A DNA stretch of 64,000 nt, from the NCBI RefSeq assembly GCF_023650955.1, contig NZ_CP098039.1:1922001-1986000 (forward strand), given 5' to 3'. Origin of the DNA: Thermosynechococcus sp. HN-54 (GTDB taxonomy: Bacteria > Cyanobacteriota > Cyanobacteriia > Thermosynechococcales > Thermosynechococcaceae). The notes under the pieces are model-generated. The model was not told the DNA's origin. It was given only the letters and a program-made list of their open reading frames with translations, and ran no database searches. Made by a program: the position numbers and the translations under genes. The stretch's first letter is position 1. Each line of letters starts with the position of its first letter. Of the stretch, positions 1-64,000 are shown one piece after another.

Positions 1-356
1 AAAGCCAAAGGGCGCAACAGGGTTTCATAGCTTGTTAAGTTAAACGTTTCTCTGAGTTGAAGTCTCGGCCAAAGGTTCATGACCTCACCCGCGATCGCGA
101 GACCAACAATCACGAGGCCAAAACCACTGATGCGGTGCAGCAGTTGCAGCCGATCCACCGTGGCTGAACGTGGCCAAACCGTCATTAAACTCACAAAAAA
201 TGCGGTTAACCAAATCGCGATCGCGCTGAAGACATCAACACCACTTTTGATAGGAGCCTGTCCCATCACCCCTGCCAACCCCAAATCCGCGAGAATTGCT
301 GTTGCGACACCCAGGCTGAATAGAGCTATCCATCTCAAGAATCTAGGGTTGGGCAT
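1..356 (-). CDS. Membrane protein, 3' part cut off by window edge
   Basis: An open frame starts at ATG 356-354 and runs without a stop to the window edge, so only the first 118 residues are visible. They contain about three hydrophobic segments (roughly residues 7-30, 38-58 and 78-98), with arginines and a histidine between the second and third, which points to an integral membrane protein. I do not recognise the family. The overlapping plus-strand frame at 79-444 is rich in Pro, Arg and Thr and looks like its shadow. Coding is supported by the membrane-protein composition and HIP1-containing codons like those of neighbours. Confidence 0.6.
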   Translation of the reverse strand, partial: MPNPRFLRWIALFSLGVATAILADLGLAGVMGQAPIKSGVDVFSAIAIWLTAFFVSLMTVWPRSATVDRLQLLHRISGFGLVIVGLAIAGEVMNLWPRLQLRETFNLTSYETLLRPLA

Positions 357-505
357 GCTTCAAAGTACCTTGATCTTGAATCCGCGAGGGGGGCCGCGAC
401 AGTACCTGCCAAAGACATCGGGCGATCGCAAACAAATCAACTAAAAATTAATTTCAGTGGCAATCCTAGTGTAGCCAAGCAAGCGATAGACCTGTCATTA
501 GCGCC

Positions 506-511
506 TATAAT
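506..511 (+). promoter_or_regulatory. Probable -10 box for the DUF2555-coaBC-mutL transcript
   Basis: A perfect TATAAT lies 45 bases upstream of the DUF2555 start. No good -35 box is visible at the usual distance. A strong Shine-Dalgarno run (AGGAGG, 546-551) sits just before the ATG at 556. The transcript probably continues into coaBC and mutL because those genes overlap. Confidence 0.4.
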
Positions 512-555
512 TGTGACTAGTAGGCGCACTCTCTAGGCCTTCTGCAGGAGGGGGT

Positions 556-771
556 ATGCAGACAACCCACCACTACTCTCAAGAATACATTAACCACATA
601 ACCCCCCAAGAAGTAGCTGCCTTGGCACGACGGCTTGAGGAGGATGATTACGATACACCCTTTGCCGCCCTCGAAGACTGGCATCTGCTGCGCTCCATTG
701 CCTTTCAACGGCCAGAGCTGGTAGAGCCTTATCTGTATCTTCTGGATTTAGAAGCCTTTGACGAGTCCTAG
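556..771 (+). CDS. DUF2555 family small protein
   Basis: A 71-residue acidic soluble protein with no signal peptide or membrane segment. The central stretch (residues 15-60: LARRLEEDDYDTPF, then DWHLLRSIAFQRPELVEPYL) matches my memory of the cyanobacterial DUF2555 family, which is usually 70-75 residues. A strong AGGAGG precedes the ATG. The last 14 bases overlap the coaBC frame, so the two are probably translationally coupled. Its function is not known to me. Confidence 0.7.
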   Translation: MQTTHHYSQEYINHITPQEVAALARRLEEDDYDTPFAALEDWHLLRSIAFQRPELVEPYLYLLDLEAFDES

Positions 772-1975
772 GTCAGCTCCCCATCTATTGGTGGGGGTGG
801 GGGGTGGCATTGCCGCCTATAAAATCTGTGATGTGATCTCCACACAGGGGAAGGCGGGGTGGCAGGTTTCTGCCATCCTTTCAGAGACCGCCTCGCAGTT
901 CATTACGCCGTTGACCCTTTCCACCCTGTGCCGGCGATCGGTATTCACTGATGCTGATTTTTGGCATCCGCAGGCGCCGCGACCCTTGCATATTGAACTG
1001 GCGGAAACCGCAACACTGATGTTGATTGCCCCCCTGACGGCCAATACCTTGGCAAAACTGGTGCTGGGTTTGGCGGATAACCTGCTCACCAGTACGGTGC
1101 TGGCCTCGCAAATGCCAATTTTGGTGGCACCGGCCATGAACACGACCATGTGGGAGCAACCGACGGTGCAGACCCATTGGCAGCAACTACAACAGCAGCC
1201 CCGGTACCACTGTGTGCCGCCAGCCTATGGACGACTCGCCTGTGACAGTGTGGGTGTGGGACGCATGGCAGAGCCTCAGGAAATCATTGCCTATCTAGAC
1301 TCCTTGGCTTATACCCACGGCAAGCGAGACTTGGCTGGCAAGCACCTGCTGATTACCGCCGGCGGCACCCGTGAATATTGGGATGCAGTGCGCTTCATTG
1401 GTAATCCGGCAACGGGGAAAATGGGGATCGCTCTGGCAAGGGCAGCAATTCATCGCGGTGCAAGGGTGACGTTGATTCATGGGGCGATCGCCGAACCCCT
1501 ACCTCCCCAGGTGCATGCCATTGAAGCCATTGACAGTGAGGCCATGTCCAGAGCAGTCATGGAGGTTTGGCCAGAGGCCGATTGGCTAGTAATGGCGGCT
1601 GCGGTTGGGGATGTCCGCCCGGCGCAGCAGTGGTCGGGAAAGCTGCCCAAATCCGAGTTACCGGCGGCCTTGCCCCTGAAGCCTGTGCCCGATATTGTGC
1701 ACATGGCCGCTCAACGACGCCAGCCCCACCAACGGCTGATTGGTTTTGCCGCGCAAACGGGGGATATTGTGACGCCCGCTCGCGAGAAGCTAGAACGCAA
1801 GGGCTTGGATTTGATGGTTGCCAATGCGGTGGATCAAGCTGATTGTGGCTTTGGCAGCAGTGAAAACGCGGCGGTGGTTCTGGATCGGCAGGGGAGATCG
1901 CAAGCCCTGCCAAAAGTGCCAAAGCTGATTCTAGCGCACCAAATTTTTGATCTGGCTCAAGATTGGCTCTCATGA
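758..1975 (+). CDS. coaBC: Bifunctional phosphopantothenoylcysteine decarboxylase/synthetase
   Basis: Two steps of coenzyme A synthesis: joining of 4'-phosphopantothenate to cysteine and decarboxylation of the product. The N-terminal flavoprotein half (about residues 8-180) begins with LLVGVGGGIAAYK and carries PLTANTLAKL and the PAMNTTMW substrate-recognition motif. The C-terminal synthetase half (about 190-400) contains ITAGGTREYWDAVRFIGN and later GFAAQT. At 405 residues it is full length. The likely start is TTG at 758, inside the end of DUF2555; no ATG lies near the N-terminus. Its TGA overlaps the mutL ATG as ATGA. Confidence 0.93.
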   Translation: MTSPRSAPHLLVGVGGGIAAYKICDVISTQGKAGWQVSAILSETASQFITPLTLSTLCRRSVFTDADFWHPQAPRPLHIELAETATLMLIAPLTANTLAKLVLGLADNLLTSTVLASQMPILVAPAMNTTMWEQPTVQTHWQQLQQQPRYHCVPPAYGRLACDSVGVGRMAEPQEIIAYLDSLAYTHGKRDLAGKHLLITAGGTREYWDAVRFIGNPATGKMGIALARAAIHRGARVTLIHGAIAEPLPPQVHAIEAIDSEAMSRAVMEVWPEADWLVMAAAVGDVRPAQQWSGKLPKSELPAALPLKPVPDIVHMAAQRRQPHQRLIGFAAQTGDIVTPAREKLERKGLDLMVANAVDQADCGFGSSENAAVVLDRQGRSQALPKVPKLILAHQIFDLAQDWLS

Positions 1976-3594
1976 GCAGTGCTGAGGCTCTGACAGTTGT
2001 CCCCTTACCGCTGGAACTGCAACGGGCGATCGCTGCCGCTGAAACCCTCGACTCCCTTGCTACGGTAGTACAGGAACTGGTGGAAAATGCCCTTGATGCT
2101 AGGGCAAGTCGGATTCATCTCCACTGGCAGTCCGCAGCATGGCGCCTTGAAGTCACGGACAATGGTGAAGGCATTCGCTGGGCAGATCTCACCCAAGTGG
2201 CTTTGCCCTACACCAGTAGCAAATTGCCCGCCACAGGGAAGTTGGCCGACATCACCACGTTAGGATTTCGTGGTCAGGCTCTCCACAGTCTAGCCCAAAT
2301 GGCTCAGTTAACGATTTGCAGTCGCCACCGCGAGGCGGATACTGGCTGGCGAGTGAGTTATGATGCCCAAGGCCAAGTGCGCAGTCAACGACCGCAGGGA
2401 ATGGCAGTGGGGACTCGCGTGATGGCTGAGCAACTGTTTCAGAACTGGCCACAACGACAGCAGGCAGTCAACCCGAAACAAGTTCAGCGGCGCCTTCAGG
2501 AAATTGCCCTCTGTTTCCCCCAAGTGGCTTGGCATCTCCTTAAGGATGGTAAGCGATGGGGTCACTGGCCGGCGGTGGCGTCTTTGGGCGATCGCCTGCT
2601 GCAACTGATCCCGCAACTCCATCCCCAAGATCTGCGCCAAATGAGCGATGCGCAAATTGAATTAGTTTTGGCACCGCCGGATCGCCACCATCGCCCTCGC
2701 CCCGATGGGTTAGGCGTTGCCGTCAATGGCCGGTGGGTCGAACTCCACAGCGATCCCTCGTGGCAGCAGGTGATTCTTGAGGCCTTTGGGCGCGGCCTAC
2801 CGCGGCAGCGCTTTCCCCTGTGCATTGCCCATCTCCATTTGCCCCCCACCGCAATTGATTGGTTCGCAGAACCGCAAAAGCGCACGATTTATCTGCGGGA
2901 GCCAGAGCAATGGCAGGCTCTTTTGGGAGAACGCATTGGCCAACTGCTGGCCTCGCCCACTGTCCCCACAACCAGCTACCACCTGCTCAAGGCGGCGGAA
3001 CCCCCTGGCCACTATCGTACGCTGTTGTCGCAACAGGCACCTCAACGTTCCTTGCCTGCCCTCAAAGTGGTCGGGCAGTTGCACAATACCTACATCGTTG
3101 TTGAGCATGCAGAGGGCATTTGGTTAATTGAGCAGCACATTGCCCATGAACGGGTACTCTATGAGCAGATTGAAGCGGATTGGCAGGCGGTGGAGCTAGA
3201 GCAGCCGGTGTTGGTGGAAGCCCTCACAGAAACGCAAGTGCAACGCTGTCAAGACTGGGGGTTAGCGATCGCTCCCTTTGGGGTACAGCTTTGGGCAGTG
3301 CGCAGTGTCCCCTCTCTTTTGCGCGATCGCCCAGATGTAGTGGCCGCCCTGATTGAACTCAGCCAAGTAGCGGATCTAACGGCTGCCAAGGTCGCCGTTG
3401 CCTGTCGCAGTGCCATTCGTAACGGCACGCCCCTCACCCTTGCGGAAATGCAAACCTTGGTGGATCAGTGGTATCGCTGTCGTCAACCCCACACCTGTCC
3501 CCATGGCCGTCCGATCTGCCTGCAATTACAGGAATCTGCCCTTGCCCGTTTTTTCCGTCGTCACTGGGTAGTGGGCAAAAGCCACGGTATTTAG
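1972..3594 (+). CDS. mutL: DNA mismatch repair protein MutL
   Basis: A GHKL ATPase that couples MutS recognition to downstream mismatch repair. The N-terminal ATPase motifs are clear: ELVENALDARA (near residue 38), DNGEGI, and TLGFRGQALHSL. The C-terminal dimerisation/endonuclease domain has CPHGRP at about 509-514. The usual metal-binding motif DQHAxxExxxxE reads EQHIAHERVLYE at 387-398, with changes at the first and fourth positions. The ATG at 1972 is chosen because it overlaps the coaBC stop as ATGA; the frame also extends to a TTG at 1963. It ends in a 4-base convergent overlap with the NADAR gene. Confidence 0.93.
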   Translation: MSSAEALTVVPLPLELQRAIAAAETLDSLATVVQELVENALDARASRIHLHWQSAAWRLEVTDNGEGIRWADLTQVALPYTSSKLPATGKLADITTLGFRGQALHSLAQMAQLTICSRHREADTGWRVSYDAQGQVRSQRPQGMAVGTRVMAEQLFQNWPQRQQAVNPKQVQRRLQEIALCFPQVAWHLLKDGKRWGHWPAVASLGDRLLQLIPQLHPQDLRQMSDAQIELVLAPPDRHHRPRPDGLGVAVNGRWVELHSDPSWQQVILEAFGRGLPRQRFPLCIAHLHLPPTAIDWFAEPQKRTIYLREPEQWQALLGERIGQLLASPTVPTTSYHLLKAAEPPGHYRTLLSQQAPQRSLPALKVVGQLHNTYIVVEHAEGIWLIEQHIAHERVLYEQIEADWQAVELEQPVLVEALTETQVQRCQDWGLAIAPFGVQLWAVRSVPSLLRDRPDVVAALIELSQVADLTAAKVAVACRSAIRNGTPLTLAEMQTLVDQWYRCRQPHTCPHGRPICLQLQESALARFFRRHWVVGKSHGI

Positions 3595-4082
3595 CTGGAT
3601 TGAGGATGGTCTATTGTCGTGAACCGATGCAAATCTGCCCCTTGGCGCAGACAGTGCCGTAGATGCATCAGCAACCGCCCTAGGTAGTTACAGCCTTGGC
3701 GATCGCGCCCACAGCCCCAATAGCTATCCACGGGTGAATCCTCCACCAACTCCTCATCTCCCGTTGCCAACAGCAGTTCCCGCAGCTCGGGATGGGTGGT
3801 AAACTTCGCCACAAGGGCACGCCACATGACCTGCTGTTTCAGTTGATCCCAGTGGGGATGAACCGGATAGCGACCACTGCGGCCAAGTTGGGCAGCGGCT
3901 TCAGGGGTTGGGGCAGTGCGAATCCTATGACCAAAGGCTTCATGGGGGGTGCCGAAGAATTTATGGGCTTGGTAGTAGTGCTCCGCTGTTGGCCAGTAAT
4001 AGCCCTCCAAGGTAAACCCATGGGGAGAGAAATTGGAAAAACTGCCGTAGGCCTCGTTGACGCGATAAAAGTAGATTGTCAT
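3591..4082 (-). CDS. NADAR/YbiA-like family protein
   Basis: A 163-residue soluble protein matching the NADAR (YbiA) fold, whose members are N-glycosidases acting on riboflavin intermediates or ADP-ribose. Diagnostic stretches are FYRVNEAYGSFSNFSPHGF at the start, WPTAEHYYQAHKF (about 30-42), and the C-terminal DSYWGCGRDRQGCNYLGRLLM. The first Met codon (4082-4080) is preferred over a TTG six bases upstream. The substrate in this organism cannot be told from sequence. It converges on mutL and overlaps its end by four bases. Confidence 0.85.
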   Translation of the reverse strand: MTIYFYRVNEAYGSFSNFSPHGFTLEGYYWPTAEHYYQAHKFFGTPHEAFGHRIRTAPTPEAAAQLGRSGRYPVHPHWDQLKQQVMWRALVAKFTTHPELRELLLATGDEELVEDSPVDSYWGCGRDRQGCNYLGRLLMHLRHCLRQGADLHRFTTIDHPQSS

Positions 4083-4325
4083 TGCCAACCGCGTTCCCGC
4101 ACCCCTTGATCACCTAAGCATTAATGAGGACTGAGATCATCATGCCCCAAATACAGCCCTTTTCGCAGGGAGACAACGCGCTCAAAACAGTTCAAATTGC
4201 CGTGGGACATTCCAAGTCCCTATTTTAGGAAGGGGCGGTCGGCAAACTTGAGAATCTAGGGACGGATCCTTGCTAAGATGAGCCTCATGGGTACGTTGAG
4301 ACCTACTTTGTTGTTGGGGTTTGAT

Positions 4326-4730
4326 ATGAAACGTTTTTGGGCGATGGTTTGCGCACTTTTCCTAAGTGTGTCACTGCTGCTGACCAGTTGTGCCAATGTG
4401 CCCACGGGGCTAACGGGGAATTTTCGTGAAGATACCCTTGCGCTGATCAGTAGCTTGCGCGAAGCGATCGCCCTACCTGAGAATGACCCCAACAAGAAGG
4501 CGGCTCAAGCAGAGGCGCGCAAAAAGCTGAATGATTTCTTTGCCCTCTATCGTCGCGATGACTCCCTGCGATCGCTCTCCTCCTTTATGACGATGCAAAC
4601 TGCCCTCAACTCCCTCGCGGGTCATTACAGTTCCTATCCCAATCGTCCCCTGCCGGAGAAGCTGAAAGCTCGCCTTGAACAGGAATTTCGCCAAGTCGAA
4701 CTCGCCCTTGAACGGGAAAGCAAATCTTAG
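4326..4730 (+). CDS. psb27: Photosystem II assembly lipoprotein Psb27
   Basis: A 134-residue lumenal lipoprotein that binds CP43 during photosystem II assembly and repair, before the manganese cluster is installed. A signal peptide with the lipobox LTSC (Cys about residue 23) precedes a roughly 110-residue four-helix domain containing ALISSLREAIALPENDP and RDDSLRSLSSFMTMQTALNSL. The ATG at 4326 gives a normal signal peptide; in-frame upstream starts would place 16 odd residues before it. The dipeptidase gene follows 2 bases after its stop. Confidence 0.93.
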   Translation: MKRFWAMVCALFLSVSLLLTSCANVPTGLTGNFREDTLALISSLREAIALPENDPNKKAAQAEARKKLNDFFALYRRDDSLRSLSSFMTMQTALNSLAGHYSSYPNRPLPEKLKARLEQEFRQVELALERESKS

Positions 4731-4732
4731 GT

Positions 4733-5449
4733 GTGTTGAGCGTGGCAAAACCCTACACCCACATTCCTATTCAAGAGTGTGGGGAACCCCTCGTGCCTAT
4801 TCCGGATGCATTTCTAAAGCTACAACCCCATCCCTATCAATCCCTTGGTGCCCCCTATGGCAAGGCCTCTCCCTTTTGGTTACGGCTGGGGGTTATTGCT
4901 GCCCTTGAGCGTGCCCAAGCCTTCCTCGCCCCCTACGGCTGGCAACTGGCAATTTTTGATGCCTACCGCCCCATTGCGGTGCAGCAGTTTATGGTGGCGC
5001 ACACCTTTGCCACCCTTTGTCGCCAGCAGGGATATGATCCCCAAATAATAGAGCCAGCGATCGCCAGCGAGATTTGGCAGCAGGTTTATCAATTTTGGGC
5101 CGTGCCCAGTTCAGACCCTCAGCAACCACCGCCCCACAGTACCGGTGCTGCCGTCGATCTCACCCTCGCTGACCCAGCAGGCCATCCTTTGGAGATGGGG
5201 GGCGCTATTGATGAAGTTTCTGCACGTTCCTTTCCCGATTTTTATGATCGCTACCCTGAAGAGACCCATGCCGCCTGCTTTGCCCAACGCCGCCAAATTC
5301 TTTATCAAGCCATGCACCGTGCCGGATTTCAACGCCATCCCCATGAGTGGTGGCACTTTTCCCTTGGGGATCAGTTGTGGGCTTGGCAACTGCGGCAAGA
5401 AACTGGTCAGCAGGACATCATTGCTCGCTATGGCCGCATTGATCTTTGA
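4733..5449 (+). CDS. M15 family D-Ala-D-Ala dipeptidase (VanX-like)
   Basis: A 238-residue peptidase M15D homolog expected to hydrolyse D-Ala-D-Ala in peptidoglycan precursor turnover. The zinc-binding motif SxHxxGxAxD is seen as HSTGAAVDLTL (about 141-151), the third zinc ligand in EWWHF (about 205-209), and the conserved FDAYRPIAVQQFM lies near residue 76. No signal peptide is evident, so it is probably cytoplasmic. GTG 4733, TTG 4736 or GTG 4742 could each be the start. It follows psb27 after two bases, suggesting a shared transcript. Confidence 0.85.
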   Translation: MLSVAKPYTHIPIQECGEPLVPIPDAFLKLQPHPYQSLGAPYGKASPFWLRLGVIAALERAQAFLAPYGWQLAIFDAYRPIAVQQFMVAHTFATLCRQQGYDPQIIEPAIASEIWQQVYQFWAVPSSDPQQPPPHSTGAAVDLTLADPAGHPLEMGGAIDEVSARSFPDFYDRYPEETHAACFAQRRQILYQAMHRAGFQRHPHEWWHFSLGDQLWAWQLRQETGQQDIIARYGRIDL

Positions 5450-5463
5450 GGCTGGGTCATCCC

Positions 5464-5700
5464 TTAGAGTTTGTTGAGATTCAAGCCGGCTTCTTTGGCA
5501 AAGGCACTCAGCCCTTTGCGCTCAAGGGTTTTAATGGCTTTAGTAGAAAGGCGCAGTCGCACCCAACGTTTGCCCTCTGGCCACCACACCCGTTTCCATT
5601 GCAAATTCACTTCCTGCAGTTTTTTTGTCCGCCGGTGGGAGTGGGAAATCGCGTAGGCGTTATTGGCTTTTTTTCCAGTCAGTTGACAAACGCGGCTCAT
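5464..5700 (-). CDS. rpmB: 50S ribosomal protein L28
   Basis: A 78-residue ribosomal protein of the large subunit, rich in Lys and Arg. It begins [20 protein letters not shown], the usual L28 opening, and contains [14 protein letters not shown] and [14 protein letters not shown]. The frame can be extended 26 codons upstream, but family length and the characteristic N-terminus fix the start at 5700. It ends 14 bases from the convergent dipeptidase gene. Confidence 0.96.
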
Positions 5701-5781
5701 TGGTTTTCTCCCCTGCAAGGCAATGTGATGCAAAATAACCAAGACTCTTAGCGTAACATATTCCACCGTGAAAGGCACGGC

Positions 5782-6420
5782 CTATTTGAAGGTTTCCTTG
5801 AGGACGGTGCGGGCCGCCAAGTGATTGCGGGTGGTGGTTAAAATTTCTGCTTCTCGCAGCAGGCGATCGTAGGTGGACTGTAGTTCCAAAAGCCGTTGCT
5901 GCTCTTGGGCGACACCGCGAAAATTGCTGGCGATCCAGTAGGACAGTTCAAGGGCAGTGGTCGGCACATCCGGCGGCAGTTCCATGGGTTGCTCAGTCAA
6001 CTTCGCTGAAAGCCGCACCACATCCTCAAGAAGTTGCCGCACTTCCTTGGCCAAGGGGCGCAGGTCAATGCTGGTGGGTTCATCCTCAATCCACTCCACC
6101 AGTCCAACCCGATAGGGTTTTTCGCGCACATAGTCCAGAATGCGAAACCGCTGCTGTCCGAGGGAGTCAATGAGCATGCGGTCATCGGGGAGCCGTTCGT
6201 AGCGACGCACTTCGGCACAACAGCCCACAGTGGCTGGCCGCCCCGTTTGGGGATCCCACATCACGATGCCAAAGCGGCGATCGCTCTCGAGAATCGTATT
6301 CATCATGATGCGGTAGCGAAATTCAAAAATATGCAGTGGCAGGGGTCGCCCCGGAAAGAGCACAAGATCGGGCAGAGGAAAAATGGGGAGTTCGCGAACG
6401 GCAATGGACGAAAAAGCCAT
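5782..6420 (-). CDS. LON N-terminal substrate-binding domain protein
   Basis: A 212-residue protein made only of the LON substrate-binding domain (PUA-like fold) followed by a helical tail. Seen: RELPIFPLPDLVLFPGRPLPLHIFE (split here as PLPDLVLFPG and PLHIFEFRYR) near the N-terminus, a cysteine pair in VGCCAEV, and a C-terminal helical region rich in Leu, Arg and Glu. It lacks the AAA+ and protease domains of Lon. Homologs are standard in cyanobacteria and plastids, but the role is unclear to me; binding of unfolded protein is an inference from the domain. Confidence 0.85.
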   Translation of the reverse strand: MAFSSIAVRELPIFPLPDLVLFPGRPLPLHIFEFRYRIMMNTILESDRRFGIVMWDPQTGRPATVGCCAEVRRYERLPDDRMLIDSLGQQRFRILDYVREKPYRVGLVEWIEDEPTSIDLRPLAKEVRQLLEDVVRLSAKLTEQPMELPPDVPTTALELSYWIASNFRGVAQEQQRLLELQSTYDRLLREAEILTTTRNHLAARTVLKETFK

Positions 6421-6479
6421 AATGACAGCGCACAGAAGCCAATGCTTCTATCGTACCGCACTTTGCAGGCTTGCTAGGA

Positions 6480-6563
6480 TGCGGAACCGGGGACTTGAAC
6501 CCCGAAGTCCTTGCGGACACTAGAACCTGAATCTAGCGCGTCTACCAATTCCGCCAGTTCCGC
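6480..6563 (-). tRNA. tRNA-Leu (anticodon CAG)
   Basis: On the minus strand the RNA starts GCGGAAC and ends GTTCCGC plus discriminator A, forming a perfect 7-bp acceptor stem. The anticodon stem CTAGA/TCTAG encloses a TTCAGGT loop, giving anticodon CAG. A long variable arm (GTCCGCAAGGAC) marks a class II tRNA, and the T-arm contains GTTCAAGTC. No CCA is encoded. Confidence 0.96.
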
Positions 6564-6622
6564 TCTCAATCGCTTTGGTCAGCGATCTTTTATTATCCTT
6601 GGTTCAGCTGAGTTCTGTCAAC

Positions 6623-7057
6623 TCATGAGTTGCCCCTAAAGGTGAGCACAAAGGGCTGACCATCCAGTTGACCATTGCCCGCCAAGTTGAGAATCGACTG
6701 CTGACGACCATAGCGGATATTGAGCGTGCCATCGGCATCAGCCATCCCAGAACTGGTCAAGCGAATGCGCAGCGTGTAGGCATCTTGCTGAATCACCTTG
6801 CCGGCGAAGGCAATGAAGTTCCCACTGTCAAGCTGCATGTTGATGTCCGCCACCTGCTGCGGATCAATCACAATGCTCATAAACGTCACTTTTTGGCTTG
6901 GACGCCCACCCATACGGAATAGCCCCTCTCCTATATCGGCGTAGAAGGTGATGCCCGCCGGTTGTGCTGGCTGCGCCACCATTGGCGGCAGTGGCGGGGC
7001 GATCGCCCCGATAGTCAGGGCAAGAAGACTAGCCACAATACTGCTGCTGTTGCTCAC
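6623..7057 (-). CDS. Secreted protein of unknown function
   Basis: A 144-residue protein with an N-terminal hydrophobic signal-like segment (residues 6-22) ending near a Pro-rich stretch and PMVAQPAQPA, so probably exported. The rest is polar with beta-strand character and no cysteines after the signal. I do not recognise the family. It lies alone between tRNA-Leu and the helicase gene, all on the minus strand. Confidence 0.65.
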   Translation of the reverse strand: MSNSSSIVASLLALTIGAIAPPLPPMVAQPAQPAGITFYADIGEGLFRMGGRPSQKVTFMSIVIDPQQVADINMQLDSGNFIAFAGKVIQQDAYTLRIRLTSSGMADADGTLNIRYGRQQSILNLAGNGQLDGQPFVLTFRGNS

Positions 7058-7174
7058 GGCAAATTCCTAGGCCACTTCTGTCCATCATGACGCTCAACAG
7101 ACTGGACTCCCCTCGCCGCTGTCGAATCCTGCCACAAAACTTAGCATTTAGAGCTGTATTAAAGTGGGCTTGAC

Positions 7175-9496
7175 TCAGGAACTGAGCCGTTCGAGGGGCG
7201 TCAGCTGAGGATCAACCACTTTTTGCCCGCGGCGCGGGAAACGAATCGCCAGGGAGAGCTTCGGACCAGTATGAAAGACATGGGTAATTTCCCCTTCGCC
7301 ATAGACGGGATGGAGAATGCGATCGCCCACCCGCCAAGGAGAGGCCGCAGCCTTGCTCAACCGCAGGGGGGATACCTTGGTGGCCATTTTCGGGCGTCGC
7401 TGCACATGCCCTGTGAGCAGTTCTGGGGGTAGCTCCGTCAAAAATTGCGATGGAATCGTATCTTCACTGCCACCGTAGCGGCGGCGGCTTTGGGCAAAGG
7501 TGAGAAACAGTTGTTCTTGGGCACGGGTAATGCCGACATAACACAGGCGGCGTTCTTCTTCAAGGGCCATGGGGTCGTTGAGACTGCGAAAGTTGGGAAA
7601 CAGTCCCTGCTCCATCCCCACCAAAAAGACAACGGGAAATTCTAGCCCCTTGGCCGCATGTAAGGTCATCAGCGAGACCACTCCTTCCCCTTCGGACAAT
7701 GTATCCAAATCCGAGGCAAGGGCAGAACTGTTGAGAAAGTCGCTGAGACTGGCACCCTCATTTTCTTCACTCAATTGCTGGGCGGCATTGACCAATTCCA
7801 TCAGGTTTTGCAGCTGCTCTAGGCTGTCGTCGGTGCCCTCGTTTTCTAGCTCACGGCGGTATCCCGTCTCTTCAATGACAGTTTTCACTAGGTCAGGCAG
7901 TTCAATATCATCCACCAGCGATCGCAGGTGATTCATTAAAGTCACAAACTGCTGCACTGCCCGACTCGCCCGCCCCGCCAAGGGAGTCATAGACTCAGTG
8001 TCAGCAATTAAGTCCCACAGGGAAATGCCAAGGGTTTGCGCGGCCTCACTGAGGCGATCCAAACTGGTTTTGCCAATGCCCCGTCGCGGCATGTTGATAA
8101 TTCGCCGCAGACTCACGGTATCTTGGGGGTTTTGCAGCAGCCGCAGATAGGCCAGAATGTCTTTAATTTCCTTGCGCTCATAGAACTTGAGACCGCCAAC
8201 CACGGTGTAGGGAATGTTGGCACGCACTAGGGCCTCCTCAAAGGGGCGAGATTGGGCATTGGTGCGATAGAGAATGGCAAACCGTTCCCAGTGGGGTTCA
8301 AGGGAGCGGCGACCCAAGGCCTTGATCGTTCGAGCAACGAAGTCGGCTTCATCGGTTTCTGTGGCACAACACTCACAGTGAATGGGGGCGCCTTCCCCCT
8401 TGGTGGGACGCAGCACTTTATCAATGCGTTCGTTGTTGTGCTCAATGAGATGATTGGCAGCCTGCAAAATGTTGGCAACGGAGCGGTAGTTTTCCTCCAA
8501 CTTAATCATCGTGCGGCTATCGTCATCGGGCAGGCGATCGCCAAAATCCTGCTGAAAATTCATCAAGATCGTGAAATCGGCACAGCGGAATGAATAAATG
8601 GACTGATCCACATCGCCCACGACAAAAATCGAGCGATCGCGCCAATCTTGAAACTGCTGGGGGGGCGTGCCATTGGTCGCCAAGAGCCGAATCAGATCGT
8701 ATTGGGTGCGGTTGGTGTCTTGGTACTCATCCACCAGAATATGTTGGAATTGCTGATGCCAATACTCAAGGCGCTCAGGATGCTGTTGTAGCAGATGCAC
8801 CGTTCGCAAAATCAAATCATCAAAGTCAAGGGCATTGTTCTTGGCAAGGGCTGCCTCATAGCGACGATAAACCTCTGCGGCCACCCGAGCAGCCGGCGAT
8901 CGCTGTTCCTGTTCCAATTGGTCGGGTCTAAGACCACGGTTTTTGGCATGGCTAATTTTGTAGCGGATAGCGCGCGGATCATGCTTGCGCTCATCAAGGT
9001 TCATTTCAGCCGTGGCAATTTCCTTAATCAGGCTCTGCACATCCGACTCATCAAAAATGGTGAAATGCCGCGTCCAGCGATACCCTTGGGGATGCTGATA
9101 AGCCTCAATTTCTAGGCGCAGGAGTCGGGCACACAAGCTGTGGAAGGTGCCAATCCACAGGGGTTTGGTGTAGGTTTGATAGACTCGCGATCGCACCCGT
9201 TGTTGTTCAAGGGGGGCTAGATCCAGCCAGTCTCGCCCATAGAGTTGCTTGGCCATCTCTTGACCAAAGAGGGCTTCAATCCGCTCCCTCATTTCACGGG
9301 CGGCCTTGTTGGTAAATGTCACCGCCAAGATATGCTCTGGTGCCACCTGGTGATGGCGAATCAAATGGGCAATGCGATAGGTGAGCGTGCGTGTTTTTCC
9401 AGACCCCGCGCCAGCCACCACTAACATCGGGCCCCCATAGTGCTCCACCGCTTGCCGTTGTGACGGATTCAGTCCTGCGAGAAAATCACTGCTCAT
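7175..9496 (-). CDS. pcrA: UvrD/PcrA-type superfamily I DNA helicase
   Basis: A 773-residue 3'-5' DNA helicase for nucleotide excision and mismatch repair and removal of RecA filaments. Seen: LNPSQRQAVEHYGGPMLVVA with Walker A AGAGSGKT (about 29-36), TFTNKAAREMRER (motif Ia), LVDEYQDTN (Walker B), GDVDQSIYSFRCA (motif III), ENYRS (motif IV), VSLMTLHAAKGLEF (motif V) and CYVGITRA (motif VI). A C-terminal tail ends in a Tudor-like region with VGDRILHPVYGEGEI, typical of PcrA and involved in RNA polymerase binding in that family. The start has a normal ATG. Confidence 0.93.
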   Translation of the reverse strand: MSSDFLAGLNPSQRQAVEHYGGPMLVVAGAGSGKTRTLTYRIAHLIRHHQVAPEHILAVTFTNKAAREMRERIEALFGQEMAKQLYGRDWLDLAPLEQQRVRSRVYQTYTKPLWIGTFHSLCARLLRLEIEAYQHPQGYRWTRHFTIFDESDVQSLIKEIATAEMNLDERKHDPRAIRYKISHAKNRGLRPDQLEQEQRSPAARVAAEVYRRYEAALAKNNALDFDDLILRTVHLLQQHPERLEYWHQQFQHILVDEYQDTNRTQYDLIRLLATNGTPPQQFQDWRDRSIFVVGDVDQSIYSFRCADFTILMNFQQDFGDRLPDDDSRTMIKLEENYRSVANILQAANHLIEHNNERIDKVLRPTKGEGAPIHCECCATETDEADFVARTIKALGRRSLEPHWERFAILYRTNAQSRPFEEALVRANIPYTVVGGLKFYERKEIKDILAYLRLLQNPQDTVSLRRIINMPRRGIGKTSLDRLSEAAQTLGISLWDLIADTESMTPLAGRASRAVQQFVTLMNHLRSLVDDIELPDLVKTVIEETGYRRELENEGTDDSLEQLQNLMELVNAAQQLSEENEGASLSDFLNSSALASDLDTLSEGEGVVSLMTLHAAKGLEFPVVFLVGMEQGLFPNFRSLNDPMALEEERRLCYVGITRAQEQLFLTFAQSRRRYGGSEDTIPSQFLTELPPELLTGHVQRRPKMATKVSPLRLSKAAASPWRVGDRILHPVYGEGEITHVFHTGPKLSLAIRFPRRGQKVVDPQLTPLERLSS

Positions 9497-9791
9497 TTAC
9501 TGCTCTGCCCATGCGCCTAAAGCTTTATGATACCTGACGATTACTGGCCAACTGGTTGGCGCCTCCAGCCGCTAGCACTGCGGGTATCGCATCGCCGCCG
9601 TCAAGATTTGCTGTCAAAAATTTCCGAAAACAGAAAATCAAGTCTTGCGTTGCGGCTTGCCGCTAGTGGGGTTGCTGGTTCTTCTAGCCTCCCCTAGGTG
9701 GTGGATGTTAATTTTTTTGTGCTTTTGCCCCCCTCTAAACCCGAGAACCCCTCAGGGTACAATGGGAATCCATCCTAACTGATCGCACTCT
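9497..9791 (+). other. Divergent intergenic region pcrA/menB
   Basis: About 295 bases between two divergent genes. It should hold both promoters. TACAAT (9759-9764) is a plausible -10 for menB, about 28 bases before its ATG, but no convincing -35 is seen. A small palindrome (GCCAACTGGTTGGC) lies near 9548. No open frame of note. Confidence 0.35.
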
Positions 9792-10628
9792 ATGGACAGC
9801 GTCCACTGGCAGCAGGTTCACAACTACACTGACATCCTTTACCACAAAACCACGGGCATTGCCAAAATTACGATTAACCGTCCCCACAAGCGCAACGCCT
9901 TTCGCCCGCAAACCATTGTTGAAATGAGTCAAGCCTTTGAAGATGCCCGCAACGATCCCACAATTGGCGTTGTCTTGCTGACAGGTGCCGGCCCCCACAC
10001 CGATGGCAAGTATGCGTTTTGTGCGGGTGGTGACCAAAGTATTCGCGGTGAGGCGGGTTATCTGGACGAGCAGGGGGTGGCGCGACTGAATGTTTTGGAT
10101 CTACAACGGCAAATTCGCTCCCTGCCGAAGGTGGTGATTGCCCTTGTGGCTGGGTATGCCATTGGTGGTGGCCATGTGCTGCACTTGGTGTGCGATCTGA
10201 CGATCGCGGCTGAGAATGCCATTTTTGGTCAAACGGGACCACGAGTGGGTAGTTTTGATGCCGGGTTTGGGGCTAGTTATTTAGCCCGCATTGTGGGCCA
10301 GAAAAAAGCTCGCGAAATTTGGTTTCTCTGTCGGCAATATACAGCTCAGGAAGCCCTTGCCATGGGGTTGGTCAACGCCCTTGTCCCCGTTGAAGAGCTG
10401 GAGGCTGAGGGGATCCGCTGGGCGCAGGAGATTCTCACGAAAAGTCCCTTGGCCATTCGCTGCTTGAAGGCGGCCTTTAATGCTGATTGTGATGGTCAGG
10501 CCGGGCTACAGGAATTGGCCGGGAATGCCACCCTCCTGTACTACCTCACCGAAGAGAGTGCCGAGGGCAAAAATGCCTTTTTAGAAAAGCGTCCGCCCAA
10601 CTTTCAGCAATTTCCTTGGCGTCCTTAG
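9792..10628 (+). CDS. menB: 1,4-dihydroxy-2-naphthoyl-CoA synthase
   Basis: A crotonase-fold enzyme that cyclises O-succinylbenzoyl-CoA, a step in making phylloquinone, the secondary acceptor of photosystem I. At 278 residues it is full length. Seen: [20 protein letters not shown] (about 31-50), [15 protein letters not shown] with the oxyanion-hole region, [18 protein letters not shown] (about 125-142), and [17 protein letters not shown]. The C-terminal [15 protein letters not shown] is typical of MenB rather than a fatty-acid enoyl-CoA hydratase. Confidence 0.95.
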
Positions 10629-10672
10629 GGGATGCGCTAGAGTAGGAGTATGTGGCATTGGGAGAGTCCGCC

Positions 10673-10921
10673 ATGTGTATCTGTGTTAACTGCGCCCTTG
10701 TGGACCGCTGTACCACATACTATGCCGTTGAGGAGCAGCACCAACAACCCCATCTGACCCTGACGCCAGACTTTGACCCGATTGAGCCGACGATCAATGT
10801 GAATATCCGCACCCAAGGGGAAGAAATTCAACTGGAATGGGATGTCGTTGGTTGTGCTAGTTTCGTGGAAGATCAGGGACGGTGGGCACGCCTGCGCCCA
10901 GGAGAACTGATTCCGACCTAA
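10673..10921 (+). CDS. ycf34: Ycf34 family protein
   Basis: An 82-residue protein beginning MCICVNCALVDRCTTYYAVE. The Cys cluster (residues 2, 4, 7 and 13) and the acidic remainder are the signature of Ycf34, a plastid- and cyanobacteria-conserved protein reported to carry an iron-sulfur centre. The downstream ATG at 10673 is used because the family starts with MC.C; a TTG seven codons upstream would add unrelated residues. It follows menB by 44 bases. Confidence 0.88.
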   Translation: MCICVNCALVDRCTTYYAVEEQHQQPHLTLTPDFDPIEPTINVNIRTQGEEIQLEWDVVGCASFVEDQGRWARLRPGELIPT

Positions 10922-10976
10922 GGGTAGCGCCAGTTGGCGATCGTCCCCGACTCCATGTTTTCTGTTCCTACCAGCA

Positions 10977-12395
10977 ATGGGACGCAGCCAACGGCAACAA
11001 CAACTGGATGTATTTATTCACTCACCACAGGTTGAGATAGCCCTTTTCGTCCTGATTTTGGCATGGGCACTATTGGTGGTGCTGGATGTCCTTTGGATTC
11101 AGCCGGGGCAGCCTAATTTTTATATCGTCTTAGCAGAGGTGCCGTTACGCCTCTGTTTTTTTATTGAACTATTTTTGCGCTTTGCGATCGCCCGCAAAAA
11201 GAAACGATTTTTCCGCCACTATTGGCTAGATCTCGTGGCGATTTTACCGATGCCGCCGCAGTGGACGTTGTTTCGTTTGCTGCCCCTTTTGCGCCTACCC
11301 CGTGCTTCGATTCTGATTAACCGCAACCTGCATTACGTTTCCCCCCACATTTCTGGTCTCTACGGCGCTCAAATTTCAGCACTGTTAATCATTGTGTTGA
11401 TCATGCTCTTTGGGGGGCTGGCTTTTTATATCATCGAAGGAACGTCAAACCCAGATATTCACAGCCTTGGGGATGCCCTATGGTACAGCTTTTTCTCCTT
11501 GGTGTCTGCCGAACCCATCGGCGCCTATCCCAAAACCCACGCAGGACGTGTCATTACACTGGTGGTCGTCTTGTCTGGTTTAACCCTATTTGCAGTCTTC
11601 ACCGGGGTGGTGTCAGCCTTCATGGTGCAGCGATTGCACTCGGTCATGAGCATTAAGCACTTTGACTTGGATGAGTTGCGCAACCACATTATTCTCTGTG
11701 GATGGAATCGCAGTGCCCCCCTTGTGTTACAGGAGTTGCAAACCGATCCCCAAACCCGCCATGCGCCGATTGTCATTGTTGCCGAACTTGAACACTTGCC
11801 CTTAAATGAGTTGCGAGCTGTGGATCAAAATCGTCTTTACTTTTATTCCGGGGACTATACCCGCATTGATGTGCTAGAGAAAGTGCAAATTTACCATGCC
11901 TCCCGCGCCATTCTCTTGGCAGACACTAGTCAGCCCCGCAGTGATCAAGACCGCGATGCCCGAACAGTTCTCGCTGCACTGACCATGGAAAAACTCAATC
12001 CAACGATTTACACCTGTGCCCAGCTTTTGGATCGCAATAATAATGTGCAACTTCAGGCGGCAGGGGTGGAGGATGTGGTAGTGGCCGATGAAATGGCAGG
12101 TCACCTCATTGGCAATGCTGTGCGCAATCAGGGGGCGATGGATGTTTTTGCTGAACTCCTAACGGTACAGGTGGGGAATCAGTTTTATCGGCTCCCTTTG
12201 CCCGCAGTCCTAGCAGGCAAAACCTTTTGGTATGCTCAAAGACACCTAAAGGAGCGGGATGATGCCCTCCTCGTCGCTGTGGAGCGTCGCATTGAGGGGC
12301 GTCGCCAGACGGAGATTAATCCGCCAATGAACTATGAGTTACAGGTGGGAGATTACTTGGTGGTGATTGCGCGGCAGTGTCCACAGTGGGGATAA
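10977..12395 (+). CDS. Ion channel with RCK (TrkA-N) domain and unusual pore
   Basis: A 472-residue protein. Residues about 18-42, 48-72, 80-110 and 133-153 are hydrophobic and resemble a voltage-gated-like transmembrane region; a pore loop (161-185) is followed by a final helix (191-219). A cytoplasmic RCK domain starts near 236 with NHIILCGWNRSAPLVLQEL, and a TrkA-C-like domain lies near 385-470. In place of the K+ filter TVGYGD the loop reads SLVSAEPIGAYP. It is therefore channel-like, but ion selectivity is uncertain. The SRPBCC gene follows after 4 bases. Confidence 0.8.
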   Translation: MGRSQRQQQLDVFIHSPQVEIALFVLILAWALLVVLDVLWIQPGQPNFYIVLAEVPLRLCFFIELFLRFAIARKKKRFFRHYWLDLVAILPMPPQWTLFRLLPLLRLPRASILINRNLHYVSPHISGLYGAQISALLIIVLIMLFGGLAFYIIEGTSNPDIHSLGDALWYSFFSLVSAEPIGAYPKTHAGRVITLVVVLSGLTLFAVFTGVVSAFMVQRLHSVMSIKHFDLDELRNHIILCGWNRSAPLVLQELQTDPQTRHAPIVIVAELEHLPLNELRAVDQNRLYFYSGDYTRIDVLEKVQIYHASRAILLADTSQPRSDQDRDARTVLAALTMEKLNPTIYTCAQLLDRNNNVQLQAAGVEDVVVADEMAGHLIGNAVRNQGAMDVFAELLTVQVGNQFYRLPLPAVLAGKTFWYAQRHLKERDDALLVAVERRIEGRRQTEINPPMNYELQVGDYLVVIARQCPQWG

Positions 12396-12399
12396 GGCA

Positions 12400-12924
12400 A
12401 TGGAAATTTCTTCCCAAGTAGAGCTGCCCTTTCCCCGTGACTCTGTCTATCGCATCTATCGCGATCGCCTGCCTGAGCTGGTGAATTGGATGCCCAATGT
12501 ACGGGAAATTGAAGTGCAGGAGCGCAAAGAACACCCCCAAGCCCTAGAGATGGTCTTGGTTTGGCATGGTGGTGGCGAAATTCCGGCAGCAGCACGGGCG
12601 CTCTTAAGTGAAGCGATGCTTTCGTGGACAGACTATACCCATTGGGACGATCGCGACTATCTCACGCGCTGGCGCATTGCCCCCCATGCTTTTACCGAGG
12701 CGATTGACTGCCGAGGGGAAAATCAATTTATTGCTGCGGGCAACTCAACTATTATCACTAGCCGTGGCCATCTACGCATTGATCCAAAACGCATTCCGGG
12801 AGTACCTTCATTCCTAGCTGGCATGATTGCCCGCGCTGTGGAGGAGTATCTCGGCCAACGCATCGAACCCAATTTTCAGCAACTGGCAGCGAGTGTGGCA
12901 GCATTTTTGCAGGCTGAGGGATGA
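12400..12924 (+). CDS. SRPBCC/START-like ligand-binding protein
   Basis: A 174-residue soluble protein with a polyketide cyclase/START-like pattern: a first strand (ISSQVELPFPRDSVYRIYRD), then LPELVNWMPNVREIEV, a central run of strands with paired Trp residues, and a long C-terminal helix (AGMIARAVEEYLGQRIEPNFQ). Proteins of this fold bind hydrophobic ligands. The ATG at 12400 is 4 bases after the channel gene, so the two are probably co-transcribed. The tnpB element inserted ten bases after its stop separates it from the next gene. Confidence 0.7.
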   Translation: MEISSQVELPFPRDSVYRIYRDRLPELVNWMPNVREIEVQERKEHPQALEMVLVWHGGGEIPAAARALLSEAMLSWTDYTHWDDRDYLTRWRIAPHAFTEAIDCRGENQFIAAGNSTIITSRGHLRIDPKRIPGVPSFLAGMIARAVEEYLGQRIEPNFQQLAASVAAFLQAEG

Positions 12925-12933
12925 CAATTAGCA

Positions 12934-13060
12934 TTGACATCCTCCCCCTGCTTTAGCAGGGGGATTCCTAAGCCTCACGACTTAGGTTTCTGTTTCTTCG
13001 CGGTTGCCCTTTAGACGTATGCCTATCAGGTCTTACACCTGCTCCACAGACTGCAACCGT
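12934..13060 (-). ncRNA. Probable omega RNA of the tnpB element
   Basis: In the TnpB family the guide RNA is transcribed from the 3' end of tnpB through the right end of the element, and the guide lies in the flanking DNA. Here that region has two stable hairpins (12967-12986 and 12944-12963) and ends at TCAA 12937-12934. The guide would begin with minus-strand TGCTAATTGTCATCCC, reading down from 12933 into the 3' end of the SRPBCC gene. The 5' limit (13060) is a guess; no promoter was identified. Confidence 0.4.
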
Positions 13061-14146
13061 GTGTCCCACGGCCAAAATGTTTTGAGCCGCATTCACATCT
13101 CGGTCGTGGTGTGCCCCACATTCAGGGCAGTCCCATTCCCGGACGTTCAGCGGCAGCTGCTCAACCACGTGACCACACTTTCCACAGCGTTTAGAACTGG
13201 GGAACCATTGGTCAATTTTTACCAGTGTCCGACCATACCACTGGGTTTTATAGTCCAATTGCCGTATCAGTTCACCCCATCCAGCATCGCTGATGGATCG
13301 GGCAAGCTGACGGTTCTTGACCATATTTTTCACAGCCAATGACTCGACCACAATCGTTTGGTTTTCACATACCAATCGAGTCGTCAACTTGTGCAAATGG
13401 TCTTTTCTGCAATCAGCGATCTTCTGTTGAATCTTGGCGACTTTCAGCCGCGCCTTATCCCAATTGCGAGAGCCTTTTTGCTTGCGACTCAAAGACTGCT
13501 GAGCCTTACGGAGTCGTTTGTAATGGCGGTCAAAGTGCTTGGGGTTGGCGACCTTTTCCCCTGTACTCAGGGTAACGAGACTGTTAAGTCCTGCATCCAA
13601 ACCAACCGACTGGTTGACGGGTTGCAGTGTCAGGTCTCTGGGGTCGTCAAACCTCAGACTGACATACCACTGTCCAGCGGGGTTAAGCCGGACTGTAACG
13701 GTGGATGGCTCAACGCCTTCTGGCAATTGCCTAGACCATCTAATATTCAATGGCTCCAGACACTTTGCCAGAAACAATTTCCCGTCTTTCCACCTGAAAG
13801 CAGACTTGGTGAATTCTGCGCTGCCACCATGGCGTTTCTTTTTGAAGTTGGGATATTTCGCCCGACCCGCAAAGAAGTTGTTGAAGGCAGATTGCAGATG
13901 CCTCAAGGCCTGTTGCAACGGAACAGAGCTAACCTCATTCAAAAACTGGAGGTCATCTTGCTTCTTCCACTCGGTAAGCAAAACAGAGGTTTGGGTGTAA
14001 TCAATTCTCTCCTGCCGTTCACGCCAAGCTTCTGTTCTCACTGCCAACGCTCGGTTATAAACCAACCGAACACAGCCCAACGTTTTCCGAAGCAGGGATT
14101 CCTGCTCGGTCGTCGGGTAGAAGCGGTAACTGAAAGCCTTTTCCAT
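12968..14146 (-). CDS. tnpB: RNA-guided nuclease TnpB (IS200/IS605 OrfB)
   Basis: A 392-residue intact TnpB. The N-terminal helical/REC-like region begins FSYRFYPTTEQESLLRKTLG. The RuvC-like catalytic residues are present: Asp184 in VGLDAGLN, Glu268 in VVESL, and Asp350 in HDRDVNAAQNI. The zinc ribbon between them has Cys321, Cys324, Cys340 and Cys343. TnpB proteins of this kind cut DNA next to a target motif using an RNA made from the element's right end. The reading frame has no disruption, so it may be active. A 275-codon open frame on the other strand is its shadow. Confidence 0.94.
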   Translation of the reverse strand: MEKAFSYRFYPTTEQESLLRKTLGCVRLVYNRALAVRTEAWRERQERIDYTQTSVLLTEWKKQDDLQFLNEVSSVPLQQALRHLQSAFNNFFAGRAKYPNFKKKRHGGSAEFTKSAFRWKDGKLFLAKCLEPLNIRWSRQLPEGVEPSTVTVRLNPAGQWYVSLRFDDPRDLTLQPVNQSVGLDAGLNSLVTLSTGEKVANPKHFDRHYKRLRKAQQSLSRKQKGSRNWDKARLKVAKIQQKIADCRKDHLHKLTTRLVCENQTIVVESLAVKNMVKNRQLARSISDAGWGELIRQLDYKTQWYGRTLVKIDQWFPSSKRCGKCGHVVEQLPLNVREWDCPECGAHHDRDVNAAQNILAVGHTVAVCGAGVRPDRHTSKGQPRRNRNLSREA

Positions 14147-14239
14147 GCCTTAGATTGTAACAGTGAGTGTACTTGGCAGTCGTAGACTGCCGCTCCTATC
14201 CCTCCCCTTCCTAAAGGAAGGGGTCTCCCGGAGGTAACG

Positions 14240-15004
14240 ATGAAGGTGCTGGAGCAAACAGACTATCGCTTGCGTTTGCAGGAACGGCCTTTGGCTCTTT
14301 GGCTTTTTGGCGGGCTGTTTTGTCTGGTTCCTGTTCTCATTTTGAGTGTCTTTCCTGTTGCTGACATTGAGTGTCAACGCCAAACGTTTCCCTATGAGTG
14401 TGTGGTCACCACCACGTCCTTTGTCACTCAAGAGCGGGTCAAAATTCCACTCTCGGTGCTGCGACAGGCAAAGTTGGAGGACTACATTGACAGTGAGGGC
14501 GATCGCATGTACCGGATCGTCCTTGAGGGTGTGGCTGACTCAATACCCTTGGGCATCGCCTCCTCAGATGCGGGCGATCGCGCCACCATCGTGGAGCAAA
14601 TTAACCAGTTCTTAGCGAACCCCAACCAAATGCAACTGTCTGCTCGTGTGGACGATCGCTGGCTGATTCAGATAGTTGTAGGGGTGTTCTTTTTGGTGGG
14701 GGCGAGTCTGATTGCCTTGACTCCTGTCTTGACCCTCGATCTGGATCGCAGTAGTGGCACCTTGACGATTTTCCATGCCAATTTCTTCCGCCGAACTCAC
14801 AAGGAATTGCGCCTGCGCGAGATTAGTGACATTACTATTGAAAGCTCCGTGGATTCCGAGGGCGATCGCCTGTATCGCGTCGTTGTTCACCTAGCCTCTG
14901 GCGAGAAAGTCCCGCTGCGGCACTACTACAGTAGTGGCTATAACAGCAAGAAAGAACTGGCCAATCACCTGCGTCAGTTTCTCTATCTGCCGCCCTACGA
15001 CTAA
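14240..15004 (+). CDS. Membrane protein with two copies of one domain
   Basis: A 254-residue protein with hydrophobic segments near residues 19-40 and 138-162. After each comes a similar soluble module: DSEGDRMYRIVLEGVADSIPLG ending in INQFL (about 82-125), and DSEGDRLYRVVVHLASGEKVPL ending in LRQFL (about 205-248). The two modules share the DSEGDRxYRxVV core, so the gene arose by internal duplication. I do not recognise the family. Its Shine-Dalgarno GGAGG (14230-14234) lies across the end of the tnpB element, six bases or less before the ATG. Confidence 0.72.
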   Translation: MKVLEQTDYRLRLQERPLALWLFGGLFCLVPVLILSVFPVADIECQRQTFPYECVVTTTSFVTQERVKIPLSVLRQAKLEDYIDSEGDRMYRIVLEGVADSIPLGIASSDAGDRATIVEQINQFLANPNQMQLSARVDDRWLIQIVVGVFFLVGASLIALTPVLTLDLDRSSGTLTIFHANFFRRTHKELRLREISDITIESSVDSEGDRLYRVVVHLASGEKVPLRHYYSSGYNSKKELANHLRQFLYLPPYD

Positions 15005-15095
15005 TTCTGGCGGTGCGCAGACTGGCTGTTGATTACACTGGAGATGATGGCATAATGCAGTCACGGTCAGTGGGATTCTGCCCTCAATTATCACT

Positions 15096-17759
15096 ATGCA
15101 ACCAACGGATCCAACAAAGTTTACTGATAAAGCATGGGAAGCCATTGTTAAGTCCCAAGATGTGGCACGGGAGTATCGCAGCCAATATCTAGAAACAGAG
15201 CACGTGATGATTGCTCTGCTGCGGGAGGAAGGTTTAGGCCAACTCATTCTTGAACGGGCGGATATTGACACTGAATGGGTACTCAAGCGGCTGATGGATT
15301 TTGCGAAGCAGCAGCCCCGTGTTCCCACAGGGAGTGAACTGTACTGTGGCCGTAGTTTGGACGCCCTTCTGGATGAAGCCAACCGCCTGCGCCAAGAGCA
15401 TGAGGATCAGTTTATTTCGGTTGAGCATCTGCTGCTTGCCTTTGTCGGCGATCGCCGGATCGGTCAACGCCTCTTCCGCGCTTTGAATTGCGATCGCGAG
15501 CAGTTGGCGGCCACGGTTAAAGCCATTCGTGGTTCTCAAAAAGTCTTAGATCAAAACCCCGAAAATAAATACGCCGCCCTTGAAAAATACGGCCGCGATC
15601 TCACCGAAGCGGCACGCCAAGGCAAATTGGATCCCGTCATTGGCCGCGATGAGGAAATTCGCCGTGTCATTCAAGTCCTCTCCCGCCGCACCAAAAACAA
15701 TCCCGTGCTGATTGGTGAACCCGGCGTTGGCAAAACAGCAATTGCCGAAGGTCTGGCGCAACGAATTATCAATGGCGATGTACCGGAATCTCTGAAAAAT
15801 CGGCGGCTGATTTCCCTTGATCTCGGTAGTCTGGTGGCGGGTGCCAAATTTCGCGGCGACTTTGAAGACCGCCTCAAGGCCGTTCTCCACGAAGTAACCC
15901 ATTCCGACGGTCAAATTGTTCTCTTTATTGATGAGCTGCACACCGTTGTCGGCGCCGGTGCCAATCAAAACTCCTCGATGGATGCCAGCAACTTGCTCAA
16001 ACCCATGTTGGCGCGGGGTGAACTGCGCTGTATTGGTGCCACCACCCTAGACGAATACCGCAAGTATATTGAGAAGGATGCTGCCCTCGAGCGGCGTTTT
16101 CAGCAGGTGTATATTGGCCAGCCCAGTGTTGAGGATACGATCTCGATTTTGCGCGGCCTCAAGGATCGCTACGAAATTCACCACAACGTCAAAATTACTG
16201 ATTCTGCCTTGGTGGCAGCCGCCACCCTTTCAGATCGCTACATTAGCGATCGCTTTTTGCCCGACAAGGCCATTGACCTCGTGGATGAAGCAGCAGCCAA
16301 GCTGAAAATGGAAATCACCACCAAGCCTGCTGAACTAGAAGCCCTTGAACGGCGCCTGCGGCAACTGGAGATGGAAAAACTCTCCCTCAAGCAGGAGGAA
16401 AGCCTACCCCTTAGCCAAGTGCCACTGCAAGCCACCCGCGATCGCCTGCAGCGCATTGAAGAGGAAATTGCCCAACTGCAACCACGGCAACAGGCCATGC
16501 AAGCCCGCTGGCAAGCAGAAAAAGACCTCCTAGAGCGCATCAACAGCCTCAAGGAAGAAGAAGACCAAGTGAAGTTGCAAATCGAGCAAGCAGAGCGCGA
16601 CTATAACCTCAACAAAGCGGCTCAACTTAAATATGGTCGCCTCGAAACTCTACAACGCGAACTGGAGGCCACTGAAGCGCAACTCTTGGAACTTCAGGCC
16701 GAAGGTGGCACCTTTTTGCGCGATCAAGTTACCGAAGCCGATATTGCCGAAATTGTCTCCAAATGGACGGGAATTCCGCTGCAAAAACTCATGGCCTCAG
16801 AACGCCAAAAACTCCTGCAACTGGAACATGTCCTGCATCAGCGGGTAATTGGTCAAACCGATGCTGTGGCAGCCGTGGCCGCAGCGATTCGCCGAGCGCG
16901 AGCCGGCATGAAAGATCCTGCCCGTCCCATTGGTTCATTTCTCTTTATGGGGCCGACGGGAGTGGGCAAAACAGAACTCGCCCGTGCTCTTGCTGAAGCC
17001 CTCTTTGACGATGAAAATGCCCTTGTGCGCATTGATATGTCGGAGTACATGGAAAAACACGCCGTCTCCCGTATGATTGGCGCACCGCCAGGGTATGTGG
17101 GCTTTGACAGTGGCGGGCAACTAACGGAAGCGATTCGCCGTCGTCCCTATGCCGTAGTTCTCTTTGACGAGGTGGAAAAAGCCCATCCGGAAGTTTTTAA
17201 TGTGCTTCTGCAGGTGCTGGATGATGGCCGCATTACTGATTCCCAAGGGCGGACGGTGGACTTCCGCAATACCGTGATCATCATGACTAGCAACTTGGGC
17301 AGCGAACATATTTTAGACTTAGCCGGCGATGACAGCCGCTACGAAGAAATGCGCCAACGGGTGCTTCAAAGTGCGCAAAAGTATTTTCGCCCTGAATTCC
17401 TCAATCGCATTGATGATTTGATTCTCTTCCATGGGCTAGGGCGGGCTGAACTGGCACAGATTGCCCAAATTCAACTGCGGCGGGTGGAGAGACTCCTTGC
17501 TGAGCAAAAAATTCGGCTGCGCCTCACTCCAGCAGCGCTGGATCATTTGGTGGCAGTCGGCTTTGATCCAGTCTATGGAGCACGTCCTCTGAAGCGTGCT
17601 ATTCAACGGGAATTGGAGAACCCCCTCGCCGTGAAGATCCTTGAAGAGGTCTTTGCACCCGGCGATACGATTTTGGTAGATTTGGTCAATGGTGAGTTGA
17701 CCTTTAGCGCTGCAAACCTCGCAGGGGCAGGCGATCGCGACACCGTCACTGCTTCCTAG
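15096..17759 (+). CDS. clpB: ATP-dependent disaggregase ClpB
   Basis: An 887-residue Hsp100 chaperone that threads aggregated proteins through its hexameric pore with DnaK. Order of parts: Clp N domain (about 5-150), first AAA+ domain with Walker A GEPGVGKT near 207 and Walker B LFIDELH, a long coiled-coil middle domain (about 410-540, rich in Leu, Glu, Gln), and a second AAA+ domain with GPTGVGKT near 620 and [16 protein letters not shown]. The middle domain distinguishes it from ClpC/ClpA. Cyanobacteria carry two ClpB paralogs; I cannot say which one this is. Confidence 0.95.
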
Positions 17760-17791
17760 GCTCTCTATCACCAACTTGGCAGGAAAGGCAT

Positions 17792-18664
17792 GTGAAAGTT
17801 CTTACCATTTATCACAACAAGGGTGGTGTAGGGAAAACGACGATCGCTGTGAATTTGGCAGCTGCCCTTCGTTGTCGGGGCAAGCGGGTTTTAGTTATTG
17901 ACATGGATTCTCAAGCCAATACAACCTTTGCCACCGGCTTAATGAGTTTCCTGTTTGAAGAGGAGGATACCCTGCGTGATGCCCATATCTTCCATGTGCT
18001 CAGATATGCAGAGGAGTATCCCATTGAAACCGTTGTGCGGAAATCCCAGTCTTTTAATCACCCGGAGATTGATGTTGTCCCTGCCCATATTGATTTAGTC
18101 AGCATTGAAACCCGTGATCTACTTAGAGAGATTGATGGGATTCATTTGCAACTCCTCATGAAGTTAGAAGCCATCAAAGAAGCCTATGACATTGTGATCA
18201 TAGATGCACCGCCAGCTTGGGATCTCTACGCTGAAATTGCCCTGATTGCCTCGGACTATCTAATTATTCCCTCAGATTTTAAGCCCTTTGCCAATCAAGG
18301 CCTAAAGTACGTCCTGTCGTTTGTTAAAGATATTAACCGACGATTTGCAGATTTGCGGATAAGACTAGGTAAAAAAACCTTAGAGATTTTGGGAATCTTG
18401 CCCTCGAAAATTCATGGCAGCACTAGGAATTCAAAGAAGTTTATTGCTCTTCAAGAAGCAATTAGGGATAAGTATCCCCTCAAAATCCTAGAGACAATTA
18501 TCACTGAGTGTGTTGATTTATCCAGTAGCCTCAATCGCGTGATTACCATTGGCGATAGTCAAATACCAGCACCTCAGTCCATTTTTCGCTTTAAGCCCAA
18601 TTCAGATGCTGCCCGCGAATTTAATGATTTGGCCGATGAACTCCATTGGCTCACTCAAGTCTAA
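17792..18664 (+). CDS. ParA-family partition ATPase
   Basis: A 290-residue ParA/MinD-type ATPase. The deviant Walker A is intact (KGGVGKTT, residues 10-17), with the Walker A' region VLVIDMDSQANTT near 33-45 and Walker B YDIVIIDAPPAWD near 130-142. It starts at GTG 17792; ATG at 17790 is closed by a stop. It sits six bases before the ParB-like gene, the usual parAB order. Such ATPases move plasmids, chromosomes or large complexes along the nucleoid. Base composition is visibly more A/T-rich than clpB upstream, consistent with acquisition, but no other mobile marker is present. Confidence 0.88.
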   Translation: MKVLTIYHNKGGVGKTTIAVNLAAALRCRGKRVLVIDMDSQANTTFATGLMSFLFEEEDTLRDAHIFHVLRYAEEYPIETVVRKSQSFNHPEIDVVPAHIDLVSIETRDLLREIDGIHLQLLMKLEAIKEAYDIVIIDAPPAWDLYAEIALIASDYLIIPSDFKPFANQGLKYVLSFVKDINRRFADLRIRLGKKTLEILGILPSKIHGSTRNSKKFIALQEAIRDKYPLKILETIITECVDLSSSLNRVITIGDSQIPAPQSIFRFKPNSDAAREFNDLADELHWLTQV

Positions 18665-18670
18665 AAAGCA

Positions 18671-19558
18671 ATGGTCAATAGTAAGCGTATTCAGTTAACG
18701 GCGATTGAACTGGGTTCTGAATCTCCTCCCCTAGATCAAGGGCGTGTCGAGCAATTGGCCAGTTCAATTCTCAAAGCAGGTATTTGTTTTCCACCGCTAG
18801 TGGTGCGGCGATTGGGCGATCGCTTGGCCTGTCATCGCTTCAAACTCTTGTCGGGTCATCGCCAGTATTATGCTGCCCAAAAAGCCAATCTTAAGGAAAT
18901 TAATGCCCTTATTCTTGAGGAAAATGACCCGCCGGAAATAGAAGCTGCTATTCTCAGTCAAATTCAGCCCAATGCACCAGTATCTGAGGTTCCAGAAGAA
19001 CAAAAAGAAGAAAAAGTAACCGAGCCTTCAGACCTTAACCAACCAGTCATCAACTCCAGCGAAGACCTGATCAAGAAACTCTACCAGCAAAATCAGCAGC
19101 TTCTTGCTCACAATGAGGCTATTCATCAGTCTCTCAAGCAGATGTGTGCCTATACTCAGCAGCTCTTAGCACAAAATCAGTCCATTTGCCAGTCTCTACA
19201 GGAAGTGCAAGCAGCCCTAGCAAATATCAATACCCAAATAGCGAGCGTCCCGACTTCACAAGTGCCACCGCCCACACCAACAGCAACGCTATCAGGCTCC
19301 TTGGAAGATCGCAACCAACCTCAGTTAAAAATACGCTTGATTAATCAAGGCTCTCAAGCTGAAATCAAACAGTGGCTTACAAATGCAGGAATCAGTGAAA
19401 AAAGCAGTGGAAAATATATCAAAAAGATTATTGAATATCGTGCTCAATCTCCCTTTCAGTCTCTCATTCATCTGAAAGAAATTTTGAAACTGAAGTCTCA
19501 GACCCTTACAAAACTCGAAAAGTGCCCTGTACCAGCAAGCTCGAGTTTTCCTCACTAG
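18671..19558 (+). CDS. ParB-like protein with Gln-rich repeat and C-terminal HhH region
   Basis: A 295-residue partner of the preceding ParA. Residues 5-82 resemble the ParB/Srx N-terminal domain, with the box II-like motif LLSGHRQYYAAQKA at 59-72. No typical ParB DNA-binding helix-turn-helix is seen. Residues 135-190 form a Gln-rich helical stretch with a repeat of about 21 residues (QQLLAHNEAIHQSL, then QQLLAQNQSICQSL), followed by a Pro/Thr linker (195-210). Residues 222-285 look like a ComEA-like helix-hairpin-helix pair (LINQGSQAEIKQWLTNAGIS, then PFQSLIHLKEILKL), which could bind DNA non-specifically. Cargo is unknown. Confidence 0.75.
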   Translation: MVNSKRIQLTAIELGSESPPLDQGRVEQLASSILKAGICFPPLVVRRLGDRLACHRFKLLSGHRQYYAAQKANLKEINALILEENDPPEIEAAILSQIQPNAPVSEVPEEQKEEKVTEPSDLNQPVINSSEDLIKKLYQQNQQLLAHNEAIHQSLKQMCAYTQQLLAQNQSICQSLQEVQAALANINTQIASVPTSQVPPPTPTATLSGSLEDRNQPQLKIRLINQGSQAEIKQWLTNAGISEKSSGKYIKKIIEYRAQSPFQSLIHLKEILKLKSQTLTKLEKCPVPASSSFPH

Positions 19559-19794
19559 CCACTATCAGTTAACCATTGGCTACCAAATAATCCAGCTGTT
19601 GCTCCCACGGCAAGGGCGATCGCTGGATGCCATTTGCGGCGGATCATCACCCCAAGAGAAAAGACTAAGAACAAGCTGTTGACGGCGAGGCTGACGGGCT
19701 GATGGAGATGAACAATTGCAAGAGCAAGGTTACTGGCCGCTGACAACACCATACCCACCACCGCAAGATAATGAATTCCTGCTGCCTCAGCCAA
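19555..19794 (-). CDS. Small membrane protein
   Basis: A 79-residue hydrophobic protein with about three membrane segments (residues 8-28, 33-50 and 55-73). The central MIRRKWHPAIALAVG separates the last two and contains the only strongly charged patch. I do not recognise the family. It ends by overlapping the stop of the ParB-like gene on the opposite strand by four bases. A start with ATG at 19794 gives the most plausible first segment. Confidence 0.5.
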   Translation of the reverse strand: MAEAAGIHYLAVVGMVLSAASNLALAIVHLHQPVSLAVNSLFLVFSLGVMIRRKWHPAIALAVGATAGLFGSQWLTDSG

Positions 19795-20001
19795 ATCCCA
19801 AAACGATGGCCACTATTGGCGTAGTGGGTCTAATTTTTACCTAGATTGAAGAAAAGAGAAGTAGAGATAGAGGAGATATAAAAGCGGCAGAAGAGGCTAG
19901 GAAACTACAAGAGTCTCTTACCAAAGTTACGTCGCGCAGTTTAAGTCAGGTGTTTTGGGGCGATAACACTTTTTAAGGATTAATTAGCCTTGTAGCTTCA
20001 G

Positions 20002-20526
20002 CTATCTTCCAGCACTTTCGGGTTCAGCGGTAAACTGTATCTCTACAGAGTCATTGACCTTCAGTCCTAATTCGGCGGCGCGGCCACCCGCCAGTTCTAA
20101 AACGGCATCCACTGGAACCCCGGACTCGTAGGTCGGGCAGGGGAGAGTTTTGCAGGGGGGAGCTTCGGGGGCGATCGCCACCACTTTACCCTCCCTGAGA
20201 AAAATCAAGTCGAGGGAAATGAGGCAATTTTTCATCCAGAAGCTGGCCACTTGGGGTGGCGACATTGGAAACAGCATGCCGCGATCAGGGGGCAATTCAG
20301 AACGAAACATCAAGCCCAACTGTTGCTGTGCTGGCGTGCGCGCCACTTCCAATTGAATCCAGGTGTCGTGAATGCGTGCCCTAGCAGTAATCGGTAGATA
20401 CTGGGGAACCCCGCGAACCCTCTGAGGTGGGACATCCCCCTGGCCAAAGCTTTGACACCCCAGCAGCAACCCTAGGGTCACTAGTCCCAAAACCAACCCG
20501 CGTACCTTAGGCTTCACGGAGAACAT
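20002..20526 (-). CDS. DUF192 family lipoprotein
   Basis: A 174-residue exported protein. The start at 20526 gives a signal peptide (LVLGLVTLGLLLGCQ) with lipobox LLGC. The DUF192 domain follows (about 50-165): QLEVARTPAQQQLGLMFR, GMLFPM, FWMKNCLISLDLIFL and a Gly-rich end with VPVDAVLELAGGRAAELGL. Function of DUF192 is unknown to me. Its start overlaps the response regulator by 20 bases, so the two are probably one transcript. Confidence 0.85.
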   Translation of the reverse strand: MFSVKPKVRGLVLGLVTLGLLLGCQSFGQGDVPPQRVRGVPQYLPITARARIHDTWIQLEVARTPAQQQLGLMFRSELPPDRGMLFPMSPPQVASFWMKNCLISLDLIFLREGKVVAIAPEAPPCKTLPCPTYESGVPVDAVLELAGGRAAELGLKVNDSVEIQFTAEPESAGR

Positions 20527-21196
20527 ATCCCACTCCTCGCACCGTATGGATGAGTCGTTTTTCGCCATCGGGTTCAATCTTCAACCGTAAATAGCGAATA
20601 TAGACTTCAATGACGTTAGATTCTCCCAAAAAGTCATAGCCCCAGACATTTTCCAAAATTTGCTCACGAGTGAGGACTTCGCGGGGGTGCTCCATAAGAA
20701 ACTTCAGCAGTTCATACTCTTTCATCGTCAGGTCGATCGTGCGCCCATTGCGCTCTGCCCGCCGCGTCAATAAATCAAGGGTCAAATTATCAAATCGCAA
20801 CACCTCACTTTGGGTCACAGGGGGCTTCAAATACAACTGAATCATCTGGAGAAAGGGCTTGGGACTATAGGGCAGCAATAGGTAATCATCGGCACCCGAC
20901 TCCAGCACAGCGACCCGATCTTCTAGGCGATCGCTCTCCAACATCAACAGAATCGGCAAGCTAATCTCCTGCTGACGCAACCGCTGGCACAACTCCATAC
21001 TGTTGAGCCGCCCCAAATAGCGATCCATGATGATCAGGGCAGGTTGCCATTCTGCACAGGCCAAGTGGCATTCTTTTTCCGTCGTCGCAATTACGGGATC
21101 GTAGCCCGCTGCTTGGAGGTCTTGTCCCATCCGTTGCGACAAGTGGTTGTCGGCGCACACTAAAAGCAAACGTGCAGGGGGAGACATTAACTCCAT
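20507..21196 (-). CDS. nblR: OmpR-family response regulator, NblR-like
   Basis: A 229-residue two-domain regulator. The receiver domain keeps the Asp (ALIIMDRYLG) but the N-terminal acidic pair reads VCADN instead of DD, and the conserved Lys after beta-5 is replaced (DDYLLLPYSPKPF). The C-terminal winged helix is complete (TMKEYELLKFLMEHPREVLT, then IRYLRLKIEP and IHTVRGVGYVLRE). The MDR motif and atypical receiver resemble NblR, which controls phycobilisome breakdown under nutrient stress; that name is a moderate guess. ATG 21196 has GAGG nine bases upstream; GTG 21211, ATG 21205 and ATG 21187 are alternatives. Confidence 0.75.
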   Translation of the reverse strand: MELMSPPARLLLVCADNHLSQRMGQDLQAAGYDPVIATTEKECHLACAEWQPALIIMDRYLGRLNSMELCQRLRQQEISLPILLMLESDRLEDRVAVLESGADDYLLLPYSPKPFLQMIQLYLKPPVTQSEVLRFDNLTLDLLTRRAERNGRTIDLTMKEYELLKFLMEHPREVLTREQILENVWGYDFLGESNVIEVYIRYLRLKIEPDGEKRLIHTVRGVGYVLREA

Positions 21197-21259
21197 TGAG
21201 ACCATCCTCACTATGGGGATCTTACCTTTAGCTTATTCCCTGTGGGAAAATGATGAAGC

Positions 21260-22500
21260 TCACTCCACCAGCTGACGCGAGGTGGAGGTGTCAGTGCTAA
21301 CCTGAAGATTGCGAATCCACAGATCACACAGACAAGCCCAGCTTTGAGGCAAGCTTCGGGAACGTTTGCCCAAAGACTCCTCACTGTCCTTTCGCCAAGT
21401 GAGCTGAAGAATTCCTCTGGCCGCAATGCTTTGACTCCCATTTAAGTCGCAGTTATACCGCTTGCCAGAGGGAAATTGTGCCAGAGCATGGTTTTTAGGA
21501 TCGCGCGTCACCACCCCAGAACCGTCATAGGTCAGCTTGGACCTGTAGGCAGCCACCACATCCATCACCTGACCCCCCACCTCTTGCCACTTCTGCTCGG
21601 TGAAGGTGCGAATCATCCCCTTTAACCACCCGTGAAACCGTTGACGCAAGGTAGACCCTTTTCTACCGCCACTCGGCCTCCAGTCCGTCAGTCTCTCAAA
21701 CACAATCGCTTGAGCATTGAATCGTTGGGCAATGTCCACGATTCGCTTCGAGACATGGTGAGCAATGTTCTAGTTGATATGGCGACATTTGCGATAGGTG
21801 TGAGAGCAGAACCCCTTGTGGAGCTTTCCACCTTTTCCCATCATTTTCCCTGCTCTGGTTGACACCGATTTCAGGCGCTTGTCTCTGCGGTCTATGTCTG
21901 TTCCGGGGTGAGATTACAGTACCGTCGAAGGTAACCACTGAAACCGTTGTTGTCGGGCTGCCGCTTTTCGGGATGACACTCAAACGGAACGGCGAGATGG
22001 CATTTGCGCCCATTGCAAATGAGGGAAGGGGATAGTTGTTTGTTGCTATCCACGGTATGCCGTTCTCTTCGTCCTGAAATCTGAACAGTTGTCCAGACCC
22101 AATCTTTGCCTGTGAATACCTTGAGTTCTACTTGGTCATACCCGTGCAGTCTGTAGCACTGTCCTCGGTACAACGTGGGGTAGTATCCCGTCTCCCCATT
22201 CAGGGTGGGGGGCTGGGCATCCCGACGGTAGTAGCTGGGGAACTTGTGAAACGTGCGGTCGCTTGGGTATTTCGGGTTGGGATTTTGGCGGATTGCATGC
22301 ACCAGCCCTTCGACCGCAGGAATCACCTGCTGACTGTTTAAGCTGCCTATCTCCGACCAATGGGTCAACACGATTCCCATGAAATGCCGGCACAAGCGGC
22401 GATAAATCTTCACCGTTTCAGCCAAGAGGACACGCTGGTGTGCCGTTGGGTTCAGGCGCCATTGGTCCCCGTGCGAATGATGGGATTTCGAGTTAGCATA
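21260..22500 (-). pseudogene. Decayed TnpB-like gene
   Basis: Pieces of one TnpB-like protein lie in three frames. From the 5' side: HHSHGDQWRLNPTAHQRVLL and AETVKIYRRLCRHFMGIVL (frame ending 21892), a shift near 21950 to VSVVTFDGTVISPR, another near 21905 to DIDRRDKRLKSVSTRAGK, an in-frame TAG at 21772-21770, then KRIVDIAQRFNAQAIVFERLTDW to the stop at 21260. The segment that should hold the first RuvC Asp is missing at the first shift; the Glu (VFERL) and last Asp (CDLNGSQSIAARG) remain. It differs from the intact tnpB at 12968 and has no zinc ribbon. No good start codon is in frame. Confidence 0.8.
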
Positions 22501-22648
22501 GAGTGATTATAGGAAGTATAGTGATTGCTTTGGCGCGCTTAGCGTCCATGATGAATCAATTGGCAACTCCGCTTCGCTCCCTTGCCGCGCCTTAACCCCC
22601 ACCTGCTATGCGAGGATGAGGGAGTGCAGGCTAGTTTTGTTCAAAAAT

Positions 22649-22722
22649 GCGCCCGTAGCTCAGCGGAATAGAGCACTCGCCTTCTAAGCGATTGGTCGTT
22701 GGTTCGAGTCCAACCGGGCGCG
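22649..22722 (+). tRNA. tRNA-Arg (anticodon TCT)
   Basis: Acceptor stem GCGCCCG pairs with CGGGCGC; D arm GCTC/GAGC; anticodon loop CTTCTAA gives TCT, reading AGA codons. The T arm is GTTGG-TTCGAGT-CCAAC. Discriminator is G and no CCA is encoded. It lies 65 bases upstream of pyrH. Confidence 0.95.
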
Positions 22723-22786
22723 TCTGTGGTGACAGCCAACCTGCTATCGTTGATGGGGAGCGTATTGGAGTGCAAGAATCCTCGCA

Positions 22787-23515
22787 ATGAGTCCTAAATA
22801 TCGCCGCGTTTTGCTCAAATTGAGCGGTGAAGCCCTCATGGGCAACCTGAACTATGGCATTGATCCAAAGGTAGTTCAATCTTTTGCCAGCGAAATTGCT
22901 CAGGTGGTGCAAGCAGGGGTTCAGACTGCCATTGTGGTCGGTGGTGGCAATATCTTTCGCGGTATGAAAGGAGCTGCGGCTGGCATGGATCGGGCAACGG
23001 CAGACTACATCGGTATGATTGCCACTGTCATGAATGCCATGACCCTTCAGGACGCCCTCGAACAAATGAATGTGCCCACGCGCGTGCAAACTGCCATTGC
23101 CATGCAGGAGGTGGCTGAACCCTACATTCGCCGCCGTGCTATCCGACATCTGGAAAAGGGACGGGTGGTCATCTTTGGAGCAGGGTCAGGGAATCCCTTT
23201 TTTACCACGGATACCACCGCCGCCCTGCGTGCCGCCGAAATTGATGCTGAAGTGATTTTCAAAGCCACGAAAGTCGATGGTGTCTATGATGCAGATCCCC
23301 ACAAAAATCCGAATGCGCGTCGCTACCGCAGTCTCACCTATACCCATGCCCTCACCCACAACTTGGCGGTGATGGACAGTACCGCGATCGCCCTGTGTAA
23401 AGATAATGATATCCCCATCATTGTGTTTAGTTTAGAAACGGCCGGTAATATCTACCGCGCCTTGACTGGGGAACCCATTGGTACGATGGTTGGAGGCTCC
23501 TGTGAAATTAGCTGA
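22787..23515 (+). CDS. pyrH: UMP kinase
   Basis: A hexameric amino-acid-kinase-family enzyme that makes UDP from UMP. Seen in 242 residues: [15 protein letters not shown] (N-terminal nucleotide-binding Gly-rich region), [11 protein letters not shown] (about 46-56), [20 protein letters not shown] (about 126-145) and the ATP-site [12 protein letters not shown] (about 163-174). The stop overlaps frr, which starts at GTG 23502. The pyrH-frr order is widely conserved in bacteria. Confidence 0.96.
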
Positions 23516-24050
23516 TGTCGAAGAGCGGATGCAAAAATCCGTTGAAGCAACCCAGCATGACTTTAATAGCATTCGTACGGGTCGCGCCAACGCGGCTTTG
23601 TTGGATCGAATCATGGTGGACTACTACGGCACCGAAACCCCTCTGCGCTCTCTAGCCAATATCTCCACGCCCGATGCAACCACCATTTTGATCCAGCCCT
23701 ACGATCGCTCAACGTTGGCGAGCATTGAAAAAGCCATTCAACTGTCGGACTTGGGTCTGACGCCCAGCAACGATGGCTCTACTATCCGCCTCAATATCCC
23801 CCCCTTAACCACGGAGCGACGCAAGGAACTGGTGAAAACCGCCGCCAAAATTGCTGAAGGGGGCAAAGTTGCCATTCGCAATATCCGCCGTGATGCCATT
23901 GACCACATTAAAAAGGAGGGTAAAGCCGGAGAACTGACTGAAGATGAAGTGAAGGACTTGCAAGAGAAAGTGCAAAAGCTCACGGACAAATACATCGGCA
24001 AAATTGATGCGCTTCTTGCCGAAAAAGAAAAAGACATTATGACGGTCTGA
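23502..24050 (+). CDS. frr: Ribosome recycling factor
   Basis: A 182-residue factor that, with EF-G, splits the post-termination ribosome. Seen: [15 protein letters not shown] (about 21-35), [15 protein letters not shown] and the C-terminal helical bundle ending [16 protein letters not shown]. The GTG at 23502, preceded by GGAGG (23492-23496), gives the family N-terminus [10 protein letters not shown]; the start lies inside the end of pyrH, so translation is probably coupled. Confidence 0.95.
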
Positions 24051-24061
24051 CAGACGCGCCT

Positions 24062-24095
24062 GCCCTAAAGGGCGGGGATTTAGACCCCCATTTTT
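24062..24095 (+). terminator. Paired hairpins after frr, likely terminator
   Basis: Two adjacent hairpins: GCCC-TAAA-GGGC (24062-24073) and GGGG-ATTTAGA-CCCC (24074-24088), followed by CATTTTT. It sits 11 bases after the frr stop and before a convergent gene, as expected for a terminator. The TAAA-loop hairpin also resembles ends of IS200/IS605 elements. Confidence 0.5.
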
Positions 24096-24101
24096 GATCA
24101 A

Positions 24102-24749
24102 CTAGGTGCCGGGTAACTGGCGCAGCTCTGGACTCAAGTGCGATCGCTCGGCAAGGGCAAGGAGCAATGGCCCACGGGAGGTATATTCCACAATACTGAC
24201 GCTGGCAACAGGAGCAGCAATGCGATCGCGAAACCGCCCCACATCAATACCAAGAAGCCCACAGAGCATAATCCGAATCGTTGCCTTGTGGGAGACAATT
24301 AGCACATTGCCGTCGGGATACTCCCGCTCAATTTCTAAGAGAACGGCATTACTGCGGTAGTAGATGTCAATCCCCCGCTCACCCCCCGTGGGGGCATTCC
24401 AGCCCGGATCCGCCAGCCAGCGCACATAGTCATCGTGGAACTTGGCATTCACCTCTTCCGGGGAAAGGCCTTCCCACTGACCATAGTAAATTTCCCGCAG
24501 ACCATCGCGAACCTGCATCGGCAGACCCACGCGATCGCACAAAAACTGTGCCGTGGTTCGAGTGCGCAACGTTGGACTGACAAAGACTGCCTGCCAAGGC
24601 AACTGAGCATAGTGTTCGGCAAAGGCTTCAGCCATCGCTAGACCAGCCTCTGTCAAGGGTGGATCTAGTTCTCCACAGTAGGCATTGGCGCGACTAAAGC
24701 TCGTTTGCCCGTGGCGCAAGAAATAGAGTGTCAAGACCACAACCTTCAC
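24102..24749 (-). CDS. Histidine phosphatase family protein
   Basis: A 215-residue enzyme of the phosphoglycerate-mutase-like branch. The phosphohistidine motif is LYFLRHGQTSFSR (residues 8-20), with the second catalytic His in VLIVSHKATIR (about 150-160) and Glu in REIYYGQWEGLS (about 84-95). Such enzymes act on phosphosugars or phosphoserine. The substrate cannot be fixed from sequence, and it is not certain that it is a glycolytic mutase. Confidence 0.85.
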   Translation of the reverse strand: MKVVVLTLYFLRHGQTSFSRANAYCGELDPPLTEAGLAMAEAFAEHYAQLPWQAVFVSPTLRTRTTAQFLCDRVGLPMQVRDGLREIYYGQWEGLSPEEVNAKFHDDYVRWLADPGWNAPTGGERGIDIYYRSNAVLLEIEREYPDGNVLIVSHKATIRIMLCGLLGIDVGRFRDRIAAPVASVSIVEYTSRGPLLLALAERSHLSPELRQLPGT

Positions 24750-24792
24750 CCCATACCGCTAGGGGCAGCATAGTCGAGGGGCACAAAGCTCG

Positions 24793-25962
24793 TCAACGCT
24801 GAGTTGTGTCCAATACACTCAATGTAACGCCTTGGTAATAATGCCCCAAAATTTGGTCGTAGGTGTAGCCCTGCAATGCCATACCGTAGGCACCCCATTG
24901 ACTCATGCCCAAGCCATGGCCGTGACCCCGCCCGGTAATCGTAAAGGCCACTGGTACACTTTGCCCCGTTTGACTCGCTACATTGCCGTACTCTGGGGTG
25001 ATTGTCAGCAGCGTACTGTGCAGCCCCAACACGCGCCGTAGTTCACTGCCTGAAATCGTACGACTACCCGCCGTGCCCACCACTTCCACTGCCATGACTC
25101 GCCCTTGGGGGGTCAATTGCAAGGGGCGAAAGCCAACGATGGTACCAATCCCAGGGAGGCGTTGTTGCAGTTGTGCTGCGGTGAAACGCACCGTCCACTG
25201 AAAGTTGGGGGAGACTTGGTCAAAGTCAGGGGTACCGCGCAGGTAGGGAACGGGATTTTGCCAAACGTGCTCTGCATTTTCGGTGTGTCCCCCTGAGGAG
25301 GCATGGAAGACGGCTTCAATGATTTGGCCATTGTAGGTGAGCACTTGACCGCGTGTGGCGTCAACGGCAGCTAGGGTATTGGCGGTTTCTGAACTTACTC
25401 CCGGATACACCTGATGGGTGACGGTGGCACCGACATCAAAAAGACTCCCAGGACGGCGACGCTCGCGATCGCGCCGAAAGAGGACAAAGGAACGGGAGGC
25501 CACTGCTTGGGCTTTCAGGGCTTCCAGCGGCCAAGAGGGATACATCTCCTTGCCCACGACGCTGGGCAGATAGTCCTCTACATCCACAAGGTTGATGGCA
25601 ATAATGCCCTCACTGGTACTCACCAATTGCAGCCGCCCCCGATACCAGCGATCGCCCACGCGGACGAGGCCGTTGTTTCGAGGCTCTAGAACAATTTGCC
25701 GCCCACGGAGTCCCCCTGCTTGCAGGCCAACCCCTGTAAAGACAGCCGTAACACTCTGTTGCGGTGCCAGTGTCAACACCCGACCGGCCTCATCCCGTAA
25801 CTGGCCCGGCGTTGAGCTACTAATCGTAACTTGACGGACTCGTTCTAGCACCGCGACCCGCAATTCCACTGCTGCGGCTGTCAGTTGGAGCAGCAGGCTG
25901 ATCAAGCAGCCGAGACCCACCGACTGCGACAGAAGACGCCAACGCACAATGAGGTAAAGCAT
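24793..25962 (-). CDS. SpoIID/LytB domain protein
   Basis: A 389-residue exported protein. An N-terminal hydrophobic segment (about 14-30) is followed by a SpoIID-type domain: VDVEDYLPSVVGKEMYPSWP, LKAQAVASRSFVLF, YNGQIIEAVFHASSGGHTEN and the C-terminal GHGLGMSQWGAYGMALQG. In sporulating bacteria the family trims denuded peptidoglycan; in cyanobacteria a cell-wall role is inferred. It precedes the HpsJ-like gene by 37 bases on the opposite side of transcription, so the HpsJ-like gene is upstream in the same direction. Confidence 0.88.
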   Translation of the reverse strand: MLYLIVRWRLLSQSVGLGCLISLLLQLTAAAVELRVAVLERVRQVTISSSTPGQLRDEAGRVLTLAPQQSVTAVFTGVGLQAGGLRGRQIVLEPRNNGLVRVGDRWYRGRLQLVSTSEGIIAINLVDVEDYLPSVVGKEMYPSWPLEALKAQAVASRSFVLFRRDRERRRPGSLFDVGATVTHQVYPGVSSETANTLAAVDATRGQVLTYNGQIIEAVFHASSGGHTENAEHVWQNPVPYLRGTPDFDQVSPNFQWTVRFTAAQLQQRLPGIGTIVGFRPLQLTPQGRVMAVEVVGTAGSRTISGSELRRVLGLHSTLLTITPEYGNVASQTGQSVPVAFTITGRGHGHGLGMSQWGAYGMALQGYTYDQILGHYYQGVTLSVLDTTQR

Positions 25963-25999
25963 GTTTTACTCCTCAGGTAGGCGGCAATGGTGACGATGC

Positions 26000-26728
26000 C
26001 TAGCGGTGCTCGCGCAGACCACTCCAACCAATGGTAATAAAGCCCACTGCCAAGAGAAAACTACGAATTCCTACCCTTAGACGATTCACAAAGGCTTCCT
26101 GTTGCGCCCGATTCACCGCTTCCTGTTGTTGGCTGCGAATGCGCTCTCGTGCCTGACCTGCTTGTTTATCTAGGGCTTGGGGGTCTTTTTGTAACTGCTC
26201 GAGAATGGTTCGTTGATCGGGCGGGAGTTGATTGCTCTTGAGGAGTTGCTCCAGTTGACCGCTACTGGCCAGTTGTTTGATTTGTTGTTGTTCCTGATCA
26301 ACGCGAATTTCGGCTTGGGCTGCCTCTTGATTGATTTGGTTGACTGCCTGCTCCGTAATTTGCCCTGTAATTGATAGATAGAGCGGAATGCCTAACAGGC
26401 ACAATAAGCCAAGTAGGCTGGAGAGAACAAAGACCCAAAATCGCCAATCCTTGAGGGCAGGTTCTCCCGGCTCCGGCTGCGTCGCACTCCCAGAGACCGC
26501 TTGAATCCAAAAGCCAGTGTAGATAAAGACAAACCCAATCAAGGGGGTGGCACCGCGCTCAATGAATTGGTTGACGACCGTGAGTTGCCACTGGCTGTTA
26601 TTGAACTGGGGAGTAATAAAGAGAATGCCCCACTCGACCAGAAAGGTGAGGAGTAGGATGATTCCCACCAGTTTCAGGAACTGAGCCGCCAAGGGGACAG
26701 GTCGCTTGGTTGATTTTGAAGCGGTCAT
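26000..26728 (-). CDS. HpsJ-like membrane protein with coiled coil
   Basis: A 242-residue protein with four likely membrane segments (about residues 17-37, 57-78, 98-118 and 216-236) and a long Gln/Glu-rich coiled-coil region between the last two (about 125-210). This layout resembles HpsJ proteins linked to polysaccharide secretion and gliding in filamentous cyanobacteria. No other hps gene is nearby, so the assignment is weak. ATG 26728 is preferred to TTG 26749. Confidence 0.6.
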   Translation of the reverse strand: MTASKSTKRPVPLAAQFLKLVGIILLLTFLVEWGILFITPQFNNSQWQLTVVNQFIERGATPLIGFVFIYTGFWIQAVSGSATQPEPGEPALKDWRFWVFVLSSLLGLLCLLGIPLYLSITGQITEQAVNQINQEAAQAEIRVDQEQQQIKQLASSGQLEQLLKSNQLPPDQRTILEQLQKDPQALDKQAGQARERIRSQQQEAVNRAQQEAFVNRLRVGIRSFLLAVGFITIGWSGLREHR

Positions 26729-26942
26729 GGACTGTGAGTGACTCGTCAACTACTGCATCAACCTTACTGGATTTTGGTGCCGTTGATTCATCTTGGGCGC
26801 ATGGACTCCCCTGTGGCGCTGCTATCTTTGGCTACCGCAACCTTGGTATACTCCAATTGTGCATGGCGTTGATGCGGCTGGGCTGCTTCCCCCCAGTATT
26901 GCTCGTTCGCCATCCCTTTGCGCATTGAGGCACAACAAATCC

Positions 26943-28292
26943 ATGATCATTGTGGCAGTCTTAGCGGCAGGACGAGGCACACGGATGAAATCCTCACTGC
27001 CCAAAGTTCTTCATCCCCTCGGCGGACGATCCCTAGTGGGCTGGGTTTTGCACCAAGTTCAATCTCTGCAACCGCAACGGCAGTTTGTGATCATTGGCTA
27101 TGGGGGAGACGCTGTCCGTGCCGCGCTAGCTGATCAGCCCCACGTGGAATTTGTCGAGCAGCGGGAACAACTGGGAACGGGTCATGCTGTACAGCAGCTT
27201 TTACCCCACCTCAAGGACTATGAAGGCCATCTTTTGGTGCTCAATGGCGATGTGCCCCTCTTGCGTGGGGAGACACTGGCAAAGTTGCTCGAAGTCCACC
27301 AGAAACACAACAATGCGGCTACGATTTTAACAGCCCAAATTCCCAACCCCCAGGGCTATGGTCGTGTGATTTGTGACAGTCAGAATATCTTGAAGCAAAT
27401 TATTGAAGATCGTGACTGCACCACAGCCCAAAAGCAAAACCGCCGCATCAATGCTGGGGTGTATTGTTTCCACTGGCCGCAACTGGCTGCTGTGTTGCCC
27501 TATCTCCAATCCAACAATGATCAGCAGGAATACTACCTCACCGATGCTGTCAATGCCCTCAGTCCTGTGATGGCGGTGGACGTGGAAGACTATGAGGAAA
27601 TTTTGGGAGTCAACGATCGCGTTCAGTTAGCGGCGGCTTACCAAGTTCTGCAAAATCGGATTAAAAAAGCGTGGATGCAGGCGGGGGTGACCCTGATTGA
27701 TCCTGCAAGTACCACCATTGAAGACACCGTGGAGTTGGCACCCGATGTGGTGATTGAACCGCAAACCCACTTGCGCGGGCACACCCGTATTGGCAGTGGC
27801 AGTATCATTGGACCTAGCACTTTGATTGAAAACAGTGTCATTGGTGAACGGGTGACGGCTCGCTATGCCGTGATTACCGACAGTGAGATTGGCAGTGATA
27901 CTCAAGTGGGCCCTTTTGCCCACATCCGGCAGCAAAGTGTGGTTGCTGAGCACTGCCGCATTGGTAACTTTGTCGAGCTAAAAAAAGCGCAGTTGGGCAG
28001 TGACACCAAGGCCTCTCATCTGTCCTACTTAGGTGATGCCACCTTGGGCGATCGCGTCAATATCGGGGCAGGAACCATTACCGCCAACTATGATGGCGTC
28101 CGCAAGCACCCCACCCATATCGGTAGCGGCACCAAGACCGGTGCCAACAGTGTTTTAGTGGCTCCGGTGACCCTCGGCGAAAATGTTACGGTGGCAGCGG
28201 GTTCGACGGTCACAAAAGATGTACCGGATAATGCCCTTGTCATTGCCCGCTGTCGTCAAGTAGTTAAACCGAACTGGCACCCCCAAGCCTAG
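26943..28292 (+). CDS. glmU: Bifunctional GlcNAc-1-P uridyltransferase / GlcN-1-P acetyltransferase
   Basis: Makes UDP-GlcNAc for peptidoglycan and outer-membrane polysaccharides. The N-terminal uridyltransferase half begins [19 protein letters not shown] (about 7-25) and contains GYGRVI and [10 protein letters not shown]. The C-terminal half is a left-handed beta helix of hexapeptide repeats (about 250-430). The 449 residues agree with the family. The ATG at 26943 fits the family start; the longer open frame upstream is not expected to be translated. Confidence 0.95.
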
Positions 28293-28621
28293 CCCGCCCC
28301 ACAGCAGGGTTCAATGCCCAGCCGCCGCAGGAGCAGATCACTCACCGCATTGGCGACTGCAAACTCGCTATAGAAGCTTTGGGAAAAATCAAACTCTTGC
28401 AGCTCCGTGACGAGTGCCAAGAGAATGCCCCCCAGATCATGCTCCCCTTCCAGCCGCTGACGGCGGTACACTTGGGCGGCCCGCTGAGCGATCGCCAGAT
28501 TCACAGCTTCTGGTAAATACTCGGTATTGAGCCAATCGAGAAGAGCCGCCTCCAACCATGCCGCATCCGCAGTGCAGTCACCACAGGGGGGAAGCTGAAT
28601 CGGCGGAATGGGGGTACTCAT
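28289..28621 (-). CDS. Conserved small protein of unknown function
   Basis: A 110-residue soluble protein. An N-terminal Pro-rich piece with Cys13 and Cys16 (PCGDC) and a C-terminal PCCGAG flank a helical middle region ([19 protein letters not shown], then a segment rich in Arg and Gln). The two Cys pairs could bind a metal; this is inference. It looks like a cyanobacterial orphan family. It ends four bases inside the convergent glmU. Confidence 0.65.
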
Positions 28622-28675
28622 GGCAGAGTCCTAAACTCGTCTGAATGAGTTCATCTTATAACCTTAAGAAAATAA

Positions 28676-28747
<72 letters not shown>

Positions 28748-28799
28748 TAGTTCAGACGATTTTTAATCATATCTTGGTTTGCAGGCTTTTGTAAATCGC

Positions 28800-29504
28800 T
28801 CAGACGAGGCTGTGGCAAATTTCATCAAAGGCCTCAGCGGGATCCGCTGCTTGTAAAATCGGACGGCCAATCACAAGGTAAGATGCGCCGGCAGCAAAGG
28901 CCGCTTTAGGCGTGAGCGATCGCGCTTGATCCCCTGTGGCGGTACCAAGGGGGCGAATCCCCGGACAAATGCGCAGGAAGGCGTCTCCCCAGCGTTGTTT
29001 CACCCGTGCAGCCTCCTGAGGGGAGCAGACAATGCCCGCTAGTCCGGCCTGATGGGCGAGATCAGCCATACGCTCGACATAGGTGGTGGGATCAAGGGGG
29101 ATCTGGAGTTCCTGCTGGAGGGTGTCTGCGTCAATGCTGGTGAGTAGGGTCACCCCAATGAGTTGAGTGGTGCTTTCCCCTAGGGCAGCCTGAGCGCTTT
29201 TTAGACCCGCTAGCCCCGTTGCGGCATGGATGGTCACAAAGTCCACCCCATAGGGGGCGATCGCCCGTGCGGCTGCTGCTACCGTATTGGGAATATCGTG
29301 GAGCTTCAAATCGAGAAAGATACGCTTTCCCTGATCCTTGAGCACATCAAGAATAATCGGCCCACTGGCACAAAAGAGTTCTAGCCCCACTTTCCAAAAT
29401 TGCACTTGGGGCAGGGTATGAATGGTGGCGATCGCCACCTCCAGATTGGGCACATCCAAAGCCACAATAATTTTGCTGGCAACAGCGTCTTGAGAATCAA
29501 ACAA
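28800..29504 (-). CDS. pyrF: Orotidine 5'-phosphate decarboxylase
   Basis: Last step of UMP synthesis. The 234-residue TIM barrel has IIVALDVPN (residues 12-20), FLDLKLHDIPNTVAAAARA with the Asp-Lys-Asp catalytic set (about 64-82), and IRPLGTATGDQ near 180. The start is TTG at 29504, with AGGAG 11 bases upstream; no ATG or GTG lies before the first strand. It is last in a minus-strand run of four genes with short gaps starting with sqdB. Confidence 0.94.
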   Translation of the reverse strand: MFDSQDAVASKIIVALDVPNLEVAIATIHTLPQVQFWKVGLELFCASGPIILDVLKDQGKRIFLDLKLHDIPNTVAAAARAIAPYGVDFVTIHAATGLAGLKSAQAALGESTTQLIGVTLLTSIDADTLQQELQIPLDPTTYVERMADLAHQAGLAGIVCSPQEAARVKQRWGDAFLRICPGIRPLGTATGDQARSLTPKAAFAAGASYLVIGRPILQAADPAEAFDEICHSLV

Positions 29505-29536
29505 GTTTATTTGGTCTCCTCACCCACTGAACATTC

Positions 29537-30133
29537 CTAAACAGGGCGGCGCACACAGCGCAACAACCACAGCGCCACAATAATACCCGTCAACTGAGCC
29601 GCAATCGTATTCACCTTCGCCTGAATCACAAAAATCTCCAACGGCTCAATCAGCACATTTGTCGCATAGACTGCTGCCCCTTGGGGAATTGACAGCACCT
29701 TGAGCAACAACATCCCCACATTCCACTCTGCGGCTGCTACGGTAAAAATCATGCCCGCGATATTTACCCAAAGACCAATATTCAAACTGCGAATTACATG
29801 CTCCTTAGTCGGGCGTTTTGCCGGTTGATCTAACCGTCGTCCCAGTTGTGGATAGCGATAGCAGCAGTAAATACTCACGCCTAAAAACACCAAACCAATA
29901 ATCGCCAGCACTAACCCCAAGGTGGGACTATTCATGCCGTTGGCTGGCCGATTGATATTAAATTGGCGACTAAAGATGACAATAATGACGATCAAAAGTG
30001 AGACAAAGCCTAGGACCACCTGTGTCCAAAAGCCAATCCAGCCAAAGCGTCGCAGTTCACGGCCAAGACGGTGCAGGGGTTGGGTGGTACCTCGATGGGA
30101 TGGCGGCGGAGCATTACCGGGAAGACGTTCCAT
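29537..30133 (-). CDS. DUF3611 / Tic21-PIC1-like membrane protein
   Basis: A 198-residue protein with four membrane segments (about 34-54, 70-90, 122-143 and 172-192). The family members in chloroplasts (Tic21/PIC1) sit in the inner envelope and have been linked to protein import or iron uptake; the cyanobacterial homologs are proposed metal permeases. Seen: GRELRRFGWIGFWTQVVLGF and IRSLNIGLWVNIAGMIFT. The gene lies 30 bases after the rhodanese gene and 32 bases before pyrF. Confidence 0.8.
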   Translation of the reverse strand: MERLPGNAPPPSHRGTTQPLHRLGRELRRFGWIGFWTQVVLGFVSLLIVIIVIFSRQFNINRPANGMNSPTLGLVLAIIGLVFLGVSIYCCYRYPQLGRRLDQPAKRPTKEHVIRSLNIGLWVNIAGMIFTVAAAEWNVGMLLLKVLSIPQGAAVYATNVLIEPLEIFVIQAKVNTIAAQLTGIIVALWLLRCVRRPV

Positions 30134-30163
30134 GGTTCGGTGAGGAAGGGGGCTTAGGCTCGA

Positions 30164-31000
30164 TCATAGCGAACGGCTGTCGGGTGCCGTCAAATAGGAA
30201 CACCAATCGCTCCAACTACCGGCGTAGAGCTTAGTTTGATCAAGGCCAGCGATCGCCAGCCCCAAAATATCCACACAGGCCGTCACCCCCGATCCACAAT
30301 AGACAATGATTTGCTCAGCCTCCGCAATAGGCTGCCAGTGGGCTTGCAGGTCGGCAACCGATTTAAGGCGCCCCTGCTCATCGGAGATGGCCTGCCATGG
30401 ATAGTTCACCGCTCCGGGAATATGACCTGCCACAGGATCAATCGGTTCAATTTCACCGCGATAGCGCCGAGGTTCACGGGCATCCACAATCACTGTCTGG
30501 GGGTCGGCTTGAGCCGCCAGCACCGCAGCACGATCTACCACCCACTCCGGATGAGGGTGGGGCTTGAAGTTCCCCTGTCGCGGCGAGGGCACCTCAGGGG
30601 TGGTTGGATACCCGGCTTCAACATAGGCACGATAGCCTCCATCGAGCACCGCCACGCGATCGTGACCCAACCAGCGCAGGAGCCACCAGCAGCGAGCCGC
30701 ATAGGCAAACCGCGAATCATCATAGGCCACCACCAGCGTTTGCGGGGTAACCCCCATTTGATTCAGCCGTGCTGCCAACTTCTCTGGATCAGGTAGGGGA
30801 TGACGCCCGCCATGTTCTTGCCGAGGACTGGAGAGATCCTGCTCTAGGTCGAGATAGTAGGCTCCTGGAATGTGTCCTTGAGCATACTCCCGTTGGCCGC
30901 GTCTGGTGTCCATGAGGTCAAAGCGGCAATCCACAATCACCACTGTGGGATCTGCCAAATGGTCAGCCAACCAAGACGCCGTTACGGCATAGGGGGTCAT
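30164..31000 (-). CDS. Two-domain rhodanese sulfurtransferase
   Basis: A 278-residue protein of the thiosulfate/3-mercaptopyruvate sulfurtransferase type. An inactive N-terminal rhodanese domain (about 1-140, with VDCRFDL and GHIPGAYYLDLEQDL) is followed by a catalytic one (about 160-270) with GHIPGAVNYPW and active-site loop VYCGSGVTA; the Cys is at about 237. The start is six bases after the sqdB stop, so they are likely co-transcribed. Confidence 0.9.
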   Translation of the reverse strand: MTPYAVTASWLADHLADPTVVIVDCRFDLMDTRRGQREYAQGHIPGAYYLDLEQDLSSPRQEHGGRHPLPDPEKLAARLNQMGVTPQTLVVAYDDSRFAYAARCWWLLRWLGHDRVAVLDGGYRAYVEAGYPTTPEVPSPRQGNFKPHPHPEWVVDRAAVLAAQADPQTVIVDAREPRRYRGEIEPIDPVAGHIPGAVNYPWQAISDEQGRLKSVADLQAHWQPIAEAEQIIVYCGSGVTACVDILGLAIAGLDQTKLYAGSWSDWCSYLTAPDSRSL

Positions 31001-31006
31001 AGGAGC

Positions 31007-32251
<1,245 letters not shown>

Positions 32252-33265
32252 TTAGAATTCGGCAGGAGAATCAGGGACACTCGTTTCTCTTTCTAAGAGG
32301 ATATGCAATTTAACAATTTGCCCCGCTAATTCAATTTGCACCACATCCCCAGAGAGAAAGTCCAAAGCCTCCAATAGCGCCTGTAATTGCGGGGTGCTGG
32401 CACCCGATTCTTGGTAGAGGAGATCGCTCAAATGGCTGACGCGCTGCCATGTGGTATAGAGGCGAGCAATGGCGCTTTCCAGTTGGGCGGCCTGCTGCAG
32501 GAGATCGGCAACGGTTTGGAGTTGCTCAAGGCGCTGGGCTTCGATCAGGACTTGTTCCAAATCCACAGGGTGGGCGTTGAGGGCTTGAATCTGGGGGGCA
32601 GCCTCCAGATAGCGGCTGAGTTGGCGAGCCGTCGCCGTGACTTCCTTAACTGTATCCACACTGGGATCACTGGCTAGGACTTGGGAGAGTTCCTGTTGCT
32701 GCTGGGGAGGAAGTTTTTCTAATTCTTTGACTAAGGGGGCGACGTAGCGGGGGGCAAGAGTGCGATCGCTGGCCTTTTGCCGCACCACTGGCGGTAAGAG
32801 ATCAGAGTGCAGGGCAGTCCATTCCTCTTGCAGTTGGCGTACTTCACGGTGGGTAATGCGATCGCCCCCTGCCGCTGCTTGGGTAATCAGGGCTTGCACC
32901 TCAGGATCTGCTGCGGCGGTTTCCAAAAAGGCGCGTTTACTAAAACGAGAAATGGCTTCGGGAGGCAGAGGACGTTCCTTGAGCAATTCATCGGCACGAT
33001 CTGCCAACTGAATCAAATCATAGGCACGGCGTTTACTAATCTCCTGTTCTTGGAGCCACTGTTGGAAGCCTATCCCTCGTTCATCTCCTTGACGGCGATA
33101 GCGATCGCGCACCGCTCGCAAAATTTGTCCCCGCCAGATCTCCGTTTGCAGGTCAAAGCGCTCACACACCTGCCATGCTTGGCGTACCTGTTGGAGAAAT
33201 TCCTCTTCCGAAAGGGGCGTATCCGCCGCAGGAATGGGCAAAACAAAATCAGGCGTTGGCTCCAT
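32252..33265 (-). CDS. Unrecognised helical protein, possibly DNA-binding
   Basis: A 337-residue, nearly all-helical, Gln/Glu/Leu-rich cytoplasmic protein. Around residues 65-85 FQQWLQEQEISKRRAYDLI resembles the turn-helix used by DUF3102/KilA-like recognition regions. The remainder contains repeated short helices and a predicted coiled coil (about 215-300), ending in a strand-rich FLSGDVVQIELAGQIVKLHIL. No catalytic motif is seen. Function is unknown; a nucleic-acid role is an inference. Confidence 0.6.
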   Translation of the reverse strand: MEPTPDFVLPIPAADTPLSEEEFLQQVRQAWQVCERFDLQTEIWRGQILRAVRDRYRRQGDERGIGFQQWLQEQEISKRRAYDLIQLADRADELLKERPLPPEAISRFSKRAFLETAAADPEVQALITQAAAGGDRITHREVRQLQEEWTALHSDLLPPVVRQKASDRTLAPRYVAPLVKELEKLPPQQQQELSQVLASDPSVDTVKEVTATARQLSRYLEAAPQIQALNAHPVDLEQVLIEAQRLEQLQTVADLLQQAAQLESAIARLYTTWQRVSHLSDLLYQESGASTPQLQALLEALDFLSGDVVQIELAGQIVKLHILLERETSVPDSPAEF

Positions 33266-33375
33266 CGGTCGGAGAAAAGCACAGCTTCAGCAGTATAGCC
33301 TATCCCAAACAGTAGAGATAACCATCCCGCATTGTCAGTGCTTAGGATCGAACTATCGCGTTGACGGGAACTCTG

Positions 33376-33963
33376 ATGAACACAGTATTGGAGCCAGCGG
33401 TCACATACCTCACTCCGGAAGCTTACTTAGCTCAAGAAGTGGTGGCAACGGAGCGCCATGAGTATCGCCAAGGAGAACTTTACACCATGCCCGGGGGCAG
33501 CGTTAATCATAATGAGTTGGTTCGTTCCTTAACTGTTCTGTTGAGTTTGGCACTCAAGGGACAGCCCTACCGCGTCTTTGTCACAGATCAACGTCTGTGG
33601 ATTCCGGAAACCCAGTCATACTACTATCCTGATGTCATGGTGACGCCGAAGCCGGTGCCATTGGTGGAGGGACGCAACGATGTGGTGATGCACCCGATCT
33701 TCATTGCTGAGGTTTTATCGCCTTCGACGGCAGATCGCGATCGCGGGACAAAATTTTTCGACTATCGCCAGATTCCGACCCTTCAAGAATATCTGCTCAT
33801 CAGCCAAGAGCGCCCCTGTGTTGAACAATATGTGCGGCAAGCTGAACATCAATGGTTGCTCACAATTTGGCAAGATATTACGCAGGAACTGCCAGTGCCC
33901 TCGTTACAGACTTCCTTAAAACTCAGTGATCTCTATGCGGACGTTGAGTTAGCTGAGTCCTAA
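33376..33963 (+). CDS. Uma2 family PD-(D/E)XK nuclease-like protein
   Basis: A 195-residue protein of the Uma2 family, very expanded in cyanobacteria. The nuclease-fold residues are seen in YYYPDVMV (about 95-102) and FIAEVLSPST (about 116-125), after the Glu-Tyr-Arg segment ERHEYRQGELYTM. The ATG at 33376 is used over a TTG 15 bases upstream. The family's substrate is not established. It overlaps nothing and is 24 bases from the next gene. Confidence 0.85.
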   Translation: MNTVLEPAVTYLTPEAYLAQEVVATERHEYRQGELYTMPGGSVNHNELVRSLTVLLSLALKGQPYRVFVTDQRLWIPETQSYYYPDVMVTPKPVPLVEGRNDVVMHPIFIAEVLSPSTADRDRGTKFFDYRQIPTLQEYLLISQERPCVEQYVRQAEHQWLLTIWQDITQELPVPSLQTSLKLSDLYADVELAES

Positions 33964-33987
33964 AAAAGAATTCCTTGACCTCCCTCT

Positions 33988-34662
33988 ATGCCTTACCCCC
34001 TCCGCCACCCCATTCTGCTGGAAAACAAGTACACCCAGTTGCTGGTGGCGCAAATTTTGCTGCTACTCGTGCCGACAATGGTTCAGGGGGCAATACCCTC
34101 TATTTTAGCCTTTATCATTTTGGTTTCGAGTGTGGTTGCCTTCACACTGCGCACGTTTGAGGTGCGGTTTCATCACTTAGCTTGGTTTATTGTTGGTACA
34201 TTTTTGGTTGGTTTTTTGGAATTTATCCTTGTGCTCTTTGCCATTGACTACCAGCAGCTCTCGCTCTTCATCAATGGTTTTCATCTCATCATTACTGTAA
34301 TGGCTGTTGTTTTCATTTTGGGTCGCATCTTTAGCGCCAATATGATTACGGGGGACTCCATTCGTGGGGGGATTTGTGTGTACTTTTTGGTGGGGTATTC
34401 TTTTTTCTTTGTTTATAGAATCTTATCGGACTATGTGCCAACAAGCTTTTCGCGGCCAGCACACCTCGATCATTTGTTTAGTCTGCTGTATTGTAGCTTT
34501 ACAACCCTCACGAGCGTAGGCTATGGCGATATTACTCCCACAACTCCTTTAGCGATGGCGATCGCCAACTTGGAAGCAATTTTTGGCCAGATGTATTCGG
34601 CAATTGTCATGGCGCGGCTTGTCAGTCAATATCTGAATAGTCGTTCTGCTCACCCCCACTAA
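33988..34662 (+). CDS. Two-pore-helix potassium channel
   Basis: A 224-residue membrane protein with about five hydrophobic segments before the pore and one after. The canonical K+ selectivity filter TSVGYGD is at 175-181, after the pore helix LYCSFTTL, followed by an inner helix (about 189-212). There is no RCK or cyclic-nucleotide domain in the protein; the gene ends shortly after the inner helix. It precedes the DUF3685 gene by 10 bases and may be co-transcribed. Confidence 0.82.
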   Translation: MPYPLRHPILLENKYTQLLVAQILLLLVPTMVQGAIPSILAFIILVSSVVAFTLRTFEVRFHHLAWFIVGTFLVGFLEFILVLFAIDYQQLSLFINGFHLIITVMAVVFILGRIFSANMITGDSIRGGICVYFLVGYSFFFVYRILSDYVPTSFSRPAHLDHLFSLLYCSFTTLTSVGYGDITPTTPLAMAIANLEAIFGQMYSAIVMARLVSQYLNSRSAHPH

Positions 34663-34672
34663 GTCTCGACCA

Positions 34673-36370
34673 ATGCCCATGACTGCTGTAACTGCTGATG
34701 CCTCCCTTCGTTTTGGCCTAATCATTGTCGAGGGAGAAGATGTTGTACGCCTTGGCCTCTGGACGGGCATTCAGCAGCAGTTGGGGATTGAACCATTGGT
34801 GTTTCACGATAGCCATGGCTTGATGACGTATCTTGCAAACACCCCCCTAGACAAGGAACACGATCCTTGGATTGTTCTCTGCGACGCCCAGCTGACCGTG
34901 AATGATGCCGCCACACCTTGGCTGTGGCAATGGCTAAAACAGCACTATCCTACTGTGCGAGTGATTCTTACGGTACGCCCTGCGGCTTTGGAACTCGTCC
35001 CTTTGGCACAACAGGTGGGTGTAGAGGGCATTTACTACCGCAATACAGCGCTCGGTGATCTGTTGCGGGGAATTCTGGCCATTGCCCAAGGGGAAATCGT
35101 TCATGCCGTAACCCTCCCCCCACCCCCTTTGAGTGTGCTCTTTCCTAATCCTTGGGATCGCTGGCGGTATCGGGTATTGCACCAAGGAATGGCGGAAATG
35201 GAGGCGTGGTTGCAGGCTTTGGATCAGCATCTCGGTCGGGCGAGCCTATCGCCTCTGGAACGCCTAGTGTGTGAAGGTCGGCATCGGGAAATTCGAGCCG
35301 CCCGCTGGTTGGTATCGCGCTTTCTGCCTCAACCCCGTCACGTTCCCGCTGCGCCGCTGGTTGCCCCTGCCCCTCCCCAAGTGGAAATCATTTCCCAACT
35401 GGTGGATCGCTGCTTGCAGCGGATGCAATCGGATCTACTAAACCTGACCAGCCGGCCTTTGGAGCTAGAGGTGCTGACCCTAAAGCAGCGACAGGAACTG
35501 CTCTACACCATTTTGCGGCAGTGGGATCTCTTGGTGCGCACATTGCAAGCCATACCACCGAGTATGGAGTTTTTGCAGCAACGGCGCGATCGCCTGCTCT
35601 TTGATCTTTGGGAACAAAGCCTGCGGGAGTTTTTTCGTCCCTATCGTTTTATCTTGGGGAGTGACTCCGACCTCATTGAGCAACTGCTCAGCGAAAGGGA
35701 GACTGTGACCACTGTCTATCTCAAGCCTATCCCCTTCGTGGCGGAAATACTGGCCCACTTGTTGAGCCAACAGCCGCTTGTGATTCATCAGCAAAGCTAT
35801 CGCTATAGCACGGCTGCCGCCTTAGAAATCCTTGATGCTCTCCTTGATCATTGGTTACTCACCGTTGCCAATGGCATTGTCTATCCCCTGCTGAATCGTT
35901 GCTGCTACAGCGAGATTGTCCAACAAACGTTTTTTCAGCCACACTATGCCTCAATGCGGGAAATGGAACGCTTTCGCAACGCCCTCTCTTGGCATTACCG
36001 CTGGCAGCGCTGGGTCAAGGAACCCCAAAACATCTTTGAAAGTCGGTTGGTCTTGCTGCGACTCACGGAGCGGGGGATTCAGGAACTGGCACTAACGGTG
36101 CCCCGTCAACAGGAGCTACTGGAATTGGAGGGAATTCCCTACGCACTGACTTTGGCCCTTGAGGCTCGCGATGCCTTGGCTCCCCCTGTACGAGCCGTGG
36201 TGGCCTGGGTGGGTAAGGGGGTTGTGTATCTGCTGACGCAGGTGATTGGTCGCGGCTTGGGACTCATTGGTCGCGGCATTTTGCAGGGGATTGGTCAATC
36301 CGTTGGCAGTGGCTGGAGTCGCTCGGAAGCCTCCAAAAGCTCATCCAAGCCTGAGGGCATGAAATATTAA
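34673..36370 (+). CDS. DUF3685 (Ycf55-like) protein with receiver-like N-terminus
   Basis: A 565-residue protein. Residues 13-135 resemble a receiver domain: FGLIIVEGEDVVRLGLWTGI at the start, Asp in IVLCDAQLTV near 71, and VRVILTVRPAALEL. The rest (about 165-500) is the DUF3685 domain shared with plastid Ycf55, mostly helical with ALSWHYRWQRWVKEPQNIFE near 440. A C-terminal segment (about 510-550) is hydrophobic with Gly repeats. No output domain is visible, so it is not a standard transcription factor. Function unknown. Confidence 0.75.
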   Translation: MPMTAVTADASLRFGLIIVEGEDVVRLGLWTGIQQQLGIEPLVFHDSHGLMTYLANTPLDKEHDPWIVLCDAQLTVNDAATPWLWQWLKQHYPTVRVILTVRPAALELVPLAQQVGVEGIYYRNTALGDLLRGILAIAQGEIVHAVTLPPPPLSVLFPNPWDRWRYRVLHQGMAEMEAWLQALDQHLGRASLSPLERLVCEGRHREIRAARWLVSRFLPQPRHVPAAPLVAPAPPQVEIISQLVDRCLQRMQSDLLNLTSRPLELEVLTLKQRQELLYTILRQWDLLVRTLQAIPPSMEFLQQRRDRLLFDLWEQSLREFFRPYRFILGSDSDLIEQLLSERETVTTVYLKPIPFVAEILAHLLSQQPLVIHQQSYRYSTAAALEILDALLDHWLLTVANGIVYPLLNRCCYSEIVQQTFFQPHYASMREMERFRNALSWHYRWQRWVKEPQNIFESRLVLLRLTERGIQELALTVPRQQELLELEGIPYALTLALEARDALAPPVRAVVAWVGKGVVYLLTQVIGRGLGLIGRGILQGIGQSVGSGWSRSEASKSSSKPEGMKY

Positions 36371-36393
36371 ACGACTCTTAACCTTGGGACAAC

Positions 36394-36421
36394 CTTGCAC
36401 CAAAGAGCACTGTGTTAGAAT
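36394..36421 (+). promoter_or_regulatory. Possible promoter of the SLH-porin gene
   Basis: CTTGCA (36394-36399) and TAGAAT (36416-36421) are separated by 16 bases, a fair sigma-70 match. If used, the transcript would have a leader of about 200 bases before the ATG at 36625. GAAGGAG (36610-36616) is the ribosome binding site. Several short inverted repeats occur in the leader, for example GAGG-AAAGCTA-CCTC near 36428. Confidence 0.35.
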
Positions 36422-36624
36422 CTGACCGAGGAAAGCTACCTCTTCATTTTGGGTAAGAGGGGCGATGAGGTGCGCTAGAGCCTCTGTAGGAAAGTCTGAT
36501 AGCTCAGCTTGCCTGCGGATGCATAATTCTAGCAACCATCTCAGTAGGATCAATGATTGAGAAACCTGTCTTAGAGATCAACCCTCTCAGACAACTTCAT
36601 TGAGGAGTGAAGGAGTAAAACGTT

Positions 36625-38466
36625 ATGTCCCGCATTTTTCCGGGCTGGGTTTTGACCTCGCCTGTTTTATTGTTAGGTGTGTTTGCAGGTGGGGCTACAG
36701 CAGCCGATACCTCTTTGACCAACTTCAGTGCCACTCAGTTCCAAACTCCAACGACGGGGGCTGAATCTTTAAGTACACTGCCCAACAGCCCAGCCCTGAT
36801 TGCTCAAAACCGCCGCAGCAGCATGTCCACCCCTTCGGTGGCGGAACTCGAAGCAGGGGGTAGCCCTAGCCCAACTGCAAGCATGGGTCAAGTGACCTCT
36901 GTTAGCCAACTCTCGGATGTGCGCCCCACCGACTGGGCCTACCAAGCCCTTGCTTCGCTGGTGGAGAAATATGGCTGTATTGCTGGCTATCCCGATGGCA
37001 CCTTCCGTGGGAATCGGGCTGCTACCCGTTACGAAATGGCTGCAGCTCTCAATGCCTGCTTGGATGTGATTAGTGACCGCTTTGCCACCAAAGAAGACCT
37101 CGAAAAACTGCGGCGACTGATGCAGGAATTTGCCAAGGAACTTGCCGTCATCAAAGGCCGCGTCACCAACCTCGAAGGCCGCGTCGCCAACCTCGAAGCC
37201 ACTCAATTTGCCACCCTCACCAAACTCAACGCCACGATTATCTTCAACGTCTCCGATATTCTGACGAACGATCAGGCAGTGGCAGTGGGTGCTGCTCTTC
37301 CTGTACCGCGGCCTGAAATTAACGACAACACTGTTGTTAACAACCGCGTCCGTCTGAACCTCGATACCAGCTTCTACGGCAAAGACCGTCTGCGGTTGCG
37401 TTTGCAAGCTGCAAACATTCAAAATTATGCTGGATTGATGGGCACCAACATGGGGCGCCTTGGCTACGATGGTGATAGTGGTAACCAATTTGAACTGCAA
37501 AAAGCATTCTACAGCTTCCCTGTCACGAGTCGTGGTCAGATGATCCTCGACTTTAGGGGCGGGGAGTTTAACGACAACTTTAACAACTTCAACCCCTTCC
37601 TCCAGTCCAGTGATACGGGCGCCCTGTCTCGCTTTGGTCGCTTCAACCCCATCTACCGCGCAGGAAACGCTGCCAACGCTGCGGGTGTGAGCTTCAAATA
37701 CGACATCCTGCAAAACAAGGAGCGCGGCACCGGCGTCACCCTCAATGTGGGCTACTTAGCACCTAATGCTAGCAATCCCCAGCAGAATGCTGCCAATCCG
37801 GCTGGCTTTAACAATGCTGTTGGCAATACTAATGGTTTCTTTGACGGAGCGTATGCTGCCTTAGCACAGCTGGACGTGCGTCCAGTAAAAAATTTAGCTC
37901 TGGGCGTGACCTATGTGCACTCCTTTGGCTTAGATCCCTTTGGTGGAACTGGTAGTACAGGTAATTTCTCTGCTGCTAATCCTACTCGTACTGGTTTTGC
38001 AAATAGTACTGCCGATTCTTTTGGCTTCCAGTTTACCTACCGCCCGATCAAGCAATTCAATATTGCTGGTTGGGTTGGCTACTCTAGTGTCGATGCCGTT
38101 CAAAACCAAGCAGATTATCCAACACGAGCGGAAAGTGCAGAGGTGCTGAACTGGGCGGTGACGTTTGCTGCTCCTGACCTATGGAACAAAGGGGATGTTT
38201 TAGGCCTTATCTTTGGCCAACCTCCTCAGGTGATTAGCCTAAGTAACACATTTAATGGTGGTGTTCCCGGTCCTTTACCGCCAGTAGGTGCTGGTGCTTC
38301 ATCTCGCACTGCGTTTAACTCCTATCACCTAGAGGGCTTCTACCGCTTTGCGGTGAATCGCAATATCTCGATTACGCCGGGTGTGATTGCGATCTTTAAC
38401 CCCAACAGCAACTCAGTCAATGACCCCATCGTGGTTGGCGCTGTGCGGACAACGTTTAGCTTCTAA
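36625..38466 (+). CDS. SLH-domain outer-membrane porin (iron-uptake porin type)
   Basis: A 613-residue outer-membrane protein. A signal peptide (about 1-26, ending GGATAA) precedes a low-complexity linker, one SLH domain (about 93-160: VRPTDWAYQALASLVEKYG and RAATRYEMAAALNACLD), which binds the peptidoglycan-linked polymer, a coiled coil (about 160-195) and a beta-barrel (about 210-613) ending in Phe. This is the SomA/OprB-like family dominant in cyanobacterial outer membranes; homologs take part in iron uptake. A strong terminator follows. Confidence 0.92.
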   Translation: MSRIFPGWVLTSPVLLLGVFAGGATAADTSLTNFSATQFQTPTTGAESLSTLPNSPALIAQNRRSSMSTPSVAELEAGGSPSPTASMGQVTSVSQLSDVRPTDWAYQALASLVEKYGCIAGYPDGTFRGNRAATRYEMAAALNACLDVISDRFATKEDLEKLRRLMQEFAKELAVIKGRVTNLEGRVANLEATQFATLTKLNATIIFNVSDILTNDQAVAVGAALPVPRPEINDNTVVNNRVRLNLDTSFYGKDRLRLRLQAANIQNYAGLMGTNMGRLGYDGDSGNQFELQKAFYSFPVTSRGQMILDFRGGEFNDNFNNFNPFLQSSDTGALSRFGRFNPIYRAGNAANAAGVSFKYDILQNKERGTGVTLNVGYLAPNASNPQQNAANPAGFNNAVGNTNGFFDGAYAALAQLDVRPVKNLALGVTYVHSFGLDPFGGTGSTGNFSAANPTRTGFANSTADSFGFQFTYRPIKQFNIAGWVGYSSVDAVQNQADYPTRAESAEVLNWAVTFAAPDLWNKGDVLGLIFGQPPQVISLSNTFNGGVPGPLPPVGAGASSRTAFNSYHLEGFYRFAVNRNISITPGVIAIFNPNSNSVNDPIVVGAVRTTFSF

Positions 38467-38484
38467 ATCCGCACTGACGTGTTT

Positions 38485-38511
38485 CCCCCTCCCTGTGAGG
38501 GGGCTTTTTTT
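38485..38511 (+). terminator. Rho-independent terminator of the porin gene
   Basis: A CCCCCTC/GAGGGGG hairpin (38485-38491 with 38497-38503) and a CCTGT loop, then C and seven T residues. It starts 19 bases after the porin stop codon. Confidence 0.92.
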
Positions 38512-38561
38512 ATGGGCGGACGATAGAATAGGGGCGGTGCGTTGTTCATGGGGTGTGCTGA

Positions 38562-39827
38562 GTGAAACACCTCTGTGCCAATGAAGTAAAGCGGTGGGCG
38601 ATCGCTGGACTGGGTCTTGCCTTTTTGGGGATGCCACCCGCGATCGCCGGCACGAATACGCTCAAAGATTCCCCCAAGGCCTTGGTGGATGAGGCGTGGC
38701 AAATTATCTACAAAAGCTATCTGGATCGCAGCTTTAATCGTCTTGATTGGCAGGGCATTCGGCGGGAGTTGCTCTCACAGCCCTATCGCGATCGCCAGAC
38801 GGCCCATCGGGTGATTCAGCAAACCCTTCTGCGGCTAAATGATCCCTATACCCGCTTTCTGCCGCCCGAAGAGTACCGGCAACTGCTGCTGCAAACCCAA
38901 GGCCAGCAGGTGGATGTGGGTCTAACCTTGGTGGAGTCGGGGGAACTCTTTCGCATTCAAGCGATTCAACCCGGTTCTGTGGCCGCCAAGGCAGACCTCA
39001 AGGTTGGGGATGAAATTTTGGCCATCAATGGCCGTGGGAGCGATCGCCTGACATTGGAGCGCGCCACCCTTGCTCTACGGGGGCCTGCCGGCAGTAAATT
39101 GCGCCTGCTCGTGCGCCGTGAGGGCAAACCCCAACCCTTTAGCGTCGAACTCACCCGCGCTGGCGAAATTCCTCGCACCGTCAATTTTCAAATCCTCAAC
39201 AACCCGCGGGTGGGCTATATCCGCCTCAGTGGCTTCAACAGTCGCTCCCAACAACAGATGCAAGAGGCGATCGAACTTCTGCAACGGCAGAACGTCCAAG
39301 GCTTTATCCTTGATTTGCGCCACAATCCGGGAGGGCTACTAGAAGCAGGGATTGAAATTACTCGCCAATGGCTCGATTCTGGGGTGATTGTGCGCATTCA
39401 ACAACATCAGCGGGAAGAGGCGATTCGTGCTCGCCAAGGCGCCTTGAGTCGGTTGCCCCTCGTGGTTCTCGTCAATCAGGCCTCCGCCAGTGCCAGTGAA
39501 ATTTTGGCGGGTGCTTTGCAGGATCAGGGGCGGGCAACGGTTGTCGGCACTCCTACATTTGGTAAGGTGCGGGTTCAAGCGGTTCATGAACTGGGGGATG
39601 GCTCTGCCCTTGTAGTAACCGTGGCCCGCTATTTGACGCCAAGGGGTCGCGATATTGCCGCCGGGGGCATCACCCCCGATGTGCTAGTGACGGTGGATCC
39701 CAGTACCGATCTCGAACTGCGGCTCAATCCCAATTTAGTGGCTCGACCCACGGATCCAATGGTGGCCAAGGCCTTAGAATTATTGAGCACCAAAATCAGT
39801 AATGCCCGTGCTACCCATGTCCACTGA
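38562..39827 (+). CDS. Carboxy-terminal processing protease (S41 family)
   Basis: A 421-residue lumenal or periplasmic serine protease. A signal peptide (about 1-30, AIAGTN) is followed by a helical region, a PDZ domain (about 100-190, VDVGLTLVESGELFRI and LKVGDEILAINGRGS) and the S41 core with catalytic Ser in SASASEILAGAL (about 307-318) and Lys in GTPTFGKVRV (about 329-338). CtpA of this family trims the D1 precursor of photosystem II; which of the cyanobacterial paralogs this is cannot be told here. GTG start at 38562. Confidence 0.9.
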   Translation: MKHLCANEVKRWAIAGLGLAFLGMPPAIAGTNTLKDSPKALVDEAWQIIYKSYLDRSFNRLDWQGIRRELLSQPYRDRQTAHRVIQQTLLRLNDPYTRFLPPEEYRQLLLQTQGQQVDVGLTLVESGELFRIQAIQPGSVAAKADLKVGDEILAINGRGSDRLTLERATLALRGPAGSKLRLLVRREGKPQPFSVELTRAGEIPRTVNFQILNNPRVGYIRLSGFNSRSQQQMQEAIELLQRQNVQGFILDLRHNPGGLLEAGIEITRQWLDSGVIVRIQQHQREEAIRARQGALSRLPLVVLVNQASASASEILAGALQDQGRATVVGTPTFGKVRVQAVHELGDGSALVVTVARYLTPRGRDIAAGGITPDVLVTVDPSTDLELRLNPNLVARPTDPMVAKALELLSTKISNARATHVH

Positions 39828-40458
39828 GGCCCTTGTTGTGCCAGCGGCACCCGCGATCGCGCCCGCACCCCGTCCCCTACGATTGGGCGTTTTAGCTTCT
39901 GGCAATGGCTCCAACGTTGCTGCCCTTGCGGAGGCGATCGCCCACGGCGAACTGGCCGCCCAGATTCAAGTCCTGATCTACAACAATCCCGATGCCTTTG
40001 TGGCCGAGCGCGCCAAACAGTGGCAAATTCCCAGTGTCCTCCTCAACCATCGCCACTACCCCAGCCGGGAAAGCCTCGATGCTGCCATTGTCGAAACCCT
40101 CAAGGCTCATGATGTCGAGTGGGTGGTGATGGCAGGCTGGATGCGCATTGTAACGCCGGTGCTGCTCAACGCCTATCCCCAGCGGGTAATTAACCTGCAC
40201 CCCAGTTTGCTGCCGAGTTTTCGGGGGTTGCGTGCCGTCGAGCAAGCCCTTGCTGCTGGCGTCAAGATTACAGGGTGCACGGTGCATCTGGTGGAGGAGG
40301 AAGTGGATAGTGGCCCAATTTTAGTCCAAGCAGCGGTGCCGGTTTTTCCCGATGATACGCCCGCAACCCTCCATGCCCGCATTCAAGTTCAAGAACACCG
40401 CATTCTCAAGCAGGCGATCGCCGACATTGCCGCACGGCAATCACAAGCTTCCTGCTGA
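39802..40458 (+). CDS. purN: Phosphoribosylglycinamide formyltransferase
   Basis: Purine synthesis step 3, transferring a formyl group from 10-formyl-THF to GAR. After a short N-terminal extension (about 28 residues) the enzyme reads LGVLASGNGSNVAALAEAI (about 29-47). It has INLHPSLLPSFRG (about 130-142) and the catalytic Asp region HLVEEEVDSGPILVQAAVPV (about 157-176). It overlaps the protease gene by 26 bases, so translation is probably coupled. ATG 39802 or 39817 may be used. Confidence 0.94.
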   Translation: MPVLPMSTEALVVPAAPAIAPAPRPLRLGVLASGNGSNVAALAEAIAHGELAAQIQVLIYNNPDAFVAERAKQWQIPSVLLNHRHYPSRESLDAAIVETLKAHDVEWVVMAGWMRIVTPVLLNAYPQRVINLHPSLLPSFRGLRAVEQALAAGVKITGCTVHLVEEEVDSGPILVQAAVPVFPDDTPATLHARIQVQEHRILKQAIADIAARQSQASC

Positions 40459-40569
40459 CCCTTGGCCAATAGCAAAAACCACTAAGGGCGAGGGCAGTGG
40501 CACACTTCAACCCTCTTTTCTGATTGGCTTGGGGACTGCGTCGGAATCCTTTTCGCAGTAGGGTACATT

Positions 40570-40830
40570 GATTCGGGTTAGGATCGAGCATGATCAGCGG
40601 GAAGTAGCCATCTTTCTTCAGATAGCGGGGCAACCTCACCTGCGCAAAGCTGTACAGCCCTTGCTGAGCCTTTTTGAGCAAGCCGAAAAACCACCTGAAG
40701 GCTCTGTCCACTGCTTTGAGGGTTTGCTGAGCGATGTCGGTATTCAGTCCGACTCAAACCCCGTATTTGGTTCTGCGGCAGTCCCCCCTATAAATTCCCT
40801 CTGGTGGGGGAAGTCTCTGGGGAGCGTGTT
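40570..40830 (-). pseudogene. Fragment of a TnpB-type gene
   Basis: On the minus strand one frame reads EGIYRGDCRRTKYGV, a TGA at 40756-40754, then LNTDIAQQTLKAVDRAF, FFGLLKKAQQGLYSFAQV and LPRYLKKDGYFPLIM. That is the N-terminal segment of an IS1341/IS605 TnpB. The remaining two thirds, including the RuvC and zinc regions, are absent. It belongs to a different lineage from the two other TnpB copies in the window. Confidence 0.75.
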
Positions 40831-40961
40831 CCCGAAAATAGCAGGCATCATAACTAAATAGCAGGCTGATTATTTCATTTTCTATGGTTTTGTAACGAAA
40901 TGTTGCATTTTCTCAGATTAATCCCTAGCATAGAGGGTAAGGTGTGGTAGCTATAGGAATC

Positions 40962-41159
40962 ATGAAAACGCCACGTTGGACACGACTCATTGACTTCCTA
41001 CAGCGGGAGATGGCACTGCCCACCGCTGCCATTGACTTCGGCCTCAAGCACTGCGATGAGCAGGTGAATCTGTTGCCCGTGGTTCTCTGGCAGTATGGCT
41101 TGGTGAGCCTAGAGCAGCTTGACCGCATCTTCGACTGGTTAGAAGCAAGTCAGTCCTAG
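40962..41159 (+). CDS. DUF2949 family small protein
   Basis: A 65-residue protein that agrees with my memory of DUF2949: LIDFLQREMALPTAAIDFGL, then LLPVVLWQYGLVSLEQLDRIFDWLE. Mostly helical, without membrane segments. The ATG at 40962 is chosen because the family starts close to this residue; the frame extends six codons further. Role unknown. Confidence 0.75.
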   Translation: MKTPRWTRLIDFLQREMALPTAAIDFGLKHCDEQVNLLPVVLWQYGLVSLEQLDRIFDWLEASQS

Positions 41160-41199
41160 TGGCGCTCTCAGAATCCCTTCATCAAGACTTAATGAAGCG

Positions 41200-41679
41200 T
41201 TAATGAATTACGGTTTCCTTGGCCACAAAGTCGTAGCTCTGGGAAATACCTAATTGTTGAGGCAGTGAAATTGGGCTTTGCCAACCCACGGGTTGAATGG
41301 ACAACAGGGGCGAAGGATTTTTGAACGTTCCCCAAAGGTACACCTTCTTACCCAGCAGCTCAGGCGGAACGGTAATCTCGTAACTGCAACCATTATTCCC
41401 TGTGGGTGTCAGACTGGCAGTGGCACCACCCACTGGAAAGCCACCGGGGGAATGCAGTGTGGCATTAATGACAATCTCATTGCAGGAGATGGAAGGAGAT
41501 TTACTCACCTTGCCAATAATGGTCGGACGTACTCGTACCTTATTGGGGAGTTTGAATTGCACATTACTTGGGGGTTGCAATTGCACAGTCTGAGTGGAGG
41601 CTAGAGGCACTGCACGGCTCACCGCTGGGCTGAGGACAAGGGCGAGGCTAGCCAAGAGCAAACTTTGTTTATTCAGCAT
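41200..41679 (-). CDS. Secreted protein of unknown function
   Basis: A 159-residue protein with a clear signal peptide (about 1-23, ending SRAVPLA), two cysteines (about 67 and 97) that could form a disulfide, and strand-rich sequence (VYLWGTFKNPSPLLSIQPVGW). I do not recognise the family. It is isolated between DUF2949 and the large GGDEF/EAL gene. No lipobox is seen. Confidence 0.65.
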   Translation of the reverse strand: MLNKQSLLLASLALVLSPAVSRAVPLASTQTVQLQPPSNVQFKLPNKVRVRPTIIGKVSKSPSISCNEIVINATLHSPGGFPVGGATASLTPTGNNGCSYEITVPPELLGKKVYLWGTFKNPSPLLSIQPVGWQSPISLPQQLGISQSYDFVAKETVIH

Positions 41680-41806
41680 TTGAGTCGATCCTTTGTGTGA
41701 GTGAAGAGAACGGTTTTGTCAAACCCCGATGGGGTGAATACTCTTATCCTAGGGGGGCTAACCAAGAACACCTGTGGCGTTTCTCACCCGCAACCGATGA
41801 GGCTCA

Positions 41807-44800
41807 TCACCAAGGGCTGTGACGGTTCAAGCTGTTGAATGGCGGAATAGACCAGTGGATCACTTGGGAATAGGGGAGTGGCTCTGTGAGCAAGTAGCCT
41901 TGAATGGCATCACAACCAAGGTGCTGCAGGAGCTGTCCTTGACCCCACATTTCTACGCCTTCCGCAACTGTGGAAATCTCTAAGCCCTTGGCCAAGTCAA
42001 TGATGGCTTTGACAATCGCCTGATCTTGGCTATCCTCTTCAATGTCGGCGATAAATGAGCGATCAATTTTTAAGCCGGTAATCGGCAATTGTTTCAGGTA
42101 GTTCAATGAGGCATAGCCGGTGCCAAAATCATCCAGCGTAATCCCTACCCCAAGGGAACGTAACTCTTCGAGAATCAACTGGGTTCGTTGGACATGGTGA
42201 ATGGCTGCGGTCTCGGTAATCTCTAAGGTCAGTAATTCGGGAGAAAGGTGAGCTTCACGCAGACACTGGCCAACTTCTTCGACCAGATTCCTGTGCAAAA
42301 ACTGTCGGGCTGACAGGTTCACCGCTACCCCTACCCCCGCTAATCCCTGTTGTTGCCATGCGGAGCAATCCCGACAGGTCTGTTGGAGAACCCAACGACC
42401 AATAGTAAGGATCAAACCATTTTCTTCGGCAATATCGATAAAGTATTTTGGATAAAGCAATCCCTGCTGGGGATGGTGCCAGCGCAGCAATGCTTCAATG
42501 GCGTGAATTTTGCATTTTTTTAAATCCAGCTGCGGCTGATAATAAATCGAGAGTTCGCCCCGCTCAAGAGCAGTATGGAGATCATTTTCAAGGCGCAGGA
42601 GTTCAGGAGCAAGGGCATTGAGGCTGTTGGTGTAAAACTGATACGTATTGCGGCCGCTTTCCTTGGCGCGATAGAGGGCAGTGTCAGCATTGCGCAGCAG
42701 CACATCGGCGGATTGACCATGGTCAGGATAAACAGCAATGCCAATGCTAGCCGTAATGTGGAGATGGTGGCTATCGAGGACAAATTCGGGCTTGAGGGCA
42801 TAGAGAATGCGTTCAGCCACAATTGCCAAGTCATCGGGGTGGTGTACCATTGGCAGGAGCACCGTAAATTCATCTCCCCCCCAGCGGGCGACTGTATCGG
42901 TTTCCCGCAGACAATGTACTAGCCGCTCTGCCACTTGTTGCAGCAACTGATCACCCACCGCGTGGCCAAGGGTGTCGTTAATGACCTTAAAGCGATCAAG
43001 GTCTAAGAACATGACCCCTACTCGCTGCTGGAGGCGGCGGGCTTCGGCTAGGGCCATGGGCAGGCGATCGTCAAAAAGGGCACGATTGGGCAGCCCCGTG
43101 AGCAGGTCATGGAAGGCTTGGTAGTGAATCGTGTTTTCTGAGAGTTTGCGATCAGTAATATCGACAACCGTGCCCTCAAAGTAGGCCAGACGACCTTTAT
43201 CGTCATAGACAGCACGGGCATTTTCGCAAATCCAGATGATTCGACCATCCTTGCGATAAACTTGGGACTCAAAGTCAGTGACGACTCCTGTGGCAGTCAG
43301 AGCCTCGATAAATTCGTCACGACGGCGAGGGTTAACGTAGATTTGATGGGCAATGTCGGTGATGTGGGTTTCCAAATCTTCGGCGGAGTTGTAGCCGTAG
43401 ATGCGGGCAAGGGCTGGATTCACTTTTAGGTAGTGACCATCGGGTGTTGATTGAAAAATCCCTTCAGTGGCATTTTCAAAGATACTGCGGTATTGGCTTT
43501 CGGCAAGGCGGAGCGATCGCTCGATTTCTTGGCGCTCCAGCACATTGGTAAATACTTGACCCATCACTTGCAGCAGCGGCAGGAGGCTCTCTAGGTGGGA
43601 GTGAACTTGACGTACAAAGTCTAACCCCAGAAAGCCGATCAACTCTTCACCACGATTGAGGGCAACCACCAAGAGAGATTGAATTTGCTGGGCTTCTAGA
43701 CCTTGGCGATCCGGGAAATCCTTGGGCAGGTTTTGGATGCAAGGCCAGATGACATGATGCTGGCTCTGAATTTCCTCGAAAAAACGGGGATAGTCTTGGG
43801 TCACAATCCCCTGAAGCTGATCCTGCTGAGGTTCAATGCCGGGGGCACACCATTCGTAGGTATTGGAAAAGCTCCCTTGAGTACTAGGATCACGCTCAAA
43901 AAGGTAGGCGCGATCGGCCTGTGTCATTTCTCCCAATAGACCGAGCACCTTATGAATAGCTTGGGGAATCTCCGTCAGGGGTAAGTTAATAAACTCGCTG
44001 GCTACCGTACTAATTAGTCGTTCGTAGCACAGTTGCTGATCCAGTTGGGTTTGGCGGGCTTGCTGTGCTCGTTCGGTGCGAATACGCTCTAGTTCAGCGG
44101 TTACCCGTACAGCAAAGATTTTGAGCAGACTTTCAATGGCAGCAATCCGTTCAAGGGGTTGGCAATGCATGAGGGCAATAATACCGAGGGTTTCCCCCCT
44201 AGCATTGCGGAGGGGCACGCCAACATAGGATTCAATCTGCAAGTTTCGGAGCATTTCATCCTTGGGGAAGAGGCGCGCTACGCCATGGTTGTAAAAGCAG
44301 GTATCGGCTGTCAGTACTGAGGCACAGGGGGTATCGGCCAAGACATAGCTGAAGGGGGGTTGCAGCTCACCCCGATAACTCAAGGCAACTGTAGTAACCC
44401 AATCCTGCTGGTGGCCACTGAGTTCGCCAATCAAAACGTAGTCAATCCCTAAGCGCTGATTCAGATAAAGCGCAAGGTCACGGCAAAAGTCATTGCCCAA
44501 GCTTTCATTGAGGTGAATAATCGGCTGCTCGAGAGCGTCGTACAACTCTTTCCAAGTAGTAATGTCAGTAATTACACCATCAATGGCGATGACTTGGCCT
44601 TGGGCATTGAGCACGGGAATTCCCTGCTCTTGCACCCAGCGGGGTTGACGATCCCGATGCAGAATGCGGTATTCGATGTTGTAGGGCGTGGCGTGGGCGA
44701 TCGCCTGCTGTAATGTCTCAAGCACAAGGGGGAGGTCTTGGGGATGGATGATTTGATTCCAGCCCTGATCACCCCGATCATAAAATTCGCTGGGAGTATA

Positions 44801-45310
44801 ACCTGTAACGCCATAGCAGCCCTGACTGAGGTACGTCAACCGCCATGGTGGTGTGCTCTCGCAGGAAAAGATGAACCCTAAGAGTTGATCGAGCAGTTGG
44901 GTGAGACGATGAGGATTGTCGGCAAGGGGGCTATGGCTTGGCTCATGCTGGAGAAAAGCAATAATGAAGCCACTAACTGCACTGGGTTCCTTGAAGGGAA
45001 CTAGTGTGAAACAGAGGTTGCGATAGCAACTTTGCAGGGGCATTTGCTGTTGCCAGCATTGATCCAGAAAGGAGACTAGGGCAACATCCTGAAGGAATGA
45101 AGCCACTGAGAGGTGATTCCCCAACAGTTGCTGGCCAATGCTATTGATGCTAATGATTTGGTATTGGGGTGGGCGAGGGGAATGGTGATCAACACCCAGC
45201 AACAAGAGTCCTTGGCTACTGTAATTAAAAAGAATCTCCAAGAGGCGATCGCCCATGGAGAGAGAGGAAACGGCCTGTGTCGTATCTTGCAGGGGAGACG
45301 GTTGAACCAC
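41807..45310 (-). CDS. PAS-GAF-GAF-PAS-GGDEF-EAL protein
   Basis: An 1167-residue cytoplasmic regulator of cyclic di-GMP. Apparent order: N-terminal PAS (about 30-110), PAS (about 130-250, with WNQIIHPQDLPLV), GAF (about 270-400), GAF (about 430-600), PAS/PAC (about 615-735), GGDEF with ARWGGDEFTVLLP (about 815-827), EAL with AIEALLRWHHP (about 925-935), and a complete catalytic tail DDFGTGYASLNYL near 1075. Both catalytic domains look intact. GAF1 has a Cys (TPCASV); I cannot tell if it binds a bilin. GTG start. Confidence 0.93.
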   Translation of the reverse strand: MVQPSPLQDTTQAVSSLSMGDRLLEILFNYSSQGLLLLGVDHHSPRPPQYQIISINSIGQQLLGNHLSVASFLQDVALVSFLDQCWQQQMPLQSCYRNLCFTLVPFKEPSAVSGFIIAFLQHEPSHSPLADNPHRLTQLLDQLLGFIFSCESTPPWRLTYLSQGCYGVTGYTPSEFYDRGDQGWNQIIHPQDLPLVLETLQQAIAHATPYNIEYRILHRDRQPRWVQEQGIPVLNAQGQVIAIDGVITDITTWKELYDALEQPIIHLNESLGNDFCRDLALYLNQRLGIDYVLIGELSGHQQDWVTTVALSYRGELQPPFSYVLADTPCASVLTADTCFYNHGVARLFPKDEMLRNLQIESYVGVPLRNARGETLGIIALMHCQPLERIAAIESLLKIFAVRVTAELERIRTERAQQARQTQLDQQLCYERLISTVASEFINLPLTEIPQAIHKVLGLLGEMTQADRAYLFERDPSTQGSFSNTYEWCAPGIEPQQDQLQGIVTQDYPRFFEEIQSQHHVIWPCIQNLPKDFPDRQGLEAQQIQSLLVVALNRGEELIGFLGLDFVRQVHSHLESLLPLLQVMGQVFTNVLERQEIERSLRLAESQYRSIFENATEGIFQSTPDGHYLKVNPALARIYGYNSAEDLETHITDIAHQIYVNPRRRDEFIEALTATGVVTDFESQVYRKDGRIIWICENARAVYDDKGRLAYFEGTVVDITDRKLSENTIHYQAFHDLLTGLPNRALFDDRLPMALAEARRLQQRVGVMFLDLDRFKVINDTLGHAVGDQLLQQVAERLVHCLRETDTVARWGGDEFTVLLPMVHHPDDLAIVAERILYALKPEFVLDSHHLHITASIGIAVYPDHGQSADVLLRNADTALYRAKESGRNTYQFYTNSLNALAPELLRLENDLHTALERGELSIYYQPQLDLKKCKIHAIEALLRWHHPQQGLLYPKYFIDIAEENGLILTIGRWVLQQTCRDCSAWQQQGLAGVGVAVNLSARQFLHRNLVEEVGQCLREAHLSPELLTLEITETAAIHHVQRTQLILEELRSLGVGITLDDFGTGYASLNYLKQLPITGLKIDRSFIADIEEDSQDQAIVKAIIDLAKGLEISTVAEGVEMWGQGQLLQHLGCDAIQGYLLTEPLPYSQVIHWSIPPFNSLNRHSPW

Positions 45311-45385
45311 GGCCAGTATTTCTCAGTTTTCTAAATTTTGGCTCTTAACCTATCTAGTCTAGACAATACTGACGAGCATGAACTG

Positions 45386-46381
45386 CTAAATAGAAAACAG
45401 TTTACTTCCCAGTAATGCTATTCCTCCTGTCAGCGCAAGGGTGATGAGATACAGACGACGACTGAGACGAAGAGCCGATAAAATGATGCCTTGATCAATA
45501 GGATAAAGCAGTTTCCCCAAAAAGGGTTTCACCTTGGTTTGACCGCGATAGGTATTGACGCCGCCAAGGCGAACACCAAGGGCGGCGGCGTAGGCACACT
45601 CACTCCACCCTGAATTGGGACTGGGATCTTTGGGGGCATCACGGCAACACCACTGCCATACCCGCTGCCATTGCCCTGAGGACAGCGCCACTAAACAGAC
45701 CAGCCAGCGGCAGGGCAGCCATGTCAACAAGTCCTCAGTTTTAGCAGCAAACCAGCCCCAGTGGGTGTAGGGCGGCTCACGGTAGCCAATCATGGAATCA
45801 AGGGTACTCGCCGCTTTGTAGGCCATAACCAAGGGCAGGGGCGTGAGTTGAGGAACGCACAGGGTGGCGATCGCCCCATAAAAGAGTGGCGCCATCATGC
45901 CATCGGTGGCATTTTCACTGACGGTTTCGAGAACAGCGCGCAGAATCTCTGGGGGATCTAAATTGGTAGTTTCTCGCCCCACATATTTCGCCAATGCTTG
46001 GCGTGCCTCCTCAAGATGACCGCTCGTTAAAGGGGCAAGTACTTCCTCGGCGGCATCCCGCAAACTGCGACCTGCAAAGCCACTGGCAGTTCCAATGACG
46101 GCCACCCCCCAGCCCAGTAAGGGGGAAATCTGCATCCCCGAGGAAACAACTCCCCAACTGATGAGAGCAGAACCAGCGATTAAACTAAGGGTAAGCAGCG
46201 CCCCTCCCAACCGCTGTCCCCAGATTGGCCAGCCTTGGCCATAGTTGAACCTGTTGCTGACGAATTGGATATAGGCTCCCATCCAGCGCACCGGATGCGG
46301 CCAGCCCCAAGGATCGCCAAGGCCAAAGTCAAGGAGGGCAGCAGCCAGAAGAATCGTGTAGGCAATCAGCTGGCAAGACAC
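45386..46381 (-). CDS. cbiB: Adenosylcobinamide-phosphate synthase
   Basis: A 331-residue membrane enzyme that attaches the aminopropanol arm to adenosylcobyrate in cobamide synthesis. Seen: LLAAALLDFGLGDPWGWPHPVRWMG (split around residue 12), the DGMMAPLFYGAIATL motif (about 155-170) and PPYTHWGWFAAKTEDLLTWLP (about 203-220). The gene starts with GTG and sits 38 bases downstream of the futA stop. Thermosynechococcus-type cyanobacteria make pseudocobalamin; the lower ligand is not shown by this gene. Confidence 0.92.
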   Translation of the reverse strand: MSCQLIAYTILLAAALLDFGLGDPWGWPHPVRWMGAYIQFVSNRFNYGQGWPIWGQRLGGALLTLSLIAGSALISWGVVSSGMQISPLLGWGVAVIGTASGFAGRSLRDAAEEVLAPLTSGHLEEARQALAKYVGRETTNLDPPEILRAVLETVSENATDGMMAPLFYGAIATLCVPQLTPLPLVMAYKAASTLDSMIGYREPPYTHWGWFAAKTEDLLTWLPCRWLVCLVALSSGQWQRVWQWCCRDAPKDPSPNSGWSECAYAAALGVRLGGVNTYRGQTKVKPFLGKLLYPIDQGIILSALRLSRRLYLITLALTGGIALLGSKLFSI

Positions 46382-46419
46382 AGGACGGATCCATGGGAGC
46401 GATCGCTCATTTTAGAACC

Positions 46420-47490
46420 TTAGCGCCACCCAGCCCGATCCATAATCCGCAGTGCCTCGGCATTGTTGCGGCCAAACACCGCCGCATTGACATTCTGGCC
46501 ACGAAAGCTGCCAAATTGTTTCACAATCGGATGCACGGGCACCCCCGAACGCACTGGATATTCAAAGTTGGCCATCGCAAACATCTCCTGCGCCTTGGGA
46601 CTCACCAGATACTCCAAGAAGCGAATTGCCGCCTGACGATTGGGGGCACCCGCCACCACACCGCCGCCACAGATATTCACGTGGGCACCGCGATCGCGCT
46701 GATTGGGGAAAAACAAGCCCACCTTCTCAGCAACTGCACGATCTTCTGCTTTATCTGAAGCAATTAACCGTGCTAGATAGTAGTGATTGGCAATTGCAAC
46801 ACTGCCAACACCGGCAGCACAGGCACGAATTTGCGCGGTATCATTCCCCTCCGGTGGGCGGGCAAAGTTTTGGGCTAGTCCCCGCGCCCATTGTTCCGTT
46901 TTCTGGGCACCATGAATGGCTAGCAAGGATCCCGTTAGAGACTGATTGTAGACATTGCTGGAACTGCGACTGAGAATTTGCCGCTGCCACTTGGGATTAG
47001 CCAGATCTTCGTAGGTGGAGAGTTGGTTGGGATTCACTTTGGATTTATCGTAAATCAGGACACGCACCCGCCGTGAGAGACCAAACCAGTGTCCTTGAGG
47101 CTCCCGTAGGTTTGCTGGCACAACACTGTTGAGTACCCTTGACTGAATGGGTTGCAAAATACCCGCCTGTTGTGCTCGCCAAAGCCGACCCGCATCCACC
47201 GTAATCAAGACATCAGCAGGACTACGGCTGCCTTCACTGCGAATCCGCTCAATCAGGGCGTCAGCTTCAGCTTCAATGATGTTCACCCGAATTCCGGTCT
47301 GCTGCGTAAAACCGTTGTAGAGGGCTTTGTCAGTGTCGTAGTGCCGTGCTGAATAGACATTGATCACACCACCCGCCTGCTGCTGTTGGGCATTGCTCGA
47401 TTCAGCCTTTTGATTCCAGAGGTGGTGGGCAACATAAGCCGTTGCTGCGGCGCCCATGCCAAGCAATACACGGCGACCTACTTTCTCCAT
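46420..47490 (-). CDS. futA: Iron ABC transporter substrate-binding protein FutA
   Basis: A 356-residue periplasmic ferric-iron binding protein (or thylakoid IdiA-like form). The N-terminus has a twin-arginine signal motif ([14 protein letters not shown]), which fits Tat export of a folded protein. Iron-ligand tyrosines are in [15 protein letters not shown] (about 43-57) and [13 protein letters not shown]. No permease or ATPase gene is nearby. AGGAGAG lies about 13 bases before the ATG. A 20-base stretch upstream has a partial inverted repeat, but no confident Fur box. Confidence 0.9.
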
Positions 47491-47570
47491 AGTTGAGAAT
47501 CTCTCCTAAATTCAAGCTGAGAGATATTCTAAAACTACCCGTGCGTCTTTGCAATTTTTTCGCAATAAGT

Positions 47571-47906
47571 TTATCCCTTGCTGTACCACCACTGGCGATC
47601 GCTAGGGGCTAGCTCCACCCAATAGAGGGTAATCACCATCATTGCCCCCGTTTCAATGTGGCGTACCCAATAGCTGGGATGCCGTTTTGTGGCACTATCG
47701 AGGACAAGCCGTCGGCCAATGCGCCGCCAACTGGGTTCTTTGCTGCGCCAAGCAATGCGACAACAGGGCCACGGCAACTGCTCACGGTCAAAAAGGCGAC
47801 AACAGGCACCGACCACTTCATAGCTAAAGGAATAGCCGGGACTGTAGAACTGAGTCCCACTCACCAAGACAAGGGGTTGTTCTATTGTCGAAGATGCGCC
47901 AGTCAA
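47571..47906 (-). CDS. Hypothetical protein
   Basis: A 111-residue frame with Cys-rich (three Cys pairs or singles at about 34-50) and Trp/Arg-rich composition. It contains LVLDSATKRHPSYWVRHIETG and LYWVELAPSDRQWWYSKG. I do not recognise it. Codon use is like neighbours and there is no competing frame with similarity to known proteins, so it is probably real. It is convergent to nothing and ends 80 bases from futA. Confidence 0.45.
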   Translation of the reverse strand: MTGASSTIEQPLVLVSGTQFYSPGYSFSYEVVGACCRLFDREQLPWPCCRIAWRSKEPSWRRIGRRLVLDSATKRHPSYWVRHIETGAMMVITLYWVELAPSDRQWWYSKG

Positions 47907-47956
47907 GGACGTGTGCTAGCATGCAGGCCAACTTGCCAGTGTATCAGGAATCCCCC

Positions 47957-48289
47957 CTAGGGTTCTTGGGCGGCAATCAAAAGGGCACAGCAGCTAAAGC
48001 CGATGACCAGTGGAAACAAAGACTGAAACCAGCCACTCAAGCCCGTAGTGACTAGGGCGATCGCCAGTGCCAACATCTGTAGGCGTCGTTGCTGCGGCGA
48101 GAGTGCAACCGGCAGGTCAATGAATTGCAGCCCCTCAGTGGGCAAGGGTAGGGGCATCACTCCCCCCGGCGGAAATGCCCAATACTGGTACTGCTCAATA
48201 AAGAGATCTGTCCAGCCGTGTTCTTGGCACCAGGCCACTGCGGACTGATAGGAGTATTTGAGTAATTGCAACGAAGGATGACGATCCAT
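47957..48289 (-). CDS. Small membrane-associated protein
   Basis: A 110-residue protein (ATG 48289). The first half is soluble (HPSLQLLKYSYQSAVAWCQ, then TDLFIEQYQYWAFPP), and two membrane segments fill residues about 68-85 and 90-106. I do not recognise the family. The frame extends upstream to 48472 but those residues look like intergenic A/T-rich sequence, so the shorter start is used. Confidence 0.55.
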   Translation of the reverse strand: MDRHPSLQLLKYSYQSAVAWCQEHGWTDLFIEQYQYWAFPPGGVMPLPLPTEGLQFIDLPVALSPQQRRLQMLALAIALVTTGLSGWFQSLFPLVIGFSCCALLIAAQEP

Positions 48290-48670
48290 AGGGGCACTGG
48301 TAAGGGCAAGACAATCAACATCTCTATTGAGAACATAACAGAACTGGGAAATCTGTTTGGAACGCTTGTAGTAACTCTTAATCCTTTTGCTTGGGAGAAA
48401 ATTAAGATTCCCGAAAGAGGTCAGCAGATATACTAAAAGATAGATAGAGTGAGTTATGTCAGAAAGCACCACGGTTCCTACACAACTGTTCGTTGCAGAC
48501 CTTTGATGTAAAGAAGTGTTTATTTATGTTTTGCAGTGAGGGGTGTTGTTAAGCCATCAATTCATGGTTTTCAACAAGCATTAAATTTCCCTCAAACTCC
48601 TATGAAATCTTGCTTTGTAATGAGTCCAACCCAATCATGAAATCCCTTAAAAACCATCTAGGAGGCGGTC
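48290..48670. other. A/T-rich intergenic region, divergent promoters
   Basis: About 380 bases between two divergent genes, more A/T-rich than its surroundings. A strong AGGAGG ribosome binding site (48660-48665) precedes the pyruvate-kinase-like gene. No open frame of note. No convincing -10/-35 pair was identified. Confidence 0.5.
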
Positions 48671-50179
48671 ATGTTGCTGGAGGCACCGACTGTACCGATT
48701 TCACCTGTTGCCTTGCTCCATAGCCTGTTAGAACTGCGGCAGGAAATTACTAAAGAGGGGGAAGCCCGTTTTCAACAGTGGCAATCAAAAATTAAGCGAT
48801 CCGAATTTATACCTAGTGCTCGTAACTTGGCCTACTATTTGGCCTTGCGCTGGCGAGATCTACGGGCAATTCAAATGGCCTTGATGCCTTGGGGGTTATC
48901 CTCCTTAGGACGGATCGAGTCGCGGGTGTTGCCCAATTTAGATGCAGTAATCAATACTCTGGGTGCCCTTTGCCATACCCATGAGGCATTGCCCCCCCGC
49001 CCACCCCTTGATGCCTTCTTTGCGGGCGATCGCCAACTGCGCCGCCAAACGGAAGAACTCTTTGGCCCGATTCGTGGCAAACGCCATGTGCGGATCATGG
49101 TGACACTCCCCACAGAGGCTGCGACTAATCCCCAATGGAGTATTACGCTCCTACGCAAGGGGATGAACTGTGCCCGCATCAACTGTGCCCACGATGACCC
49201 CGCCACTTGGGAAGCCATGATTGAGCACCTACGAGCGGCAAGTCACATTACGGGTCAACCCTGCAAAATCCTCATGGACTTGGGCGGCCCCAAACCCCGC
49301 ATTGCCGACATTTTTCCAGAGGTGGTGCGTCTCCATGGGGGCGATCGCCTGCGGTTGACCACGGAAATTTGCCCTGAGGGCGGAGAAATACCGCAATTCA
49401 CCTGCTCCTTGCCCGAAATTTTGCCGCAATTGGAGGGGGGGCAGCGGATTTGGATTGACGATGGCCACATTGGCGGTCGCATTGTCAGCAAAGATGCCCA
49501 AGGGGTAGAACTCACCATTACTCACTGCAAAGAAGGACAGCGGCTGAAAGTGGCCAAGGGCTTGAACTTCCCGGATAGTGATTTGCGCCTCTGTCCGCTG
49601 ACCGAGAGCGATCGCGAGCATCTGGCCTTTGCTTGCCGCCATGCCGACATTATTGGCTACTCCTACGTCCAGTCCGCCGAGGACATTGCTCTGCTGCAAC
49701 GGGAATTGGAACATTGCTGTGGCGATCGCGCCGACCAGATGGGCATCATTGCCAAAATTGAAACCCCCAAAGCGATTCGGGCACTACCAGAAATGATCAT
49801 CCAAGCGGCGGGGCGGCAACCCTTTGGCGTCATGATTGCCCGCGGGGATCTCGCTGTTGAAATTGGTTACCAACGCTTGGCGGAAATGCAGGAGGAAATC
49901 CTCTGGCTCTGTGAAGCTGCCCATGTGCCTGTGGTGTGGGCCACCCAAGTCCTTGAAAACTTGGTGAAAAAAGGCGTGCCCTCCCGTGCAGAAATCACAG
50001 ATGCTGCGATGGCAGAGCGAGCGGAGTGTGTCATGCTCAACAAAGGCCCCTATGTGGGACTGGCCGTGGATATTCTGGATGATGTCCTTGCCCGCATGGA
50101 AGCCCACCAGCAAAAGAAAACACCGCAACTGCGGGCACTGCACTCTTGGCGTCCCTATGAACCCACTGTCCACCAATAA
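48671..50179 (+). CDS. Pyruvate-kinase-like protein without regulatory domain
   Basis: A 502-residue protein. The N-terminal 130 residues are an unrecognised helical region. The rest resembles the pyruvate kinase barrel: RIMVTLPTEAATNPQW, GMNCARINCAHDDPATWEAM, KILMDLGGPKPRI, GIIAKIETPKAIRALPE, GVMIARGDLAVEIGYQRL and WATQVLENLVKKGVPSRAEITDAA. Where pyruvate kinase has SGETA it reads NKGPYV, and the C-terminal allosteric domain is missing. It may be a distinct enzyme of the phosphoenolpyruvate-binding barrel family rather than a glycolytic pyruvate kinase. Confidence 0.78.
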   Translation: MLLEAPTVPISPVALLHSLLELRQEITKEGEARFQQWQSKIKRSEFIPSARNLAYYLALRWRDLRAIQMALMPWGLSSLGRIESRVLPNLDAVINTLGALCHTHEALPPRPPLDAFFAGDRQLRRQTEELFGPIRGKRHVRIMVTLPTEAATNPQWSITLLRKGMNCARINCAHDDPATWEAMIEHLRAASHITGQPCKILMDLGGPKPRIADIFPEVVRLHGGDRLRLTTEICPEGGEIPQFTCSLPEILPQLEGGQRIWIDDGHIGGRIVSKDAQGVELTITHCKEGQRLKVAKGLNFPDSDLRLCPLTESDREHLAFACRHADIIGYSYVQSAEDIALLQRELEHCCGDRADQMGIIAKIETPKAIRALPEMIIQAAGRQPFGVMIARGDLAVEIGYQRLAEMQEEILWLCEAAHVPVVWATQVLENLVKKGVPSRAEITDAAMAERAECVMLNKGPYVGLAVDILDDVLARMEAHQQKKTPQLRALHSWRPYEPTVHQ

Positions 50180-50198
50180 TCCCTAGAAGCGGCGGTCA

Positions 50199-51452
50199 TT
50201 AGCCCTCAGAGAGAATGCTGGGGCGAATTTTATCCCCGTCCCGCAGGGGGCGACCCGAACGGACGACATAGCGATCGCCGGCATTCAAGCCACTGAGGAT
50301 TTCCACTTTACCCTCTCGCCGTTGGCCAAGGGTGACCTGCCGCTCCTGCGCGCGATCGCCAACCACCACAAAAACGCTGCCCCGCCGGGAGGACAACTGC
50401 CCCTCTTCAAAGCCACTTAGCGCCGACTGGGGAATCAACAAGCGTGGCGCCTTCGCTCCTTGGAAAGCGACCCGTGCCAGTAAACCACTCCCTAGGCGTT
50501 CATCGGCATTGTCAATCAGGACTTCCACAGGAATCAGACGGGCATCGGCTGCCGCTGGCGAAATCCGCGTAATACGCCCTTGGTAGGTGCGGTTGGGGAC
50601 GGCATCAAACGTCACTGTTGCTCCTTGGCCGGGCGCTAATCTCGCTAATTCCCGTTCCGAGACTTCAACTACCACTTTAAGCTGACGAATATCGCCAAGG
50701 CGGAGAACTTCTCCCCCCGGTTGCAGCAGGTTGCCCACCTCCGTGAGTCGCTCTAGCACCACCCCATTGAGGGGCGATCGCAGGAGGGCTTGATTCAACC
50801 GTGCCCGTGCCTGTTGGACAACGGCCAGTTGGGCTTGTACTCGTCCTTGGGCAACAGCTACTCCCTGTTGAGCCGTCACCACTTCTGCCTCGCGGGAATG
50901 GAGAACCTGCCGTGCTGTTTGCGCCGTGGTGCGTGCCTGTTCCGCTGCTTGCGCTGAGACGGCGCCATCCCGCAGCAGGGTTTCAAGGCGTTGGGCATCA
51001 CTTTCTGCCTGTTGGAGGGTGAGACGCGCTTCTTCGACAGCCGTACGGGCACGATTGACAGCGGCTTGGGCTTGGATCACTTCATTGCGGCGGGCAGCGA
51101 GTTCTGCCTCTGCTTCAAAGACCGCATTTTTTAGGACAACGGCATCCACCTCCGCCAACAGTTGTCCCGATTGCACGCGATCGCCCACATCCACACTGAG
51201 ACGAAGGACTTGCCCTTCCACCTGCGATCGCACCATCACTTCACGGTAAGGGCGAGTGGTGCCCGTGAGGGTTGAGCCTATTTCCAACTGTTCCAAGCGT
51301 GCCACCGCCACATCGGCCACAACCCCCTCACGGTCTGGACGCGCGACTGCGGGTGATTCTAAGCGACTCATTGCCGACTGGCAGCCCCCCAAGAGCACTG
51401 CGATCGCGATCGCCCCCAGCCATTGTTGCTTCGCCATGATTTGTCTAATCAT
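50199..51452 (-). CDS. RND efflux periplasmic adaptor (membrane fusion protein)
   Basis: A 417-residue lipoprotein of the HlyD/AcrA family that bridges an inner-membrane pump and an outer-membrane channel. The lipobox is LLGGC (Cys about 24). A barrel-sandwich domain (VMVRSQVEGQVLRLSVDVGD, about 70-90), a long alpha-hairpin (about 100-215) and beta-barrel (about 240-330) follow. The matching pump is not in the window. The start at 51452 or ATG 51437. It lies 25 bases after holB. Confidence 0.9.
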   Translation of the reverse strand: MIRQIMAKQQWLGAIAIAVLLGGCQSAMSRLESPAVARPDREGVVADVAVARLEQLEIGSTLTGTTRPYREVMVRSQVEGQVLRLSVDVGDRVQSGQLLAEVDAVVLKNAVFEAEAELAARRNEVIQAQAAVNRARTAVEEARLTLQQAESDAQRLETLLRDGAVSAQAAEQARTTAQTARQVLHSREAEVVTAQQGVAVAQGRVQAQLAVVQQARARLNQALLRSPLNGVVLERLTEVGNLLQPGGEVLRLGDIRQLKVVVEVSERELARLAPGQGATVTFDAVPNRTYQGRITRISPAAADARLIPVEVLIDNADERLGSGLLARVAFQGAKAPRLLIPQSALSGFEEGQLSSRRGSVFVVVGDRAQERQVTLGQRREGKVEILSGLNAGDRYVVRSGRPLRDGDKIRPSILSEG

Positions 51453-51477
51453 CTTCCCAACTGCTGCCGATAGCCTA

Positions 51478-52413
51478 TCACACTGTCCCCAACTGCATCA
51501 GTAACACCTCCCAGACGAGGCGAGGCTGGACGTACTGCTGTAAATATTGGCGGGCACGCTCCAATTGCTGAAGCAGCGCAACGCACCGAGGGAATTCTCC
51601 CCCCTGCCAAATTTGCTGCTGCATTAGACCGAGGAGCCAGAACTGCCGTTCCACGTCAAGGGATTGGCTAATATCCCGTGCCAACTCCAATGCGGTTTGT
51701 AAAGGGAGGGGCGTCGTCAATTGTTTGCCGAGGTGGCGGAACGCCTCAGGGATCTCCCGCCATGTTTGCCACGCTTGCAAAACGGCTCCTGGCGAGCCAG
51801 CTCCCAAGTCAAAGAGGGCAGGGCTAACCTCCTGCCAAAATTCAGGGGGGGCAACCCGTCGCAGCACCTGTTCGAGATCGGAACGATTGAGGGGATAGAA
51901 GGGAATCTTCTGGCAGCGGGAGACAATGGTATTCAAGAGCGCCGAGGGACTAGGGGCAATGAGAATCAACGTGGCCCGCCCCGGTTCTTCAAGGGTTTTC
52001 AGCAGCGCATTGGCAGCGGCTTCGTTCATCGTTTCAGCTTGGGTCAAGACCACCAGCGATCGCGGGGCACGCATGGGCGGTTGGCTGAGGTGACGGCTGA
52101 GTTGGCGAATCTGCTCGAGACGAATCTGGGGGGGACTGCGGGGAATTTCCTTGTCCGCGGCAAGGAGTTGGCGACGAGTGTAGAGGGTTCCCTGGGCACT
52201 GTAGGTGGGTTCCAGCCAGAGGACGTCGGGGTGGTTGCTAAGGTCACTGTCCTCTTTCAGAATGGCTTGCAGAAAACAGCGAGCCGTCAAGGCACGACCC
52301 ACGCCTTCAGGCCCAACAAAGAGATAGGCCGGTGCCAGTCGCTGGCGATCGAGGGCATGGGTTAACAGTTGCACAGCGGTGGGCTGACCAATGACCGGGT
52401 GAAACCAATTCAT
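51478..52413 (-). CDS. holB: DNA polymerase III delta' subunit
   Basis: A 311-residue clamp-loader subunit. AAA+ fold: VIGQPTAVQLLTHALDRQRLAPAYLFVG, then a degenerate Walker A GPEGVGRA without the Lys, and ETMNEAAANALLKTLEEPGRATLILIA with SRCQKIPF. Loss of Walker A Lys is normal for delta'. Its start overlaps the cca stop by four bases (ATGA), so the two are coupled. Confidence 0.88.
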   Translation of the reverse strand: MNWFHPVIGQPTAVQLLTHALDRQRLAPAYLFVGPEGVGRALTARCFLQAILKEDSDLSNHPDVLWLEPTYSAQGTLYTRRQLLAADKEIPRSPPQIRLEQIRQLSRHLSQPPMRAPRSLVVLTQAETMNEAAANALLKTLEEPGRATLILIAPSPSALLNTIVSRCQKIPFYPLNRSDLEQVLRRVAPPEFWQEVSPALFDLGAGSPGAVLQAWQTWREIPEAFRHLGKQLTTPLPLQTALELARDISQSLDVERQFWLLGLMQQQIWQGGEFPRCVALLQQLERARQYLQQYVQPRLVWEVLLMQLGTV

Positions 52414-55136
52414 GACTTCGGGAAATGGGCTTCAACATAGGCAATGGCACTGGCGCGATCGCTGACAAGGCCATCGAGCATCGCCGCTCGCAAGGCAAGG
52501 AGAATTTGCCGTAACTGCGGTCCACGGGGATAGCCCAACTGTTGCAGATCATGGCCATTTAAGGGCGGCTTTTGCACGCGCCACTGCCAGAGATACTCCC
52601 GCAGTAAGTTGACATCCGCTAAGGCGGCCTCGCTACCCACAGCCTTGAGCACTGCTGCCAACAGCACAATCAGCGGTAGGGGATGGCTCTCCAAAAACTC
52701 CCAGCAGTGACTGCGCTGTTGCGTCGTGTCCCGCAGTGTCTGCCATGCGTCTTGCAGTTGAGGAAAGCGATCCAACCACCCCCAAATGTGCTCTCCCAGT
52801 TGCAGTTGGCGGGCGATCGCTCCCGCTGTGGGCACGGTCACAATCAATGCCAAGAGTTCCAGCTCCCACAAAGGAAAGGTTTGCCACTCCCGCCGCTCAG
52901 GAACCTGTGGCCACCACTCCCACACTAGTCTTAGGCGCACCTTGGCCGCCTGATCAAACCTCACTTGGCGATCCAAACAGTCAAGCGCCCCCAACTCCGC
53001 TAGCAGTGTCAAGGCGCGCTCACCGCCAAATTGTTCCGTGGGGGCAAGGGGCAGTTCGAGGATGTGGCGCAGTTCATTGCGCAGCCGACTTTGCAGGGAA
53101 GGCCGCTTTGAGGTGGGGCGATCGCGGGTAGCAAAAACACCGCTGGTGAGCGCATATTCAATGTACTGGCGGGTTTGCGGCTCCACTTCAAATCCCAGAC
53201 GCACAGCAAAACGCACAGCGCGAAAAATCCGCGTTGGGTCTTCGATAAAACTATTGGGGTGGAGCACCCGAATCAGTCTCCGTTGCAAATCCTCCCGGCC
53301 ACCAAAGAAATCAAGGACTTCGCCGTGGCGAGGGGGTGTTAGGCGCATAGCGAGGGCATTGATGGTAAAGTCGCGGCGGTAGAGATCTTGGCGAATCGAA
53401 CTGGCGGCTACTTCCGGATGCGCGGCGGGATAGGGATAAAACTCACTGCGGGCGGTGGCAATATCCACGGCAAAACCCGCCAAGGGCGAGGCCTTTGGCC
53501 AATGGAGTGCCGCGGTTTGAAACTGACCATAAATTTGTAAATCGGTCTCTGGGTAGAGCGTATGGAGCGCTTGCGCCAGATGCACGCCGGCCGCCTCCTC
53601 CTGTTGCACGCCATCCACTACCAAGTCAAACTCCCGTGTGGGTAAGTGGTGATTCCCTTGGGCGATCGCCAGCAGCAGATCTCGCACCGCGCCGCCGACA
53701 AGGTACAGTTGCCAACCGCGTTCCTTGGCGATCGCTGCCGCCCGCTGCAAAAGTGTCCACAGTTGCTCCGGCAGCCGTTGTTGTAGGGCGTCGTAAAGGT
53801 TTAAGGTCGGCAGAGGGCACACCGTTTCTGTCTCGCGGCTGAGGGCATAGAGATGGCGCAGCACATCGGTACGGGTAACAATGCCAACAAGGTCACCCTG
53901 ATCATTGACCACCGGTAATCGCCCAATATCGTACTGCACCATCAGGGCTTGAATCTCAGGGAGTGGTGTGGTGGGGGAAATTGTGCGCACCGGTGCTTTC
54001 ATATAGCCTTTGACCGGAGCATGGCCAAAGCCATGGTGCAGCGCTACATCTAAATCGCGCCGTGAAATAATCCCCTGAAGCTCCCCTTCAGCACTCACCA
54101 CCGACAGACCAGAATGGCCATAGCGCAGCAAGACACGGTGGGCATCGGCAATGGGGGTTTCGGGGCGTACCGTGCGCACGGGGGAGGACATCAGTTCTGC
54201 GGCTGTGGGAGGATGGGGAATCTGCGCCTTGAGGGCACTGAACAGGTCTTTGAGAACCGCCTCTGGCTCCCCTGTGGTCATCGTCACCGCAGCGGCTTGG
54301 GCATGGCCACCGCCCCCAAGGGGAGCCAGTAAATGGGCAACATTGACATTGGGAATTTGGCTACGGGCAATAATGGCCAGATGATGTTGACGATACTGAT
54401 GGCCAAGGAGCAGGGCATCGGATTCACTGAGATCCGCCAGTTGGGTAATTAACCGCGAGAGACCGGGGAGATACTCCTCAGTGTGTAGCAGAACCCAGCC
54501 CAAACGATAGCCCTGATAAACCACTTGCTGGAGATTGGCCCAAGCCTGCCGTAGCAGGGGCTGTAAGGTTTCACTCAAACCATCCTCGGAATAGGTGGCG
54601 ATCGCCCGCTGATTGGCTCCTTGGGTCAACAGCCATGCCAAGGCCTGCACATCCCGCACCGTGGTTTGTTCAAAGGTCAGGGAGCCGGTATCTGCGTGAA
54701 TTCCCAAGGCCAAGACGGTTGCTTCTGTGGGGGTGAGGCTAATCTCCGCGGCCTGCAAGTGCTCGCAAACGATAGTACTGGTGGCTCCAACGGGTTCTAG
54801 CCATTGCTGCTGTGGCACAATATCCCCCGCCATCTCTAAATGGTGGTCGTAAAGGCCAATTTGTACCTGTGGCTGATCGAGCCAGCCTGCGGCTTGCCCC
54901 AACTGGCGGCGCCACTGCGTATCCACCACCCAAATCTGGCGCAATTGACTGGGGTCAACGGCTCTTGCTTCAATGAGGGGATATTCATCGCGATGGTAAG
55001 CCAAAAACTCCCCCACTTTGGGATGGGTACCCCCTGTTAAGACAATTTTGGTTCCCGGATAAAGGCGCGTGAGACCGACGGCTGCCCCAAGGGTATCAAA
55101 ATCAGCAATTTGATGACACAGGACAACATCCATCAA
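52410..55136 (-). CDS. cca: DHH-CBS-CCA tRNA nucleotidyltransferase fusion
   Basis: A 908-residue three-part protein. Residues 1-310 are a DHH phosphoesterase-like domain (IADFDTLGAA; YDHHLEM; GGGGHAQAAAV). Two CBS domains occupy about 320-440 (MSSPVRTVRPETPIADA and VKGYMKAPVRTISPTTPLP). Residues about 470-880 are a tRNA CCA- or A-adding enzyme (LYLVGGAVRDLLL, then EFDLVV, RRDFTINALAMRL and EDPTRIFRAVRFAVRLGFE). The first catalytic acid appears as Glu (EFD) rather than Asp. Such fusions are known in cyanobacteria. None of the three window tRNAs encodes CCA. Confidence 0.9.
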   Translation of the reverse strand: MMDVVLCHQIADFDTLGAAVGLTRLYPGTKIVLTGGTHPKVGEFLAYHRDEYPLIEARAVDPSQLRQIWVVDTQWRRQLGQAAGWLDQPQVQIGLYDHHLEMAGDIVPQQQWLEPVGATSTIVCEHLQAAEISLTPTEATVLALGIHADTGSLTFEQTTVRDVQALAWLLTQGANQRAIATYSEDGLSETLQPLLRQAWANLQQVVYQGYRLGWVLLHTEEYLPGLSRLITQLADLSESDALLLGHQYRQHHLAIIARSQIPNVNVAHLLAPLGGGGHAQAAAVTMTTGEPEAVLKDLFSALKAQIPHPPTAAELMSSPVRTVRPETPIADAHRVLLRYGHSGLSVVSAEGELQGIISRRDLDVALHHGFGHAPVKGYMKAPVRTISPTTPLPEIQALMVQYDIGRLPVVNDQGDLVGIVTRTDVLRHLYALSRETETVCPLPTLNLYDALQQRLPEQLWTLLQRAAAIAKERGWQLYLVGGAVRDLLLAIAQGNHHLPTREFDLVVDGVQQEEAAGVHLAQALHTLYPETDLQIYGQFQTAALHWPKASPLAGFAVDIATARSEFYPYPAAHPEVAASSIRQDLYRRDFTINALAMRLTPPRHGEVLDFFGGREDLQRRLIRVLHPNSFIEDPTRIFRAVRFAVRLGFEVEPQTRQYIEYALTSGVFATRDRPTSKRPSLQSRLRNELRHILELPLAPTEQFGGERALTLLAELGALDCLDRQVRFDQAAKVRLRLVWEWWPQVPERREWQTFPLWELELLALIVTVPTAGAIARQLQLGEHIWGWLDRFPQLQDAWQTLRDTTQQRSHCWEFLESHPLPLIVLLAAVLKAVGSEAALADVNLLREYLWQWRVQKPPLNGHDLQQLGYPRGPQLRQILLALRAAMLDGLVSDRASAIAYVEAHFPKS

Positions 55137-55217
55137 CGATTCCGCAAGGGGACTGCAATCATAGCGTAACTTAGTGGCCTAGGCAATAAATGAGTACAAA
55201 AATTAGTGTTAAGTCTT

Positions 55218-55712
55218 TTAGTACAGGAAGGGAATCAGTTTTTTCACCGTCTGCCGATAGCTTGCGTAGTCCTTAAACTTGGCCGACAGCCACTGTTCCT
55301 CCTGAGCGGCCTTGCGGTCAAAGAAAATAAAGAGGGCGATCGCCCCCAGCCCGTGGGAGAGACTCATTTGCCATACGCCATAGGCCAACGCCAAAAAGAT
55401 GACACTGCTGTAGATAGGGTGGCGCACCCAGCCATAGACCCCCGTGGTCACTAACTGACTGTCCTCCTTGGGATGGGGTAGGGGCGTCAAGTTGTTCCCT
55501 AGGTGAGACAGACCCGCAATGCCTAAGCCAAGGCCAATGAGACCCAGACCAAGGGTTAACCCTAGGCGCACCGCAAAGGATAAGGTAACCACTTGGACAA
55601 CGGGCAGCAGAATAAAGCCAATACTGAGCACTGTTTGGCCAATGACCCAAAACTCTCCTCGCTGGTTGCGCCACCAGTCTTTGCTGAAGCCCCACTCTTG
55701 CAATTTATTCAC
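55218..55712 (-). CDS. Isoprenylcysteine methyltransferase-like membrane protein
   Basis: A 164-residue membrane protein with three to four hydrophobic segments and the ICMT/phospholipid-methyltransferase signature LVTTGVYGWVRHPIYSSVIF (about 88-107), plus C-terminal DRKAAQEEQWLSAKFKDYASY. Such proteins methylate lipids or small molecules using SAM; the substrate here is unknown. It lies 33 bases downstream of the iron-sulfur membrane protein. Confidence 0.8.
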   Translation of the reverse strand: MNKLQEWGFSKDWWRNQRGEFWVIGQTVLSIGFILLPVVQVVTLSFAVRLGLTLGLGLIGLGLGIAGLSHLGNNLTPLPHPKEDSQLVTTGVYGWVRHPIYSSVIFLALAYGVWQMSLSHGLGAIALFIFFDRKAAQEEQWLSAKFKDYASYRQTVKKLIPFLY

Positions 55713-55745
55713 GTTGGCTGCTGTTGTTAGGGGATACCTTGAATT

Positions 55746-56288
55746 CTAGCGATCGCTAGAGGCTTCAGGCAGCAACTTCACTGGCTTCGCACTGGCTTTT
55801 TTGGCCTTGGTTTGCCCACTCCCCAGTTTGCCTAGGGATTCTTGGAGGGTTCCCATCGGACAAATCGCACACCAAGCCCGCTGATTGAAGAGCACCCCCA
55901 GGAGAATGGCAACAATGGACGTGACAACGCACATATTGACAAAGAGGCCCCCCACCGCCATCCAGTTGCCCCATGCCAACGTCATGCGAATCGCAAAAAC
56001 CGTCATGATGAAGCTAAACACCGCCCAACGAAAACTCTGTTTTTTGAACAGTTTGGGGTGGGGACGGTGCGGACTAAAGTGATAAAGCACAATGTCAAGG
56101 AAGGCGCCGCGAGGACACAGGTTGCCACACCAGTAGCGGCTGCGAAAATAGGCCAGCACCGGAATACCCAGCATCATTGCCAGCATCAGGTACCCCAGCC
56201 ACGGATACCAAAGACCACCGATCGCAATCAAAAAGAACAGCCAAATTGTTGCCCACTGACTGGGCTTGCCGCGCAACGATCGCTTCAT
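55746..56288 (-). CDS. Membrane 4Fe-4S protein (NapH-like)
   Basis: A 180-residue protein with four membrane segments (about 13-45, 85-103, 110-132). Two Cys motifs, YWCGNLCPRG (Cys54, Cys58) and AWCAICPMG (Cys140, Cys143), are of the NapH/NosR/CcoG type and probably bind one cluster. Electron-transfer role inferred. The ATG at 56288 is used; the alternative TTG is six bases upstream. Tail residues 155-180 are Lys-rich. Confidence 0.78.
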   Translation of the reverse strand: MKRSLRGKPSQWATIWLFFLIAIGGLWYPWLGYLMLAMMLGIPVLAYFRSRYWCGNLCPRGAFLDIVLYHFSPHRPHPKLFKKQSFRWAVFSFIMTVFAIRMTLAWGNWMAVGGLFVNMCVVTSIVAILLGVLFNQRAWCAICPMGTLQESLGKLGSGQTKAKKASAKPVKLLPEASSDR

Positions 56289-56393
56289 AGCCAACCTATC
56301 CTTATAGTCTTATATGAATATAGAGTTATTTAGTCAAAACCGTCAAGACCTTGCCGCCCTGCCTTCATCGTTCTTTACCTTAGGCGTCAATCG

Positions 56394-57425
56394 CTACCCG
56401 TGTCGCTCTAGCGCCAACTGCACCAAACGATGCACCAATTCCGGAAAGGGCACGCCACTGGCTGCCCACAATTGCGGGTACATGCTCAGGGCGGTAAACC
56501 CCGGCAGCGTATTCACTTCATTAATCAGTACTTCACCGCTACTGGGCACATAGAAGAAATCAAAGCGGGCAAGGCCAGCCGCATCAAGGGCTTGAAAAGC
56601 GTGCAGCGACATGGTGCGGATCTGCTCACTCACGGCTGGGGGAATCTCGGCAGGAATATGGAGCTGAGCACGGCCATCGGTATATTTGGTCTCGTAGTCG
56701 TAAAACTCACTGCTGTAGGTAATCTCCCCCACGACAGAAGCTTGGGGCTTATCATTGCCGAGCACGGCACACTCTAGCTCACGAGCGGTGACAGCCGCTT
56801 CCACAATAATGCGGCGATCCAGTTCGGCCGCGGCCTCAAGCGCGGTCGTCAATTGTTGGCGATTTTTGGCCTTGGAAATGCCCACCGAGGAGCCAAGATT
56901 TGCAGGTTTGACAAAGCAGGGATAGCCCAATTCGGTTTCAATGCGATCGCACAAATGGTTGTAGCGGCAGGGATCCGACCACAGATCATTGCGCTGGAGA
57001 GCGATGTAGCGCACTTGGGGTAAGCCCACCGCCCCAAAGACCGTTTTCATCAGAATTTTGTCCATACCAATGGCCGAGGCAGCCACCCCCGAACCGATAT
57101 AGGGGCGTTGCATCAGTTGCAGCAGGCCTTGCATCGTCCCATCTTCGCCATTCGGGCCGTGGAGCATCGGGAACCAAACATCAATAGTTTCGGCAACCGC
57201 AGGAAAGTGCCACAGGGAGTCTTCTGGTGCTGCGCCATGGGGGATGCCGACATGGTCTGTAGAGCGCCAGCGGCCATCTTTTTGGATGTAGATGGGAATC
57301 ACTTCATAGCGATCGCGATTGTCGCCCTCGGCAAAGGCTTGGGCGATCGCTGCCGCTGAAACTACGGAGACCTCATGTTCCCGTGAGCGACCCCCAAACA
57401 ATAACCCAACCCGCAGACGACCCAT
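56394..57425 (-). CDS. ddl: D-alanine--D-alanine ligase
   Basis: A 343-residue ATP-grasp enzyme that makes the D-Ala-D-Ala end of peptidoglycan. Seen: [20 protein letters not shown] (residues 4-23), [17 protein letters not shown] (about 88-104), [18 protein letters not shown] (about 168-185) and [17 protein letters not shown] (about 308-325). It transcribes away from petP. Confidence 0.95.
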
Positions 57426-57497
57426 AGTGCAAACCCGTGTGAATGTGACGGTTTCTTGGTAGGATTTTCAAGGATTATACAAAGTTTGGGAGTTGCT

Positions 57498-57692
57498 ATG
57501 GACGTGGGGCAAAAAGTGCGCGTCTGTCGAATTCGCGATCGCGTCGCCCAAGACATCATTCAAAAACTCGGCCAAGTGGGTCAAATTACCGGTTTTAAGA
57601 TGACCGATGGCAGTGGAGTTGGCGTCATTGTCACCTTTGACGATCGCTTTAGCACTTGGTTTTTTGAGGACGAAATTGAAGTCGTCGGCTAA
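57498..57692 (+). CDS. petP: Cytochrome b6f-associated protein PetP
   Basis: A 64-residue protein that binds the cytochrome b6f complex on its cytoplasmic side and affects cyclic electron flow. MDVGQKVRVCRIRDRVAQ and TGFKMTDGSGVGVIV, with FATWFFEDE-like end (FSTWFFEDEIEVVG), fit the PetP/DUF2862 family. ATG 57498 follows GGGAG. It does not have membrane segments. Confidence 0.92.
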   Translation: MDVGQKVRVCRIRDRVAQDIIQKLGQVGQITGFKMTDGSGVGVIVTFDDRFSTWFFEDEIEVVG

Positions 57693-57892
57693 TTCCTGTC
57701 CTAGCGCCTTTTTCGCAGCAACTGAGCGGGGTCAATAAGACCTCAGATTTGGATCCCACTGAATCCGATAGAAAAAGGCTGCATTAGTGGTACGTTGTAT
57801 TGTGGTGCACTTGCACCAAAAGCTGCATTCCACTTTCAGTCTCGATCGTTGTGCCCCCTAGGGAGCGATCGCCCTCTGAAAAACGCAAATGA

Positions 57893-59368
<1,476 letters not shown>

Positions 59369-59437
59369 GTTTCACAGGTGTCCATACAGGGTGGGGCAAC
59401 CCGCCCTTCGATCATATTGAGTGGCAAGGGAAGCGTT

Positions 59438-59854
59438 ATGGTGATGACCGTCCGGGTAATTGCACCCGATAAAACTGTTTGGGATGCCCCCGCTGAAGAA
59501 GTGATTTTGCCCAGCACAACGGGGCAATTGGGTATTCTCTCAAATCATGCCCCCCTCTTAACTGCCTTGGAAACGGGCGTGATGCGGGTGCGCCAAGACC
59601 GCGAATGGGTGGCGATCGCCCTCATGGGCGGCTTTGCCGAAGTTGAAAACAATGAAGTGACGATCCTCGTCAACGGCGCCGAGCGTGGGGACACAATTGA
59701 CCTTGAAAAAGCCAAGGCTGAGTTTGCCGACGCCCAAGCCGCCCTCGCTAAAGCTGAACAGGGGGACTCGAAACAAGCGAAAATTCAAGCCACCCAAGCC
59801 TTTCGTCGTGCCCGTGCTCGCTTGCAGGCCGCAGGGGGTGTGGTCGAGATTTAG
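59438..59854 (+). CDS. atpC: ATP synthase F1 epsilon subunit
   Basis: A 138-residue subunit of the central stalk that restrains ATP hydrolysis. The N-terminal beta sandwich ([20 protein letters not shown] to about 85) and C-terminal helix pair (about 95-135) are complete. The start at 59438 is preceded by AAGGGAAG. The sequence matches, by memory, the Thermosynechococcus epsilon. It follows atpB by 69 bases. Confidence 0.97.
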
Positions 59855-59881
59855 CCCCTTTCCTAGCTGATGGAGTTGAAG

Positions 59882-59914
59882 ACCTCCCCAAATTGTCTGG
59901 GGGGGGTTTTATTT
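59882..59914 (+). terminator. Terminator of the atpB-atpC transcript
   Basis: ACCTCCCCA pairs with TGGGGGGGT across the loop AATTGTC, followed by a T-rich run (TTTTATTT). It lies between the convergent atpC and prfB stop codons and reaches into the prfB stop. Confidence 0.8.
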
Positions 59915-61026
59915 AGTGAGCTTCCTCCGTCTGCTGCCGCAGGTAGGCTTGGATAAAGGGATCAAGGTCACCATCCAGCACGTCTTGAATGGCCGTGGTT
60001 TCCACCTCCGTGCGCAGATCCTTGACCAATTGGTACGGATGGAAAACATAGTTGCGAATTTGGTTGCCCCACGCTGCCTCAACAGCATCCCCGCGAATAT
60101 CGGCAATTTCCTTGGCTTTTTGCTCTTGGGCAATCACCAATAGCTTGGCTTTGAGAATAGCAAGGGCTTTTTCCTTGTTTTGCAGTTGCGATCGCTCCTG
60201 CGTACAGCGGACGGCCAAGCCTGTTGGTTTGTGGACAATACGCACTGCCGTTTCCACCTTGTTCACGTTTTGCCCCCCCTTGCCACCACTGCGGGAAGTG
60301 GTAATCTCCAAATCGCTTTCCGGGATCTCAACCGTAACGGATTGATCTAGTTCCGGCATCACATCCACGCCCGCAAAGCTCGTTTGCCGTTTGCCATTGG
60401 CATTAAAGGGAGAAATGCGCACAAGGCGATGGGTACCCTTTTCAGAGCGCAGATAACCATAGGCATAGCGACCGCGAATTTCCAATGTCGCCGATTTGAT
60501 ACCTGCCTCCTCCCCTTCTGATAACTCTGCAAGATGGGTCTGGTAACCGTGGCGCTCTGCCCAGCGGGTGTACATTCGCAGCAACATTTCTGCCCAATCC
60601 TGAGCATCAGTTCCGCCAGCACCAGCATTAATTGTGAGAATGGCATTGTTTTTGTCGTAGGAGCCACTAAGGAGTTGTTCTAGTTCCCAGCGACTCAACT
60701 GGGCGTCTAAATCCTTGAGCAGCGTGGTCGCCTCTGTCACCAGCCCTTCATCCGGCTCTAGCTCCAGCAGTTCCAGTGCCGTTTCCACGTGTTCAATGGT
60801 TTTTTGCCACTGCTGAAGTTGGTTGAGGGCGTCTTTGGCTTCGGTCAACTGCTGGAGCGTGCCTTGGGCGATCGCTTGATCATTCCAGAAGTCGGGCTGC
60901 GCGGCGGTGTGCTCAAGGTCGTGAATCTTGGCGTTTAAGGCCGCCGGGTCAAAGATAGTCCTGGGTATGACCCAGGCGATCCCGCAACAAAGAAAAATCG
61001 CGTTTGAGCGTACTTAAATCAATCAT
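59913..61026 (-). CDS. prfB: Peptide chain release factor 2 with programmed +1 frameshift
   Basis: A 370-residue release factor for UGA and UAA. The gene starts at ATG 61026 (MIDLSTLKRDFSLL) and after 25 codons meets CTT TGA C: CTT at 60954-60952 and TGA at 60951-60949. A +1 slip gives DPAALNAKIHDLEH and joins the main frame. The body contains SGGKGGQNVNKVETAVRI with the GGQ motif (about 245-260) and the UGA-recognition region SPFNANGKRQTSFA. This is the known autoregulatory frameshift. The usual AGGGGG upstream is weak here (CAGGAC). Confidence 0.95.
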
Positions 61027-61214
61027 TCTACGATGCAAAAGAGAAGAATTCTGTTGATATTTTAGCAAAGGCTTGCCCACTTCCTCACTGTGGCGTCGGG
61101 CATTTCTAAACTAGCTTCGGGGTTGAGTGACCGAAGGTTAAGCTTCTTACCCTTGCCCTGTGTCCCTTCCAAGTGTCACCATGATCGATAGGTGAACTCT
61201 GGGGAATCTAACCT

Positions 61215-63074
61215 ATGGCCATTAAGAACCCACCTGAAGTACCCCGCAATCGCTGGATTGGTAATCTACTTCTTTTCGTGGGGTTGGGATTTCTCCTGCT
61301 GAACTTGCTTTTTCCCCAACTTTTTGCCCCCCGTCCACCTCAGGTTCCCTACAGCATGTTTATCCATCAGGTGCAAGAGGGAGAAGTGGCTCGCGCCTAC
61401 GTGGGTCAAAATGAAATTCTTTATCAACTCAAACCCCAAGGGGATAAGTCACCGCAAGTACTAGCGACCACGCCGATCTTTGATCTAGAGTTACCTAAGC
61501 TCTTGGAGGAAAAGGGAGTTGAATTTGCCGCTGCCCCCCCACCGCGCAATAGTTGGTTGTTGAATGTCCTTGGCTGGGTGATTCCACCGATTGTGTTTGT
61601 GCTCATCTTTCAATTTTTCGCCAGTCGTCAAGCAGGTGGTGGGCCTCAGGGGGTGCTCTCCATCAGTAAAAGCCGCGCTAAGGTTTATGTCGAGGGTGCG
61701 AACACGGGCATTCGTTTTGATGATGTGGCTGGGGTTGAGGAAGCTAAAGCGGAACTGGTCGAGATTGTTGATTTTCTGAAAAATCCCCAACGCTATATTC
61801 AAATTGGTGCCCGCATTCCCAAGGGGGTGCTGCTGGTGGGGCCACCGGGAACCGGGAAAACCCTGCTGGCCAAAGCCGTTGCGGGGGAAGCCAATGTCCC
61901 TTTCTTCTCCATTTCGGGTTCGGAGTTTGTCGAGCTATTTGTGGGTGTCGGGTCTGCCCGCGTACGGGATCTCTTTGAGCAGGCGAAAAAGCAAGCCCCC
62001 TGTATTGTCTTTATTGATGAGTTAGATGCCATTGGTAAGTCCCGTTCCAGTGCAGGCTTTTATGGCGGGAACGATGAGCGGGAGCAAACCCTGAACCAAC
62101 TCCTCACAGAAATGGATGGCTTTGATGCCACGGAGGCAACGGTGATTGTCCTTGCTGCAACGAACCGACCAGAAACCCTTGATCCGGCATTGCTGCGCCC
62201 TGGACGCTTTGACCGCCAAGTGTTGGTCGATCGCCCCGATTTAAGTGGTCGGGAGGCAATTTTGAAAATTCATGCCAAAAAGGTGAAACTGGCCCCTGAA
62301 GTGGATCTGCACGCGATCGCTGCCCGTACACCAGGGTTTGCTGGTGCAGACTTGGCCAACCTAGTCAATGAAGCAGCCCTACTGGCGGCTCGCAATCAGC
62401 GGGAAGTGGTGACGCAGCAGGACTTTGCCGAAGCCATTGAACGGATTGTGGCTGGCCTTGAGAAGAAAAGTCGTGTCCTCAATGACAAGGAAAAGAAAAT
62501 TGTTGCCTACCACGAAGTGGGTCATGCCCTTGTTGGCTGTGCGCTGCCGGGCAGTGGTCGGGTAGAGAAAATCTCGATTGTGCCCCGTGGCATGGCGGCC
62601 CTTGGTTACACATTGCAGTTGCCGACGGAGGACCGCTTCCTGCTTGATGAGCAAGAACTGCGTGCCCAAATTGCCACATTGCTGGGGGGGCGATCGGCAG
62701 AGGAGATTGTCTTTGGTACTATCACTACTGGGGCAGCTAATGATCTGCAGCGGGCAACAGATTTGGCAGAGCGAATGGTGCGCAGCTACGGCATGAGTAA
62801 AGTCCTTGGTCCCCTTGCCCTTGAGCAACAACAGGCGAGCTTGTTGACGAACAATGGCATGATGCTACGGGCAGTCAGTGAGGAAACGGCTCAGGCCATC
62901 GATCGTGAGGTCAAGGAAATTGTTGAAGCCGCTCACCAGCAGGCCCTCAGTATTCTCAAAGAAAACCGTGACCTTCTCGAAGCGATCGCCCAAAAACTCT
63001 TGGAAAAAGAAGTGATTGAGGGCGAAGAACTCCACGAACTACTGGCTCAAGTAAAAACTCCCACCGCTGCCTAA
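61215..63074 (+). CDS. ftsH: Membrane AAA+ metalloprotease FtsH
   Basis: A 619-residue thylakoid or plasma membrane protease. Two membrane helices (about 16-35 and 118-138) are followed by the AAA+ domain (Walker A GPPGTGKT about 212-219; [12 protein letters not shown] about 270-281) and the zinc protease motif HEVGHALVG (about 435-443). The second-region-of-homology arginines are in [15 protein letters not shown]. In cyanobacteria some FtsH complexes remove damaged D1; which paralog this is cannot be told. Confidence 0.94.
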
Positions 63075-63106
63075 CCAAGGGAGTCTCAAAAATCCAAGAA
63101 AACGCC

Positions 63107-63133
63107 AAAAAAAAGACCAGCGGATTACTGGTC
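63107..63133 (-). terminator. Rho-independent terminator downstream of tldD
   Basis: Minus-strand GACCAG-TAATCCG-CTGGTC hairpin (63133-63115) followed by eight T residues (63114-63107). It lies 190 bases past the tldD stop and 33 bases past the ftsH stop, oriented for the tldD side. Confidence 0.88.
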
Positions 63134-63264
63134 ATTCAGTCCAATGTTTTTGTCTTAGAAGAGCAGCTAAGGCGCACACAAAGTGATGAGGGCGATCAAA
63201 AAGCTGCGCTGCACTGCCTTAGCTCCCCTTCTTCTTCCATGATAATGGAGCGAGAGTCACAAAA
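63107..63264 (-). ncRNA. Candidate structured small RNA
   Basis: On the minus strand a -35 (TTGAGT, 63299-63294) and a -10 (TTATAT, 63276-63271) are spaced by exactly 17 bases, giving a start near 63264. The region then contains TTTTTGT pairing with ACAAAAA, a small hairpin CCAT-TATC-ATGG, a 9-bp stem AGCTAAGGC/GCCTTAGCT extended by GAAG/CTTC, and ends in a strong terminator at 63107-63133. No reading frame longer than about 15 codons is seen. It could instead be only the 3' untranslated part of tldD. Confidence 0.4.
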
Positions 63265-63322
63265 ATTCACATATAAAATCTTTGGGCATTTCTACTCAAA
63301 CCCATAACTGCAGGTAATCAGT

Positions 63323-64000
63323 TTAGCGGCCACCGACGGTAATGGCATCGACTTTAATGTGGGGTTGACCAACGGTGACGTAGATACTACCGCTAATCGA
63401 GCCACAAAAACCGGGGGCAAGAGCCAAATCGTTGGCAGACATTGAGATTCGCTGCATGATTTCCTTTGCTTCGCCAATCAGTGTGGCTCCTTTGAGGGGC
63501 TGTTTGATCTGGCCATTTTCAATCCAGTAGGCTTCCTCAACGGCAAAGTTAAATTGACCCGTGGCACCGACACTACCGCCCCCCATACGTTTGCAGTAAA
63601 TGCCGCGATCAATGGAGGCCATCAAGTCCTCAACACTGTATTCACCGGGGGCAATGTAGGTATTGCGCATCCGCGAAGCGGCGGCATAGGTATAACTTTG
63701 GCGGCGGCCACTGCCCGTGCGCGGGTGCCCTGTGCGCATCGAACCCGCGCGATCGCTCAAAAAATTCTTGAGCACCCCATTTTCAATCAGCAGCGTGCGC
63801 TGAGACGGCATCCCCTCATCGTCCATATCAATACTGCCGAAGGCACCGCTGGTAATCCCCTCATCCCAAGCCGTCAAGTTTTCATGGGCAATTTTTTCGC
63901 CTTTTTTATCGGCAAAGGGGGTCGTGCCCCGCTCAATTTGTGTCGTTTCCAAGAGGTGGCCACAGGCTTCGTGGAAGATCACCCCCCCAAATTGGTTGGC
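63323..64000 (-). CDS. tldD: TldD/PmbA family metalloprotease, C-terminal part
   Basis: The frame is open to the window edge; 225 residues of the C-terminal half are visible. The zinc motif [12 protein letters not shown] lies at the first visible residues; further markers are [19 protein letters not shown] and [22 protein letters not shown]. TldD works with TldE to degrade unfolded peptides and process some ribosomally made peptides. The partner gene is not seen in the window. Confidence 0.92.

Follow-up and report, generated by a model that had tools for sequence, protein, structure and literature searches.

What might a ParA ATPase do when the protein encoded directly behind it carries the N-terminal fold of ParB and, in place of the ParB helix-turn-helix (HTH), a long coiled coil? 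This question is raised by a two-gene locus of the hot-spring cyanobacterium Thermosynechococcus sp. HN-54, whose 2.71-Mb genome is one contig; "the window" hereafter means the whole stretch of 64,000 nucleotides of that contig that was analysed. The initial annotation had proposed an intact ParA followed six bases later by its partner, and both coordinates (Table 1) and motifs confirm this: the Soj motifs are complete, with KGGVGKTT at residue 10, DMDSQANTT at 37 and VIIDAPP at 135, the deviant Walker A is intact and its signature lysine present, and the gap to the partner gene is six bases. A Pfam scan assigns the protein to AAA_31 (E 8e-49), and in comparisons with single proteins it scores 78 bits against Soj and 38 bits against the McdA of Cyanothece. 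The ParA of a relative (L044) has a Soj-like fold in a structure comparison (Z 35).

Table 1. The gene pair and the parts of the partner protein, in window positions
Feature	Positions	Strand	Basis and remarks
parA, Soj-type ParA ATPase	17792..18664	+	GTG start, 290 aa; Pfam AAA_31 and motifs
parB-like (putative adaptor) gene	18671..19558	+	ATG start, 295 aa; Pfam and AlphaFold2 model
ParB_N fold, residues 1-98	18671..18964	+	Pfam; Z 12.7 to ParB 7bnk; GERR/ENLQR motifs degenerate
Gln-rich coiled coil, residues 127-191, one predicted helix	19049..19243	+	AlphaFold2 model
Two copies of a 63-bp (21-aa) repeat, within the coiled coil	19093..19197	+	Repeat search
Predicted C-terminal HhH-like helical domain, residues 211-284	19301..19522	+	Model, family profile, fold match

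The surroundings of the pair are as originally described. The left neighbour, clpB, is on the same strand and ends at 17759, 32 bp before parA, while a DUF192-like gene and a response regulator lie to the right on the opposite strand (by our own reading of the translations); the pair is A/T-richer, with a GC content of 0.44–0.45 against 0.53 for clpB. The genes clpB and parA may be near enough for a common transcript, and a scan found no terminator-like site between them; promoter and terminator scans at the locus gave nothing better than shuffled sequences, and no RNA families were found in 14800–21500. At 19555–19764 on the minus strand is a relic of a chromate transporter-like gene, chrA, consisting of its last 70 codons only, which is full length at the corresponding place in genomes G247 and G387. 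Upstream of clpB, at 12968–14146 (minus strand), our reading of the translation points to a TnpB-like transposase-associated ORF.

The partner is, as had been claimed for it, a ParB_N protein without an HTH. Pfam places ParB_N at residues 9–99 (E 3e-10, above the cut-off), and an AlphaFold2 model based on 48 aligned relatives shows the ParB_N fold with confidence as far as residue 98, followed by a disordered stretch, a helix at 127–191 and a compact C-terminal domain at 211–284 (mean pLDDT 86.6; at a pTM of only 0.41, the arrangement of the domains is not given by the model). The ParB_N part matches the folds of ParB, Noc, PadC and sulfiredoxin (Z about 10–12.7). No HTH family is matched in Pfam, and the model has a 65-residue helix instead; nor did the profile search find a standard ParB with the full HTH, which the initial annotation had named as the outcome that would speak against it. 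The Gln-rich repeat of 21 residues corresponds to a 63-bp direct repeat in the coiled coil, whose copies (19093–19134 and 19156–19197) are 74% alike, and its copy number varies between species, residues 141–161 being missing in G247. The Gln enrichment of the partner by itself is modest (p about 0.03). In G387 the partner (L125:5882-6973) has grown to 363 aa, with three tandem units of Pro/Thr linker plus helix.

The ParB_N domain of this family differs from that of canonical ParBs where CTP is bound. The arginines of GERRxR (R, R, R) and the E, N and R of ENLQR are invariant in 17/17 canonical cyanobacterial ParBs; aligned against these, the family has F/L, E, Y and variable residues at the CTP-clamp positions, in a constant replacement pattern, G-x-[FL]-E-Y-Y-A-A, which in the window's clade reads GHRQYYAA. 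By sequence, the partner family has lost the CTP-clamp residues, and the altered site may possibly take another ligand or be structural in function. A member of this ParB_N subfamily also occurs in a tail protein gene of the Anabaena phage A-4L (NC_024358, L187:3815-4417), 44% identical over 60 residues and followed by a stretch that by eye resembles the start of an ADP-ribosyltransferase, and the PDB chain 9k3a_B, named a tail protein, matches the family profile (E 2.5e-8).

At the other end of the protein, Pfam gives an HHH_3 match at 251–283 that is sub-threshold only (E 0.0014). A family profile of the C-terminal domain matches DUF655/AF1531 (2i5h, E 7e-6) and 27ae (E 4e-5), and ComEA very weakly; the best fold match is the HhH domain of TEFM, with a Z of 6.9 over 71 residues that taken alone is middling. 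The profile and fold matches agree with the HhH region first read from residue patterns, and the domain may be regarded as an HhH-like module with putative nucleic-acid binding. Across the family, most members have an HhH-like tip and 7 of 81 have one of the SAP/Rho_N type, with Rho_N above its cut-off in two scanned members of that type, which fits the swapped DNA-binding module suggested at the outset. Its net charge is positive in every member checked. Modules of the HhH and SAP kinds usually recognise nucleic acids by their shape, and in HhH domains the GhG hairpin makes the contact with DNA. A GhG hairpin-like motif is present in 41 of the 74 non-SAP members and degenerate in the window's protein and clade, so that DNA binding by the window's own tip is something we infer; with the motif degenerate in many relatives as well, protein or RNA could be what the tip binds.

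To what extent the pair forms a unit can be judged from its distribution. A ParA profile was scanned against 84,980 species genomes, and the best 80 loci, picked by ParA alone, were analysed; their ParAs are 47–53% identical to that of the window and nearly all cyanobacterial, with some from Thermodesulfobacteriota, Thiotrichaceae and others. In 80/80 of these best loci a gene for ParB_N, coiled coil and small C-terminal domain directly follows parA, a few of the partner genes being fragmentary or cut by contig ends (L049, L095, L105). The distances among the ParAs and among the ParB_N domains co-vary (r 0.84, Mantel p 0.001). At a strict cut-off, 54/386 cyanobacterial genomes and 32/142 genera sampled across the phylum carry the ParA, nearly always once, and in single-contig genomes it sits on that contig. 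With the window and relative proteins as queries, no such pair was found among 72,556 plasmids and 50,697 phages, and plasmid ParAs are distant relatives. These pairs make up a conserved family of chromosomal loci in which the order of the two genes is fixed. The complete genome has no canonical parS (0 sites at two or fewer mismatches to TGTTTCACGTGAAACA, a test confined to this type of site), and the search for centromere-like short repeats near the locus gave nothing beyond the 63-bp repeat in the coding sequence and pairs of a size expected by chance. In many Nostocales a different ParA (about 294 aa, MGYVIATANMKGGVGKTT...) is encoded divergently upstream of the pair (L045, L058, L074, L079, L088, L101, L106, L118).

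A further look for a second chromosomal pair, also proposed at the start, found one of the same architecture in this genome. It is a divergent pair at about 395 kb (G000:C1:394979-396322 and downstream; L004, L188), whose ParA, of 448 aa, has a nuclease-like N-terminal domain fused to it and whose partner, of 254 aa and a few bases downstream, has a ParB_N-like stretch (by eye), a coiled coil and an HHH_3-like end. This ParA occurs in 9/11 genomes of the genus and in 16/373 sampled in the phylum, and the tips of its partners in other genera look HhH-like or SAP-like by eye. One design in two diverged branches strengthens the reading of tip, coiled coil, ParB_N and ParA as one machine. A third ParA of the genome (G000:C1:1021488-1022003, L005; 463 aa), with a nuclease-like N-terminal region, is followed by a tandem series of short coiled-coil proteins that closely resemble one another, two of them with a transmembrane-like segment at the end.

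A nuclease-like extension is also common in the window pair's own family: of the 78 public loci that could be scored, 65 have a ParA with about 140 extra N-terminal residues matching HSDR_N/HSDR_N_2 near threshold. HSDR_N_2 is matched at E 0.01 by 51/53 of these domains, several of the matches being near or below the curated cut-off, and all 53 share, without variation, E11, D46, E70 and K72, the residues usual in PD-(D/E)XK nucleases. The assignment as nucleases is thus one by motifs and weak profile matches; the relatives' N-terminal domain gave no profile match to a solved nuclease structure, and a model of the fused ParA has weak stretches in this region. The putative domain shares the E, D and E-x-K residues with its counterpart in the R subunits of type I restriction systems and differs from it in being fused to a ParA, not to a helicase. 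It is absent from the ParA in 3/3 intact copies of the window's genus, and no remnant of it was found in the 1.5 kb upstream of the window's parA, beyond the MK..GGVGK end shared with the first profile. Mapped on a quick ParA tree with several open forks, it underwent at least five changes between presence and absence while the pair persisted. As the nuclease comes and goes and the pair persists, the pair can be seen as the core of the system.

No description of a nuclease-ParA/ParB pair or of the present family was found in the open literature that was searched. A 2025 survey of ParB-CTPase fusions, which likewise join ParB_N to other domains, gives DUF3850 as the only fusion consistently adjoining parA, and in its main text we found no fusion of the HhH/SAP type accompanied by parA (PMC12704722). 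The family extends the known ParA/ParB_N systems and is itself still one of them.

Within the genus, the pair is intact in 3/11 genomes, in each case directly behind clpB. In four others relics stand at this site: only the first ~37–44 codons of parA behind clpB in G089 and G392, and pieces of the partner gene in G388 and G389. G179 has a clean 254-bp junction. Intact copies and relics at one site indicate that the pair was ancestral there, at least for these species, and was repeatedly lost. Between this genome and G247, dN/dS is 0.11 for ParA and 0.34 for the partner (0.16 for its ParB_N, 0.51 for its linker, which evolves by change in repeat copy number); between species, purifying selection acts on both genes. 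The pair is thus old, selected and dispensable in the genus.

The reading we favour, with moderate confidence, is a chromosomal ParA/adaptor module for positioning or DNA surveillance, whose adaptor would hold DNA by its C-terminal tip. It draws on the model of ParA systems in which ATP-bound ParA sits on the nucleoid, an adaptor strips it locally and cargo follows the resulting gradient (PMC6328274). ATP-bound ParA dimers would coat the nucleoid non-specifically; the ParB-like protein, dimerised via its coiled coil, would stimulate ATP hydrolysis and so release ParA, and would move or space whatever its HhH (or SAP/Rho_N) tip holds, the tip choosing the cargo. Partition of something other than the chromosome, one suggestion of the initial annotation, may be what results. 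The cargo is likely to be DNA, or a nucleoprotein, marked by shape and free of a parS site, since tips of this kind usually recognise the structure of DNA or RNA and not its sequence; and as the ParA of most relatives carries a PD-(D/E)XK-type nuclease, the DNA held could probably be cut or nicked, plausibly for defence or for the processing of intermediates. The window's clade would retain the nuclease-free positioning core. Such a module shares with ParABS (Soj-Spo0J, ParA-ParB) the Soj-type ParA and a ParB_N-fold partner encoded directly downstream, and differs from it in lacking the HTH and the GERR/ENLQR CTP motifs, in having an HhH/SAP tip, in the frequent nuclease fusion of its ParA and, in the window genome, in the absence of canonical parS.

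A bolder form of this reading may be entertained tentatively: the nuclease-ParA plus ParB_N-coiled-coil-HhH/SAP pairs would constitute a large unrecognised class, in which a ParA gradient delivers the nuclease to DNA that is foreign or marked by its structure on the chromosomes of cyanobacteria, and of which the nuclease-free window branch would have turned to positioning. Rather doubtful to us is defence or DNA surveillance as the role proper, with nuclease-ParA scanning the DNA, an adaptor that spots foreign or abnormal DNA (ends, junctions, replication intermediates) licensing cleavage, and the window copy a reduced version. The invariance of the PD-(D/E)XK residues in relatives, the patchy occurrence in the phylum plus other phyla, the repeated loss with relics at one site and the fast-changing linker are all what such a role might produce. 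However, no defence family matched more than 2 of 110 near neighbours (a count without a random-position control), the commonest neighbours being signalling, glycosyltransferase and metabolic genes; PADLOC matches are weak and come only via the ParA/ATPase part; and the window copy is under purifying selection though free of the nuclease.

The favoured adaptor module must further be set against the positioning of a protein body. Here the adaptor would tie a carboxysome or polar scaffold to the ParA gradient, as in McdAB or PadC, with the C-terminal domain a protein-binding helical module; we consider this unlikely. PadC of Myxococcus xanthus, a ParB-like protein, offers a precedent in that it binds ParA on behalf of a protein scaffold (PMC5703909), and fold comparison matches its ParB-like domain to the partner (6ryk, Z 11.3); PadC, however, serves a bactofilin scaffold, whereas the window adaptor has its own adjoining ParA gene, a coiled coil and an HhH-like tip. 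McdAB likewise pairs a cyanobacterial ParA-type ATPase with an adjoining gene for a small Gln-rich coiled-coil partner; the partner's coiled coil resembles the central region of beta-McdB type 2, and the window ParA has the signature lysine, which beta-McdA type 2 also has (PMC8262871). The degenerate GhG motif would suit protein binding as well. Against this, McdB does not resemble ParB proteins (PMC6328274), its invariant C-terminal Trp is missing in the window's partner (which ends in ...KCPVPASSSFPH, SSSFPH; a W is among the last three residues in 14/81 relatives), and the window ParA is by score nearer to Soj than to McdA. A carboxysome role in particular is made less likely by the fact that most species of the genus lack the pair.

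The initial annotation had allowed for a plasmid-derived orphan. That the pair is a plasmid-derived partition relic without present function is very improbable: lower GC, patchy occurrence and the distant kinship with plasmid ParAs would fit, but the family is chromosomal in its closest relatives among the matches listed and absent from the plasmid collection, the pair is fixed in 80/80 best loci with co-varying distances, its decay in the genus took place in situ, its low dN/dS speaks for selection, and both HTH and canonical parS are missing.

The adaptor module thus preferred bears on how ParA ATPases are used. In DNA segregation they depend on a ParB able to read parS, and the partner in this family has lost both the sequence reading and the CTP clamp. 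Many cyanobacteria are polyploid. For S. elongatus, no obvious chromosomal parB is reported (PMC6328274). A widespread family whose ParA usually bears a nuclease would extend the known uses of ParA gradients, and the family stands as a testable candidate for how some cyanobacteria handle their DNA.
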